A program made the position numbers and the translations under genes. Below, one piece after another: positions 1-64,000 of a stretch of 64,000 nucleotides of DNA (the stretch's first letter is position 1; every line of letters begins with the position of its first letter). This stretch comes from Gentiana macrophylla. Lineage: Eukaryota > Streptophyta > Magnoliopsida > Gentianales > Gentianaceae. Below the pieces are notes generated by a model that did no database searches, was not told the DNA's origin, and saw nothing but the letters and a program-made list of their open reading frames with translations. The DNA is taken from contig CM047808.1 of the NCBI GenBank assembly GCA_026214975.1, forward strand, positions 65,064,583 through 65,128,582. Direction: 5' to 3'.

Positions 1-1105
1 ACAAACATGCAAATGATGTAAGTGCAAAATTACTTAGTAAAAGGTAGAAAATACTGAACAATTAAGTTTTATAACGTGAGGTTGTCCATTAAATATTATT
101 AAGTTATCTTCGTGAACACGACCAAACTCTAGGGTTCACTTCAGGTTGATCAACATGTCGTGAGGTCGTACTTTTTTTCTAGCTTTGATTATCTTTGTCA
201 CATCAAGTATTCAAGAGCACTACACATGGTTCTACTCGCCACGAAGAATCTGATTCCAATTTAACAGTGATTCTACACTAGTAGCCACGGGCTAGTTTTG
301 AAAGTGGATGTGTTCGGCGAAGTCCCTCCATACTTAGGGTGTTTGTAACCTACAGAGTTATTAACTTTATATTGACCACACCACACATCATGATATTGCC
401 TGGTGCCTTACCAAGAACCATGGTGTTTAGACTTTTAACTACACAAGTATTTACGTTATTAATCGTTAACTAGCCACCTGAGCGTTTTCAAGGCAAAGGC
501 TCTCTTACACTTCTACTCCATAACTTAGACTACTAGACACGACAATCCTATGATATACACAGACATTGGTGGATACTAATCCATCAAAGCACATGGCCAA
601 TCATGATATTTTGACGATCCCGAAAATCAACTCTTAGTAAAAATCTATCTGATGCCGGAACTAAACGTATCAGAAGCTTAATCATGGTTTATTAAAGTTT
701 ATACAAGATTATTAGATCAAGACATAACATTCAAAACTCAAACCGGAGATTAAAATACATAAAACAACCAAATTGGGTCTTGGCGCGCGCATAGCACCTT
801 TAGCGCGTGCTGAAACCCAAATAGAATCATAATATATTTTTGCTTCAGTTTTGGCGTGTGCTAAGCCTCTTCGGCGTGTGCTAAAATAGCAACATCATTC
901 TTCCTGGATTCAGTTCCACTTTCAAATTCGCGGATTACAAGCAAAACGCTTCAAAGCCATCTCGGCGCTCGTAAAACTCTATGCTCTTTGTGCATGCTTT
1001 ACAGTTACCTTTGGCGTCCAAAGAATGATAAATATAATATTCCGACTTTTCAAATGCCCTTTCCAGGCTAAAACTCGAACCGCAGCTAAACCATATTTTT
1101 TGCTT
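1..1105 (-). repeat. Probable reverse-oriented gypsy (chromovirus-type) LTR, partial
   Basis: No coding frame is seen. Read on the minus strand, the segment resembles the Tekay-like LTR at 54702-56017: a cluster of GC-rich self-complementary words (780-870, such as GGCGCGCGC and TAGCGCGTGCT) is followed by a long non-coding tail that has a GTGGCTAGTT word in common with that LTR. It lies just downstream, in minus-strand sense, of the gypsy RNase H remnant at 1125-1580, so it may be that element's LTR with the integrase region deleted. The left end is outside the window. Assignment rests on layout and short words only. Confidence 0.4.
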
Positions 1106-1124
1106 CCCGGATGGTACCGAATGT

Positions 1125-1580
1125 CTAGGTCATAATCCTTCACTTAACTCTAGCCATCTCCGCTGCCTCATATTCAAACTCTCCTGGTGAAGAAATACTT
1201 TAAACTCTTGTGGTCGGTGAAGATTCTAGCCTTGACTCCATACAGATAGTGCCTCCAAATTTTCAATGCGAAACCACTCGCCGCCAACTCTAAGTCATGT
1301 GTGGGATAGTTCTTCTCATGTACTTTCAATTGCCTAGATGCACAGGCAATGACCTTTCCTCCTCTGCATCAACACACAACCTAGACCACCTTCAAGCGCC
1401 GGTGTAGACATCATAATCATCGAACACCTCGGTACGCCAATATCAGTCCGAGTTAACTGCCCTTTAACAACTCAAATGCTAACTCACACTCGGTGTCCAA
1501 TCAAACTTGGTGTTCTTCTTCTCGTAAGTCCGTGAGTGGAGTAGCTATCCTTGCGAAATTCTTCACGAACTTTCAGAGTG
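1125..1580 (-). pseudogene. Ty3/gypsy reverse transcriptase end plus RNase H remnant
   Basis: Minus-strand translation, allowing frameshifts, gives the order typical of chromovirus pol. First comes the region after the RT catalytic core (FVKNFARIATPLTDL, then a degenerate ECELAFELLK). The RNase H segment follows, with GLGCVLMQ and then recognisable pieces equivalent to [31 protein letters not shown] and TDHKSLKYF. Several frame changes and stops rule out a working enzyme. No integrase is seen to the left, where an LTR-like sequence starts almost at once. The gypsy assignment is secure; the lineage (Tekay-like) is inferred. Confidence 0.8.
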
Positions 1581-2295
1581 TAACTACCAAACCTAATCAC
1601 ATTTGATGACAATTTGACAAAGAGGATCGACATTAAAACAAGTCCTGAATTTAATATAACACACCATACTTCAACAACAACAACAAGTTTTAGACATGAA
1701 TTCCAACATCAAAACAACCCCAAAACACAACCCAAACTTTATAAAATATGAATTTCTCAATATGAAAACCCTCTTACATGTTTCAAAGCAATCCAAGGCC
1801 TAAATTTCCAAGAAAACTGCAGCACTTCTTAAAGCTTCAACCAAAAACCTATTTTGATCAACAATTTGACTACAATTACTTGTGATCAACAAATTCTAAA
1901 CCATTTGAACTACGAATTAAGCCGAACAGAACCACAAAACTCGATCAAAATTAGAGATTCCCTAACTAGGGCTAAAACATATGTTCTTTAAAACTCCAAT
2001 CTTTTGATATAAACGTTGTGTTTCTTCCAAGGATCACGATTCCCTATTCGTATCTGCAATCAATGAAGAACTTGTGAGTATTTGGAAGAATTCTACTTTT
2101 TCTCTTTTTTTACTCTCAGTTTCAGAAAGTTCGATCTTTTCTAGTGAATTATGTTTTTTTGTCAAACTCCAACTTACAATTGAAAGTTTACTTGTCCATA
2201 AAGAATGTAACTCGCAAAGATTTATTGAAAAGAAATATCTTTCCTTTAATTCCCCATTTTTTATTTTTTCCTTTTAGAATCATTATTCGAAATAT
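1581..2295. other. No gene seen; AT-rich, probably retroelement-derived
   Basis: The stretch is AT-rich with CAACAACAACAA-type simple sequence near 1675. It has no convincing reading frame; the one open frame at 2074-2277 is low-complexity and has no recognisable domain. It may be LTR or leader of the flanking gypsy remnant, but I see no terminal repeat, primer-binding site or target duplication to prove it. Confidence 0.4.
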
Positions 2296-2299
2296 TACA

Positions 2300-3110
2300 A
2301 GTGTCTTATGATGGGGCTGGATGGAGTGCATGTTTGCCAGTGGCCGGCGTCCTGTTTGGCGGAACAAATTCGCTTATCGGGAATGGATGCTCCCCAAGTG
2401 CTAACAATTCCTGGTTAATCTGGCTGATTCATTCAATATATTTCTTGTGTTCAAGCAATACCTTAGCGTAGAGCTCATCATGTGTTTCCTCAGCATGAGG
2501 TTGGCTATGTGAGCGAGCTGGATAAGATGTTCCAGCAACGTAATTGCCTTTATCTGGATGAGTGGATGCAGCTAAGTACTCATTTGAACTCTACCTCACT
2601 TCGAGAAATAATCTAATATCAGGATGAGCGGGGTTTCATGCCGCGAGGGTGACACGGGGTTGTGCTCGTCCTGGGGTTGCTGTGCTTGGGTGCGACCAAA
2701 AGTTTCCCCATAAGTGACCTGGACATGATTCTGAGCGGTCCTCCTAGTTGTCAGGGGTAGACTGTAAAGTAGTGCAAGCCATACAGATCTGGTTTGACCC
2801 ATGGTGATGTCAAATGAAGATCTCCTAAGAATTCGACAGTCATGAAATCAAAATCTGGTAAACCTGGTGATGATTTTGCTGATCCAGACAGTGAACTGTT
2901 GGGCCAGATGCAGATCTGGAAATCCGGATGAATTGGATGAAGATTCCGATGAAGATCTTGATGAATACCGGCCGAAAAACAAAAAAAACGGGCGCTTAAG
3001 GCCGTTGAAATCCGAAAATAACTGAAAATATGACTGGAAAGAATGTTGTAAATGTGATATTCCGGAAATGGAGCAAAATGATAACGTCGGAGTTATCACA
3101 AATGGATTAA
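2300..3110 (-). pseudogene. Unidentified degenerate coding-like stretch
   Basis: Minus-strand translation gives short protein-like pieces in several frames. One is a hydrophilic piece at about 2500-2310 (AEETHDELYAKVLLEHKKYI, then LALGEHPFP and PNRTPATGKHA). Another is at 2800-2600 (TAQNHVQVTYGETFGRTQAQ). The first resembles a helical gag-like or antisense-ORF protein of a gypsy element, but I do not recognise a family. A serine-rich open frame at 2848-3099 is probably spurious. Stops and frame changes indicate decay. Confidence 0.3.
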
Positions 3111-3119
3111 ACAGTGGAT

Positions 3120-3785
3120 ATTTGGCTAATTATATGTTATTTTTCTAGTTTTAGTGACAATTTGCATATGAACAATATGAAGATCAATATGTAAAAAATT
3201 AAGGACACATCACACACAAGAACAATCATGAAAATGTGTTGCTTTTATTAGGATTGTGGTTGTATTTTGAAAGACCTCCTACATAACATTAGCCTATGAG
3301 GATAAAGCAAAAGTAATATAGTTCTGTAGTGTAGGAATGTCCCTTTGTCAGAGTAGAGATGCTGCTATTTATAGGGCCAAGAGTTTGCGGTTAGGTGGTG
3401 GTTACAAATCATAAGTAAAATACAATGCCGTGGGCAAGCTTTTATTGACGAGCTTGTGCTGAGCGGGCTTATGTTGTGGCCCCTGCAGGCTCTCCACCTT
3501 TCACCATCGTTCAATAACTTTGGTGCCTAGTAAATCAGGCTTTGTCCAAGATGATGGATGGCAAGCTAGAAGGGCGAGAAGGTCGGTCCCAAGTGCTTCG
3601 TATCGAGCTGGATGTTTGTTGATCAACACCCGTTTCCTTGCCAATGATGAGAATCATAGATGCTTGAGGTGGGCTAGATTATATTTTCCTTTGTCTAGCT
3701 TATGAAGAGTTATCCTGGCGCAGACGAGGACCCTATCCATTGTTGGTCCGACATATGGGCCTGATCCAGATTCGCGGGCTCATTT
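3120..3785 (-). repeat. Possible reverse-oriented LTR fragment
   Basis: On the minus strand a TATAAATAG box (3365-3373) is followed about 120 nt later by an AATAAAAG polyadenylation-like signal (3242-3249). This is the promoter-to-poly(A) spacing of an LTR R region. No coding sequence is seen, and no ends or paired copy were found, so the call is tentative. Confidence 0.35.
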
Positions 3786-3789
3786 TCGG

Positions 3790-4335
3790 ACTTTGTGTAT
3801 CAATACTATTGATCCTCATTAATTAATTAATTAAAAGGGAATTAATTACGGAATTAAAGAAAGTAAAATAAACCCCCACCTCTCATTTCTCACACACCGC
3901 TAGTTTTAGAAAAAAAACAGAGGAATACAAACTTTGTGTTTGGGAGAAAAAGAAAAGGGGGAAAAAGGAATCTTCATCCTAAGTGCTAATTCATTACTTG
4001 TTTCAACAAACCATGGTAGAAGAAATTAATCGTCTTGTCTCCGGCAATGTTTTGATAGCAACAATCCCTTAATTTGCAAGTATTCATCTTTTAGGGCTTT
4101 CGGAATCTCAATCGTTTCTTGTTGAATTCCGAGTTTTAATGGTGTAGAAAGTTTTAATGATCGTACAATCATGATTTTGGTTAGTAGATTGTGCGTAGAA
4201 GACGAGAAATCAAACGAACCTTTGTTGAATCACTTTCTTTCCAAATCAAAGGTAAGGGGCTGTTTTAAGTGGTTTTTGGTGTTGTTATACTGTGTTATAT
4301 TCTATTTGTTGTAGGATTGGGGTGTGATAAGGTTG
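3790..4335 (+). repeat. Chromovirus-type LTR fragment
   Basis: Starting with (TTAA)n-like sequence and a GGGAATTAATTACGG motif, this segment resembles the U3 of the Tekay-like LTR at 58642-58800. Both share AATTAA-rich text followed by a TCTCACAC(A/C)CC pyrimidine stretch. It then runs through AGGGGGAAAAAGG and a GGTAAGGGGCTG word that looks like a leader splice donor. No open frame is present and boundaries are not defined. Confidence 0.35.
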
Positions 4336-4434
4336 GGAAATCATTGTGTGTTGAATAGCATGATCCGCGTGTAAGTCACTACTACTCACAAAATACTAGC
4401 AAGAGTACTACGTCAATCGCAATATAGCAAGGGC

Positions 4435-5160
4435 AAGTCGAGGTCCATCCGACAGAGATGATGCAACATAGAAAATAGACTCACCAATCCTATTAAAAAC
4501 ACATATAACGGTCCATAGACTAATGACGAGGTCGAACTGACCCTCACCACATGTTATCTCCTAATTGATCAAACAATAAATTATGACAGAGAAAATGCAA
4601 CATTGACGGCCAAGAGCCCTAATTTGTACCTAAGGGCAGACTTGAACCCAAGGTGGGAGGTCTTACATGTTCTCCCGAACTGCACCACCACAGGTTGGCT
4701 AGGTTGTTGAAGGGCTCGGGTCCATGCAATATGAGCCGAGACGGTCTGGAGGAGCTCGACGCAGGACAACTAGAGCCTTCCATTTCCGACATTGATCACA
4801 TGCATAAATCATAAGATAAACATGGAAAGATTCCTCAGTGATGGAGGTCAGGTCAGCCTCGGCCATCTGTCACCTCACAAATGACTAGGTAATAAATGAG
4901 GAGAGAGAAGAGGAACAATTAAGGGCTAGGAGCCCAGGCTAATACTCAATGGTGAGCCTTTCACCCCCAGGATGGAGATCGTCTAGTCTGCCTAAAAAGT
5001 TTCCAAGTTCACCACAGGTCGGTCAGGGCATAGGAAAGACAAGAGAGCACAGCTCGGACCATATCATCCTTAGAAGCCCTCCATAGTTCAGATAGAGCTC
5101 GTTTTGGGTGTATCCCATGTGTTTTATAATATCAGATAAATAAGGGAAGAATCCTCCCTC
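4435..5160. repeat. Degenerate tandem repeat, about 345 bp period
   Basis: Two strongly diverged copies follow each other (about 4440-4800 and 4800-5150). Paired landmarks recur in the same order: GAGGTC..GACCCTC / GGTCAGGTCAGCC; CTAATTGATCAAACAATAAA / AAATGACTAGGTAATAAA; ACCACAGGTTGGCTAGG / ACCACAGGTCGGTCAGG; AAATCATAAGATAAACATGG / TAATATCAGATAAATAAGGG. No protein domain is recognisable. Large tandem arrays between pol and the 3' LTR are typical of Tat-type gypsy elements, which would fit the LTR-like end that follows. Confidence 0.5.
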
Positions 5161-5422
5161 ATTATGACTCTAATTCAAATCAATGGATATTGTTAAAGAA
5201 TCCCTGAAATCACTTGATAGAGGCGTAAACCAATCCACAACGGTTACAAGTAAGAGTCCTTGAAGGACACAACACAACCATAACCTATGGCACACGTGTT
5301 CTCTATATATAGATGCTCCTTAGAACTATGGTAGACTTGATTCCTGATTCATACATAGGATAGGTAGGTAACTTGAGAAGAACATTCTCAAACTCAGATT
5401 AAATCATTCACAAACTACCCTT
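5161..5422 (+). repeat. Probable gypsy (Tat-like) 3' LTR end
   Basis: A TATATATAG box at 5304-5312 is followed by GACTTGATTCCTGATTCA and a GATAGGTAGGTAACTTGAGA stretch. The same layout closes the Tat LTR at 47049-47500 (TATAAAG, then GGGGACTTGATTCCTATTCA, then GTAGGCAGCTCTCTCA). The segment stops where the env-like coding sequence of element A begins in mid-gene. I therefore infer it is the right end of a Tat-like element inserted into A, with its left part disrupted or outside the window. No target duplication could be confirmed. Confidence 0.4.
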
Positions 5423-7821
5423 GTTAAAGCCTAAGAGGACAAGGAATCAGTAGACACTGCTAAGTCTACTGAGGTTCAAATTAATGTTGAATCTACTGAA
5501 CCCATTGAACTTGTTGAACCTGTTAAGAAAAAGACTGTTGCAGATATTCTAAAGGAACGGATTAGAGAAGAATCAAGGAAAAGGAAGGCTTCTAGTAAAG
5601 ATCAGTTGAAAGAAGAACTTTTTGAGGTTCAAGAACAACCTGCTAAGAGAAGAAAGCAAGTTGTGAAAAAGAAAGGACATGGAAAAGGGAAAGAACTGAG
5701 GGTTCTGGAAAACCAAAGGGAAGAAGAAGAAGATGTTGAAGTACCAATAGAAGTCGTTGAGCCTACTGTACAAGCTACTAAAGTTGTTGCTGAACAATAA
5801 GTTGAAGAATTAGTGAAATTTGCTGAAACTGGACCTGCAGAAAAGGTTCCTGAGGTTGTGCAAGACCCTACTGAGGCTGCAACAACACAGGGGGAAGGAC
5901 AGACTGTTGGAGACCCTACTGAAGACCATGTAATTCAGGGGGAAGCTAGTGTTGAACAAATAGAGGTAGTAGGCACAAATTTGCCAACTGGAGAGTCTAC
6001 TGATCTATTTGTATCTACTGAAGATACGTCTAGTCATCTTGCTGAGACTTTTGGAAATCAACAAGTTGAGCAACCTGCTCCTAGGAAGCCCTTAATGTCA
6101 TATGAAAGGAAGGAGAAGAAGTCAAAGAAGGAAAAAGTGGATCCAAACTTCAGGAAGATTCAAAACTATTTTGCATGGAAATTTGGATTTTACAAAAGAC
6201 AAAAACCAGCAGCAGAACCCATGACAGGTTTTGAAGAATGGGCTTTTGACAATCTTGGAGTGGATAATCTTCTATGGTTAATTGATACATCAGAACTACA
6301 GATGAGGCTGCTGGAAATCATAAAGATGGGAAAAAGAAAGAAAATATCATGTTCAGAGATCCCAAATTTACATCAGATAGTGATGATTCATCATCATCTT
6401 CAAATTTTGATGATGATCAGCCTATGCATCCTGGAGAGTCCAGTGGTGTTGCATTGGAAAGATCTACTGAAGAAGGTGGACATGTGTCTATTGAGAAAAC
6501 AACAGAACAATCTACTAATGGTGGCAAGTCTGCTGAAGTCCAGCAGACTGATAAATTGAATCATGAATTGTTTGCTGCATTCACTCAAGATTTGGAGGAA
6601 CAACTTACAGCAGCAACACTCCTTGAAGATGCTATGGTGAAGGCCACTGAAGTCATATCTGAAGGATCAATTCAATATCAGGACGGTGTGGATACTGAAG
6701 AAACCTTAGCACAAGCTGCTGAAGTTATTAGAGAGATTGCTGAGATTGATGGTGTTCTAGAAGAAAATGTGGCTGATTTGTGTTGATACTACAGTGCAGA
6801 TGGAGGTTCAGTCTGTTGAGGTACAGACATCAATAGAACATAGGTTGGAACTGGAGGTCCTAAGTACTGAGGATCATACAGTCTTGGGACAAAAGTTTGA
6901 CTTATTGATGGGATTGGAGGAATCCCATGTGTCTGAGTTGGAGGCTACTGAAGAAATTGCAACTGATGGCAAAGATAGACAACAAGCTACTGAAGAACAT
7001 GATGAAGAAAAGCTTGTTGACTATGATTTTAGTGATGAAGAGTTTCAATTGCTTGAAGTGGAAGTAGAAGAGCCTCAATAAGCACAAGACCCTAAAATTG
7101 AGGAAGTACCAGTTTTGAATGTTGTTGAAGAAGGTCTGAACTCCATGTATGGGATAGTACAAGAGCAATAGTTGTGAGACAACCAAAGGTTGATGATAAT
7201 GTTGAAGAGCCTGCTAGAGATTTTGTGGGACAAATGTCTGGTTTTATGGCTGCTGCAGTACTATCATACATTTTGGATGAGTAAAGGGCTATAAGAAATG
7301 ACATTACATAGCTAAGAACTCAGTTGACAAGAAGTGACTAAAGATTTGAAGACTTGGTCAACTTAATAAAAAATAGAGGAAGAACAACAGAGACAGTAGC
7401 ATCAAATGTTACTCATTTACAATTTTCAATTAATGATCTACTCAGAGAAGTTGCTTATGTTTAGCTAGATGCTGGAAAGAGAGATAAGAACATGGTTTAA
7501 CAAATTGCATCCTTGCACAGAAAGGTTGATAAGTTGGCTGAGAGATCACACCCTGCTGAGACACTTAACCCTGATGTACTCGATCTTAAACTTACTGAGA
7601 GGATAAACCTGCTGGAACAGACTGTGAAAGGATGAATTACTACAGTTGACACAAGAACTGAAATCGTGGAGGGACAACTGAGTAATTTGGAAAACACACA
7701 GGAGAGTGTACTTGGCCTACTGAACCGTTTTATTGATGATGTCAATAAGGGGGAAGAAGGTCAGATAGTAGAAGCAAGAGAGGCTGCAAGGATATACAAC
7801 GAGAAGAGATATGACACTGAT
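5423..7821 (+). pseudogene. SIRE-type copia element A: env-like/ORF3 protein, middle part
   Basis: The segment is homologous, block by block, to the env-like gene of element B (27500-30060). A lysine/glutamate-rich start (KRRKQVVKKKGHGKGKEL) is followed by acidic repeats, then a conserved block near 6080-6320 (RKIQNYFAWKFGFYKRQKPA, then EPMTGFEEWAFDNLGVDNLL). A second acidic region contains DYDFSDEEFQLLEVE, and the section ends at 7790 in the block before the GxxR-rich tail. Several stops and frameshifts break it. It starts in mid-gene because an LTR-like sequence interrupts it on the left. On the right it is cut at the CTGAT duplication by LTR H and resumes at 33172. The function of this protein family in sireviruses is not known. 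Confidence 0.8.
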
Positions 7822-8460
7822 AACACCCTAAATGGTACCATTAATTATACCCTTATTCACCCTAAATTCTACTCAAAAGAGGATAGATAGGCTCGTTATT
7901 ATATGGAATATGTGTTAAATGCTATGTGTATGTTTCTAGGATCGTAATTCTGCATCTGTATTATTTTCCCGAAGATTTCGTATTGTTTTGTCTCATTTAT
8001 GTGTTTAATAGGATGTTCCGAATCTGGAGCATGGGAGAGTGGATCTGGACGAAAAGAAGTGTGTTGGACTGAGTAAAAGAGGTCCAAGAAGAAATCTACT
8101 GAAGAAAAAGAGGAATAGTCAGCCTGGTTTACCGAGGGCTAGGTCCGGTAAACCGAGGGCCTTGAGGAACAAGATATCGATCTGCGCCCCATTTACTAGG
8201 TCAGTTAGGGTTTCTGAGAGTCATAAGTCGGTCGTTGTATCTATATACGGCCGCATCAACTGATTATTACATAAGTTTTGCATATTATCTAATATACATT
8301 ATATAATTTGATGAAATAAAGTTATTCCAAGCTTTTGAGGAGTTATTTATGGTTTTCTCCCTTTCTCTACCATCTCTAGCTTGAGTAAATAAAGCTAGAT
8401 CTCCATTTTTATGGTATGAAGCTTTGAACGTTCCTTTTTGTCTTCAATATGGTAGATCTA
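7822..8460 (+). repeat. LTR H (no internal region), left arm
   Basis: This is non-coding sequence between the env-like gene of A and the 5' end of element B. It starts after CTGAT (7817-7821); the same CTGAT is found at 33167-33171, where A resumes, so it is the likely target duplication. It contains a pair of words, GGTTTACCGAGGG (8115) and CCGGTAAACCGAGGG (8147), that are partly self-complementary. Element B is inserted at its right end with duplication ATCTA (8456-8460). No coding capacity and no second LTR are seen, so H is a solo LTR. Confidence 0.6.
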
Positions 8461-10131
8461 TGTTGGACTTATCTCTTAGTTTTGATGATGAGTGTCATAC
8501 TAGCTGTTATAGTGCAAAGGCAAAAAGATGTCTAGATCAAATGTATAGGCTTATTAGAGTTTGATTCATAAGTAGGTTTGATCAAACAAGCATTGTAAAG
8601 GGCTGCTGATTGATATCAGCAGACTGGTCTAGGTCAGTAGGGTAGATAGGTCAGTAGACTAGTCTTGAACTTGCTGAAGACTGAAGGCTGAGGGTTCAAA
8701 CTTAGTATTTAAAGTCAAGGATATGGAATCAGAATTTAGGCAAGTCTGTGATGACCTAAACTGATTACATATACCTTGTGTAGAAGGTCTAAGTTCCATA
8801 AGTTGGATGATGTTTGGAACTTGGTTATAATCAAAAGGATGTAATCTAACTTCACAAATAAAAGTTAGATAAACCTGCTGACTGGTCTAGGTCAGCTGCA
8901 TTATGTCTTATACACAGAAACATGATGATCAGCAGACTGATTGGTACTTCAGCAGACTGATGAACCTGCTGATGTATACCTCGATTAATTCAAGATTATT
9001 TTGGAAGATTACTTGGATAAGGACAGCCAACTACTTCTGATTTGATCAACAAATCAGTGGTTAGGATTAAAAGAACGTTGGATGATTCAGACTTTATCCA
9101 ATGGACACAAGTCAAAGGGTGACAGATCATCGCCTTTGTCAAAAGGAATTCGATGTCGTCGACCCTATGAATAGTGACGAATGCAAATCAAATGGGACAA
9201 AAACAAGGAACGGTTACATTTGAATTTCAAATACAAGTCACATGCATTCTTGCCTATAAATAGAAGACTTTCAACTCAGAAACATGAAGATGAAATTTGG
9301 GATAAACTTTAAGTGATAACACTGAAATAAAAACACCTCTTTGAACTTGCCGAGCATAAATCTGATCTAGAGAATTTCTTCAAGTGCATTCTGTATTCAA
9401 GCTACATCAAGATTACACACTTGAAGACTGCAAGCTGCTGATTATATCATCCTAATCAAGCTTCTGCATTTGAATCATTTACTTGATTCAATCTCTATTC
9501 TATAAAGAACTCTCTTGAAGACAAAGAAGCATCTGTTGGGTGTGAAAGATCATTGTTTGTGGTGGAGTCGGGTGAAGAGGCAATCCTACCCTTCAAGGAC
9601 CAAAGTGGAAGACTAAGGAGCAGCAATCCTACCTGCTCCTGGCCAGTTTGTGAAGCCATAGTTATTGGTGAAGGACAAACAACTTAGGAATCTTTGTAAC
9701 AAATACATCAAAGATCTCTAGTGAATTTCCTCCAACATCACAGAGAAGAGTGGGCGTCTGAGGATTACATCACCTGGAACCACTATAAAAATCGCCTACT
9801 TACTTTCAAAGATTTACTTTCTGCACTTAGTTTATTTCACTCATCACCCTCATGAATCTAGCAACCAAATCACACACTTGCACTACTGAGTATCTAATAC
9901 TTAGTATCATATTTAACAACAAATTTTAAGGCTTAATTTTGATATAATTCCGCTGCACAAATTCAAAGAATCGAATAATCAATGACTCACTGTCTATCAA
10001 AGAAAGTTATCGAGGTCTCAAAGCAGACTCTGAAATATCAAAGAGTCTTTGAAGTTGCAGAATTTGTTAAATCCAAAGTTTTAAGTGTTAAGTTTATTCA
10101 CCCCCCCTCTAAACTTTTCAAGGGACCAACA
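8461..10131 (+). repeat. Element B 5' LTR
   Basis: The LTR is 1671 bp, starting TGTTGGACTTATC and ending GGGACCAACA. A TATAAATAG box is at 9255-9263. The U3 carries repeated CAGCAGACTG, CAGTAGACTAG and CTGCTGA words (8605-8690, 8930-8970). It is clearly the pair of 30701-32375; the differences I noticed lie mostly at CAG/CTG words. Confidence 0.92.
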
Positions 10132-10133
10132 AT

Positions 10134-10147
10134 TGGTATCGGAGCAG
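10134..10147 (+). promoter_or_regulatory. Element B primer-binding site (tRNA-iMet)
   Basis: TGGTATCGGAGCAG directly follows the 5' LTR with a two-base spacer. It matches the complement of the plant initiator methionine tRNA 3' end, which primes minus-strand DNA synthesis in most copia elements. Confidence 0.9.
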
Positions 10148-10237
10148 TGCTTCTGTTCTGAAGAAATCCTACTTATTGTGCTTGTGAAAATTCTTTGAAA
10201 CTTTCTTTCAAGTTACTGATTTTCAAAGACTTGCATC

Positions 10238-11640
10238 ATGGATAACACACAGTATGCTAGAACTATGTCGATGTGTTCTCTAGACAGATTTGATGAGTAT
10301 AAACGTCGAATGCAGGCTTACCTTGCTGCAACTCACGATGAGATGATGGATGTACTAACTGATGGACCACTGGAGATTACAAAGGCAATAACAGTGGGTG
10401 ATACAACTGAGTACATTCCTAAACCAAAAAGAGAATGGAATGCAGAAGACAGAAAAAGAGCAAATCTCAACAATATTGCTATAGACATCATTTACAGAAC
10501 CTTGGATAGCAATATGTACTTGAAGGTTAAAGATTGTAAGACTGCAAAGGAACTTTGGGACAAGATTCACTTGATCTGTGAAGGCATTGATGCAATAAAG
10601 AAGAACAAAATCGCAGTGGCTGAAAGAGGTTCCAAAGTTTCAAAATGTTGCCAAATGAAACCATTGAGCAAATGGAGTCTAGATTCAATGCAATCTGGAT
10701 GAACTTACCTGTTTGAGTGTAAGTTATTCAAAAGAGGAAATAAACACCAAAATCTTGGAAGCTCTACTCGCAAAAAAGATGTTTGGAAAATGAAGGTGAC
10801 TGCAATTTAAGAAATGAGAAAGTTGCATGAAGAAGACACCTTCAAATTGTTTTCAGATCTAAAGGCTTATGAATTTAGCAAAAAGCTTGTACTTGAGACT
10901 GAAAAAGAAGAGCCAAAGACCACTGCATTGGCTGCTTCACATCAAGAAGAAACATCGGGAGGACAGGATGATCTGTTGGATGAGATGCAAGAGCAGATTG
11001 CCCTACTTGAGCAAGAAAATCGAATGATGAAGACCGGAAAGGCCCTTCAAGAAATTTCACAAAGAGGCTACTTAAAAGAAGGAAAGAAGAATCAAAGAAA
11101 GATAATGACTATATGTGCTTTCATTGCAAGAAACCAGGACACTTCAAACATGACTGGCCCCGAGTTAAAACAAGGCAAGGAACTCGATTATCTTTGCTTC
11201 AACTACAAGAAGCTGGACATTTTAGACTGATTGTCCGACTCATCGAGGACCAAGAGCCAACAAAGAAGACATGGCAAGAAGGCTATGGTTGTTGAAGATG
11301 AATCAGGGTATGATGTGGAATCTGAAAAAGGAAATGAATCAGATGATACAACACTGGTTGTTGATATGGAAGATTATGCTTTGATGGCCAATATGGATGA
11401 AACTGAGGAGGTATACAACACTGCATCTATCAATACTCCTGCTGGAAGTGATTGTGAGTCAACTTGTGGTTGAAATCCCAGAAATTCTGACAACAATGAA
11501 ACTTTGGATGCCATCCTTAATCAACTGAGGATAATACAATCTAGTTATGAGATTGTGAAGGCTGAAAAAAAAGCTCTTGAATTGGAAGTTGGAAGATTGA
11601 AAGCTGAATTAAGGGTTCTCAAAGGCAAGGAAAAGATGTT
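10238..11640 (+). pseudogene. Element B gag
   Basis: The start at 10238 gives MDNTQYARTMSMCSLDRFDE and then a UBN2-type capsid region (KRMQAYLAATHDEMMDVLTD-like, TAKELWDKIHLICEGIDAIK). A lost base near 10690 (…CAATCTGGATG…) shifts the frame, and further breaks follow before the coiled-coil part at 10814-11060. Two CCHC zinc knuckles are expected in this lineage and both are damaged: CFHCKKPGHFKHDW (about 11116) lacks the last Cys, and CFNYKKL (about 11194) lacks the second. An acidic serine-rich tail follows. Gag should form the virus-like particle; this copy cannot encode it intact. Confidence 0.85.
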
Positions 11641-12535
11641 GGATGTAATCAACATAAGTCTGCTTTGAACATCCAAAGACCTCTCGAATCACTTTGAACC
11701 ATCTTGTTCCACTACTGCATACAAATCAAGAAAGCCTTATGGAGATAGAACTGGGCTTGGATTTGGAACTCAACAATCCAACAAGAGTGGATCCAGAAGA
11801 AGTCATTTGAACCTAGCACCGCACTGGTCCTAAGTTTGTACCGCACTAGATCCAACTCCCAAGGAGGTTCTTGGCGAAAAACCTACCGAGAATGCTTCAA
11901 GGAAGCAAAATCGAAAGTCAAAGAAGTCAACGACTCTAATAAAAGAATAAATCAAAAAATAGGGCTGATGTGCCTTCAAAGCTCACCGATAGCACTGCTA
12001 CCAAGTCTGCTGGACCACAGAAGGGTAAGAAACAGAAATATTCCAAGGATAAGAATCCTAAACCCAAAAATGTTAATCATTCAAGGGATACTTATCTCAG
12101 GGGGAAAGGTAGGTCGTTCCCTCATCGATGATGATTGGAATATTCCTGCATCTAATGCTAGAAACAGTAAGTATAACCATGCTGCTAGGGTAAAATCTAG
12201 GCAATGGGATCAGCAGAGGACTTACACAAGACCTCAGCAGACTCCATACTACCGGGCTATTCCTAACAGACAGCAAACTAATGGTTATGCTAATGCTTCT
12301 AACACCAAGAATCACTTCAAACAGCATTATAAACCAAAAGGCCAGAAAACATATGTGATTCCTACACAACCTACTGTTAGATCTTATGGATGTGTGGAAT
12401 ACATATATGAACCAAAGTATGAACCAATGTATGACACATTCAGGAGAAGACCTTATGGAAACATACCAAGGGTCATGCTTGCCACTGACCACTATGGACC
12501 CAAACAGGTTTGGGTACCTAAAATGCATTAACTTT
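11641..12535 (+). pseudogene. Element B gag-protease linker region
   Basis: The open frame at 11836-12531 encodes a basic, Asn/Tyr/Gln/Pro-rich linker (KSRQWDQQRTYTRPQQTPYY, then YEPKYEPMYDTF) ending in GPKQVWVPK. That is the usual sequence just upstream of the protease in SIRE-type polyproteins. The frame is separated from gag by stops around 11650-11830. I infer a flexible spacer role only. Confidence 0.65.
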
Positions 12536-12907
12536 GTTTTGTAGGGTGTCTAATACTTTGACAGTGGATGTTCCAGACATATGGCACACTTGTGAGGAAT
12601 GGACTTACAATCAAAAATGTTGCATATGGATGTGGAAGGACACTGAGGAAATGGAATACAACTTTGCATATGTGGAAGGATGGACAAAACTTGCGAGACA
12701 AGGATACAAGGTCACTTTTGACAAAAACAACCGTATTGTCACTAGTGAAAGAGGTGATCAAGTTGTACTTGCTGGTAGAAGACAACAAAACATGTATGTT
12801 GTGGATTGGTCTACTGCAGTTCCAGAAACCTGCCTGATTGTGCATACCAAATCTGAACTCAATTGGTTATGGCACAAGAAGTTGAATCATCTAAATTTTG
12901 ATGATAT
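12536..12907 (+). pseudogene. Element B protease and first half of the GAG-pre-integrase domain
   Basis: The aspartic protease signature DSGCSRHM is readable at about 12556-12582. Frame changes follow, with protease-like pieces (KVTFDKNNRIVTSE at about 12708). The GAG-pre-integrase zinc-binding region begins at about 12850 with two histidines (LWHKKLNHLNFDD) and is cut by element C; the cysteine half continues at 23237. The five bases GATAT at 12903-12907 are the target duplication of C. Confidence 0.85.
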
Positions 12908-13251
12908 TATAGAGATTTTAAAGATATTGAGAATAAGAACTAGAGAGGAAAAGGTAAGAAGAAGAAGATAAGAGAAAAATGTAACTCTTATTATTAAACT
13001 CAACCAAAATATGGCTGGTATATAAAGGCTTATTACAAGACATAAGCATGCGGTGCATTTAATGTAAAGTAAAAAGCATAAAGTAGCTATTTCTAGATAA
13101 ACTAAAAAGCACTATAATAACTACCTAGATACTCTTTGTAGAGTGGTTACCTAGCTATATTTAATAGAGAAGATATTGCTATATTTGTACATAGAGCTTA
13201 TAAATAAAAATAACATATGTTACACCATATAAACTTAGTAATATTCCAATA
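12908..13251 (-). repeat. Element C 3' LTR
   Basis: The 344 bp repeat is nearly identical to 22888-23231, differing at only a few positions (for example AATAAGAAC versus AAGAAGAAC near the left end). On the element's strand it starts TATTGGAATATTAC, an imperfect TG start. High identity of the pair indicates a fairly young insertion. Confidence 0.92.
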
Positions 13252-13262
13252 CTCCTCCTCAA
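13252..13262 (-). promoter_or_regulatory. Element C polypurine tract
   Basis: On the minus strand CTTGAGGAGGAG sits directly before the 3' LTR, the expected primer for plus-strand synthesis. Confidence 0.8.
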
Positions 13263-13861
13263 GCTGATAGGTAGATGTCCAGCAGTCCCAATCTGTCCAC
13301 ACATTTTTGGAAATCAGTTTTAGGAAGCCCTTTGGTGAAGATATCAGCTACCTGAAGCTTGGACTTGACATGAGATAGATTAATGCTTCCATTAGTGACA
13401 TTTTCTTTAATGATGTGTCTATCAACTTCAATGTGTTTAGTCCTATCATGTTGAACAGGATTATTTGATATATCAATAGCAGCCTTACTATCACTATATA
13501 GACACATAGGTTTGGATACATGAATTCTTAGTTCTGCCATGATTTTCTGGATCCACAGAAGCTCACAGATGCCCACGGCCACAAACTCTTCAATTCAACC
13601 TGCTGTATTTCCGCCACCAAATCGTTTGTTTCTTGCTTCTCAAGAAACCAGGTTTCCAAATATAAAGATGCACCACCACGAAGTTGATTTTCCTTCCACT
13701 TTATCCCCGCCTGATCGGATCAACATAGCCTTCAATTTTTGTGTTTCCTTGAGCTTTAAACAGGATACCCTTCCCTGGACATCCTTTCAGAAACCTTAGG
13801 AGTCTTAATGCAGCATTATAGTGGATTACCTTAGGTGAGTGCATGAACTGACTAAGTCGAC
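13259..13861 (-). pseudogene. Element C RNase H
   Basis: The last frame (13582-13259) reads from AVGICELLWIQKIMAEL through SKPMCLYSDSKAAIDIS and RTKHIEVDRHIIKENV to QVADIFTKGL, the standard C-terminal half of copia RNase H. The N-terminal half (13861-13583) is readable after frame changes, including GYVDPI. Frameshifts near 13583 and 13860 disrupt it. It lies directly upstream of the polypurine tract, as expected. Confidence 0.88.
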
Positions 13862-14980
13862 TCACAGCAAATGATATGTCTGGCTTGTGTGAGAGAGGTA
13901 GATTAGTCTTCCTATAAGCCTCTGATATTGTTCAAGGTCATAGTCTCCACCATCATCATCTTTTCCAAGCTTGACAGCACAATCAACTGGGGTATCAGCA
14001 GGTTTACATCCCAGTAATCCATAGTCAGAGAGTAAATCCAGGGTATACTTCCTTTGAGTGAGCAGGATGCCACTTGAAGATCTAGCAACTTCTATGCCTA
14101 AGAAGTATTTGAGAGGGCCAAGGTCTTTTACATCAAATTGTTGATGTAAGAAAGATTTGAGTTTAGCAATTTCTGAGTCTGAACTTCCAGTGATAACAAT
14201 ATCATCCACATACACTATCAAGATGGTGAGGTCCCCTGTTTCTGAATGTTGATAGAACATAGTGTGATCTCCATGTCCCTGTATATACTTAGCAAGTTTC
14301 ATAGCTTGAGTGAACCTGCTAAACCATGCCCCTAGGAGACTGTTTTAGTCCATAAATGGATTTATTCAGTTTTAGGATATGGTTGGGTGTTGGTAAAAAG
14401 CCAGGAGGGTACTGCATGTACACCTCCTCTTGAAGTTCCCCATTCAGAAAGGCATTCTTTATGTCAAGCTGATGGAGAGGCCAATTCCTTGTTGCTGCAA
14501 TAGATATGATAATTCTGACTGAGTTGAGCTTTGCTACGGGGGCAAATGTCTTATTATAGTCAATCCCCAAAGATTGAGTAAATCCCTTAGCCACAAGTCT
14601 GGCTTTGTACCTGTTTACAGTTCCATCTGGGTTGTGTTTGATGGTAAACAGCCACCTACACCCTACAGGTTTGACCCCTTTGGGTGTAGGTATGTCATCC
14701 CAAGTGTGATTCTTCTCCAAAGCATCCAATTCTTCCAAGACAGCCTTCTTCCATTGTGCGTGGTTTAGGGCCTGACAGATGGTGTTTGGAGTTTGAGAAG
14801 CATCTAAGTTGGCTAAAAAGGTCCTCTGTTTGCTAGACACTTTACCATATGACATATACCTATTAATAGGATGTTTAGTACATTCTCTAGTACTTTTCCT
14901 CAAGGCAATGGGTAAATCTGAAGTAGGTTCAAGATTAAGGTCAGGTTGCTCATAGATAGGTTCAGATTCAATAGGAGGAA
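13862..14980 (-). pseudogene. Element C reverse transcriptase
   Basis: The minus-strand order is CTKHPINRYMSYG linker, [57 protein letters not shown] and SIYGLKQSPRG. A frameshift near 14310 follows, then YVDD (14201-14212), the polymerase catalytic motif, and KYFLGIEVARS. The domain is complete apart from the frameshift. Its upstream neighbour, the integrase, lies beyond the inserted element D. Confidence 0.92.
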
Positions 14981-15641
14981 TGTTAAGGGCTAATTTGTAG
15001 TATTTATACATATATTTTATATATCAATTTTCTCCCATATCTGTATGATTTTCATAGAAATCGAGCTTATAATTGATTAATTGAGTAAATGAGGTTTTTA
15101 ATGGTTAAATATGAAAACGTATCAATTTTAGTCTTTATTTGATGATTTTATATTATTTTGGAAATATGTTATACTTTGGTATGTTTTGATCCTTGTGTAG
15201 ATACTCATTGATGATGGAAAAGATGATCCTAAAGAGCTAATTTCGAGATGAGAGAGGATCAATCAAAGATATGGAAGAATAAAAGAGATAAGGAAAGAAA
15301 TCAATGAAGATAAAGATGGAAATATCAAGATTTCGACAAAAGGATCAAGGCGTCGGGGTGAACGAGCGTCCATGCAGCGTCCACTATGGACGGGCGTCTG
15401 GTCATTTGAACTTGCGTCCAGAATCGTAATTCACATACAGAGATTTCAGACGCTGTCCAAACGAGCGTCCAACCACCGTTCGAGAAAGTGGACGGGCGTC
15501 CACATATTCGCGTTTAGCCCGCCGCTTTTGCTTTGAACCGACTTAGGTTACTGTAGCAACCGCCTCAGTTTTCTATTTAAAGCACAGCAGCCCCAAACCC
15601 TAAATTCATTCCGATTTTCATACACATCAAACACAAGAGAG
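14981..15641 (+). repeat. Element D 5' LTR (3' part missing)
   Basis: The 661 bp match the first 660 bp of the 3' LTR (17837-18496) closely. They include a TATTTAAAGC promoter-like box near 15576 and several GGACGGGCGTCC-like words (15360-15500). The copy ends in ACAAGAGAG directly against the primer-binding site. The 3' LTR has at least 870 bp more before its CCCAACA end, so this LTR has lost its right part. Confidence 0.85.
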
Positions 15642-15660
15642 TGGCGCCGTTGCCGGGGAA
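15642..15660 (+). promoter_or_regulatory. Element D primer-binding site (tRNA-Asp type)
   Basis: The 19 bases tggcgccgttgccggggaa are the classic Athila-lineage primer-binding site, complementary to the 3' end of an aspartate tRNA. All other primer-binding sites found in this window match initiator Met tRNA instead. Confidence 0.9.
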
Positions 15661-15959
15661 TAGATGTCATGTTGAATCTGATCTTGTTATTTCTCGATTT
15701 TGTTACGTTTATTTTTCGTTTTAATAAAAGTAGCGTTTACCAAATCGAGAGTTTTTATTTTGCCATGTTTCGATGACCATAAGGTTAAGAATGTGCAAAA
15801 GTTTTTTACTCGATTTGTTTAAACGTGAAGTATGTGTTTATGTGTTTTCTGATCTAACCTCTTTGTGCTTTAATTGAAAGTGGCTGCTATGATCTGTGTT
15901 AATATGCGTTTTAAGTTTTTAGGGTTTGTCTGCGTTTTCCTGCTCTCTGCTGTGTATTC

Positions 15960-16232
15960 GTTGTATGGACGAGCGTTCAAGTTAGTGAACGCCCGTCCCG
16001 ATTCTTTAAGCTGCGAGTAAACGAAGCGTTTGGAATATGGGACGTTCGTCCGTTCCAGAATTTTCAATCCTGCTCTGATTTGAAGAATCAGACGGGCGTC
16101 TGTAATTCTAAACACCCGTCCGGTCGGTTTTCAAGGCGAATGAACGCGTCAAACGCGAACGTTCGTCCGGGGCTAAAACTTCCAGGTGAACGTCCGTCTG
16201 ACTAATTGGACGACCGTCCGGTCTGAAGAGAT
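15960..16232 (+). repeat. GGACG-word hairpin cluster in the D leader
   Basis: At least eight words of the type GGACGAGCGTT, GAACGCCCGTCC, GGACGTTCGTCC, GACGGGCGTC, GAACGTTCGTCCGG and GGACGACCGTCCGG lie in 270 bp. The first two pair over 13 positions with one mismatch (15967-15979 with 15986-15998) around a 6-base loop, and others are self-palindromic. The same words occur in both D LTRs and in the LTR of element K. No ORF covers them. Confidence 0.75.
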
Positions 16233-16284
16233 GCATTCCAGGTTCTAATTTTTCTTGATCTAGTTTTCAATGCTTTATTTAATT

Positions 16285-16930
16285 TGGATTGTTTTCATTA
16301 GAGCTTCTGTGGCTACTTGATTTTTACATAGATGTCCTGAACTTATATGTTTGTACCTTTCCATCTATGAATCCATGTTAGATAATTGATCAATTCCTTA
16401 TATATGATTCATCTAGGCATGTTATAGTCACAGTCGGTTCTCGTACGCTATAACTGTTCTTATCATTGTTAGTGTAGCTAATGTCGGTTCTCGTATGCTA
16501 CATACTGTTATGATGAATCCTGTGAGCTTTAAGACTTATGTGCTTTCTTTTTATTTTTATAACTCATTTGGGTAGTAACTGTCGGTTTTCCGTTGCTACC
16601 ATTGCATCTTATGAGTTATATCTGTTTAGTATAGCTAACTGTTGGTTTCCATAATGCTATCACTTTTGACGAGTCTTAAGGCGCGTCTACACTGCATGTA
16701 ATGAACAGCACTGTCGTTTATCGTAACCTGTCATTATTTGGTAGACGTTTATTTTATACATGTCGTGTTGCTAATGAGTGGGCTAGTTTTCTTTCTTTTA
16801 TTTTCTTTTATTTTTGCATATCATTTAGATGCATATCATTTAGTTGCATGTCATCTAGTTGCATTGTTTTTCTATTTTTCTTTTATTTTTCTTGAGCGTA
16901 GTTAAATGTCGGTTTCCGTAATACTACCTC
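16285..16930 (+). ncRNA. Candidate structured RNA: array of six stem-loops with a conserved loop
   Basis: Six stem-loops share a loop core close to TGTCGGTTTCCGTA but have different perfect stems: GTTATAG/CTATAAC (16421-16454), GTAGC/GCTAC (16474-16501), GGTAG/CTACC (16571-16600), ATAGC/GCTAT (16631-16660), TAATGA/TCATTA (16699-16736) and GTAGT/ACTAC (16898-16927). Enclosing helices are GATTCATC/GATGAATC (16406-16413 with 16512-16519), TATAACTCAT/ATGAGTTATA (16558-16567 with 16611-16620), GCTTTAAGACT/AGTCTTAAGGC (16526-16536 with 16672-16682, one G-U) and CGTCTAC/GTAGACG (16684-16690 with 16741-16747). A small inner pairing (CGG/CCG, TGG/CCA) also covaries. Function is unknown; packaging or dimerisation is a guess. 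Confidence 0.65.
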
Positions 16931-17250
16931 GTTTTTATTTTGTTTCTGCACGGGCCGTAGTAGCTGTAGGGTTTCAGACCGACCTGATCACACTGAGCCT
17001 GTCAGAAAATTTTTAGGATTTTTCATGTAGTTTACATTAGATTGCATTTTCATGTAGTTGCACCTAGCCTACGAGTTTGTGATATTTTCATGTATATGTG
17101 TCCATCTTTATGTGAGCATAATTTGAATATCTCTATGATCCTTTTTCTCCATGTGCTTTATTTGTATAAGTCTAATCTTTTCCCCGTAGACTCTTTTTGC
17201 ACTAAATCTCTAAGTAAACATAATTGTAATTGTGTGTGTCGGAAGCTGGT

Positions 17251-17404
17251 TTATGATTTGGGTGAGGTAGGGTGTACCACGTATGTCCTATTCCACTATG
17301 ATGACCAAAAGCTCACGGCAGTCAGTTTATAGCATCGCCTTATGATTGGAGTAAGGTAGGGATTATCTTGAAATGTCCTATTCTCTATGAGGGCAAAAGC
17401 TTAT
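17251..17404 (+). repeat. Degenerate direct repeat in element D
   Basis: Two copies, 17251-17312 and 17339-17404, share TTATGATTtGGGTgAGGTAGGG-like text followed by ATGTCCTATTC, a CTATGA word and CAAAAGCT. GGTAGG and CCTATT inside each copy can pair with two G-U pairs. It lies between the stem-loop array and the polypurine tract; no coding sense is seen. Confidence 0.6.
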
Positions 17405-17810
17405 TCGATGTGTGTTAGAAAAGTGTGAAAAAGTGAAAATATTGAAATATATTATTATGAATAAGTAAGGACTTAGTTATCGTTAATCTTATACCCATAT
17501 AAATCAAGGATATGTTGTAGGGATTATCCTCTCTAGTCCATCAGAAATGTTTTAGATATTCTCTACTATTTCTTTTTGGGATATGTATGTTTTGTAAAGT
17601 GCTTGTTATAATTTTTGAATATTTCTAACTTAGATAGGAAACCGGGCTAGTTTTGGTTTGAATAACTTTCAAATTGTGGAACTTAGTGGAAGTTTATTAT
17701 GGCTATGCACACACTCACTTTGGTGAACTTCTAAGTTATTGAATATACTTTATATTTGTATAGATGTTTATTTGTCTCGAGCTTGACTTTGTTTTGTTTT
17801 GCTCGAGGAC

Positions 17811-17836
17811 GAGCAAAAAGATAAGTGTGGGGGTGT
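17811..17836 (+). promoter_or_regulatory. Element D polypurine tract
   Basis: GAGCAAAAAGATAAGTGTGG GGG precedes the 3' LTR start at 17837, the usual Athila layout (CTCGAGGACGAGCAA, then a G-rich tract). Confidence 0.8.
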
Positions 17837-20184
17837 TGTTAAGGGCTAATTTGTAGTATTTATACATATATTTTATATATCAATTTTCTCCCATATCTGT
17901 ATGATTTTCATAGAAATCGAGCTTATAATTAATTAATTGAGTAAATGAGGGTTTTAATGGTTAACTATGAAAACGTATCAATTTTAGTCTTTATTTGATG
18001 ATTTTATATTATTTTGGAAATATGTTATACTTTGGTATATTTTGATCCTTGTGTAGATACTCATTGATGATGGAAAAGATAATCCTAAAGAGCTAATTTC
18101 GAGATGAGAGAGGATCAATCAAAGATATGGAAGAATAAAAGAGATAAGGAAAGAAATCAATGAAGATAAAGATGGAAATATCAAGATTTCGACAGTGGAC
18201 TGGCGTCCAGGGGTGAACGAGCGTCCATGCAGCGTCCACTATGGACGGGCGTCTGGTCATTTGAACTTGCGTCCAGAATCGTAATTCACATACAGAGAGT
18301 TCAGACGCTGTCCAAACGAGCGTCCAACCCCCGTTCGAGAAAGTGGACGGGCGTCCACATATTCGACAGTGTCCACATTTGTTTTTGCCGAACCGACTTA
18401 GGTTCTCAGAGCAACCGCCTCGCTTTTCTATTTAAAGCACAAAGAGCCCCAAACCCTAAATTCATTCCGATTTCATACACATCAAACACAAGAGAGCAGC
18501 CGCATCTTGAGATTTGAAGGCCGGTCACCCGAGCCTTGTGCTCGGGTGAACCGAGGTTAGATTAGGAGTAGTTTAGATGCTTTTCGTTTCCGTTCTTGGA
18601 TCCTTCAATGTATGAGACTATGTGAGTTCTTCTTGATTTATTTAATTCCGCTTTTATTCATGATCTTGGTTCTTTTGTATTTTTCTATGTGGTTTGTATG
18701 GCTACGTGAATAAATTGAGGAATTAGTTCACGATAGATGTTTATAATACGTGGTTGCATAAACGTTAGATCACCATAGAAAGATAGGGTTTTTAATCGTT
18801 AATGATGACAAGTTAATCGATTAATTATCTAGGTTGTTAGATTCTAAAATACGAGAGTTAACTTTGAATCTACACCGAGTGTTGTATGGAAATCGGTTTC
18901 AACTTACGAGATAGTAGAGATTGATAAATTGGATTTACTAAGGAATTAGAATCCGTAGTTTGAGAATAAATTCACTAAGGAATTAGGGGTTTATGTCTCG
19001 TGAAAAGGTGAAATCACAAATCGAATTAGAATCATAAGATTAACTAGGATTGAGATCACATAGGTTTGTATATTGGTTGTTTGATCCCATGTCTTTAGTT
19101 TAGATTGTTTTTTATGTTTCTTAGGTTAGATTTATCTTGATTGTTCTTTTGTTTATTTTATTTGTTCTTTCGTTTATTCGTTCTTTGAGTAACAATTGGT
19201 AGGATTAGTGAAATCGATTCAACATCCCACCTCCCTGTGGATCGACCCCTTACTCACTTCGCTCTACTATCAATTACCCGGTATTCGGCCGGTTAGGAGT
19301 TAGTTTTGCATGGTAGTTAGGGTTTATAAATTTTCTTTTGTTTAATGATGCAAAATCCTCCCAACCGAGGTTAGATTAGGAGTAGTTTAGATGCTTTTCG
19401 TTTCTGTTCTTGGATCCTTCAATGTATGAGACTATGTGAGTTCTTCTTGATTTATTTAATTCCAGTTTTTATTCATGATCTTGGTTCTTTTTGTATTTTT
19501 CTATGTGGTTTGTATGGCTACGTGAATAAATTGAGGAATTAGTTCACGATAGATGTTTATAATACGGAAGTTGCATAAACGTTAGATCACCATAGAAAGA
19601 TAGGGTTTTTAATCGTTAATGATGACAAGTTAATCGATTAATTATCTAGGTTGTTAGATTCTAAAATACGAGAGTTAACCTGAATCTACACCGAGTGTTG
19701 TATGGAAATCAGTTTCAACTTACGAGAGAGTAGAGATTGATAAATTGGATTTACTAAGGAATTAGGAATCCGTAGTTTGAGAATAAATTCACTAAGGAAT
19801 TAGGGGTTTATGTCTCGTGAAAAGGTGAAATCACAAATCGAATTAGAATCATGAGATTAACTAGGATTGAGATCACATAGGTTTGTATATTGGTTGTTTG
19901 ATCCCATGTCTTTAGTTTAGATTGTTTTTTATGTTTCTTAGGTTAGATTTATCTTGATTGTTCTTTTGTTTATTTTATTTGTTCTTTCGTTTATTCGTTC
20001 TTTGAGTAACAATTGGTAGGATTAGTGAAATCAGATTCAACATCCCAATTCCCTGTGGATCGACCCCTTACTCACTTCGCTCTACTATCAATTACCAGGT
20101 ATTCGGCCGGTTAGGAGTTAGTTTTGCATGGTAGTTAGGGTTTATAAATTTTCTTTTGTTTAATGATGCAAAATCCTCCCAACA
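17837..20184 (+). repeat. Element D 3' LTR with internal tandem duplication
   Basis: The 2348 bp LTR begins TGTTAAGGGCTAATTTG. Its first 660 bp pair with the 5' LTR. The rest includes a perfect small hairpin (CACCCGAG/CTCGGGTG, about 18527-18548). Two near-identical copies of an 815 bp block then follow in tandem, 18549-19362 and 19363-20184, each ending with the Athila-type GTGGATCGACCCCTTACTCA region. The copies differ at few places, for example ATTCCGC against ATTCCAG and AATTACCCGG against AATTACCAGG. Confidence 0.88.
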
Positions 20185-21715
20185 AGGAACAGGGGTATGA
20201 GGAAGAGACTGACTGGTTTTCTTTTGTCTAGTATTGATTATGGGAGTAGGACTAGGTGAGTTGGTAGGCTCCTCCTCAGCAAGAGTGTGGATAGAAGAAT
20301 GTGAGGTAGGAGATGCTGAGATCACAGGGTCATCAGTATTTTCCTCATGAATGGTTCTTGTAGAAGGTTCAGATATGGTTATAGATGAGGGACTGTGATT
20401 AGGCATGGGCAGAGTAGTAGGGTCATACAGAAACAAGTATTGATCATCATTGTTGTCAGGTTTTGTGTGGTAAAAAGGTTGATCTTCAAAGAAGGTAACA
20501 TCACTAGACACATAAAATTTATGAGTGTTTGGGTCAAAGCATTTGTACCCCTTTTGAGTAGCAGAATAACCAATAAATATAGTTTTTATAGCTCTAGGAT
20601 CCAGTTTGGTTTTAGTGGGGGCATGGTTATGTACAAAGGCTGTACATCCAAAGATTTTCAGAGGTAAGGTGGATACAAGTTTAGAGTTAGGGAATATGGA
20701 GTTTAGAGCATCAATGGGGGTACTGAATTTCAGTATTCTGGATGGCATTCGGTTGATTAAAAAAGTGGCTGTCAGAACAGCCTCATTCCAGTAGTAGTTA
20801 GGGACATTATAGGTATAAAGCAGGGTTCTAGCAACTTCCAAAAGATGGCGGTTTTTCCTTTCTGCTACCCCATTTTGTTGGGGTGTGTTGGTGCAGGAAG
20901 TTTGGTGGACTATACCTTTCTTGGTGACAAAGGGATTAAGGCAGGAGTTTAGGTATTATGTTCCATTGTCAGATCTGAGGAATTGTATTTTGGTCTGGAA
21001 TTGAGTTTCAATCTTGTTATAGAAATTTTCAAACATATTAGGAACTTCTGATTTATGTTTCATAAAGTAAACCCAGGTGAGTCTAGTGTGATCATCAATG
21101 AATGTGATAAACCAGGGTTTGTGAATAATGTTGGATGTTCTGGATGGTCCCCAGACATCAGAGTGAATAAGCATAAAAGGCTTGGATGCCTTATAAGAGA
21201 CAGGTTTAAAGACAGTTCTAGTTTGTTTGCCCAAGATACAATTTTCACATTTCAAATTTTCAATACAAACATCAGAAAACAAGGAAGGATACATCCTTTT
21301 TAGGTAGGGAAAATTAGGATGTCCTAATCTAAAATGTAACAACATTATCTTATTACATTTAGATTTCAAGCTAACATTAAGACCACTTGCATTCTTAGGA
21401 TAGCTGCTATGGATGAGATACAGACCCTCAGATTTCCTAGCACTGCCAATCTTCATGTGAGACCCCAGATCCTGAAACTCACAATGAGTTGAATAAAAGT
21501 TAGCAACACATTTCCTATCATTGCAGAACTGGCTGACAGAGAATAGGTTACAATCAAGTTTAGGAACATAAAGAACAGAGTTTAGGGTGAGGTTTGGTAG
21601 GATTCTAACTGACCCTAAGCCAACCACTTTGGAAGAAGAACCATCTGCAATAGTAACATAGTGATCACTTCTTACTATTAGTGAAAGAATGGAAAAGGGA
21701 GAATTCACCTGTCAT
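20185..21715 (-). pseudogene. Element C integrase and linker
   Basis: The minus-strand frame from 21708 has the GAG-pre-integrase zinc region (HFRLGHPNFPYLKRM, then CENCILGKQTR). The catalytic core follows, with its first Asp in HSDVWGPSRTSN, the second region SDNGT and the Glu-bearing QQNGVAERKNR. A stop codon interrupts just after FLRSDNGT (about 20955). The C-terminal part (20841-20190) has YYWNEAVLTATFLINRMPS and GCTAFVHNHAPTKTK, then an acidic linker leading to RT. Element D splits the linker at AGGAA. Confidence 0.92.
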
Positions 21716-21995
21716 GTGGCTTGATGCCCCTGAGTCAACAATCCAAGACTGACTACCATGAGCAGTTGCCCCTTCAGTTTTTCCAGAAACAGATGGAATA
21801 CGTTTATCAAACATTAAAGCCAGAGTTTCCATCTGCTCCTTTGTGAACCACAGGGATTGTTCTGTAGCATTGTATGCCCTTTTTTGATCACTTCCACTTC
21901 CTTCAGCCCGGTTCTTCATAAGATGAGGGGGTTTTCCATGGAGATTCCAGCACTTTTCCTTGAGATGACCCCTTTTTTTGCAATAGTGACAAAGT
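21665..21995 (-). pseudogene. Element C zinc knuckle and aspartic protease
   Basis: A CCHC knuckle (CHYCKKRGHLKEKC) is readable at about 21985-21944, in a different frame from the upstream gag because of a frameshift. Downstream on the minus strand the protease catalytic motif VDSGASSHMTG appears at about 21735-21705. Both are standard copia features lying between capsid and integrase. Confidence 0.85.
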
Positions 21996-22798
21996 AGGTT
22001 GGCCCACTGCTCATTCTTCTTGTTGTTGCCTCTGTTATACCCAACATTTGCTGCATCAGATTCAGCAACTTTGAGTGCTGAGTGGTTTCCACCTGGAGTA
22101 TACCATTGCTTACACCCATAACTCCCCTTCTACTTTCCTCCTTTCTTACGGCAGAAAAAGCATCCTGAATTGAAGGAAATGGAGTTTGAGCCAGAATTCT
22201 TTCCCTTGCAGCATCATAGTTGGGATTTAGACCGTACAAGAATTCAAAGACCCTTTCTTCTTCAACAAGCTTTGCATAGATGTCACTATCCTCAGTACAC
22301 TTCCACTGTCTTATTGTGAGTTGATCACATTCCTCCCATAACTTGTTGAGGGTGTTGAAGTATTGGGTGACATTAAGTGCACCCTGTTTGGTTTCCTTTA
22401 GAGAGGTTTTCAGACCAAAAATAGTAGCATAATTACCTTGGTCAGAATAGTTTTTAGCTATCTTATCCCGTATAGCCTTTGAAGTAGTGAAGAGATGAAC
22501 ATGACCGATATCATCAATCATAGAGTTGATGAGCCAAGATACAACAATAGCATTTTCTGCCTCCCAGATAAAGATATTCAGGAGATTCTTTATTGGCTGG
22601 GGGTTTAATGATTCTAGTTAGGTAACCAAGCTTACCTCTTCCAGTGACATAAACAAGCACAGATTGTGCCCACTGGACATAATTAGGTCCATAGAGTTTC
22701 TTTGATGTGATTTGGAGAGATGGATAATCAACTCCATTTACACTAAGAGAGATAGAAGAAGGAGTAGGAGTAGGAGTAGGAATTCCAGAATCAGTCAT
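21916..22798 (-). pseudogene. Element C gag (capsid part)
   Basis: The start at 22798 gives a Pro/Thr/Ser N-terminus and then SKKLYGPNYVQWAQSVLVYV, the entry block of plant copia capsids. A frame change at about 22515 leads to a second frame (22521-21916) with NYSDQGNYATIFGLKTSL, NTLNKLWEECDQL and EERVFEFLYGLNPNYDAARE, the typical retrotransposon gag core. A frame change before the zinc knuckle disrupts it. Confidence 0.88.
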
Positions 22799-22875
22799 AT
22801 TGAATGCTGGAAAAAAGAAAAGATTTTTTTTTTTTTTTTTGAATCTGGATCGTTTTTTTTTCTGAAAAAATCAGG

Positions 22876-22887
22876 GCTCTGATACCA
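22876..22887 (-). promoter_or_regulatory. Element C primer-binding site (tRNA-iMet)
   Basis: On the minus strand TGGTATCAGAGC follows the 5' LTR directly and is a perfect match to the plant initiator Met tRNA complement. Confidence 0.92.
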
Positions 22888-23231
22888 TATAGAGATTTTA
22901 AAGATATTGAGAAGAAGAACTAGAGAGGAAAAGGTAAGAAGAAGAAGATAAGAGAAAAATGTAACTCTTGTTATTAAACTCAACCAAAATATGGCTGGTA
23001 TATAAAGGCTTATTACAAGACATAAGCATGCGGTGCATTTAATGTAAAGTAAAAAGCATAAAGTAGCTATTTTTAGTTAAACTAAAAAGCACTATAATAA
23101 CTACCTAGATACTCTTTGTAGAGTGGTTACCTAGCTATATTTAATAGAGAAGATATTGCTATATTTGTACATAGAGCTTATAAATAAAAATAACATATGT
23201 TACACCATATAAACTTAGTAATATTCCAATA
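22888..23231 (-). repeat. Element C 5' LTR
   Basis: This is the 344 bp mate of 12908-13251. It is followed at 23232-23236 by the GATAT target duplication. Confidence 0.92.
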
Positions 23232-24425
23232 GATATCAATCAGTTGGTAAAGAAGAAGCTGGTGATTGGTTTACCTGAGATTACATTCAAGAAGGATGCT
23301 ATATGTGATGCATGTCAGCAGGGTAAACAGATAAAGTCAAGCTTCAAGTCAAAAACCAAACAATCAACTAATAGAGTGTTGGAGCTGATGCATATGGATC
23401 TTTTTGAACCAATAACTCCAACAAGTGTAACAAGAAAGAAGTGCACTTTAGTGGTTGTGGATGATTATTCAAGGTACACTTGGGTGATATTTATGAACAA
23501 GAAAAGTGAAACACTTCAAAGCATGCCTAATCTTTTGAAGAGATTACAAAATGAGAAAAGTTTAACAGTGATAAAGATAAGATCAGATCAGGGTACTGAA
23601 TTTCTCAACAAAGTTATAAGAGAATATCAGAATGAATGGTGTACTACATCAACTTGTCTGCTTGTACACCTCAAAGAAATGGGGTTCTTTGAAGAAGAAA
23701 CAGAACTTTAAAAGAAGCAGGAAGGACAATGATATGTGAAGCATTGCTACCTGAAAGATATTGGGCTGAAGCAGTCAATACAACATGCTATACACAAAAT
23801 AGAACATCAGTAAACAAGAAGCTGCTGAAGACACCTTATGAGGTTTGGAATGGAAGGAAACCCAACATATCCTATTTCCATCCATTTGGAAGCAAATGTT
23901 TTATTCTAAATCATAAGGTACATTTGAAAACATTCCAACTAAAATCAGATGAAGGAATTTTCTTGGGATACTCTTTATTAAGCAAAGCATTCAGGGTGCT
24001 GAACAAAAGGTCACTGAAACATGAAGAAACAATTCATGTTGTGTTTGATGAACCTAAGTTTACTGGTATGGAAGATGAAGATTGTGAACCTGCTGAGAAT
24101 CAACAAGTCACTGATCCAGATTGTGTTGAAGTTTTGGAAAGATTCAATGACTTAAAAGTTTACGTCGCCTCTCTTGAACACCTGCGATAATGTTCTTGAT
24201 GCAACAATCGAAGCGGTTCAAGGATCTGCTGACCCCCCATGTAGAAGAAGCTACAACGCAGACCCTACTGAAGATGAGGTTCCTGTCAATCAAAATAACC
24301 AAAATCCACAATGGTTAAGGAATCACCCTGCTGAACAAGTTATTGGCAAAGTACAGCAAGGTGTGAGGACTAGAAGACAAGCTGGAAGCTATGTTTACTT
24401 GTTTTCTATCTCAAATGGAACCTAA
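23232..24425 (+). pseudogene. Element B integrase and linker, after the C insertion
   Basis: The frame resumes with the cysteine half of the zinc domain (CDACQQGKQIKSSFKSK). The integrase core follows: ELMHMDLFEPITPTS with the first Asp, VVVDDYSRYTWVIFM, then IRSDQGTEFLN with the second Asp. A frameshift near 23640-23720 damages the region that should hold the catalytic Glu. The C-terminal part (23729-24190) reads LLPERYWAEAVNTTCYTQNR, NISYFHPFGSKCFI and KSDEGIFLGYS. The linker to RT contains NHPAEQVIGKVQQGVRTRRQ. Confidence 0.9.
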
Positions 24426-24439
24426 AGTTGTTGAAGAAG

Positions 24440-25945
24440 CAATTTGAGATCAGATTGGATAATTGCTATGCAAGAGGAATTGAATGAATTTGAAAGAAAT
24501 CTAGTTTGGACACTAGTTGATAGGCCAAATCATGCAAATATCATTGGTACTAAGTGGGTATCTGACAGAAATAAACTTGATGAATCTGGTACCATTGTGA
24601 GGAATAAGGCCAGACTAGTTGCAAAAGGCTATTCTCAAGTCAAGGAATAGATTTTGATGAAACTTATGCACCTTTTGCAAGATTGGAAGCTATCAGATTA
24701 TTCTTGGCACATGCTGCATATAAGAACCTCAAAGTATATCGAATGGATGTCAAAAGTGCATTTTTGAATGGCATTCTAGAGGAGGAAGTGTATGTTCAGC
24801 AACCTCCTGGATTTGAAGTTAAAGATCAAGAAGATAAAGTGTATAGACTCAACAAAGCACTTTATGGACTGAAACAAGCACCAAGAGCATGGTATGAGAC
24901 TCTATCTCAATTCTTGGTGGACAATGGTTTTACAAAAGGCACCATTGACAAGACACTTTTCAGAATCAGTGAAGGGGACAACACCCTGTTGGTACAAATT
25001 TATGTAGATGACATAATATTTGGTTCTGAAAATGATTTACTTTGTGAAAAGTTTGCAAATCTAATGAAGAGTAAATTCCAAATGAGTATGATGGGAGAAA
25101 TGAACTACTTTTTGGGATTGCAAGTTAAACAGATGAAAGATGGAATCTTCATTCATCAAACCAAGTATACCAAGGAGTTGCTGAAGAAGTTTGGTATGGA
25201 AAACAGCACTAAGAATTCAACTCCAATGAGTACAAACATCACATTGGATGAAGATAAAGAAGGCAAATATGTTGATCAGACCTTATACAGAAGGATGATA
25301 GGCAGTCTGTTGTACCTCACTGCCAGCAGACCTGATATATCCTTTGTTGTAGGTGTTTGTGCAAGATTTCAATCTAAACCTAAAGAAAGTCACTTAGGTG
25401 CAGTCAAGAGAGTTCTCAAGTACATTAAAGAGACCTTGGGAGTAGGGATATGGTATTCTAAGGAAGGAAGCTTCAAAGTTATATCCTACTCAGATTTTGA
25501 TTATGCTGGATGCAAGATTGATAGAAAAAGCACCTCAGGAACCTGTCAGTTAATGGGAAATAGACTGGTTTCCTGGTTTAGCAAGAAACAGAATTCAATA
25601 TCAACTTCCACTGCTGAAGCTGAATACATTGCTGCAGGAAGTTGCTGTGCACAAGTACTATGGCTAAGACAACAATTAAGGGATTATGGAATTGATGAAA
25701 AGAAAATTCCAATTATGTGTGACAACACAAGTGCAATTGCAATCATAGAAAACCCTGTTTTGCACTCAAGAACCAAGCATATTGATGTGAGACATCATTT
25801 TATAAGAGAACATGTTGAAAAGAAAGATGTTGTGGTTCTATACATCCCTACTGAAAATCAACTTGCTGATATTTTCACTAAACCACTTGACAGTGAAAGA
25901 TTTGCCAAATTAAGGACTCGAGCTTGGTATTATAAAAGTTGGTGA
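24440..25945 (+). pseudogene. Element B reverse transcriptase and RNase H
   Basis: RT begins with WIIAMQEELNEFERNLVWTL and [14 protein letters not shown] one-base frame change at about 24645 is followed by a long intact frame (24683-25945) with [32 protein letters not shown] and the YVDD catalytic motif at 25001-25012. RNase H follows ([53 protein letters not shown]), ending [11 protein letters not shown]. Apart from the frame change, all catalytic landmarks I know for this family are present. Confidence 0.94.
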
Positions 25946-26596
25946 TATTCGAGGAATGTCTTGGAATTCACCAAGGGATTAGTCTTTGCTATGTTGGGTG
26001 AGCTCACTTAGCAGATTAGTCATTGGTATCAACAATTCCATGTACTTATGATTGGACAATTGAGCAAATGAGGTTGCCAAGGGGATTGGTCTTTGTCATG
26101 TTGGGTGAGCTCACTTGACAGATCAGTCATTGGTATTAAACTTCATCTTGTATTATCAATTGAACAAAACAAGAAGGAAACAAGGATCAGCATAGTACTT
26201 TTGTCGCCCAGAGTTCTTTGAAAGCCTATTTATCGCCAGAGATCGCCGAGCCCACCTGGCGAGGATTACCCTACTGGATGGAACGTTACTCAGTCAAAGT
26301 TATTAAAGTCAAAAAGCATATTGGCGGGATATTTATTTTATCCTTTATAACCGCAGTTAACACGATCTAACGGTTATCATACGTTATGGAACACGTGTCA
26401 AGCCAGCATTTATTCAGATTAATCATGGTTGACATGGATGTACATGCACTGACAGTTTCAACCACCCACTGTCTATATATTCAGGCTATCATACAGCAGA
26501 TTCTCTACTTGCAAATCTGCTTTATCACTTCGATTTGTGTACTGTGTGAACACAGATTTGAGATTCAATCTTCTTCATCTCATTGTTCTCATTAAA
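25946..26596 (+). promoter_or_regulatory. Element B spacer between pol and env-like gene, with a direct repeat and a TATA-like box
   Basis: The 650 bp non-coding spacer holds two copies of a roughly 65 bp sequence (25971-26033 and 26077-26140) sharing GTTGGGTGAGCTCACTT and a following CAGTCATTGGTAT-like end. One copy of the same sequence is conserved in element E (38234-38299, minus). A CTATATATTC box lies at about 26472, 125 bp before the env-like start. I infer a possible internal promoter or splice region for env-like expression; it is not shown. Confidence 0.45.
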
Positions 26597-29500
26597 ATGG
26601 CAGAAAGAGTTGATGTCCAGATTCAATCAAGCCAAAGTGTTAGAGGTTTTGTTGAAGATGCAAACAGAACTGAACTGGCCATTAACATTGGTCGAAGAAT
26701 AAGGAGGTATGCCGGTTTGGAGAATGTGTTGAATATAAGACTGGAGACAATTTCTTACACAAATGTTGTCAGTTTCTGGAGAAATATTCAAATAAAGGAG
26801 GGAACTGAAGCATTTAAAACTGCTGTAAATGGACAAGAAATAGAAGTGTCCCCCAGTCTACTGAGAGAAGTTTTTGGATTTGAAAAGGTAGTGGATGGCT
26901 CAGTCAATCCTGAAGAAATGGGATTGGACAAGATGGCATTTGTTGATCAGATCAAGACAAATACAGCCACCAAATCTGTTCCAGGCATCAACTGTAGACA
27001 AATTGGAAGTGAATACAGTCTGCTGAGCAAACTCATTGCCAAGAACATACTTGGATTGATTGGAAGCATGGATACTCTATCAGGACCCAAGATAGAGTTG
27101 ATGATAATCATTTGCAGGAGCATGAAGTTTGACTGGGCTGGTTACTTCATTCATTATATGAAGAAGGTTTTCAGGGAAGAAAAAGAGGGAATGAGGAAAT
27201 CCAAGGCCTGGCCCTTAGGTTTGATGGTTCAGACCCTGCTGAATCATTTAGAAATCCCTGATGTAGCATCTGAAAAGATCAATCAGTCTAGATACAAGAA
27301 GGAAATTGATTTTGCTATTCCTGGTCTAGATGATGATGAAGAGGTTGCTGGAGAAGCTGCTGATGATGATAATGGTGGAGATGATGGTGATGCTGGAGGT
27401 GAGCAGGTCAAGCAATCTAAAAAGATATCTATTAAACCTGCTGCACCCAAGAAAGCTGCTGAGAAAAGAAAGAGTGGAGCTACAAAGAAAATAACTGAGG
27501 TATTAAAGCCTTTAAAGAAAACAAGAAAGCAAACAAAGATGCATCATTGAGTCTCTGAGGGTTCGATGGAGGTTCTTGACCTACTTTGTTGTCGCTAAGA
27601 AGAACTGTTGTTGAAATTTTAAGGGAACAACAGAAGGAAGATAGTAGAAAGAGAAAATCTACTGGAAAAGATGATGATGAACCCCTCTCCAAAAGAATGA
27701 AGGAGATTGCCCAAAAGAAGAAACATGGAAAGGGGAAAGAGTTGAAAAACTTGGAAGCTCTAAGAACCCAAGAGGAAGCACCAGTAGAAGAAGAAGAAGA
27801 GGCTGTTGAGGCTGAGCCCTTGACCATTATCAGGCCTGTGGAGATTACTGACTCCTCACCTGAAGAGGTTGTCAAGTCTACTGATGCTGGACATGTTGTT
27901 GTTGAGCAATCTGTGAGGATATCTGACAGATCTCATCGACCACAGCCTCTTTGTAGTATCCATTGAAGAACCACAAAGAAACCACCGAACTGAACTCTGT
28001 GTGGTAGTTGAAGAGGTAATTGAAGACTTGGTTGAAGACCCTGCAAGTGTGGCAAGAACTCAGGGGGAAGAGCAGTCTGCTGCTAACCCTGCTGATGAGC
28101 ATGTAAGTCAGGGGGAACCAAGTGTGGTACAGATGGAAGTAGTAGGCACCAATATACAATCTCAAAGAACCTCTGATTTTCAAACATCTGTTGAAGAAAC
28201 CATGAACCTACTTGTTGGAACCTTTGGAGGTCAACAAGGTACTGGAGTTGCTCCCAGGAGATCCTTCATGCCATTTGAAAGGCATGTGAAACAAAGAAAG
28301 AAAACAGAGGAGTATGTAGATCCCAAACTTCAGCAAATTGCTGACTATTTTCAGAGGAAGTTTGGTTTCTACAAAAGACAAAAGCTAGCTGCTGAACCAA
28401 TGACAGATCTTGAAGAATGGGCTTTTGAAAAGCTGGGAGTGGAAAACCTGCTGGATCTGATTGATACAACCTTGCTGCAATCAAGACTGATGGATTTGTT
28501 TGATGAGCAACAGAAGGAGGAAGGTATCAAGTTTAGGGATCCAAGAGATGGAGATGATGATTCTCATCATCAGATTCTAGAGGAGATTTTCCCTCTGGAC
28601 CAGGAGAAAGCAGTGGGACTGCAATCAACATAGAACAACCTGCACAACAGTCCACTGATACTGGTAAGTCTGCTGAGTACCAGCAGACTGGAGAGATGGA
28701 TGAGGATCTACAGGATCTCACCATGGATGATATGGAAGCATTGATCAATGAGGGAATTGCTTTGAGTGCTGGTAGGCTGGTTGATGAATCTGCTACATTC
28801 CTTGTTGTAGAGCCTACTGCACAACCTGAAGTTGAACAAAGTGAGGATTTGGATGGAGAAAAAGTTATTGATCACAATGAACCTAGTGCCAGCTCAGACG
28901 AATCTATTGAATATCAAAGTGGATTTGACTTTGAGGGCATTCTCACTAAAACTGCCATCATCCTGCATAAGATTGGTAATGCTGAAGGATTCCGAGTGGA
29001 TAATGACACTATATTCAATCCACAGAGAGTTGAAGAGGAGGTACAGGTTGCTGGGGTACAAACAACACCTGGACAAAGGTTGGAACAGGAGGTACAGGCT
29101 GCTGAGTCTCAAACAGCACCTGGACAAAGGTTGGAACCTGCTTTGGGTTTGGAGGAAACCCCTGTTGTTAGTAAGGCCACTTTGTAGTGGAGCCTCTTCG
29201 AGAAAAAAAGACCACTTTGAAGGAAAGATGGTCGACAGACTTTGTTAGTGAGGATGAGCAAATCTTTGGACTATGACTTCAGTGATGAGGAGGTTCTGAT
29301 GCCTGAAGAAGAAAATCTTGATATTGATCCCCCTCAAGCATTTGTACCTATTTTTGAGGAACCTGCCATTGACCCTATCCTGGAGGAATATGAAGGACCT
29401 AACCCTGCTGGAATGGATAGGAGTTGGGCAATGGTTGTGAGCAATCAGAGGCCACAATACAATGTTGAGGAGCCTGCTGATGAAGCCATTGGTGGAAGGA

Positions 29501-30564
29501 TGACCAGTGAAGTGCCAGTTGAAGTGTTAAATGAGTTGAGGACTGTAAGGCATGATATGCAACAGTTAAGGACACAACTGGACAGACAGGAAGAGAGATT
29601 TGAAGAACTGATGAAGATGGTAAATGAAAACAGACAATCAACTGCCACAGTTGCTTCAAACTTCACATCTACTCAAAATGCTATGAATGATCTGATACTA
29701 GATGTGAGGGGCATCAAGGTTGGAAATACTGCAAAAGATAAATTTCTGAAAGATCAACTTATTTCTATCCATCATAAACTTGACAACCTTGCTGCAACAC
29801 CTGAACCTACTGAGCCTGCTACTGCACAACAACCTGCTATGCCTGATCCCAAACTTACTGAAAGGATCAACAGACTGGAGGAGACCTTGCAATCAAGGAA
29901 TACTTCAATTGATACAAGAACTGGAACTATATAAAATCAATTGAACATAGTGGTAATCTCACAGGAGGGTATTCATGGCCTCATATCACGGTTTGTTGAT
30001 GATGCCACTAAGGGGGAAGATGGCCAATCAGCTGCAGCAAAAGCGGCTGCAAGACTCTTTGTAAAGAAAAGTTGGGAGGATGAGATTAATGCTTTAAGGC
30101 AACCTGCACCTGGCAGAGTTCAACTTATTGATGATCTCCTGAGACAATACAAGAAAGAATACTATAACAGAAGGAAACCTTATCAGGACATGGGATATCT
30201 TGAAGGTCTAAACTCTTTCTTGGCATTGAGATTTTGGGAAGCAAGAGTCAGAGCATTAAGAGCAACTTACAAAGGAGGCAGAGGTGGAAAAGGTGGAAGA
30301 AGTGGCAGAGGTGATAGGATCTTACATATCACAAAAGAAAAAGACTCACTTGATGAATTCAAAGAACTGTACATGAAGTTTGGATTCAGGGTGAATGATA
30401 TTAATCTTATCCTGCCTGAAGCATGGAACTGGTGGAAACAAGTTAATCCCTACATTGATTTTACTTTGATTGAAAATGAGTGGATGAGGGATATGATAGA
30501 ACAGATCAAAGCCTATCAAGAGCAAGCTGAGAAGGCTAGACAAGAAAGAGAAAAGAGACAATAG
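26597..30564 (+). pseudogene. Element B env-like/ORF3 protein, broken into frames
   Basis: The start at 26597 (MAERVDVQIQSSQSVRGFVE) opens a roughly 300-residue N-terminal domain (ETISYTNVVSFWRNIQI, SLLREVFGFEKV, GPKIELMIIICRSMKFDWAG) resembling plant transposon-associated ORF3 proteins. Long acidic and lysine-rich regions follow, then a conserved block (LQQIADYFQRKFGFYKRQKL at about 28330) and further acidic repeats. A coiled coil lies at about 29520-29920 (ELRTVRHDMQQLRTQLDRQE), then a Gly/Arg-rich patch (GGRGGKGGRSGRGD, about 30275) and a charged C-terminus. The whole spans about 3.97 kb, with stops or frameshifts near 27548, 27967, 28632, 29188 and 29934. I see no clear signal peptide or transmembrane segment, so 'env' is a family name only. 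Confidence 0.8.
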
Positions 30565-30686
30565 ATCAGCATACTCACTTTACTTTATCTTTGTTGTATC
30601 TAGTTACAAGAAAGATGAATACTTGTTCTATCTTTGTCTTAATCTTTTTGCTTTGCTGATTACGTGAGGGTAGTGGCATCATCACC

Positions 30687-30700
30687 AAAAAGGGGGAAAT
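30687..30700 (+). promoter_or_regulatory. Element B polypurine tract
   Basis: AAAAAGGGGGAAAT directly precedes the 3' LTR (TGTTGG). This is the conserved purine tract of SIRE-type elements and is shared with element A (33795-33809). Confidence 0.9.
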
Positions 30701-32375
30701 TGTTGGACTTATCTCTTAGTTTTGATGATGAGTGACATACTAGCTGTTATAGTGCAACGGCAAAAAGATGTCTAGATCAAATGTATAGGCTTATTAGAGT
30801 TTGATTCATAAGTAGGTTTGATCACACAAGCACTGTAAAGGGCTGCTTATTGATATCAATGATGGTCTAGGTCGATGGGGTAGATAGGTCGATGGACTAG
30901 TCTTGAACTCTTGAAGAAGAAGGGCCGAGGTTCAAACTCGATAAATGAAGGCTAAGGGATCAAACTTAGTATTTAAAGTCAAGGATATGGAATCAGAATT
31001 TAGGCAAGTCTGTGATGACCTAAACTGATTACATATACCTTGTGTAGAAGGTCTAAGTTCCATAAGTTGGATGATGTTTGGAACTTGGTTATAATCAAAA
31101 GGATGTAATCTAACTTCACAAATAAAAGTTAGATAAAAGAAATCATCTGCATTATGTCTTATACACAGAAACATGATGATCAGCAGACTGATGAACCTGC
31201 TGATGTATACCTCGATTAATTCAAGATTATTTTGGAAGATTACTTGGATAAGGATAGCCAACTACTTCTGATTTGATCAAACAAATCAGTGGTTAGGATT
31301 AAAAGAACGTTGGGATGATTCAGGACTTTATCCAATGGACACAAGTCAAAGGGTGGACAAACCGCATTTGTCAAAAGGAATTACGATGATGTCGATCCTA
31401 TGAATAGTGACAGAATGCAAATCAGATGGGACAAAAACAAGGAATGGTTACATTTGAATTTCAAATACAAGTCACATGCATTCTTGCCTATAAATAGAAG
31501 ACTTTCAACTCAGAAACATGATGATGAAATTTGGGATAAACTTTAAGTGATAACACTGAGCTGAAAAACACCCTGCTGAACTTGCTGAGCATAAAGCTGC
31601 TGATCTAGAGAATTTCTTCAAGTGCATTCTGTATTCAAGCTACATCAAGATTACAAACTTGAAGACTGAAAGCTGCTGATTATATCATCCTAATCAAGCT
31701 GCTGCATTTGAATCATTTACTTGATTCAATCTTTATTCTATAAAGAACCTGCTGAAGACAGTGAAGCATCTGTTGGGTGTGAAAGACTGTTGTTTGTGGT
31801 GGAGCTGGTGAAGAGGCAATCCTACCCTTCAAGGACCAGTGGAAGACTAAGGAGTAGCAATCCTACCTGTTCCTAGTTTTCAGTTTGTAAAGCCATAGTT
31901 ATTGGTGAAGGACAAACAACTTAGGAATCTTTGTAACAGCTACATCAAATATCTCTAGTGAATTTCCTCCAACATCACAGAGAAGAGTGGGCGTCTGAGA
32001 TTACATCACCTGGAACCACTATAAAAATCGCCTACTTACTTTCAAAGATTTACTTTACACACTTAGTTTATTTCACTCATCAGCCTACTGAATCTAGCAA
32101 CTGAAATCACACACTTGCACTACTGAGTATCTAATACTTAGTATCATATTTAACAACAAATTTTAAGGCTTAATTTTGATATAATTCCACTGCACAAATT
32201 CAACAAAGTCGAGCAGATCGATGAGACTCATCGTCTATCAAGAAAGTCACGAGGTCTCAACAGACTCTGAAATATCGCAGTCACTGAAGTTGCAAATTGT
32301 TAACTCCAAAGTTTTAAGTGTTAAGTTTATTCACCCCCCTCTAAACTTAACCAAAGCCTTTTCAAGGGACCAACA
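30701..32375 (+). repeat. Element B 3' LTR
   Basis: The 1675 bp LTR starts TGTTGGACTTATC and ends GGGACCAACA, with a TATAAATAG box at 31489-31497. It is followed by the ATCTA target duplication (32376-32380). It pairs with 8461-10131. Where the copies differ, one often carries CTGCTGA or CAGCAG and the other a changed or shortened word. Confidence 0.92.
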
Positions 32376-33166
32376 ATCTATTTGTATTTATGTGTTTTAG
32401 TTAATCTGCATGTTTAATGACCCTATGATTCACTTAGATTAATCGTAATTGATCAATGTAGATCCAGAATTAATAAAAGCCACCCTCAGTAAACCGGCTG
32501 GTCTATACCGGTTTACGGAGGCAATATTTAGAAAACATAATCTGGAGGATTCACTCCAGCTACATTGATCGACATGTTTCAGTAACAGTAGGTTAGATCT
32601 GGTCAATTTGCTTATTGTAATCATAAAATTAGCATGAAATACGAATAGTGAAGTGTTAATTTGGACATAGTCTTGATGGATCATAGGAATGTGCTGATCA
32701 GTGTCGACAGCTGTGTAGGCGGGTTAGCGGTATGAGGTAATGCTCGATATCGGCAATTCTAGTTCTTTATGCGTATGGGCTATTACGGACCAATTAAGGA
32801 GGGTAGCTTGCGAATAGATTGTTTACTACCATGGTCGGAGTAGATAGGGCTAGGAGTTGCACCTGTACCTTATAATTAAATCAAAAGCTCACTCGATTAA
32901 TTTAGGGGAATAATGTGGGGAAGCAAATATAAAGATTAAATAATGCAAGTTAGTAGATCGGAGAGAAGAGGGGGAGAAATACTAAGTTTCTTTCATGTTT
33001 ATTGTTGGTCAAAGACCGTCTATGTCGCTTCTTAATTAGATTATAATTGTTTATAGTTAAAGTTGCATTGTCTCCGAGGGATCGACCTTGACTTGCATTT
33101 ACTATACTACGATGTACCTAGTATTCTTGTTAGTAATATCGACGTTAGTGACTAATACGCGATAGG
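32376..33166 (+). repeat. LTR H, right arm
   Basis: This is the non-coding continuation of H after element B. It carries the words AGTAAACCGGCTGG and ACCGGTTTACGGAGG (32488-32522), matching those in the left arm. It ends with the GGGATCGACCTTGACTTGCA region typical of Athila/gypsy LTR ends, just before CTGAT (33167-33171). Part of it (32590-32900) is homologous to LTR G at 43746-44030, including TTAGATCTGG and CAGTGTCGA(C/T)AGCT. Confidence 0.6.
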
Positions 33167-33171
33167 CTGAT

Positions 33172-33640
33172 GCAATGAATTAAGGAATCCTGCACCTGGC
33201 TGAGTACAACTTACCGATGATCTGCTAAAGGAGTTTAAGGCTGCATATGGAGCAAGAAGAAGACCCTACTAGGATATGTCTTTTCAGGAAGTTCTAAATT
33301 CCTTCCTTAGACTTAAATTGTCGGAAGAAAGGATCAAATCCTTCAAAATGACTAGAAGAGGTCAAACTAGTAGATGAGGTCATGCTGGAATATCTAGAGG
33401 TAGACAATAGACATCTGCTAAACAAAAAGCTAAGGATTTTTTAGAAGAATTCAAGACATGCTACATGGGAGGAGGATTTAACTAGCACGGTGTCCAGTTA
33501 ACTCTAGCTAAATCCTGGAAGTGGTTGAAGATGGTACATACTTGGATTGATTTCTCAAGAATTGAATATCAGTGGATGGTGCATATGCAAAGAGAAATCA
33601 GAGAATACCTTCAGAAAAGAGAACAAGATAGAAACTAGAG
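33172..33640 (+). pseudogene. Element A env-like protein, C-terminal part
   Basis: This continues 5423-7821 after LTR H. By alignment with 30100-30560 of element B it holds the NPAPG-type block, then SFLRLKLSEERIKSFK-like text, TRRGQTSR (the Gly/Arg patch), a block ending ILAKSWKWLKMVHTWIDFS-like sequence and RIEYQWMVHMQREIREYLQK. In-frame stops are present. It is followed by about 150 bp of untranslated sequence and the polypurine tract of A. Confidence 0.78.
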
Positions 33641-33794
33641 CAACACACTTATTTATGCCTTTATCTTTTGCTGGTCTTAGTTTGTAATAATTTTGAACAA
33701 ATTTGAACATCAATGATATATCAATGAAACTTGTTCTATTTTTGTGTTTTTATCTTTATTGCTTTGTTGTAAGAAGGGTATTAGCATCATCACT

Positions 33795-33809
33795 AAAAAT
33801 GGGGGAAAT
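33795..33809 (+). promoter_or_regulatory. Element A polypurine tract
   Basis: AAAAATGGGGGAAAT stands directly before the TGTTAGAC start of the A 3' LTR, one base different in core from that of element B. Confidence 0.88.
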
Positions 33810-36800
33810 TGTTAGACATATCTTGGTTTTAATGATGTGTGCCAGAATAGCTGTTTTAGAGCAAAGGCAAAAAGATATCTAGATTTAATGTATGGGTTTT
33901 GTAGAGTTTGATCTTTGTATAGGTTTGATAAAAAAGCACTGTAAATAGGTCAGTTCACTTGATCAGTAGACCTATCTAGGACAGTAGAGTCTAGGAACAT
34001 GCTGGTGGTTGAAGGCTGAGGGTTCAAACTCAGTAATGAAGGCTAAGGGATCAAACTTAGTAATTAAAGTCAAGGATATGGGATCAGAATTTAGGGAAGT
34101 CTGTGATGACCTAAAATAATCACATATACCTTGTGTAGAAGGTCTAAGTTCCATTAAAGTTATGTGGTGATTGGAACTGGGTTAAGGTTAAAATGGCGTA
34201 CTCTAACTTAATAATAAAAAGTTAGATGATAAGGAGTCAGCTGAAGTGTTTATAAAACACTGCAGACTAAAAGTCAGCTAACATGTGTGTACATCAGCAG
34301 ACTTACAGAACAGGTGTCTGTTGAATGTATAATTCGAATTGATCCAAGTTTTTCTGGAAGAATAAATGGATAAGGATGATTTACAAGCCTTGAATTAAAT
34401 AGTCAATCAATGGCCAAGATGAAAAGAACGTTGTAAGGATTTCAGAGCCATATAAAATGGAATTATTCCATTGGTTGATAAACTGGACTGTCAGAAGTAC
34501 ACTGTGAGTGTCAGTCAGGTACATCAGAGGGATTTTTCGGAATATTCAGATAATCCTGTAACGGTTATCATTCAAATTCAAATTCAAATTATAGGATCTA
34601 CACCTATAAATAGAGGACTCCTGATTCCGATCGAATAACCAAGAATTTACACAATGCAATTATGTTTTTGACCAAGAAATTGATTAAAGTGCGTTCTAAA
34701 CTTGCTGATACATACAGAGCTTTAATCTACTGATCAATTTTTCTTCAAGTGTTATCTGCAATCAAGTTACATCCAGTTCATACACTTGAAGATCTTAAGC
34801 TGCTAATCTTATCATCCCGATCAGAAGCTTGCTGAAAGCTGAATCACTTTCTTGATTGTTATAAAGCGGATGGAGATAACTTGGATGCAAGAAAGCAAAT
34901 GCGAAGCAATCAAACATAAACAATCAAAGGAGAAAACGAAACAAGAAGAACACATGATTTAACGTGGAAAACTCCTCGATGGGGAGGTAAAAACCACGTA
35001 AAAGACATATTTTATTATGCCTTTGAATTTTACTGATTTCAACACACACGAGATAATGAGACAACAATTGTATTTATAGGCACAAATCCCTAAACCCTAG
35101 CCGCAAGGAATCTTTGTCTGATGCACCATAAATACCCTACACGTGTCCTCCTTTTAATGACACCGTGTATGGCAGCACATAAATGCATTAGCAGATGTGG
35201 GACCTGCCAGATTCAAGTACTCAAGAATAGTCACCTCTCTTGAAGCCTCGATGGACTCCACCCTCTTGATGCACAGAATTGAATACACTTCTCCCGTCCA
35301 TCACACAAATTGAGTCTTGATTGGTTCAATCTTCTTCACTACAACCTCTTCTCATTTCTCGAGAAAATGATACGACATCAATATGCTTGGTTCTCTCATG
35401 ATGAACTCCGATCCTTGGCTAAACATATTGCACTTAGATCATCACAATATATATCGGCTGATCTGATGCAACCCCAAATCATTGACTAGCCCCTTCAACC
35501 AGACACCCTCCTTAACTGCTTCAGTAAGAGCCATATATTCTGCTTCAGTAGTTGATAAGGCTACTATAGCCTGAAGAGTAGCTTTCCGGTGACCACTAAC
35601 GCATTTCCCAATGTAAACACATAACCGATCATTGATTTTCTCACAACATCACTGCATAATCGACATCACAAGAACTTGTGACTGCAGACAAGATATCACC
35701 ACCATAAATGAGACCAACATCACCGTACTTCTCTCAGTACTTGAATATCCTTTAACAGACTTTCCAGTGTTCCTTTCTAGGTTGAGCCATAAACCTGCGG
35801 ACAACACTGATTTGCTGAGCTGAGATCGAGGCTAGTGCATACCATGGCATACATCGACTCGCCATTGCCTGCATCTAGCATAGGAACTTTTGACATATAC
35901 TCTTCTCTTCAAATGGTGTGAAGCATAAATGGGTACAAATGAGCATTTGATGCCATAGGAGTATCTATTGGTTTTGGCACGGCGACATCCCAAACTTGGC
36001 CAATATCTTCTCGCACATAACCTGTGAGACAAGAACAACTTCTTCCTGACTTCTATCTCTCCAGATCTCCATCCCCAAGATTTTCTTGGCAGACACCCAA
36101 ATCCTTCATTTCAAATTCAAAAGATCGAGAAGGTTCTTGATTTTGAACATCGAGACTTCCTTGTCTGCAGCTATCAAAGATGTCATCCACATATCTGAGA
36201 CAAGATAGATATATGATCCATCTTTCAATGATCAGTAGTAAACACAATGATCATATGGACTTCTGTTATAACCTGTTTGCATGAAATCATCAAACCTTTT
36301 ATACCACTTTGCCTTGGAGCTTGCTTCAAACCATACAACGATTTCTTCAACTTGCAAACATGGTTTTCTTTGCCAGAACTTGAAAACCCTCGAGCCGTGT
36401 GTCATGTATATCTCCTTATCCACCTCACCATGTAGAAAGCGGTTTTCACATCTAATTGCTCATTTTTTGCTCTGACCACATCTCAAATGGTGTCTTCAAG
36501 TAGCAAGTGTTATCTGCAATCAAGTTACATCCAATCCCTACGCAACTAGAACCGGATCCTCATCAGTTGCTCAATAGCCAAAAGTACATCGGTCTTAGGA
36601 CACTGTGGACCCCGACTTCTTTTCTTCTTCTCGTCCATATCCTTTTCCACTATTGCTTTGCTAGCTACTAGCCCAAGACTGAATGTCTGTTCAGCACCTT
36701 GTGTCTAAGCTCCCTGGCATGTAAGGCGGACCTGAAGATCTTAAGTCTTCATCTTCAATTTTAACTAATCTTATCATCCCGACTTCGAAGTTTCAACTTG

Positions 36801-37538
36801 TTGGTCGGTGAAAAGTCATATCTGAGCTTTCAATCACTTTCTTGATTCAACCCTTCTTTTGAATGTGCAAGAAGTTTGTCGAAAGACATATTTGCCATGC
36901 AAGCACTTTTGGATTGTCAAGAACCGTTGTTTGATGTGGTTGAACCTGGCTCGATACCACTTGAAGAGAAAGAAAGCGAAATGAAGCAATCCTTTAACCC
37001 TTCAAGGAGGTAAAAAACACGGGGCGAGAAAAGAATACGTAGGAGAGACAACAATCCTCCCTACCTAGCCGCATTAGGAATCTTTTATGTCGATGCACCA
37101 TAAATACCCTCTGTCCTCCTTTTAGTGTTCGTGTTCAAGTACTGAAGCCATAGATATTGGTCAAGGACAAACAATTTAGGGATTTTCGTAACAACTACCT
37201 CAAGAATCTCTAGTGAATGTCCTCCAACATCACAGGAGAAGAGTGGACTGACAGGATTACACCACCTGGAACCAACATAAAACTTGCCTACTTTACTTTA
37301 CTGCATTTACATTCTGCAATTTACTTTATCTCCATGTTTATTACATCAACTGACTGAACTAGCTACTAAATCACACCACTTGCACTACTGAGTATCCAAT
37401 ACTTATTATATTATTTAAACAACAAGTAACAATGCATAATTTAATATATTCCATGCATCAAATTCAAGAGCTTTAAGTGTTAAGTTTATTCACCCACCCC
37501 CCTCTAAACATAACAAAAGCCTTTCCAAGGGGCCAATA
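33810..37538 (+). repeat. Element A 3' LTR, interrupted by element J
   Basis: It begins TGTTAGACATATCTTGG and ends AAGGGGCCAATA, parallel to the ends of the B LTR, with a TATAAATAG box at 34605-34613. U3 words CAGTAGACC and CAGTAGAG recur at 33963-33990. The body is interrupted from about 34861 to 37140 by a Tork-like copia remnant. The right end abuts the env-like gene of element E in the opposite orientation, so A was inserted there. Confidence 0.85.
34861..37140 (-). mobile_element. Element J: Tork-like Ty1/copia remnant (minus)
   Basis: On the minus strand an LTR-like end (36961-37140) follows a TGGTATCGAGCC primer-binding site at 36950-36961. RT is readable at 36423-36050 (MDKEIYMTHG, KWYKRFDDFM, SPYDHCVYY, YVDD at about 36190, FEMKDLG), with a continuation to 35840. 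RNase H is at about 35600-35440 ([19 protein letters not shown]). The other LTR, at about 34863-35210, shares AACGTGGAAAACTCC-type and ATGCACCATAAATACCCT text with the first. Gag, protease and integrase are missing. The stretch 36490-37140 alternates with pieces of the A LTR, so the right boundary is uncertain. Confidence 0.78.
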
Positions 37539-37895
37539 GTTTTTAGTTTTCTGAAAATTGAATAACTTCCAAATAACCTCAGCGTTGATGTTGACTTTTT
37601 CTCCATGAATGGTTTTTGAGAGTAAATAACGAGCCATCTTCATATTCTCCCAAAATTGAATTATGGCTTCAAAATCAAAATTATTTTCAAGTTTGTTGTC
37701 GAGTAGGTCTTCAAATTCGTGTATTTCTGAATCTTTTCACAAATTTGGCTTGCAAGAAAAGTTCATTGACATTGCTTCTTATACTCTTCTAATGAAAATA
37801 CCATCCTTTCGTAGAATAGTCTTGTTACTTTTGAAGATAATTTCTATGCGGCCATTTCTTAAAAAATTCTTGAGAAAATGCTTTGAAGAGGAGGG
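37539..37895 (-). pseudogene. Element E env-like protein, N-terminal fragment
   Basis: The minus strand near 37890 opens with ATGGCCGCATAG (an early stop). It continues with pieces alignable to the N-terminal domain of element B: FWENMKMARYLLSKTIHGEK corresponds to FWRNIQIKEGTEAFKTAVNG, then VIWKLFNFQKT to LLREVFGFEKV. It ends abruptly at the right end of element A. Upstream (37900-38230) lies a spacer with a TTTATAAATATTCC box, parallel to the spacer of element B. Confidence 0.7.
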
Positions 37896-38299
37896 TTGAA
37901 TCCGTAGAGTGTAAAACGGTTTATCTTATAAACGGATTTGGAATATTTATAAAGATTTGGTTTGGTACCATTTGAACTTCCACACTAAACATTTATGTAT
38001 CCAATGCATGTAGTTTTTGACCTTATCCGAGTACACATGTAAAATCTTTTCTGACAATTACAACGGTAATTAAATGTGATGTAACTATAGTGGTATACAT
38101 ACACTTTACCTATTGACTAACTTTGACTTTTCCATAATGTAAAAACTCATTTTAACTTGTTAGTCGAACTATGGCTTGAGTAAATGTCTGTTCTTCAAAT
38201 CTTCAGCTCTTCAAATGTCAGTTTTAGAGAGATCGTTGATGCCAATGACTGATTTGTCAAGTGAGCTCACCCATCATGACAAAGATCAATCCTCTTGGT

Positions 38300-39940
38300 G
38301 GATCTCTGTTGTTTAACTGAACTTGATTATTCCCAATTCAGCTCTTAGTTTATAGAATCTCTCTCCATCTATTGGCTTGGTAAAAATGTCTACTACCCGA
38401 TCATCAGTTAGTATATAAAGCACTGTAACATCCTTTTTCCCCACACGATCTCTTATAAAGTGATGTCTAAAAACAATGTGCTTTGTCCTTGAGTGCAATA
38501 TTGGATTTTCAGTTATTGCGATTGCACTTGTGCTATCACACATTATGGGAATTTCCGTTTCTTCTATCCTATAATCTCCAAGTTGTTGGCTATGCCATAA
38601 AACTTGAGCACAACAACTTCCAGCTGCAATGTATTCTACTTAACCTGTAGAAGTTGATATTGAGTTTTGTTTTTTGCTAAACCATGACACTAGTCTATTT
38701 CCCATTAACTGACAAGTGTCTGAAGTTATTTTCTACCTATTTTACTTCCTGCATAGTCAGAATCTAAATATGATATCAATTTTAATTATCCATCATTTGA
38801 ATACCATATTCCAAACTCCAATGGTTTCCCTTAAGTACTTCCAAATTTATTTGATTGTTGCAAGAGAATTTTCCTTAGGGCTTGACTGAAATCTAGCACA
38901 AACTCCAAACGATATATCTGGTCTACTTGCAATTAAGTAGAGTAAACTTCCGATCATCCTTCTGTAGAGTTTCTGATCCATATTTTTGCCTTCTTTATCT
39001 TCGTCTAGTCTTATTCCAGTTCCCAAAGGTGTACCGATTCCGGAACTATTTTCCATACCAAATTTCTTTAACAATTCTCCGGTGTACTTGGTTTTTTGTT
39101 TTATGAAAATTCCATCTTTCATTTGTTTGACTTGTAAACCAAGAAATTAATTCAATTCTCCCATCATACTGATCAGAAATTTGCCGTTCATTAGATTGGC
39201 AAATTTTTCACACATCACTTCATTTTCTGTTCCATATATAATGTCATCAACATATATATTGCACAAGTAGAGTCTTGTCTCCATCTTTGATTCCAAAGAG
39301 AGCCTTGTCAATGGTTCTTTTGGTAAAACCATTGTTCACTAGAAACAGAGACAAAGTCTCATACCATGCTTTGGGTGCTTGCTTTAGTACATACAAGGCT
39401 TCTTCAATCTAAAAACCTTGTCATCTTGACACTTAACTTTGAATCCTGGTGGTTGTTGTACATATACTTCTTCCTTCAGTAGTCTATTTAGAAAAGCACT
39501 TTTAACATCCATTTGGTAAACTTTGAAATTCTTGTAAGCTGCATAAGCAAGAAAGAGTCTAATTGCCTCTTACCTTGCTACAGCTGCATAAGTTTAATCA
39601 AAATCAATTCCTTCTATTTGTGAGGAACCTTTGGTAACTAGTCTTGCTTTATTTCTAACAATGATGCCTGATTCATCCAATTTGTTTCTGTATACCCACA
39701 TGGTTCTAATGATGTTTGCATGATTTGGTTTGTCAAATAACTCCATAACTTGATTTCTTTCCAACTCATTAAGTCTTCTTGCATAGCAATTATCCAATCT
39801 GGATCCTTAATCGCTTCTTCAATGACTTTTGGTTGTAGTTGAGATAAGAAACAAGTTAACATTGCTTCTAGTTGACTTCTTGTTTGTACTCCTTGCTGAA
39901 TATCTCCAATTACTTGTTCAACATGATGATCTTTCATCCA
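38300..39940 (-). pseudogene. Element E reverse transcriptase and RNase H
   Basis: The order on the minus strand is [42 protein letters not shown] text, YVDD (39243-39254), a block ending SPKENSLATIK, RNase H with [24 protein letters not shown] text, then CDSTSAIAI and VDIFTKPIDG. At least six frame breaks are present. The sequence is clearly related to element B but more decayed, so E is probably older. Confidence 0.88.
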
Positions 39941-40290
39941 TCTCTGTTCATCAGGTTGAGTTGCTTAATTTTCTTGAACTATTTCTGCTTGATTTTTTGG
40001 AACTTGATTAGTTGGAATTTCAAATTCTGCTTCAGTTGGTTGAACATTGATCGGTTCAACTGATGGTTGATTTAAAGGATCTGTGCTGATATCAAATGGT
40101 CCAACTTCTAAGGAGCTTTCATTCAGTCTCAGTTGACCTATATTTTTCTCAATTTCTACAAAAACTTGGGTAGTTTCCTTTGGTTGAGAAACTCATTCGG
40201 GAACATCTTCAATAGTTTCTTCCATTAACTTGGGTTAATAAAAAACAACATGAATTGACCTTTCATGTTTGAGTGTCCTCTTAGGTGTTG
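39941..40290 (-). pseudogene. Element E integrase tail and linker, joined to gag by deletion
   Basis: The minus strand reads TLKHERSIHVVF (the end of the integrase region; element B has LKHEETIHVVFDEPKF). An acidic linker follows, then HVEQVIGDIQQGVQTRSQ leading into RT. Directly upstream, at about 40280, is the gag-protease linker, so roughly 1.5 kb encoding protease, the zinc domain and the integrase core is absent. Confidence 0.75.
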
Positions 40291-41900
40291 CTTTGAGGTG
40301 TAACATACCTACATTTGGATCTGATTTTGTTAGGTGTTGCCGACTTCTTAGTAAACTGATGTTGCTTGTTTGATACATTCACAGTTTGTCTAACTTGTCC
40401 AGAGAAATTCTCAGTTTGACTTCTTTGCTCATTCACAAATCTAATGCCATTTCCGACAATAGATTTTGCAGTATTGCTAGTACTTTCATTAGAAATTTGT
40501 TGTGTAGGAAATCCAAGAACGGTCCTATCACCATATGGCATGCCTAATATGAATCCAGTTACAAAACTTGATTATGCTACTAACTCAACTGTTACTACTG
40601 ATGCTGTAGTCTTCTGCTGAGTCTTAGCAAAATCATTTTTCTTGGTTCTCAAAATGTTCAATTCAGCATTTAACCTTTGGATTTCCAAAATGAGAGATTC
40701 TTTTTCAGCTTCTACAGCTTCATATCCTGATTGTATTATAGCCATCTTTTTCATTAGGATATCCTACGATTCTTCCATTTTAGAATTCCTAGGATCTGAA
40801 CCAGCTGTAGAAGAACAAGCATGGTGTGTAGAGGTATATTTTGAGTTAGATTGAAATACCTCAATGGTGTCTTCCATTTGAGCCATAAGTGTTGTGTTCT
40901 CAAATTCAACAATAGATAAAGCTTTCTCAGTTTTAGCGTCATCATCAGTTTCATCTCCAGGCACCATTGCTTTTCTTGCTGGCCTCTTCCGCTGATATCT
41001 ATTATTTAGTAAGTCTAGGTAGTGAACTTTCAAATATCCAGGCTTTTGTTGAAGCATAAATACTCATCATCAGCATTCTTTTCTAGGACATTTTTAATAT
41101 GATTTTTGGTGTAGGATTGACCAATCTTCATCTTTCTGATTCTTTTCATCATGTGAGCCATCTGCTGCTCCATATCATCCATTTCATCAATGTTGTTGGA
41201 TGGTTCTTCTTGAAGTTCAATAGAAAGTGTTGTAGTTTTAAGAACTTATTTTGCTGAAGTTTCTGCAAAGTCTTCACTGAATTCATAAGCTTTAAAGTCT
41301 AAGAATATCTTGAAAGAGTCATCAGTTTTTAGATTTCTGGACTCTTCCATGGCTGTGACTTTCATCTTCCAGCATGAAGGTAAGGCTTTCAAAACTTTGG
41401 CATTGATTTCCTTTATTGTGTAGATAATGTTTAGTAGACCCAAATCAACTTGAATGGCATTAAATCTTTCTTCCATTTGTTCAATTGTCTCACTAGCCTT
41501 TATCTTGAACTGTTGAAATTTCTGTTTTGAAACAGTCACCTTATTTTCCTTGATAGAGTCGGATCCTTCACAAATGAGTTGAAGCTTCTCCCACAACTCT
41601 TTAGTAGTTGTGAAATCTTTGACCTTCAGGTACATGTTTCTATCCAGCGTCCTGTAGATGGTATCTACTGCAATGTTGTTTAGATTGGCCCGCTTTCTAT
41701 CTTCAGCATTATATAGTTCTTAGGGTTTTTTAACTCTGACTTTTCCACCTCCTTCAAGTGTTTGCATGTTCTTAATTTGAAATTGTCCATTAGTTAGCAC
41801 GTCCATCAACTCGTCATGAGTTGATGTTAAGTAAGTCTACAAACGTCATTTGCATTCATCCATTCTGTCCAAGCAGCACGTTAGCAATCTAGCATACTGA
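40281..41900 (-). pseudogene. Element E gag and gag-protease linker
   Basis: The minus strand begins at about 41910 with MDNNQYARLLTCCLD-like text, matching the start of element B gag (MDNTQYARTMSMCSLD). It continues with TTKELWEKLQLICEGSDSIK and FKIFLDFKAYEFSEDFAET, a zinc-knuckle region that is hardly recognisable, the KAMVPGDETDDDAKTEKA acidic part and a coiled coil (YEAVEAEKESLILEIQRLNA). The linker ends at 40281. Multiple frameshifts and stops are present. Confidence 0.82.
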
Positions 41901-42012
41901 TTGTTGTCCATGATTCAAGTTCTCAAAAAGTGAATTCAGGAAAATTTCAGTAGTCTTCCAAAAAGAATAACAAGAGAATCTACTCAAAATAGATCTGTGT
42001 TAAAAAGCACAG

Positions 42013-42024
42013 CTCCGATACCAA
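42013..42024 (-). promoter_or_regulatory. Element E primer-binding site (tRNA-iMet)
   Basis: The minus strand TGGTATCGGAGC lies two bases inside the 5' LTR, identical in sequence and spacing to that of element B. Confidence 0.88.
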
Positions 42025-42026
42025 TT

Positions 42027-43745
42027 GTTTGTCCCTTGTAAAGGCCTAGGACAAATTTAGAGTCGGGGTGAATAAACTTGTCCGTTAAAACTTCTTCTTT
42101 CAAGTAAACTGGAACTTAAAAGATTACGAGTTCGATAATCGAGATAAAAGCGGTCTCACTCGACTTTTCTTAATCTAAGTTAAATGTAGCGGAATTAATT
42201 AAGTAGCCTTAAGTTATGTTGTTCTTGTTGAAAGTATGATGAACAAAGTTTTGGTGATGGTGCTTGGTGTGAGTTCAATCGGTTTATATTTATGAGATAG
42301 ATTGCCGAGATAAATAAAATGGTAAACTGAAATAAAAATAAGTAAACTTCCTGGAGAAAGTTTGAGTAAAGTAAGTGCAGAAATAAAAAACACAGATTTT
42401 ATAGCGGTTCTAGGTGGAATAATCATGTCTATCCACTCTTCCCGTGTGATGCAAAAGGAAAATTTTCACTAGTCTTCTTCAGGTTACAACGGTTACAAAA
42501 AGACCTAGTTGATATTCCTTGTCTAATCGCTAGCTTCACAATCTAAACACTTGAACAACATGTAGAATTGTTGCTCTCCAAATGTTTCACTAGTCCTTGA
42601 TGGGTTGAAATGCCTCTTCACCAACTCCATCACGAACACAATCTTCCTGAGTGCAATCAACTGTCTTTGACACCATAGACCGGATGCTCCACAGTCCAAA
42701 CATTTGATGAAATCATTGTTGGGTTGAAAAAAGTAAGTGATTCAGACTTAGAATCTTCAAGTGTTGGTTCGAGATCAAACTTGTATGCTTGAACAGATGG
42801 AAGATTTTCCTTGATGTAAATTTGTAAGCCCAAATGATAGCACACATGAATACATGATCTTAGCAATAACTTGTATGCAAAAGATGGTAGCTCGTTTAAC
42901 TTGCATATTGTGCTTTTGATCCTTGTTGCTAAGTCCTCTATTTATAGGGTGAAATCCAACGGTCATATTTTTGAAATCCTTAACGTTCAAATTGGATTCA
43001 TTGCTATCATACTGTCAGATATGTCAGTGTCCTTTTGGACATGTCAGACTGTCGACCAATCAGATAGCTTGATCTTCAACGTTTTGATTTTCTTGATAAA
43101 ACTAATTAGTTGTCTTTGTTGAAACTGAGTTTTTTGAGTTTCAGTTTCCAATTGTTTAAGACCATTAACTCAGTTTCTACTATACTTTGAAACTGAGTAC
43201 TCCTACTTCATCTGATCTTTAGTTTTGTGAGATCAGAGTAAACCATATTAATTAAATTAACTAGGTTTACAATGTCCTTACGTAACTTAGACCTTCAATA
43301 CAAGATCTATAAAGTTAGTTTAGGCCATCACAGAATTACCTAAAATCTAACCTTATAGTCTTGGCGTAGTCTTCATAAACTGATTTTGAACCCTCAGTTC
43401 TTCAGTCATCAAAACTTAGTCTGATCCTTCAGTCTTCATAACTTAGTTTGTCCCTTCAGCCTTAAGTCTTCAGTCTTGTAAATGACCAACTGAGTTAGTT
43501 TCCTCAACGAATCATTTTTATATATGAGTTTCAGTCCATGACTCCACTAAAACCTATCTATTACAATGCTTGTCTGATATAACCTATAAAATAATCAGAC
43601 TCTAATAAATCCTATACATTCAATTCTAGGCGCCTTTTAGCTTTACACTATAACAGCTAGTTCTAGCACTTCATCAATGGGTTTAAAACAAATAATCAAA
43701 CAATAATAGATGAATCATCATCAAAACTCAATTTTATTTCTAACA
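42027..43745 (-). repeat. Element E 5' LTR
   Basis: This 1719 bp LTR, on the minus strand, starts TGTTAGAAATAAAATTG and ends GGGACAAACA. A TATAAATAG box is at 42938-42946. Its U3 carries many AACTGAGT / ACTCAGTTT inverted words (43125-43200, 43380-43510), placed like the CAGCAGACTG words of element B but different in sequence. Confidence 0.87.
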
Positions 43746-45255
43746 TTAGATCTGGCCATCCTAGTTGTCGTATTTCATAAATTAACATGAAGGTTTTGCA
43801 AGGTGAAGTGTTAGTTAGGACAAAGTCTGGATCAAACTTTAATAATATGCTAGTCAGTGTCGATAGCTTCCTAGGGAGGTTCTCGGTCCTAAGCTGGAAC
43901 TTTCTAGAACTTATTGGTGTGGGTTAATACAAACAACGAAGGAGGTTAACTGCACATAGACGTTTACTGTCCGTCCCATGGAAGTGAATAATGCTAGGAG
44001 ATTGCATCAGGGAAATACATGGAGAGTAAACATAATGATTGATTACACCAAGTTAGGAGATCAGTTCGGCGGACGAACACCAATTTTACTGATCTGGCAG
44101 CCTTACCAAGATTCCTTGGTGGTTTGCTGATGTAACATAAAGATACTTTTCACCCGCCCAGATGTATTCATGGTGTATGCCTGAGTTCCTACAAAAGGAG
44201 GTTTTAAATAACATTTTTCTTGTCATTTTGAGATAAAAGGGAAACATAACAGTAGCCATGTCTCTATACAAGAATGATTTAGTAAGGGAAGTAGTTCTAT
44301 CAAGTTGAAGTCTTTCTTCAAAGGCTCATGGTGTCCTAATCCAGACCTAGTATAGCTTTAGCTAATTGTATAAAGATGAAATCAACATTAAAAGCATTGG
44401 ATGAAGATTCATGGGGAAGGTAAAAACTTTGGTGTTCATTCTCTTGGAGCCAACCTAGATCTTTTACAATTTACACTTCTATAGGTTGTAATGTTTTTGG
44501 TAATCTCTTGTATTCACTGTTAGTCCAACTTTAATTTTGTAAGATTTTCTTAATGTGACATTTGAGGTTTATTACTTTGATTGCTAAACATCACATATCA
44601 ATATAATATTTTACTCATAGCATTTCATCATTATATTGGAATGAGAATGATAACTCTTGTGTAGTAAAATTGTCTTACATGAGCATTGTTGCTTGGTCAT
44701 GTTAAATTGATCACTTAATATGAGCACACATGGGTTGAGACTGACTGGTGATTCTCGTGTTGAAAATGAGGTAATACAACCAATAGTTAATATCGAATTG
44801 GTAACACGGTGTCTGTCTGCTAAGTGGGGTTTATAGATTTTTCTGTGCAACCGTAGATCTTAATCATGTTTATTCACTTGTTTGATTAAAATCAAACTGG
44901 TGACATATGCCTGGATGCTAAGTAGGCTTGTGAATAAAACATTGTAGTGGAGGAGTACTTGTTTTAAGGGATCGACTTCTAGCTTTGTGGTTCGTTCCAT
45001 TAACTTACACAAGATGTAACCATTCATGGTTATTATTCTCATGACATCCATGAATATACTTACTTGAATAATCCTTTATCTTGATGTAGTTAGGGTTGAT
45101 TATGTTTAGAATATTAGTTTAATCATTTCTTGTCTTTGTTGACTTGAAGCAGAAGAATGTAAATAACAAATATGTTAGCATTGTCCTTGTGGATACGACC
45201 TTGCTTACATTTGATAGGCTACCATTAATCCGGTACTCAGACAGGGAATTTCACA
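43746..45255 (+). repeat. LTR G (Athila/gypsy type), right part
   Basis: 43746-44030 is homologous to part of LTR H (32590-32900). The segment ends near 45190-45250 with CCTTGTGGATACGACCTTGC, the end region of Athila-type LTRs. The middle (about 44090-44620) does not match H and may be another insert; no gene is recognised there. E is inserted at its left edge (TTAGA). A copia fragment resumes immediately to the right, suggesting G itself is an insertion. Confidence 0.5.
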
Positions 45256-45261
45256 ACTAGA

Positions 45262-46150
45262 AAAGTTGGATCATGAAGCAATCACCATTGCTTGCTTTAC
45301 ACAAAACATGTCTATTATCAACCAGAAGTATGACAATATTCTATATGAAATCTATAATAAAATACGACCTAATATATCTAACATTCACTTATTTGGAGGA
45401 AAATTATTCATCAAAAACAATGGCAAAGATCAGCTGAAAACCTTTGATGAAAAAGTTGATGAAGAGATAATCATGGTATATTGAGAAACAAGCTAATATT
45501 TTAGGATTCTAAACAAGAGAACAATGGTCATTGAAGAATCAGTCCATGTTGTGTTTGATGAACCCAACTTCAGCAGAGAAAATGTTGATGAAGTTAAAAA
45601 GTAATAATAGAAATAGAGAAGCTAAAAATTTCAGATTCAATCTATACTGAAGATGAATCAGTTGATCATGGATGAATCATACGAGACAACCATACAACCA
45701 GTAGAGAAACTAGATTTTAGTTGGCTCAAAATCATCCATCCGAGTAAGTGATAGGAGATATACATGCATGTGAATACCTGAAGACAACTTAAAGCAATTT
45801 TCAGTTGTTTCCTATCGTAATTGGAACCAAAGACAATAGATGAAACCAATGAGAATGTTGATTGGATTGTTGCAATGAAAAAAGAACTCAATGAGTAAAG
45901 GAATCATTTTCTGGAATTAACGGATAAACATAATCATGCAAACATTATTCACACTAATTGGGTGTTCAAACACAAGATGGATGAACAAGGTCTCATAGTC
46001 GGTAACAAAGCAAGAGTAATGAAAATAGAAAACTCTTATACAGAAGGAATATACTTTGATGAGATTTATGCAAATGTATCTAGATTGAAAGCTATCAGAT
46101 TGTTTTTAACATATGCTACTCACAATACGGGTGGGAAAAGTGCTTTCTTC
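45262..46150 (+). pseudogene. Element F: SIRE-type copia integrase tail to RT fragment
   Basis: 45266-45480 reads EAITIACFTQNMSIINQKYD, then NISNIHLFGGKLFI, the integrase C-terminal block. 45530-45580 has ESVHVVFDEPNFS. 45840-46145 has NVDWIVAMKKELNE, HANIIHTNWVFKHKMDEQG and SRLKAIRLFLTYATHN, ending at KSAFF, the RT 'KSAFLNG' block. It has many stops and breaks off at about 46150. It is the outermost visible layer of the nested block. Confidence 0.8.
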
Positions 46151-46508
46151 TTTTATGATATCACGGCATGGAAAACTTATGTGCCCTACAAATCATGTAT
46201 GTTTCTTACTTGCATGTCATCAAGATATACTTATGTAAATTCATCCAAATTGGGGATGCATGTTTGCTACCAAAAACAAAAGGTTGGTTATGTCACAACA
46301 TAAATAATTCCGTAATTAGTATTAAAAAAATGTGAACAAATAATGGTGTTCTGTATTTTGTAAGGAATACTTAAACCATATAAGATTCACACTTAGTAAT
46401 TTACACGTTTTAACCAATTTATGATGATAAATTATCTTCATGATATTATAAATATTAGAGATGAAGTAGCATCATACAAATATTATTGCATTCATCTCTA
46501 TGATTATA

Positions 46509-46589
<81 letters not shown>

Positions 46590-46712
46590 GTATTATGTGT
46601 GTGTGTGTGATTTTTAACGTGAATGTACAACCTTCGGTGGTAAGGATGAGAAACGGGCACCTTCGTTTTTCTTACCAGTTCATTTTTACCTTCATTGCTT
46701 CACTTTTAGACA
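46151..46712. other. No gene; AT-rich sequence with a microsatellite
   Basis: There is no recognisable coding sequence. At 46513-46577 lies an uninterrupted (TA)n run of about 65 bp, followed by (TATG)n to about 46591 and (GT)n to about 46609. This region is directly downstream, in minus-strand sense, of the P450 stop codon and may include its 3' untranslated region. Confidence 0.7.
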
Positions 46713-47048
46713 TCATGTATGATAAGGAATTGGAATTACTTGAAGATCATTTTTCCTTCGGACTGTCATACAAAATTTTTCTGTCATGTCGAATTCTTCT
46801 GGCAACATTTCACCCGGAAGTTTCCAATCAAAATGGAAAAATAATTGGGCAAGTGACAGATGAATGCTAGGAATAGCAAATGAGATACCGGGACAAATCC
46901 TTCTCCCACCACCAAAAGGAATATATTGGAAATGATTCCCCTTGTATTCTATATTTGATTCAAGAAATCGATCCGGATAAAACTTATTAGAATCAGTCCA
47001 AGTTTTAGGATCTCTTCCCATTGCCCAAGCATTGATAAAAAATGTTGT
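46713..47048 (-). pseudogene. Cytochrome P450 (CYP71 clan), C-terminal part of last exon
   Basis: The minus-strand frame runs from the left border of element T to a stop at 46713-46715. It carries INAWAMGRDPKTWTD, FYPDRFLES (the PERF-type motif) and the haem-binding loop FGGGRRICPG with the cysteine ligand. LAQLFFHFDWKLPGE, FDMTEKFCMTVRRK and a short proline-containing tail follow. No internal stop is seen. The wording resembles the CYP71D group, ER-bound monooxygenases of terpenoid or other specialised metabolism; subfamily is inferred. The exon continues at 60879 beyond T; GTTGT at 47044-47048 is the duplicated target. Confidence 0.9.
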
Positions 47049-47500
47049 TGATGGTATATGGGCCCACTTGGCCGGGTTATTTACAATTGGGTCAGGCCCA
47101 TCTCACGATCAACAATAATATAGGGAGGCGGCGGACGGGACTACTCGCCATATTCTCAAGAGAATGATTGCTTGGCGTAATGACTAAGTAACTGCCAAAA
47201 ACAGAGTCTCTAATGATGTGAACGTTTACAAACGTGGGTAGACCCCACGTCTTATAGTTGACAAGATAACCGATGATAACTCCCCATTATGGTAGGGAAG
47301 GTTATCACCGTGATCTGAAGGTATAAAGAAAAAGCCTGAACTACGATGGGGACTTGATTCCTATTCAACACTTGAATTGGATATGTAGGCAGCTCTCTCA
47401 AAGGAGTTCAGTCCAAATTCCTACAAAATTATACATGTTTCAATATTATTTTCCTAACTCGAATCATTGAATTACCCGTTTACAATTTTAAGGAGGGTCA
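47049..47500 (+). repeat. Element T 5' LTR
   Basis: The LTR is 452 bp, from TGATGGTATATGGGCCC to AAGGAGGGTCA, with a TATAAAG box at 47322-47328. It is paired with 60425-60878. The clearest mismatches fall where the 3' copy has CTGG, CAG and CTG words (47125-47185 against 60503-60560). Confidence 0.92.
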
Positions 47501-47683
47501 GGATTCTAGTTAGTGAGTTGCTTTTATAGTAAAAATGGTGAAAATCCATGGGAAGAAGCACCAAAATTAGCCGGAAGTTGAAGATCAATCCAGGGAAAGA
47601 GCCCATAAGGTAACGGTCAACAACCTGGAAATAACACTCTAATAGAATAAGGACAAACCAGCACACCAAAGGCAGTCAGAAAG

Positions 47684-48780
47684 ATGTTGGTGGAAAATCT
47701 GGCAAATCTCAAAGGAGAAGAGATAAAAGCCATCTTTGAGGAGGTGGTGAAAGCTAGAAATCGGGATGCCGAAGTTTCAGAAACACCTCATCCTCATAAT
47801 AGAATCACGAATGAAAAACTTGAGGCAGAGTCCAGTGGAAGGGTGGTTGTTACTCGCCCAGGTGGTGATAACGCCAAAGCAGAATGGATGCTATTCTTAG
47901 GCCTAAGCAAGATGAGTTTAGGCTGATGTCTCCTTTTAGTGCGGATATTGATACATTTCCTTGTCCTCCAGGATTCAAGACCCCCAAGATTCAGTCATAT
48001 GATGGCACTAAGGATCCATATGACCATAACGCACCAGAAGAGATGAAATGCAGGGCATTTGCAACTCTTCTTACAGGGAAGGCAAGGTATTGATTTAAGA
48101 AGTTGAGCCCCAGGTCCATACCAGACTTCCTCACTTTGACCAGAAAGTTCATGCATGCGTTTATCACTGTGAGACCTTTCCAGAGAAACCGAACATATTT
48201 GCTGACCATCAGACAGAAAAGTGAGGAAACAGTGCTACAGTTCATCAAAAGCTTTAATGGAGAATCATCCCAGATAGCGGATCTGGATGATAAATTCTTG
48301 GTAGCATCCTTCGCGGCAGGTTTGAAAGAAGGAAGGCTACATGCAAAGTTGAGCAGCAAAAATCCGAGCACGATGGAAGAATGTCTAGAAATTGCGTATA
48401 AACATTCTCAAGGAAAAGAGGCAAACAGGGCTAAGAGAGAGGAATCTCACAGGGATTCAACAAAAGGGAAAACCTAATGATAAATCTGACAAGAAAAGAA
48501 AATCAGTTGGGACCGGGTAACCGCTCCCATATCTGACTAGTTAGGGAAGAAATGTGCTTTGCTGGACAAAGACCTTATTCTTTTTAACAGATCCCGTGAT
48601 CAATTTCTAGCGATAATAGAGAAGAAAGGAATCGCCAAGACTCCACCTCCTTTGATGGGTCCAAGAGAAAAAATGGACCATACAAGGTGTTGCAGATATC
48701 ATAAAGACATTGGGCATGACTCTAAGCATTGCATGGACCAGATCAAAGATATAGATACGGTAGCTATAGAAGGTTAGATC
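47684..48780 (+). pseudogene. Element T gag with CHCC-like zinc motif
   Basis: The N-terminal frame starts at 47684 (MLVENLANLKGEEIKAIFEE). A frameshift near 47890 leads to PFSADIDTFPCPPGFKTPKI and QSYDGTKDPYDH, then a jump to EEMKCRAFATLLTGKARY that suggests a short internal deletion. After a stop at about 48091 the capsid core continues: RKFMHAFITVRPFQRNRTYL, SEETVLQFIKSFN, FAAGLKEGRLHAKL. Further on, CCRYHKDIGHDSKHC (about 48691) is the zinc-binding signature usual in Tat-type gag. Stops in between make it non-functional. Confidence 0.88.
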
Positions 48781-48929
48781 GATGAATACATCGATCGATC
48801 ACAAGGAGATAACCTCAGAGGAATGATGGAGTTCAGAAGATTCAACAACAATCAGGATAGAAATTATCAGAGGAGACGTAGGGATCCATCTCCTGATGTT
48901 GATAGGCATAGGTAAAATTCCCCAATCAA

Positions 48930-49640
48930 CACGGTGAATATGATTGTTGGGGGACCAGCAGGCATTGGCAAAGCTGTTCAACAAGAAAAAAATGGCAACG
49001 CAAAGAAAGAAGGAGAATCAAAGAAACAAAAAGTGCTGGGAACCGTCCAATATGGCACAGAAAATGCACTACCAGCCGTTGTGAGCAATGAAGGGATTGT
49101 AGTGGAGGTAGTTATACAGAAAACTTGGTGAAAAGAGTCTTTGTGGACACGGGCAGTGCGGTAAAGTGCTATATTATAGTGCATTTCAAGCAATGAAGTT
49201 GGCCGACTCAGAGTTGACTCATGTGTCAACTCCTCTCTTTGGATTCACAGGACCTCATATTCATCCGGTGGGTATGATTAAATTATTAACAACTTTTGGA
49301 AAAAGACCACGGAGCAGGACTCTAATGGTCAATTATGTGGTGGTCAATGCCCCATCTGCGTACAATGTGATTTTGGGCGGACCAGCATTGATCGATCTCA
49401 GAGTTGTAGTGTCCCCGTCACATAACAGAATGAAGTTCCCAACCTTAGAAGGAGAAGCTACTGTTAAGGGAGATGTGGATGTTGCGAAGAACTACTATAA
49501 AGCCACAATCAGTGGGAGGGTAAAAGTGCAGCAGGTGACAATAAAAGATCTCGTTCCAGAAGAAGAAAAGAGTTGGCAATCTAATGATCCGGTGGGGCCA
49601 ATAGTCCTAGATGAAAATGACCCAGAATCTACAGTCCGTA
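48930..49640 (+). pseudogene. Element T aspartic protease
   Basis: The catalytic motif VDTGSA is at about 49142-49159, after a non-conserved stretch with GGPAGIGKAV. A frameshift follows, and the protease body continues in the frame from 49166 (FQAMKLADSELTHVSTPLFG, MVNYVVVNAPSAYNVILGGP, VVSPSHNRMKFPT), which is the standard Tat-type protease end. The spacer to RT holds EKSWQSNDPVG and IGSWIPTEQKK. Confidence 0.88.
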
Positions 49641-51007
49641 TAGGATCATGGATACCCACTGAGCAGAAGAAAATTCTTGTCAGGATCTTGAAAGATTACA
49701 AAAATGTGTTAGCATGGAAAGCCAGTGACATGCCAGGACTATCAACGAAGTTGGTTGCACATAAGCTCAACATAGACCCAACCAAAAAACCGGTGAAGCA
49801 GAAAAAAAAAGGTCTTTTGCCCATAAAGGATACATGCTGTCCAGCAAGAGGTAGAGATGCTGTTGCAGGCCAACATGATTAAAGAGGTTATATATCCTGA
49901 GTGGCTAGCAAATCCTGTGCTATTCAAAAAGCCAGATGGTACTGGAGGATGTGTGTGGATTTCACATATTTAAACAAGGCATGCCCTAAAGATAGCAACA
50001 CATCCCCTAGAATTGATAGGCTAGTGGATTCCACAGTTGGATATGAAATTTTTGCTTTCATAGATGCATATAAGGGGTACCACCATATTATGACGGACCC
50101 CGAAGACGCTGTAAAAACTGCATTTATTACTGAATTTGGTTCCTACTACTATGTGTCTATGCATTTTGGGTTAAAGAATGCAGGGGCTACATACCAGAGG
50201 GAAGTCAATAAAATTTTTAAACAACAGATCGGTAAATCGATGGAGGTGTATGTAGATGATTTATTGATCAAGAGCAGGACTCTTGACCAATATTTGAAAG
50301 ATGTGGCAGAAGATTGTCAAGTATTGAGACAAACTCGAATGAAGTTGAATCCTAAAAATGTACTTTTGGAGTGAGGTCAGGCAAATTTCTTGGTTATATG
50401 ATATCCAAAAGAGGTCAGGGCCAACCCTAATAAATTGGAAGCTTTGAAGACTAGGCCCGAACCGAAGAACATTAAAGAAGTCCAACGATTAACAGGAAGA
50501 TTAGCAGCGCTAAATCATTTTATGTCAAAATCGGCGCAGAAGTCATTGCCTTTCTTTAAAATTTTCAGGAATGCCAGCCCATTCGAGTGGAACGCAAAAT
50601 GTCAACAAGCTTTCCAAGAATTAAAGGATCATATCATTCAGCTACAAACCCTAACTCCTCCTCAAGAAGGTGAGGTATTATTCTTATACTTATCCTTTTG
50701 TAATAAAGTAGTAAGTGTTGTGCTGGTAAAACAACATGGTATGTTACAAAGGCCTGTGTATTTGGTGAGCAATGCCCTACAAGGGCTAGAGGTCAGGTAT
50801 TCTGAGGTAGAAAAATTGGTTATAGCCCTTGTACATGCCACAAGAAAACTAAGACCATATTTTCAGAGTCATCCAGTGATAGAATTGATAAATCAACCCT
50901 TCAAGCAAATTTTAGATAAACCAGATAAGTCTGGAATATTGGTAAAGTGGGTAGTTGAATTAGCAGGGTTTGACAATGACTACAAACCAATAACGGTAGA
51001 CCAGTGA
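49641..51007 (+). pseudogene. Element T reverse transcriptase and first RNase H
   Basis: RT starts near VLAWKASDMPGL and has a frame break at about 49870. The conserved blocks are MCVDFTYLNKACPKD, IDAYKGYHHIMTDPEDA, HFGLKNAGATYQREV and the catalytic YVDD at 50249-50260. A break near 50375 precedes VQRLTGRLAALNHFMSKSAQ, the connection to RNase H (FEWNAKCQQAFQELKDH, LYLSFCNKVVSVVLVKQHG, RYSEVEKLVIALVHATRKLR). All motifs fit plant gypsy of the Tat group. Confidence 0.93.
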
Positions 51008-51440
51008 GTGGAGCAAAAGGTTGACCAGCGAGTGGCCGAGCAGTGGCAGCACTATGTAGACGGAGCTTCCAACAAAGAGGGAGCAGGAGCAGGACTCCTA
51101 CTTCTTAGCCCGAAAGGTGAAGAATTCCCATATGCCTTTCACATCGAGTTTAAGGCCACTAAAAATGAAGCAGAATACGAAGCTTTAATAACTTGATTAA
51201 ATCTAGCACAGAAACTAGGTGCGGAAAACCTAAAAGTGTATACTGATTCACAGCTCGTCACTAACATATCAAAGGAGAATATAAAGCCAAGGAAGGCCCT
51301 ATGAAGAAGTACCTAGCGGCTGCACAGAGGAAGCTGCAAAACTTCTTAATGGTGGAAGTGGAACAGATAACTAGGGCCCAAAATACCAGAGTAGATGCAT
51401 TATCCAAGCTGGGTTCTAATTTTCTGTCCAACAAGAAAGT
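51008..51440 (+). pseudogene. Element T second (archaeal-type) RNase H
   Basis: After a stop at 51007, QHYVDGASNKEGAGAGLLLL gives the first Asp and glycine-rich strand, and KNEAEYEALIT gives the Glu. Another stop interrupts at about 51196, and VYTDSQLVTN gives the next Asp. This extra RNase H of the archaeal type, placed between the normal RNase H and integrase, is a hallmark of the Tat lineage. The tail (LQNFLMVEVEQITRAQNTRV) ends with the DALSKLGS block. Confidence 0.9.
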
Positions 51441-52650
51441 GATAGTTGAGCAGTTAAAACAAAAGAGCTATGATGCGGTACCTATAACACAGGCAGAAAC
51501 TTGGATGGATCCAATTATGATGTATCTGAGAGATGGAAAACTCCCCGAAGACAGGGTATGTGCCAAAAAACTGATAAGACTCTCGGCAAGATACGCACAG
51601 TTCAACGAGGTGCTATACAGAAAATCCTACGCAGCACCATGGCTGAAGTGTGTCACCCCGGAAGATGGGGACTATGTGCTGAGAGAAATCCACCTTGGAT
51701 TTTTTTGGAAATCATTTGGGAACAAGAGATCTGACTAGAAAATGTAAAATTTTTGGATATTACTGGCCAGAAATGCAAGAGGATGCAAAGAAGCTGGTCA
51801 ATACATGCAAGGCATGCCAGGTGCATGGTAATTTATCCCATAAGGCTAGGTAGGAGATGACACCAATCACGTCACCTTGGCCCTTTAATGGGGGATAGAC
51901 CTAATAGGTCTCCTACCCAGAGCACCAGGAAATCCAAGGCTTCTGGTGGTGGCAGTAGATTACTTCACCAAATGGGTGGAAGCCGAGCCTTTGGCCACCA
52001 TCACGGCCAACCAAATTCAAAAGTTCCTATGCAAGAATATTCTGTGCAGTTATGGCATTCCAAAAGTGCTCATCTCCGATAATGGCACTCAATTTGAGGA
52101 TCAAGGAGTGAAGACTTGGTGCACAAATTTAGGAATATCTCAACACTTCACATATGTGGCTCATCCTGAAGCCAATGGGCAGGTTGGCAGACCAACAGGC
52201 AATTTAAGCAAGGATTGAAGAAAATGCTGGAGCAGGAAGGGTCTCATTAGGCAGATCCCCTTCCCAATATCTTATGGGCATATAGAACTACCCCATATGC
52301 CGCTACATAGGAAACTCCATATTCCTTAGCATATGGATGCGAAGCAGTGATACCTGCAGAGATTGGGTATAAATCCCCCAGGACAGAATTATACTGTCCA
52401 GAAACACAGGAAGTAGATATACTGCACATTAAGGATGAGCTGGAACACAAACGAGATGTAGCTCTAATACAGATGGCCAAGTACAAGCAGCGGATTGCTC
52501 AATACTACAACTCCAAAGTTAGAGGTACTTATTTTAAAGAAGGTGATTTAGTTCTGAGGCGAAATGATGCCAACAGGCAAGGTCCATCGGGAAAGTTAGA
52601 CCCAAATTGGGAAGGTCCTTACAAAATCATCAAAGTACATGGAAAATGAT
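51441..52650 (+). pseudogene. Element T integrase
   Basis: An N-terminal zinc region is readable near 51760-51840 (DYYW-like YYWPEMQEDAKKLV, then CKACQVHG). The core follows, with the first Asp in the GIDLIG block (after a stop), VAVDYFTKWVEAEPLATITA, the second Asp in ISDNGTQFED, and HPEANGQV with the expected Glu region altered. The C-terminal domain has RGTYFKEGDLVLRR and LDPNWEGPYKIIKV. Stops near 51740, 51850, 51900, 52218 and 52310 show decay. Confidence 0.9.
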
Positions 52651-52856
52651 CATATCAACTAGCTAATGCCTCTGGACAGTCAATTCCTAGGAGTTGGAAT
52701 GTTATTCACCTAAGAAATACAATCCATAGAATAAGCTTATTTTTTGAAATTGTTATCCATTTGAATATATTTTCATTAATTTTATTTATTATATGTTTGA
52801 ATATTTTAAGTTGTGTTGAAACACATAAAATTAAAGGCAAAATTCCATAAAATAAA

Positions 52857-53500
52857 TTGAGTGTCGAACTTGCAGCGCAAGGACATTTTTGGGCAGAAGA
52901 CCCATCGTAAAAATCTAAGTGTCGAACTTGCCGCGCAATGACATTTCTGGGCAGAAAACCCATCGTGAAAATCTAAGTGACACACTTGCAGTGCAAGGAC
53001 ACTCTGGGCAGGATACCCATCATAAAAATAAACTGAGTGTTGAACTTGCAACGCAAGGACATTTTAGGGCAAAAGACCCATCATAAAAGTCTAAGTGTCA
53101 CGCATGCAGTGCAAGGACATTTCCGGGTAGAAAACCCATCGTAAAAATCTAAGTGTCACACTTGCAGTGCAAGGACACTCTGGCAGGATACCCATCATAA
53201 AAATAAACTGAGTGTCGAACTTGCAGTGCAAGGACATTTCTGGGCAGAAGACCCATCATAAATACCTAAGTGTCACGCTTGCAGTGCAAGGACAATCTGG
53301 GCAGAATACCCGTCATAAAGATAATAAGTTTTCAACTTGCAGCGCAAGGACACTCTGGGTAAAAGACCCATCGTAAAATAAACTAAGGGCCAAACTTACA
53401 GAGCGAAAGCCTTCTGGGCAGAAGACCCACTACACGAATGGACAAAAAACCAAACTTGCAGCGACAAGGACACTCTGGGCAAAATACCCAGTGGTGAGTA
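52857..53500 (+). repeat. Tandem array of 57-60 bp units in element T
   Basis: About eleven head-to-tail units share AGTGTCGAACTTGCAGYGCA, then AGGACA, CTGGGCAGAAGACCCATC and TAAAAAT. Two variants, with CGAACTTGC or CACACTTGC at the start, alternate irregularly, which suggests duplication of more than one unit at a time. It lies between integrase and the antisense ORF, a region where Tat-type elements often carry tandem repeats. It is not coding. Confidence 0.92.
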
Positions 53501-53764
53501 ATGCAAAATGCAAAGCATTCTAAGCAGAAATATACAAATTACAATTAAATAAGCTAAGAATAAATAATCCTAGCTTCTTTGCAGCGTAATAGGAGATAAA
53601 CTACAGCCAAACAAGCAAATATCAAGAATGCAAATTCAAAATCGTTGATGATCAAAATATCAAATACATCAAAAACAAAGGTTTCATAAGGCATATTCAA
53701 ATAACATAAAAGCTGCAGAGACATCAAAGTTTGATTATCAAAATCTCAAGACGGATGTATAAAA

Positions 53765-54701
53765 TCAAGATGAAGGAGGAGCAGAAGACTTGGCAGGTTT
53801 GTTCTTGGCATACTTGCAGATAATATGTTCCCCACTTTTGTATTCATCATAACGTTTAGTGAAGATATCACATGCCTCCTTATCATACAATTTATAATTA
53901 GGTAGAGTGCTAATCACCAAATCGGTTGACTTGGCCTCGTCAACCCCCAGAGTGTATCCCCTGCACATACCAGGAGCCAGAATGATTTTGCTTTCCTCAT
54001 TGGTTTAGAGAGAAGCCTTATCCTCTGCAATGATTTTATGAACGACGTTCTGAGCAGGAGCCTTTTCCATCTGTCTCACATTCTTCTCAAACTCAGCTTT
54101 CAAATTTTTTGTTGCTTCAAGGTGCTGTTGATTTTCCTCATTCTTCTCCTTCAGCTATTGATCTCTAAGTTTCAGTTGTTCGTCATGAGTGAACAACAAA
54201 TCTTCATCTTTGTCAAGTTTGGCTTTTAATTGCTCGATCTCCTGACGAGCAGCAGTCTCGGAAGACATTAATGTTTGGTTGGCCTCCTCCAAACTGGTCA
54301 CCTTGGCATTGGCCTCCTCAAAGCTGGCCACCTTCTGCTGCAGTGCAACAATCTCTTTAGCCATACCAGAAGTTTTCTTGTGCAAAGACCTGCCCAGGTG
54401 GTAACACTGTAAAAAGGATGGAGATTAGGAAATAAAGACTAGAGAGGAAAATAAAATAACCAACAAGAAAACTACTTACAGAGTTGGCAAAGTCCTCAAC
54501 GGACATGTCTTCAAAATTAAAAGAAGAATCTTTGGCAGAGCGGCCAGACGATTTCGACCTCCGCCTTTTCTTGTTTCTCTGAAAAACAGACCTCAAGGAC
54601 ACAGCATTCATAGCAATAACTCGGTCACCATGAGGACTCTCTTTATCAGTCAAGTATATACTGTAGGGGCTCGGTAGGTTCTTAGTAGAAGGCTCTGTTA
54701 C
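53765..54701 (-). pseudogene. Element T antisense ORF, C-terminal part
   Basis: The minus strand from the K insertion reads VTEPSTKNLPSPYSIYLTDK and then an arginine/lysine-rich patch (RNKKRRRSKSSGRSAKD) that could be a nuclear targeting signal. After a break, probably an intron or frameshifts (54360-54480 looks non-coding), a coiled coil follows (VALQQKVASFEEANAKVTSL, SSETAARQEIEQLKAKLDKD). A C-terminal block (GYTLGVDEAKSTDLVIST, KRYDEYKSGEHIICKY) ends at 53765. It is transcribed opposite to gag-pol; its role is unknown. Confidence 0.75.
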
Positions 54702-56017
54702 TGTAATATCCCGAAATTTTGACTTACTAATTAATTAATAAAGGATCTAATTATTTGGACGGGCCTAAAGTGTTGTTTCTTTCTTTGTGTTGTGAAAAAA
54801 CAGCTCAAAAATCGCGTAGAGAGCTTTTAGGTTTTAGTTGAAACCCAGTGGACGGGCGTCGCCTTGAGAGGACGGCGTCCGGTCTTGGTCTCAACTTCGG
54901 CGGGCGTCCGGATTCTGGGCGGGCGTCTGAAGAACTACCTGATTCGGGATGTAAAATTTTACGGTGGGCGGGCGTCCAAGTATAATGGACGGACGTCCAG
55001 TGCTAAAAATCAATTCGAGGATGTAACAGTTTCCTGGACGCGTCGTCGAGATCTTGGGCGGGCGTCTACTTTTCAAGCGGGCGTCCAACATTTCGAGGCG
55101 GGCGTCCGGTTTAAATGTTTTCCTTCTTTGTTAGTTATGGATAAACCTTACGAACTTGTTTTGTAAGTTGTGTTTGGATGAGACAACGGTATTGGTAACA
55201 TTGGGTTTTGGATTTTGGGCATTGGGCTCGTAGACCCGTAGTGGTTGGGCCGGATAGGGTAGCTCCCAAAGCCGTAAACCCGGAAGGTTTCCTTCGACTT
55301 CAATGACCTACGTGTTTGGGGAGTTGCAGGCGATGATGGGTCGGGCCGGATAAGGTAGTACACAGGCCGGGAACCGGGAAGGTTTCCTTGCACCCGAAAG
55401 ACGTGATGGTCCATCTAGTATGGTACCATTGGATGACCTTTAGGACCCTCACTCTCTGTGGCTTTACCCTTTTGAGGATGTGCACATTCGGGACCTTTAG
55501 GTGGCTAGTTGTGATGTTTGGTATCCATGTATGGGCAGTGGTCGTAACTTTTATAGATTGGTTGGGTCCTTCATAAATTGGTGGTACTTTTCATGGGTTG
55601 GTTTTACCTTACGTATACTAGATTTATTCTTACTCAACTTTATAGTTGACGGTTTTGCTTTCGTTTGACCTGCTTGTGATCCATTTATGGGAGGCGATTC
55701 TTAGCAGTACTTCTATGGATGTTTGCTTGTTCTTTGGGATGTCGCGGGGTTTGAGAGCCACGTAGTCAGCTTGATCCACATGTTTTCTACATTATTTGGA
55801 ATTTTAAATTTTAAAGATTTTGACGTTCCGCATAATTTCATTTTCTTTAGGACACTAGTATTCACTTTAATACTTTCTTTTAAAATAATGAATGGTGAAT
55901 GTTTATGTTCTTTCTGTTGTGGGATGTTGCATGTTACCGCCACGATCGTGTGTCGTGATGAGTGGCACTCACGGTGACCAATACCGGCGGCGACGGGATT
56001 GGAAATCGAGTGTTACA
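54702..56017 (+). repeat. Element K 5' LTR
   Basis: It begins TGTAATATCCCGAAATTTTG and ends GAGTGTTACA. About 150 bp in, a 260 bp segment (54849-55110) carries some ten GGCGGGCGTCC / GGACGGACGTCC words. Two GGGCCGGATA(G/A)GGTAG-type repeats follow (about 55248 and 55340), each with a CCGGAAGGTTTCCTT-like end. Compared with 58642 onward, the U3 agrees only for about 55 bp and then lacks an AT-rich part, so the two LTRs differ by an indel. Confidence 0.82.
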
Positions 56018-56020
56018 AAG

Positions 56021-56032
56021 TGGTATCGAGCC
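56021..56032 (+). promoter_or_regulatory. Element K primer-binding site (tRNA-iMet type)
   Basis: TGGTATCGAGCC lies three bases after the LTR end and differs from the initiator Met tRNA complement (TGGTATCAGAGC) by a one-base loss. Confidence 0.8.
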
Positions 56033-56281
56033 GTTCGACTCGGGACCACCACCTAAAATGAACCTTAAGAATAAATTCACTAAAATAAGCACAGTGAGGA
56101 TGTGTAGGGTATGTATTGAGTTCTATGTAGGAAAAGTAATGCAGTAAGTTACGATGTATGTGACAATGTGGTTGTGTGTTGCAATTAATTTTGGATGATA
56201 AGTGTTAGTATATGTGAAATATTACGTGGCATGATATAGGTGATAATTGAATGTATGATTGTTTACTTTTGTAGTTTAGCT

Positions 56282-57240
56282 ATGCCTCCTAGGAATGGAA
56301 ATGAGAGGGACCGGTGATTGATCACCGGGTTAAGATGAATCAAGACTGATTCGAGCGGTCAACAAGGCGACGGAGGATCGTTCTCGGGGTCAACCACCGG
56401 CATGACTTGGGCCGTGAGTCGTGAGAGGCTGAGTCGATCACGATGGTAAGGAGATCTAAGGGACTCGAGCGGTGGATTAGGGAGTTTGAGAAAATTTTAC
56501 GCCACTCTAGGTTGTCGTAGAGAGAAGGCGAAGGTCGACCAAGTTGCTTTCTACTTGGTTGTGAGGCTGATTTATGGTGGGGTGCTAACAAAGATCGGTT
56601 GGCTCGGTTGTAAATGAGCAAGAAACGGTATTGGTCCCATTTGAGAATGGGTGAGTTTAAGCGAGGTGAGGCGTGAATTCTTTCCCGAATCCAAGAGGAA
56701 AGAGCTGCGGGTGGAGTTCGATAATCTCCGGCGGCGGGATCTGACGTCGAATACTACGAGAAGTTTGTCGACTTGGCGGTTTATGCATCTCGAGCTAGTG
56801 CCGATCAAGAGGCCAAGATGGTGAAGTTTGAGCAACACTTAGATTTAGCGATCCGGGATCGTATGGGTGCAAGCGAGGGCTTCACGAGTTTAAAGAGATG
56901 TGTGAAGTAGCATGCAACATTGAGAGGATTCGGAGGTCAAAGCGGCATATACTACTAACAAGAGGAAGAGCGTCTCGAGGACAATCGGGGCAACAAAAGC
57001 GGAGCAATTCGAAACCCACCAAGACGACCGTCCTTTTCGGAAATTCACACCTTACCAGGGCGGTGGTGGTCACCGGTGAGAGGTAACTCCAGGGGTTTAG
57101 TCGGCCACGGTTATCATTGCAAGCGGTGCGGAGAAATCATCCGGTACCGATTGTTGGTCAAAGCGAGTTCGTGTCACAATGTGGAAGTTTGGACATAGAC
57201 GATATGAGTGCTTTACGGCTCCCACACTGCCGGGTCGGCA
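56282..57240 (+). pseudogene. Element K gag
   Basis: ATG at 56282 opens MPPRNGNERDR with an early stop. In changing frames the capsid text continues: RWIREFEKILRHSRLS, GCEADLWWGANKD, EFFPESKRKELRVEFDNLRR and MVKFEQHLDLAI. A zinc-knuckle remnant (KFGHRRYECF, about 57183-57212) has its first cysteines in another frame. Block order is that of chromovirus gag; the density of frameshifts and stops is high. Confidence 0.7.
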
Positions 57241-57499
57241 TCGGTTACTGAGAAGCAACATGGGTCGGACTCGAGGGAGCAACACGGGGAACATGGGTAG
57301 GGGTAACCAAAAACAGAGTGGTACTCCTGCACGAGAGCCGGCGAGTGGGTGCACTGCGGCCATTTGGTGGAAACGAGAACCGACCATCGTGGTCGCCAAA
57401 GACGGCCTGATTCGATGGCTGAGAAAAATCGGGGCCCAGGAGATTATTCGCCTTTGGCGGAGAGGAGGCCGAGCAGAGCAACCACGTAGTGACGGGTAA

Positions 57500-57715
57500 T
57501 TTTCGGTTAACTCATTCTTATCCTATGTACTTTTTGATTCGGTGCATCATGTTCCTTTGTAGCAAGTTCGCATGTTTTAAGGTTAGGCCTAGCTACATTT
57601 GAGGTAATTGACAACAAATTTTTGCAACCATCGGGAGAGTTAGTACCATGTTCTAAGTTGTATAGAGATGTACCAATAGTGATTTTGGGAGTCAACTTGT
57701 CGGTTGACTTGATCT
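57500..57715 (+). pseudogene. Element K protease remnant
   Basis: The frame from 57540 reads FGASCSFVASSHVLRLGL, LVPCSKLYRDVPIVILG and VNLSVDLI, then a stop. A one-base deletion has broken the catalytic DSGAS motif (GATTC|GGTGCATCA at about 57538). The block order (DSGAS-SFV-S, later LPVDLI-like) is that of retropepsins of plant chromoviruses. Confidence 0.72.
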
Positions 57716-58626
57716 AGCGAGAATTTGTGGCAATGGTGTTCGACAGGTCAAAAGAGACATCCGCCCCAACGAGGTATCTCTTTGCGGCCGTTGGATGTGC
57801 CGTTTGGAAGTGGGATTCCATCGCAATGGTGTTCTCGATACCGCAGCCAAAGAGGAATAATATGATTTGGAGTCGTTGTGGATAGGTACCGAGCGCATTT
57901 TATCCCGATGAAAGGCACACAGGTGTAAAGGCCAGGAGTGCAGTTTATGGCATACGGAGAAATATTATTATTTCACTTGCTATAATACTGTGGCAATGGT
58001 GTTCGACAACAGAGTCAAAAGTGCATATCCCTGGATTATGGCCGTGAGGAAGCGGAATTTCTGAATAGTCACACCACCCACCGATACGGCAATGGTCGTT
58101 GGAGAAGGACCCTTCAAAAGAAGAGATGTTGACGGCAGTAGTGGTGTATCGATACCAGGTTGCAAAGCTCGATACAGCAATGATTACGGACAGCCGTGTC
58201 AAAGATGGCACCATGCATTATTGAAGAAGTCCGTTGTTGGGGCGGTGATGATTTTGGGACCCCGCGAATGATGAATCTGATTAAGCGGTTCGAGATAATC
58301 CGTACAAAAGATGACCGCTTCCCAGGATCGCGAGAGAGAGCTATGCCGAACAAAGCGGAAGGATGTGTGCCGCGTAGCAGGCAATGGTATTACGGACAAA
58401 TGTCACCAAAAGAGAGTGATCCGTTTGGCAAAAGGTGCGATACCAATGCGAGAAGCAAGGGGCGTGAGAGTTAGCATAATACCGTCTTATGATTAACCAT
58501 GTACCGAGGCGACATGCGTGAGGATGCTATCGTACCTCACCAGGTATACAATTGCAGCCCCACACGTTGATCACTTGCGCAGCTTGCGAGGGCGAAGGGA
58601 GTTTTAAGGGGTGGGTGAACCGGGCC
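57716..58626 (+). other. Element K internal sequence, unrecognisable, rich in a repeated word
   Basis: RT should follow here, but no RT, RNase H or integrase motif can be read in any frame. Instead a word recurs: GTGGCAATGGTGTTCGACA is exact at 57727-57745 and 57990-58008, with variants near 57822, 58087, 58174 and 58380. A TCGATACC / GCGATACC word also recurs. It may be scrambled pol or a mis-assembled region. Confidence 0.55.
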
Positions 58627-58641
58627 AGTTTTAAGGGAGGA
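58627..58641 (+). promoter_or_regulatory. Element K polypurine tract
   Basis: AGTTTTAAGGGAGGA stands immediately before TGTAATATCC, as expected for a gypsy 3' LTR. Confidence 0.75.
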
Positions 58642-58800
58642 TGTAATATCCGAAATTTTGACTTACCTTAGTGAAAAAAGGATCTAATTATTTGAAATTA
58701 TGGTTATTAATTTTGGAGGGATTATTAATAATTAAAAGGAGTTTAATTGAAAAGGATTTATTTATTAATAGAAATTAAAAATTTTACTCACACCTCCACT
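58642..58800 (+). repeat. Element K 3' LTR, truncated
   Basis: TGTAATATCCGAAATTTTGA matches the 5' LTR start and the next words agree to TCTAATTATTTG. An AT-rich stretch and a CTCACACCTCCACTCC tract follow, resembling the LTR fragment at 3790-4335. The GGGCGTCC cluster and the GTTACA end are absent. The right limit is uncertain (58800-58850). Confidence 0.65.
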
Positions 58801-58849
58801 CCAAAAGAGACATCTTCCGCCCCAAACCTACAGTCGGCCGCGTGTCAAA

Positions 58850-60170
58850 AAAGAAGGAGAAATACGCCAGTGATGCGTCGTCGATGTCATTTTCTTTTAT
58901 AGGTGAGGCGTTGAGGATGCGTTTCTGGCTAGCAAGGCTTTCAAACCCAGCGACAATTACGGTAGGGGACAATAATTCGATACTGTCAAAAGATTCTTTT
59001 AGAGGAGAAGTCTCACAAAATTCAGGGACAGACGATAAAGTCTTCTCGGAATCTTATTTCCTTTCCTCAGCTTCCTCTTCGACATCAACATCGATTAGGT
59101 CATCCACGTTGGCCACTACACAGAAAAAACAGGGTCAAGTAATACTTAACAACAAGCATAAAGTATAAATTCAGACATTACATTTTTTGTACTCTTCTTT
59201 AGTGAGTTCCACATATCCAATAGGACCTGAGGTAGAAGCTGAGCAGCATTTATCAAAGAAGGGCTTAGTGTGTCTAAGGTTAAGGAAATATTTTTATTCG
59301 CAAGATACTAGGCAAGGGCAAGATCTATATGCCCTTCCAGCTTATCATTCATGGGGGAAGTGCTCCATCGGCCAAGTCCCACATCAGTGTTATGTCACAC
59401 AAAGAAAAAATGTTCTTGCAACTTTTTCTTGCTTAGCCTACCAGCTCTACGACAAAAGTAATACCACCCCCCACTTCCAGGTGTTAACTTACACTGGTAG
59501 AAATTCCTAAATAACTATATTGAGAAAGGGGTAGTGTTCAGACGACACCAAATCATAAACCCAATCAAGACATTAACGTTGTTTGGCTGGATCTGACCGC
59601 TGCCCAGCTTATAGTGCCGCATTACATCTACATGACCAGGGGATAGAGGGAGCCTAAGGCCGCTCCGCAGCTGGTCAACATATACTGTGCAGAAACCTGT
59701 AGGGCGATTATAGGCATATTCAGTAGCCTTGGGCAGAACAACCTCAAAGGGATCGGTATGAATCCTATAGGTTTTCAGTAAACAGGCTAATTCGGTTTTA
59801 GTCATCTTGCTAGCAACACCGTGGCAAGCCATTATCGCCTTTGTTTTATCAAACCGATGGATCTCCCTACCAAGAGTGTCAACAAAAGCAGAATGATCTT
59901 CTGGATATTTGTATACAATAGAAGTAGGAGTGAAGATCCAGGAGGAAGAAGATGAGAAGGCAGAAGGCACAAAGGATTATCCCTAAATGTTGAGGTATCC
60001 CTCAAATTAATCAAAGAAGAGGGATTATCAGAGTTTATGATAGACTTAGGGCAAAAAGTAGGAATGGAGGAATTCACTTCTCCACCTTCTACTACGGTTG
60101 CGGTTTCATCAGACGATTGAAATAATCTTCCCACGGAATCACTGGAGGCAGTATTGGCTCTTAAACTCAT
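58850..60170 (-). pseudogene. Element T antisense ORF, N-terminal part with a PF04195-like domain
   Basis: A start at 60170 (MSLRANTASSDSVGRLFQSS) is followed by an acidic/serine stretch. After a frame change at about 59960 comes the domain known as 'putative gypsy type transposon' (PF04195): TLGREIHRFDKTKAIMACHG, DPFEVVLPKATEYAYNRPTG, VDQLRSGLRLPLSPGHVDVM and QIQPNNVNVLIGFMIWCRL. Beyond about 59510 the frame is broken, with pieces such as YVELTKEEYKKC and DLIDVDVEEEAEE (about 59085). The ORF then continues past K to 53765. The domain name is from memory of the family; function is unknown. Confidence 0.82.
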
Positions 60171-60411
60171 GAAATAAATAACAAACCGAAAAGAAGAATA
60201 AGAAATAAGATGGATGCAGAGACTTACTAGAAATTGCAGATGTGATCCAAAGAGTTTCAAATAAAGGGGTATATGACAAGAAATGGAAGGGACGTGATGG
60301 TTCAGTCCACACTCATTATAATAGGCGTAAGTTGACCTCGTTTCGCATTATATTAATGATGGAGGATCATACATTCTGGACTAGGGTAGATGTAAAGCAG
60401 TCCACCCCAGT

Positions 60412-60424
60412 CTGGGGGGACTTA
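60412..60424 (+). promoter_or_regulatory. Element T polypurine tract
   Basis: CTGGGGGGACTTA stands directly before the 3' LTR start at 60425. Confidence 0.85.
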
Positions 60425-60878
60425 TGATGATATATGGGCCCACTGGACCGGGTTATTTACATTTCGGCCATGCCCATCTCACAGTCAGACAATAATATAG
60501 AGGGGACTGGCAGAGCAGGACTCTGCCATATTTTGGGTAGAATGATTGCTGGGCAGAACAACTAAGTAACTACCAAAAACAGTGTCTCTAATGACGTGAC
60601 CGTTTACAAATGTGGGTAGACCCCACGTCCTATATTTTACAAGATAACCGATGATAACTCCCCATTATGTTAAGGGAGGTTATCACCAAGATCTGAAGGT
60701 ATAAAGAAAACGCCTGAACTATGAGGGGGACTTGATTCTGATTCAACACTTGAATTGGATACATAGGCAGCTCTCTCAAAAGAGTTCAGTCCAAATTCCT
60801 ACAGAATTATATATGTTTCGATATTATTTTCCTAACTCGAATCATTTAATTACCCGTTTACAATTTTAAGCTTCATCA
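60425..60878 (+). repeat. Element T 3' LTR
   Basis: The 454 bp LTR runs from TGATGATATATGGGCCC to AAGCTTCATCA and is followed by GTTGT (60879-60883). It pairs with 47049-47500. Confidence 0.92.
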
Positions 60879-61159
60879 GTTGTCATTGCAGGAACTTCAT
60901 ATCCATTGAGTTCACATTGCTCACTACTTTCTCTAGGTAGAAAAAGCACAGCAGGAGGTTGTAACCGTAATGTTTCCCTGACAACTGCTTGCAAGTACCA
61001 TAAGTCATCAAACATTGATACATCAACATTGCCTATTCCATAATAGACTTTTCTCACTTCATCTTGGGCCCTTTTCATGATCGTCGGATTTTTTATTAGT
61101 TCATAAATTACCCACTCTATAGTTGTGGATGACGTCTCCCCTCCTACACCGAACATATC
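60879..61159 (-). pseudogene. Cytochrome P450 (CYP71 clan), first part of last exon
   Basis: A 3' splice site (TTTTTACAG, about 61168-61160) precedes the minus-strand frame DMFGVGGETSSTTIEW, the I-helix oxygen-binding region. QDEVRKVYYGIGNVDVS follows, then the K-helix ExxR motif in VRETLRLQPPAVLFLPRES and CELNGYEVPAMTT, where element T interrupts. No stop lies within it. Together with 46713-47048 it is one exon of about 610 bp, a usual size for the second exon of CYP71-type genes. The first exon is not in the window. Confidence 0.9.
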
Positions 61160-61389
61160 CTGTAAAAACAAATGGGGAGAAACCGGCCATAAGAAATTTA
61201 AAATAAATTAAAAGATTATATCAGCACAGGTAGAGGTGGTGTTGGTGTTGGTACATCCTCTTTATAATGCCTTTAAAGCATTATATGGAAATAGTGTAAT
61301 TTGTCTATGTATATGTATAGAATGTTGATCATTTTATTATAATTTAATAATTTTTATTTTTTACATTTCCCTCTCTAGGTCGTATATAG
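61160..61389 (-). other. P450 intron remnant
   Basis: This is AT-rich sequence upstream, in minus-strand sense, of the exon acceptor site, with no coding text. It is presumed intron sequence up to where the LINE begins. The exact LINE border and its target duplication could not be fixed. Confidence 0.55.
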
Positions 61390-61562
61390 GTCATATAAAG
61401 AAATGATGTAGAGATGTTTTCTCTCGGCTAGCTCCTTCCTCTTCTTCGAATGAGCTTGCCAAATCCCCTATGCTACTGTGTTTTTGCCCTTGTTACTTTT
61501 CTGTTTAGCTTCCTTTTTACTTGATTTTATTCTGTTAGAACTTTCAGCTTTGATTTTGATCC

Positions 61563-63680
61563 ATGGCTCGCAAAAATAAGAAAAATGATGAAGATGGTAC
61601 TGTTCATGGCCCGGATGATGAGGAACATGAAAGTGAAATTGACTTGCAGGTTGTTGCAGCTCCTGCTTCCATTATTGCACTTCCTGTAGCTCAAGAGGAA
61701 AATGGTAACACTTTGGAGAAGAATCCAATGCTAGATCCCATTGTTTCATGGATGCAGGCAGGAACTGAATCTGCACCTGGTGTGGGTGGTGTAGATGATG
61801 CTCCAGCAGTGGCAGAGGTGATGGAATCTGCTCCTTTATGTAGTAATCCCAAAGTTTATGAGGCAATGAGGTTGAAATCTGGAAAGTTACTCACTCCGGC
61901 TGTCAACATTGCAAAAAAGAAAGTCAATTTATTTGATTCTGATCTGGCAAGTTCTACTACCGTTTTAGAACTCTGTTTGGGGTGGATCCAGGAACATAGT
62001 TTGTGGGATAATACAGTGCACATGATCAATCACCTGAAGAACTATGATACAAGCACATGATTCAGGAACATAGTTTGTGGGATAATATAAGGTGTTTGAT
62101 CAATCAACAGACCACATCATCGAGATGGCTCCTTATTTTTCTTAACTTGTTGGGCCCAAGTCCTACCTCATCCACATCTTTACCAACATTTGGCCCCAAA
62201 AGTCTCACGAAGGTGTTACACGGCGACAATAATAGAATCACCTTCAATTTGAGAAGCAGAAGACTCAACACAGGTGGAAGGAGTAGTGTTCTTATCACAG
62301 TAGTAGAGAGCGGGACCGCTTTAGAACTCTGTTTGGGGTGGATCCTGTCTCTACTACTTGTGATAAGAACACTACTCCTTCCACTGGTGTTGAGTCTTCT
62401 GTTTCTCAAATTGAAGGTGATTCTATTATTGCTGCTGGTGTAACACCTTCAGGAGACTTTTTGGGGCCAAATGTTGGTAAAGATGTGGATGAGGTAGCTT
62501 CTTGGGCCCAACTAGTTAAGAAAAATAAGGAGCCATCTGATGATGTGGTCCTGTTGATTGATCATGTGCACTGTATTATCCCACAAACTATGTTCCTGGA
62601 AGAGGAAGATGAGAATGATGATAGTATGGAAAATCTTAGTTTAATTGGAATCTTACCTACCAAGTTTCTTGGTAGGGATGCTGTCTAGAAGATTGTTAAC
62701 TCTTGGCCTAGGAAGTGTAGATATCACTATCATAATTCTGGTTGGATAGTGTTTCTGTTTGAAAAAGAATCTGATCTCAGTGAAGTTCTGCAAGCCGGTC
62801 CTTTCTATGCTTTTGGAAAACCTATGATATTGAAGAAGATGCCTGTGATGTTTAATTTTAGCAAGGATGCTTGTACTGTGGTTCCAGTATGGATCCAATT
62901 GCCAAATCTCCCATTAAGGCTTTGGAAGGATAGGGCATTGAGTAAAATATGCTCCTTCATTGGGAGTCCATAGTATACAGATAAAGTTACTGCTTCTAGG
63001 AAAGTCTTAATCTTTGCAAGGTGCCTTGTGGAAGTGGATCTCAAGTTGAAGCTGCCCCCTGTGATTCCTATAACAATGCATGATGGAAAAGTTCTCAAAC
63101 AACCTATTCTCTATGAAGAAATTCCCAAGTTTTGTACCAAGTGTAATAGGCTAGGGCATAATGTTGCTGGATGTGATTATTCAAAGATTGAAGTTCCTGC
63201 TTTGTATGTTGCAAGGTCAAAAAAACCAGGTGTTTCAAAACCTAATCCCACAAAGAAGAAGAAAGTGATTATTATTCATGGGAATGATGCCCCTGCTGAT
63301 ACTCACAGGAAGTCTGCTGATGCTCCTCAGCAGCCTGCAGATGCTAACAAGTTTGCTGATGCTGCTCATAAATATGGAACAACAACTACTCATAAAGGTA
63401 AGAGTGTTCTTGGGGATTCTAACATGACTGAGGTTAATTAGGTCACAACCCCTGTGATAAATTATTTTGATGTTCTATCCCCTAGAAAAAATGCTACTTT
63501 GGCAGATGAAGCTAAAGTGGAAGTTTTGGTGGACAAGGGTGACACTGTTGCTTCTAGCTCTATAAAATCTAAGAAGAAAAAGAAGAAGAATAGGCATAAC
63601 ACTGCAGGTGTTTTTGGAAATCTGAGCAAACCAACAGATACTGTCTCTAGAGGTAGATCACCTCTAGGTAGACAAAGATG
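61563..63680 (+). pseudogene. LINE ORF1 (gag-like, DUF4283 and zinc knuckle)
   Basis: The start at 61563 (MARKNKKNDEDGTVHGPDDE) opens an acidic N-terminal region. The frame is destroyed at about 61990-62345 by the inverted repeat, after which the normal text resumes (GVTPSGDFLGPNVGKDVDEV, ASWAQLVKKNKEPSD). A stop at 62686 and others follow. The RNA-binding-like DUF4283 region is at 62700-63110 (DLSEVLQAGPFYAFGKPMIL, VPVWIQLPNLPLRLWKDRAL). A CCHC knuckle, CTKCNRLGHNVAGC, lies at 63136-63177. A lysine-rich C-terminus ends near 63680. Confidence 0.85.
61989..62600. repeat. Long inverted repeat inside LINE ORF1
   Basis: 62063-62310 is, with some mismatches, the reverse complement of 62347-62599, with a spacer of about 36 bp. 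In addition 61990-62034 repeats the outermost part of the left arm, and the words ACCG(T/C)TTTAGAACTCTG followed by TTTGGGGTGGATCC occur directly at 61959-61989 and 62315-62345. The right arm is the true ORF1 text (it reads in the coding frame); the left arm is the inverted copy. Confidence 0.9.
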
Positions 63681-64000
63681 ATAGGTTTTTGGAATGTTAG
63701 AGGGTTCAATAAGGCTCTTAAACAATCTGCTGTCGTCAATTTACATAGGCAGCATCATATTACATTCTTTGGAATCCTTGAGACAAAAGCTGTCTCAAAA
63801 GAGTTTTGATTACTTTCTAAGTAAGAAAATTCCCTTTTGGAAGTTTGTTGATAATTTTGATGTGCATATTAGGAAGAGAATGTTAGTGATATGGGATCCA
63901 AGTTTTGTGGAGGTGGAGGTTTTGGAAGTGGCTGTTGAATGGATACATTGCAAAGTGAAGATTTTGGACTCTGGGACTGTTTCCTGGTCACCTTTGTGTA
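63681..64000 (+). pseudogene. LINE ORF2 start (endonuclease domain)
   Basis: MIGFWNVRGFNKALKQ is the first block of the apurinic-type endonuclease of plant L1 ORF2. It is followed by FFGILETKAVSKEF (the metal-binding Glu region), an in-frame stop at about 63808, then WKFVDNFD-like and RKRMLVIWDPSFVEVEVLEV. The window ends within the endonuclease. The stop indicates an inactive copy unless it is a sequence error. Confidence 0.85.

Follow-up and report, generated by a model that had tools for sequence, protein, structure and literature searches.

A gene-less LTR retrotransposon in the genome of Gentiana macrophylla carries, in its leader downstream of the primer-binding site (PBS), an array of six hairpins that share a loop and are each closed by a matched stem of their own. 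It is almost certain that selection acts here on RNA structure in itself, and the six hairpins would have been retained by this selection in the sense RNA of the element. Judging from sequence comparison, we propose, with a probability of roughly 0.4, that the array provides docking sites for packaging into the particles of a gag-pol partner family. How the RNA of gene-less LTR elements is mobilised in plants is poorly known. The array offers a small, repeated RNA module that evolution has already put to the test, and the large family that carries it has a candidate partner and natural recombinants, which makes the question directly testable.

The window, by which we mean the whole stretch of 64,000 nucleotides that was analysed, holds the six hairpins (h1-h6) together with helices E12, E34, E3, E5 and U, all within 16327-16927 (Table 1). 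The original prediction had described six stem-loops grouped by enclosing helices, and every arm that it named is present and paired in the window. In each hairpin, an outer stem of 5-7 bp leads through an internal loop to a short inner stem (CGG/CCG in all except h4) that is capped by a U-rich end loop.

Table 1. Positions in the window of the array-bearing element, its parts and the paired segments of the array
Feature	Position	Strand	Basis or remark
LTR retrotransposon without coding capacity, bearing the array	14981..20184	+	target duplication AGGAA at 14976-14980 and 20185-20189
5' LTR, 3' part missing, abutting the PBS directly	14981..15641	+	LTR comparison with other copies
Primer-binding site TGGCGCCGTTGCCGGGGA	15642..15659	+	sequence
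Helix U, CATAGATG/CATCTATG	16327..16369	+	upstream of the hairpins
Helix E12, GATTCATC/GATGAATC	16406..16519	+	encloses h1 and h2
Hairpin h1	16421-16427/16448-16454	+	
Hairpin h2	16474-16478/16497-16501	+	
Helix E34, GCTTTAAGACT/AGTCTTAAGGC	16526..16682	+	encloses E3/h3 and h4
Helix E3, TATAACTCAT/ATGAGTTATA	16558..16620	+	around h3
Hairpin h3	16571-16575/16596-16600	+	
Hairpin h4	16631-16635/16656-16660	+	inner stem TGG/CCA
Helix E5, CGTCTAC/GTAGACG	16684..16747	+	around h5; weakest helix
Hairpin h5	16699-16704/16731-16736	+	13-pair stem in two diverged copies
Hairpin h6	16898-16902/16923-16927	+	
3' module, long hairpin, well conserved, common to partner locus L101	17233..17324	+	related second unit at about 17340-17401
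Polypurine tract (PPT) AAGTGTGGGGGTGT, common to partner locus L101	17823..17836	+	sequence
3' LTR with internal 817-bp tandem duplication	17837..20184	+	ends CAACA at 20184

What distinguishes the array from chance is the shared loop combined with its own matched stem; hairpin counts alone are mildly above chance. With the six cores held fixed, the longest Watson-Crick stems that their flanks can form measure 7, 6, 5, 5, 6 and 5 (sum 34), a sum reached by none of 5000 flank shuffles (mean 20.6, largest 31). By plain count, stems of 5 bp or more are moderately enriched (15 vs 9.2 ± 3.1), and 10 of 200 shuffles reach 15. The expectation that shuffled sequence would not reproduce such an array is upheld for the stems around shared cores, and the plain stem count bears it out more weakly. 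Folding of the 701-nt segment 16250-16950, suggested as a check, gave a structure more stable than 20 shuffles (-150.8 vs -133.5 ± 6.2 kcal/mol; z -2.8); taken one by one, the hairpins exceed the stability of their own shuffles only slightly (z -0.55 to -1.81). A 14-base core, allowed up to three mismatches, has six matches in the window against 2.4 expected, a number that 6 of 100 shuffles reach; five of the six fall within 490 bases. The search for the largest 14-mer family in the segment says nothing about the core, because that family is a T-rich string different from it.

In the genome that holds the window (G000, 1.79 Gb), the array segment drew 3812 first-look candidates, of which 40, the window included, were scored and found to be 91-100% identical; the 15-base core CTGTCGGTTTCCGTA has 1739 exact places, its reversed control none. 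The family likely comprises over a thousand copies. Among 14 core places that were fetched, 13 match the array over 663-707 columns at 82-91% identity, and L088 has the array end only. A variant core pattern is found at 73 places, 30 of which were cut out and match the array at 85-92%. One comparison used 65 rows, made up of 34 of 39 copies, the 30 pattern loci and the window; L048, L050, L051, L052 and L053 were omitted from it as duplicates of pattern loci, but only L050 and L051 had counterparts among those cut out, and the omission of the other three was unnecessary. The set of 78 arrays uses 13 of the 14 core loci, L088 being left out, and loci L008-L015, which overlap others, were left out of the counts.

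In 40 copies, nucleotide diversity is 0.0245 in stems (154 columns), 0.078 in loops (124 columns) and 0.149 in spacers (118 columns of 16401-16750). Spacer diversity is thus about six times that of the stems, and loops are less conserved than stems. All five stem variants present in at least six of these copies keep a standard pair, and the rarer ones are mixed, consistent with decay after insertion. Stems mutating without compensation in other copies, named at the outset as the finding that would speak against structure, are not what the copies present; their stems keep their pairs.

Of the ungapped pair cells in the 78 arrays, 5889 of 5981 are standard pairs, compared with 26-48% in a control in which partners were slid by one to three bases. 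Two-sided changes, counted among copies related to one another, affect 8 of 77 pairs and 31 cells, and none of 500 shuffles reaches either value; the control slid by -3 has more two-sided pairs (11) but fewer cells (24), with 48% paired. The exchange can be seen stepwise as a series A-U > G-U > G-C. Over the 78 arrays, pair 16328:16368 of helix U occurs 37 times as A-U, 21 times as G-U and 18 times as G-C; for pair 16900:16925 the numbers are 74, one and three, respectively. Larger changes of stem are also found when G-U is allowed: locus L086 has GATAGAT/GTCTATC in place of the ATAGC/GCTAT of h4, L089 and L092 have h5 with a 13-pair stem, an extra hairpin GTGTGGT/ACCACAT stands in L086, L089 and L095, and another, TGTGAGT/GCTCACA, in L086. 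Among 79 arrays, each with 1-8 recognisable cores (mostly 4-6), 364 of 384 cores are surrounded by a stem of 5 bp or more without a mismatch, with 24 different arm strings, some of which differ in length only. When the 5' flank was combined with a different hairpin from its own array, 28% of 1600 trials gave such a stem; the figure for a random hairpin was 38%. Consensus folding done de novo on 40 of the 78 arrays recovered 9 of 11 helices, two of them minus one pair; E5 and h5 were not recovered. The consensus fold energy is -76.8 vs -44.6 ± 4.9 for 40 column shuffles (z -6.5). This score reflects folding energy, because the covariation term is no better than in column shuffles (1.9 vs 2.4 ± 0.7).

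A sense transcript tolerates G-U and not A-C, whereas cruciform DNA would treat both alike. Among + strand changes in stems, A>G and C>T keep the pair, whereas it is broken by T>C and G>A. Events shared by two or more copies divide 24:8, keeping to breaking, in stems and 44:87 in spacers (78 arrays; Fisher p = 3.7e-5), and all events divide 37:25 and 70:133 (p = 6e-4); part of the eight breaking events, among them T>C at positions 16368 and 16925, are second compensation steps. This sense-strand G-U asymmetry therefore argues for selection on sense RNA and not on cruciform DNA. The original prediction had left the choice between RNA and cruciform DNA open; conserved stems and kept pairs favour the first, and the sense-only bias speaks against the second.

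The element had been expected to lack proteins of its own, and this is borne out: there is no open reading frame of at least 100 aa in 15012-20091, and the longest ATG frame in the forward frames of 3.7-kb stretches from 39 copies has a median of 70 aa and a maximum of 241, the latter being an integrase joined in copy L027. Its traits are of the LARD type, comprising LTRs, a target duplication, a PBS, a PPT, a conserved non-coding internal domain and no coding capacity. The host of the element is a copia-type element on the opposite strand, with a repeat pair at 12908-13207 and 22888-23187, and RVT_2 and other retroelement domains lie in reverse-strand frames on both sides of the nested element. 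The 5' LTR agrees with 17837-18496 at 632 of 648 aligned bases and is cut off at the PBS junction (15641/15642); the 3' LTR is complete. In most other copies the LTR end CAACA is followed by AAAG and then by the PBS, which we take to be of the tRNA-Asp type.

Based on shared sequence, a gag-pol family that has the 3' module, PPT and LTR start in common with the array element is likely its partner. At L101, the 2.8 kb past the integrase share window segment 17234-17530 (76% over 307 columns) and contain no core within three mismatches; the PPT and LTR start match those of the element at 86% over 59 columns. The two families thus have the PBS, PPT, LTR start and 3' module as cis features in common. 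The stretch 17233-17401 has two related 60-nt units whose diversity of 0.018-0.034 places them among the best-conserved 30-base bins, separated by a variable spacer (0.196). Its first unit folds as a long hairpin, nearly all pairs of which are kept in L101, and the module alone folds moderately better than 60 column shuffles (z -1.9). The 3' module is a candidate shared cis signal and would be an equally good packaging candidate as the array.

Joins between the two families occur at the PBS. Partner-like sequence abuts it in 5 of 39 copies, as integrase in two and as a partner-like LTR end in three; 32 copies have the family's own LTR end there, and two have no PBS within three mismatches. The integrase frame reaches, or nearly reaches, the PBS in L027 and L021. 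The L021 frame matches PF00665; that of L027 matched no Pfam family, yet it aligns with L021 at 64%, and its own family is very abundant (35392 first-look candidates; 150 scored, 88-100%). After the integrase, L101 reads CAAACCAAAGTGGCCC and L027 passes into the array element's ACAAAAGTGGCGCC, and comparison of the two places the L027 join at a short common word. In L030, L042 and L043, the 53-78 columns up to and including the PBS match L102 at 94-97%. Locus L102 has an LTR end with a PBS, then about 650 nt of leader and a Gag frame that matches PF03732; its PBS lies 6 kb upstream of a partner integrase match. Template switching between co-packaged RNAs would give such joins; microhomology-mediated DNA repair could be another source. 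The common 3' features and the joins would be consistent with mobilisation in trans by this partner. The PBS is the cut point of the 5' LTR in the window as well as the join point in the five other copies.

The leader of L102, the sole partner leader read, has no core within three mismatches and three matches at exactly four. For ten integrase places on contig C1 below 105.5 Mb, compared by eye with the first 100 core places listed, an exact core was found within 15 kb upstream in none; one of the ten has cores about 3 kb downstream. The partner seemingly does not have the same signal, because no core was found in the L102 leader or upstream of these ten integrases, and the array looks specific to the gene-less family on the evidence of that one partner leader.

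We propose that the row of equivalent loops would let the RNA of the gene-less element be taken up into the particles of its gag-pol partner, where array RNA and partner RNA would meet in one particle. The repeated loop would be bound by a protein, for which Gag or nucleocapsid of the partner is the simplest candidate, and several loops would give higher avidity; if an oligomeric protein bound at many sites at once, equal loops on free stems would be expected to be selected. The array may be an addition that the gene-less family has made on top of the shared cis features. Reverse transcriptase stalling at the PBS could then switch to the second RNA in the same particle and so generate the joins. 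The role in packaging, dimerisation or Gag binding that the original prediction suggested is inferred, and the one partner leader read, that of L102, has no array. A bolder version, in which the array is an RNA device of the parasite only, made by multiplying a single hairpin and giving the copies new matched stems, its docking loops winning entry with no equivalent in the partner and the PBS joins being footprints of co-copying, is conceivable but doubtful.

The main rival to Gag docking is a host export or stability factor. The array could be a nuclear-export or RNA-stability element whose internal loops recruit a host factor for an untranslated RNA, and the constitutive transport elements of simple retroviruses have a comparable export role. 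Stem conservation, pair keeping and stems particular to each hairpin would serve this explanation equally, and a need peculiar to a gene-less RNA would fit with there being no array in the one partner leader read. Transport elements of the MPMV type also have repeated internal loops on freely paired stems; theirs are two loops in one long helix, whereas the hairpins here are separate, a row unlike the arrangement known for such elements. No known transport element was matched in Rfam either. We regard an export or stability role as unlikely.

It is also possible, though improbable, that the hairpins mediate dimerisation or 5'-3' cyclisation of the element RNA through loop pairing. The CGGUUUCC loop could pair with the complementary word GGAAACCG at 17637, but this site is conserved no better than its surroundings, for which reason loop-to-3'-end pairing was dropped, and the loop is not self-complementary beyond its own inner stem. 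We consider it very improbable that the inverted repeats are kept by cruciform DNA or by hairpin-perfecting template switches with no RNA function: perfect short inverted repeats in many copies would be expected from such processes, but the bias toward keeping G-U on the sense strand only, the stepwise pair series and the conservation of long-range helices such as E34 would not. Least probable of all is a source of structured small RNAs, which would suit a well-folding and highly repeated array, but for which stems of about 5-13 pairs are short for Dicer-like processing, which would moreover need no kept loop.

LARDs and TRIMs, such as Cassandra, are likewise LTR elements without coding capacity that are assumed to be mobilised in trans; the Cassandra structure is described as a super-hairpin of LTR and 5S parts, whereas the present one is a leader row of same-loop hairpins with matched stem exchanges. 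To our knowledge, the packaging sites of retroviruses, Ty1 and Ty3 are not rows of six near-identical hairpins, and they belong to the coding element itself, whereas this array lies in a gene-less one. Conserved leader hairpins downstream of the PBS, as in packaging signals of the retroviral type, are likewise present here. PMC4974528, which reviews Ty1 and Ty3 RNA packaging, places structured 5' RNA near the PBS in retroviral and Ty1/Ty3 packaging regions. PMC3735527 describes BARE2 as a parasite of BARE1 in barley that cannot make Gag, whose RNA is packaged in BARE1 particles and which has "conserved dimerization and packaging signals"; these signals are common to the helper BARE1, whereas the array is absent from the one helper leader read. 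PMC10578108 concerns another plant RNA.

Searches of the open-licence literature (titles and abstract starts) found no description of a comparable hairpin array. No Rfam 15 covariance model matched the window at the gathering score, and a search of segment 16250-16950 with a limit of E 5 gave one match only, on the other strand (E 4.4). Three viral contigs with a 20-base hairpin pattern were rejected, their alignment to the internal region spanning at most 25 bases, as were four with the PBS word and no core within two mismatches; blastn against phages and plasmids found no match. Membership of the element in Athila is not established, the "Athila-like" label resting on the PBS and PPT, to which we attach a lineage meaning by assumption. 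Of two broken Gag-side frames at one partner locus, one matches PF03732, a general family, and none PF03078 (ATHILA). As a marker of the partner, PF03078 was tried and discarded: two loci upstream of its matches lack this PBS and do not resemble the element. Loci L099 and L100 lie upstream of PF03078 matches and have no such PBS, and L100 has an integrase-like frame upstream of the match.

Several further observations concern the element and its genome. A second set of repeats, palindromes of the form GACGNNCGTC, lies at 15361-16219 and 18216-18356, with 12 in the 5' LTR and leader and four in the 3' LTR. Words like GGACGGGCGTCC are also found at 54848-55110, a stretch of a different element. 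A second PPT-like word, GTGTGGGGG, occurs in the internal region of L016 (around 2449) and also in L021, L029, L041 and L050, about 1 kb past the array start, a part in which the window copy is shorter. Lastly, 12 contigs among C1-C13 measure 95-196 Mb each, which suggests a haploid number of 13.
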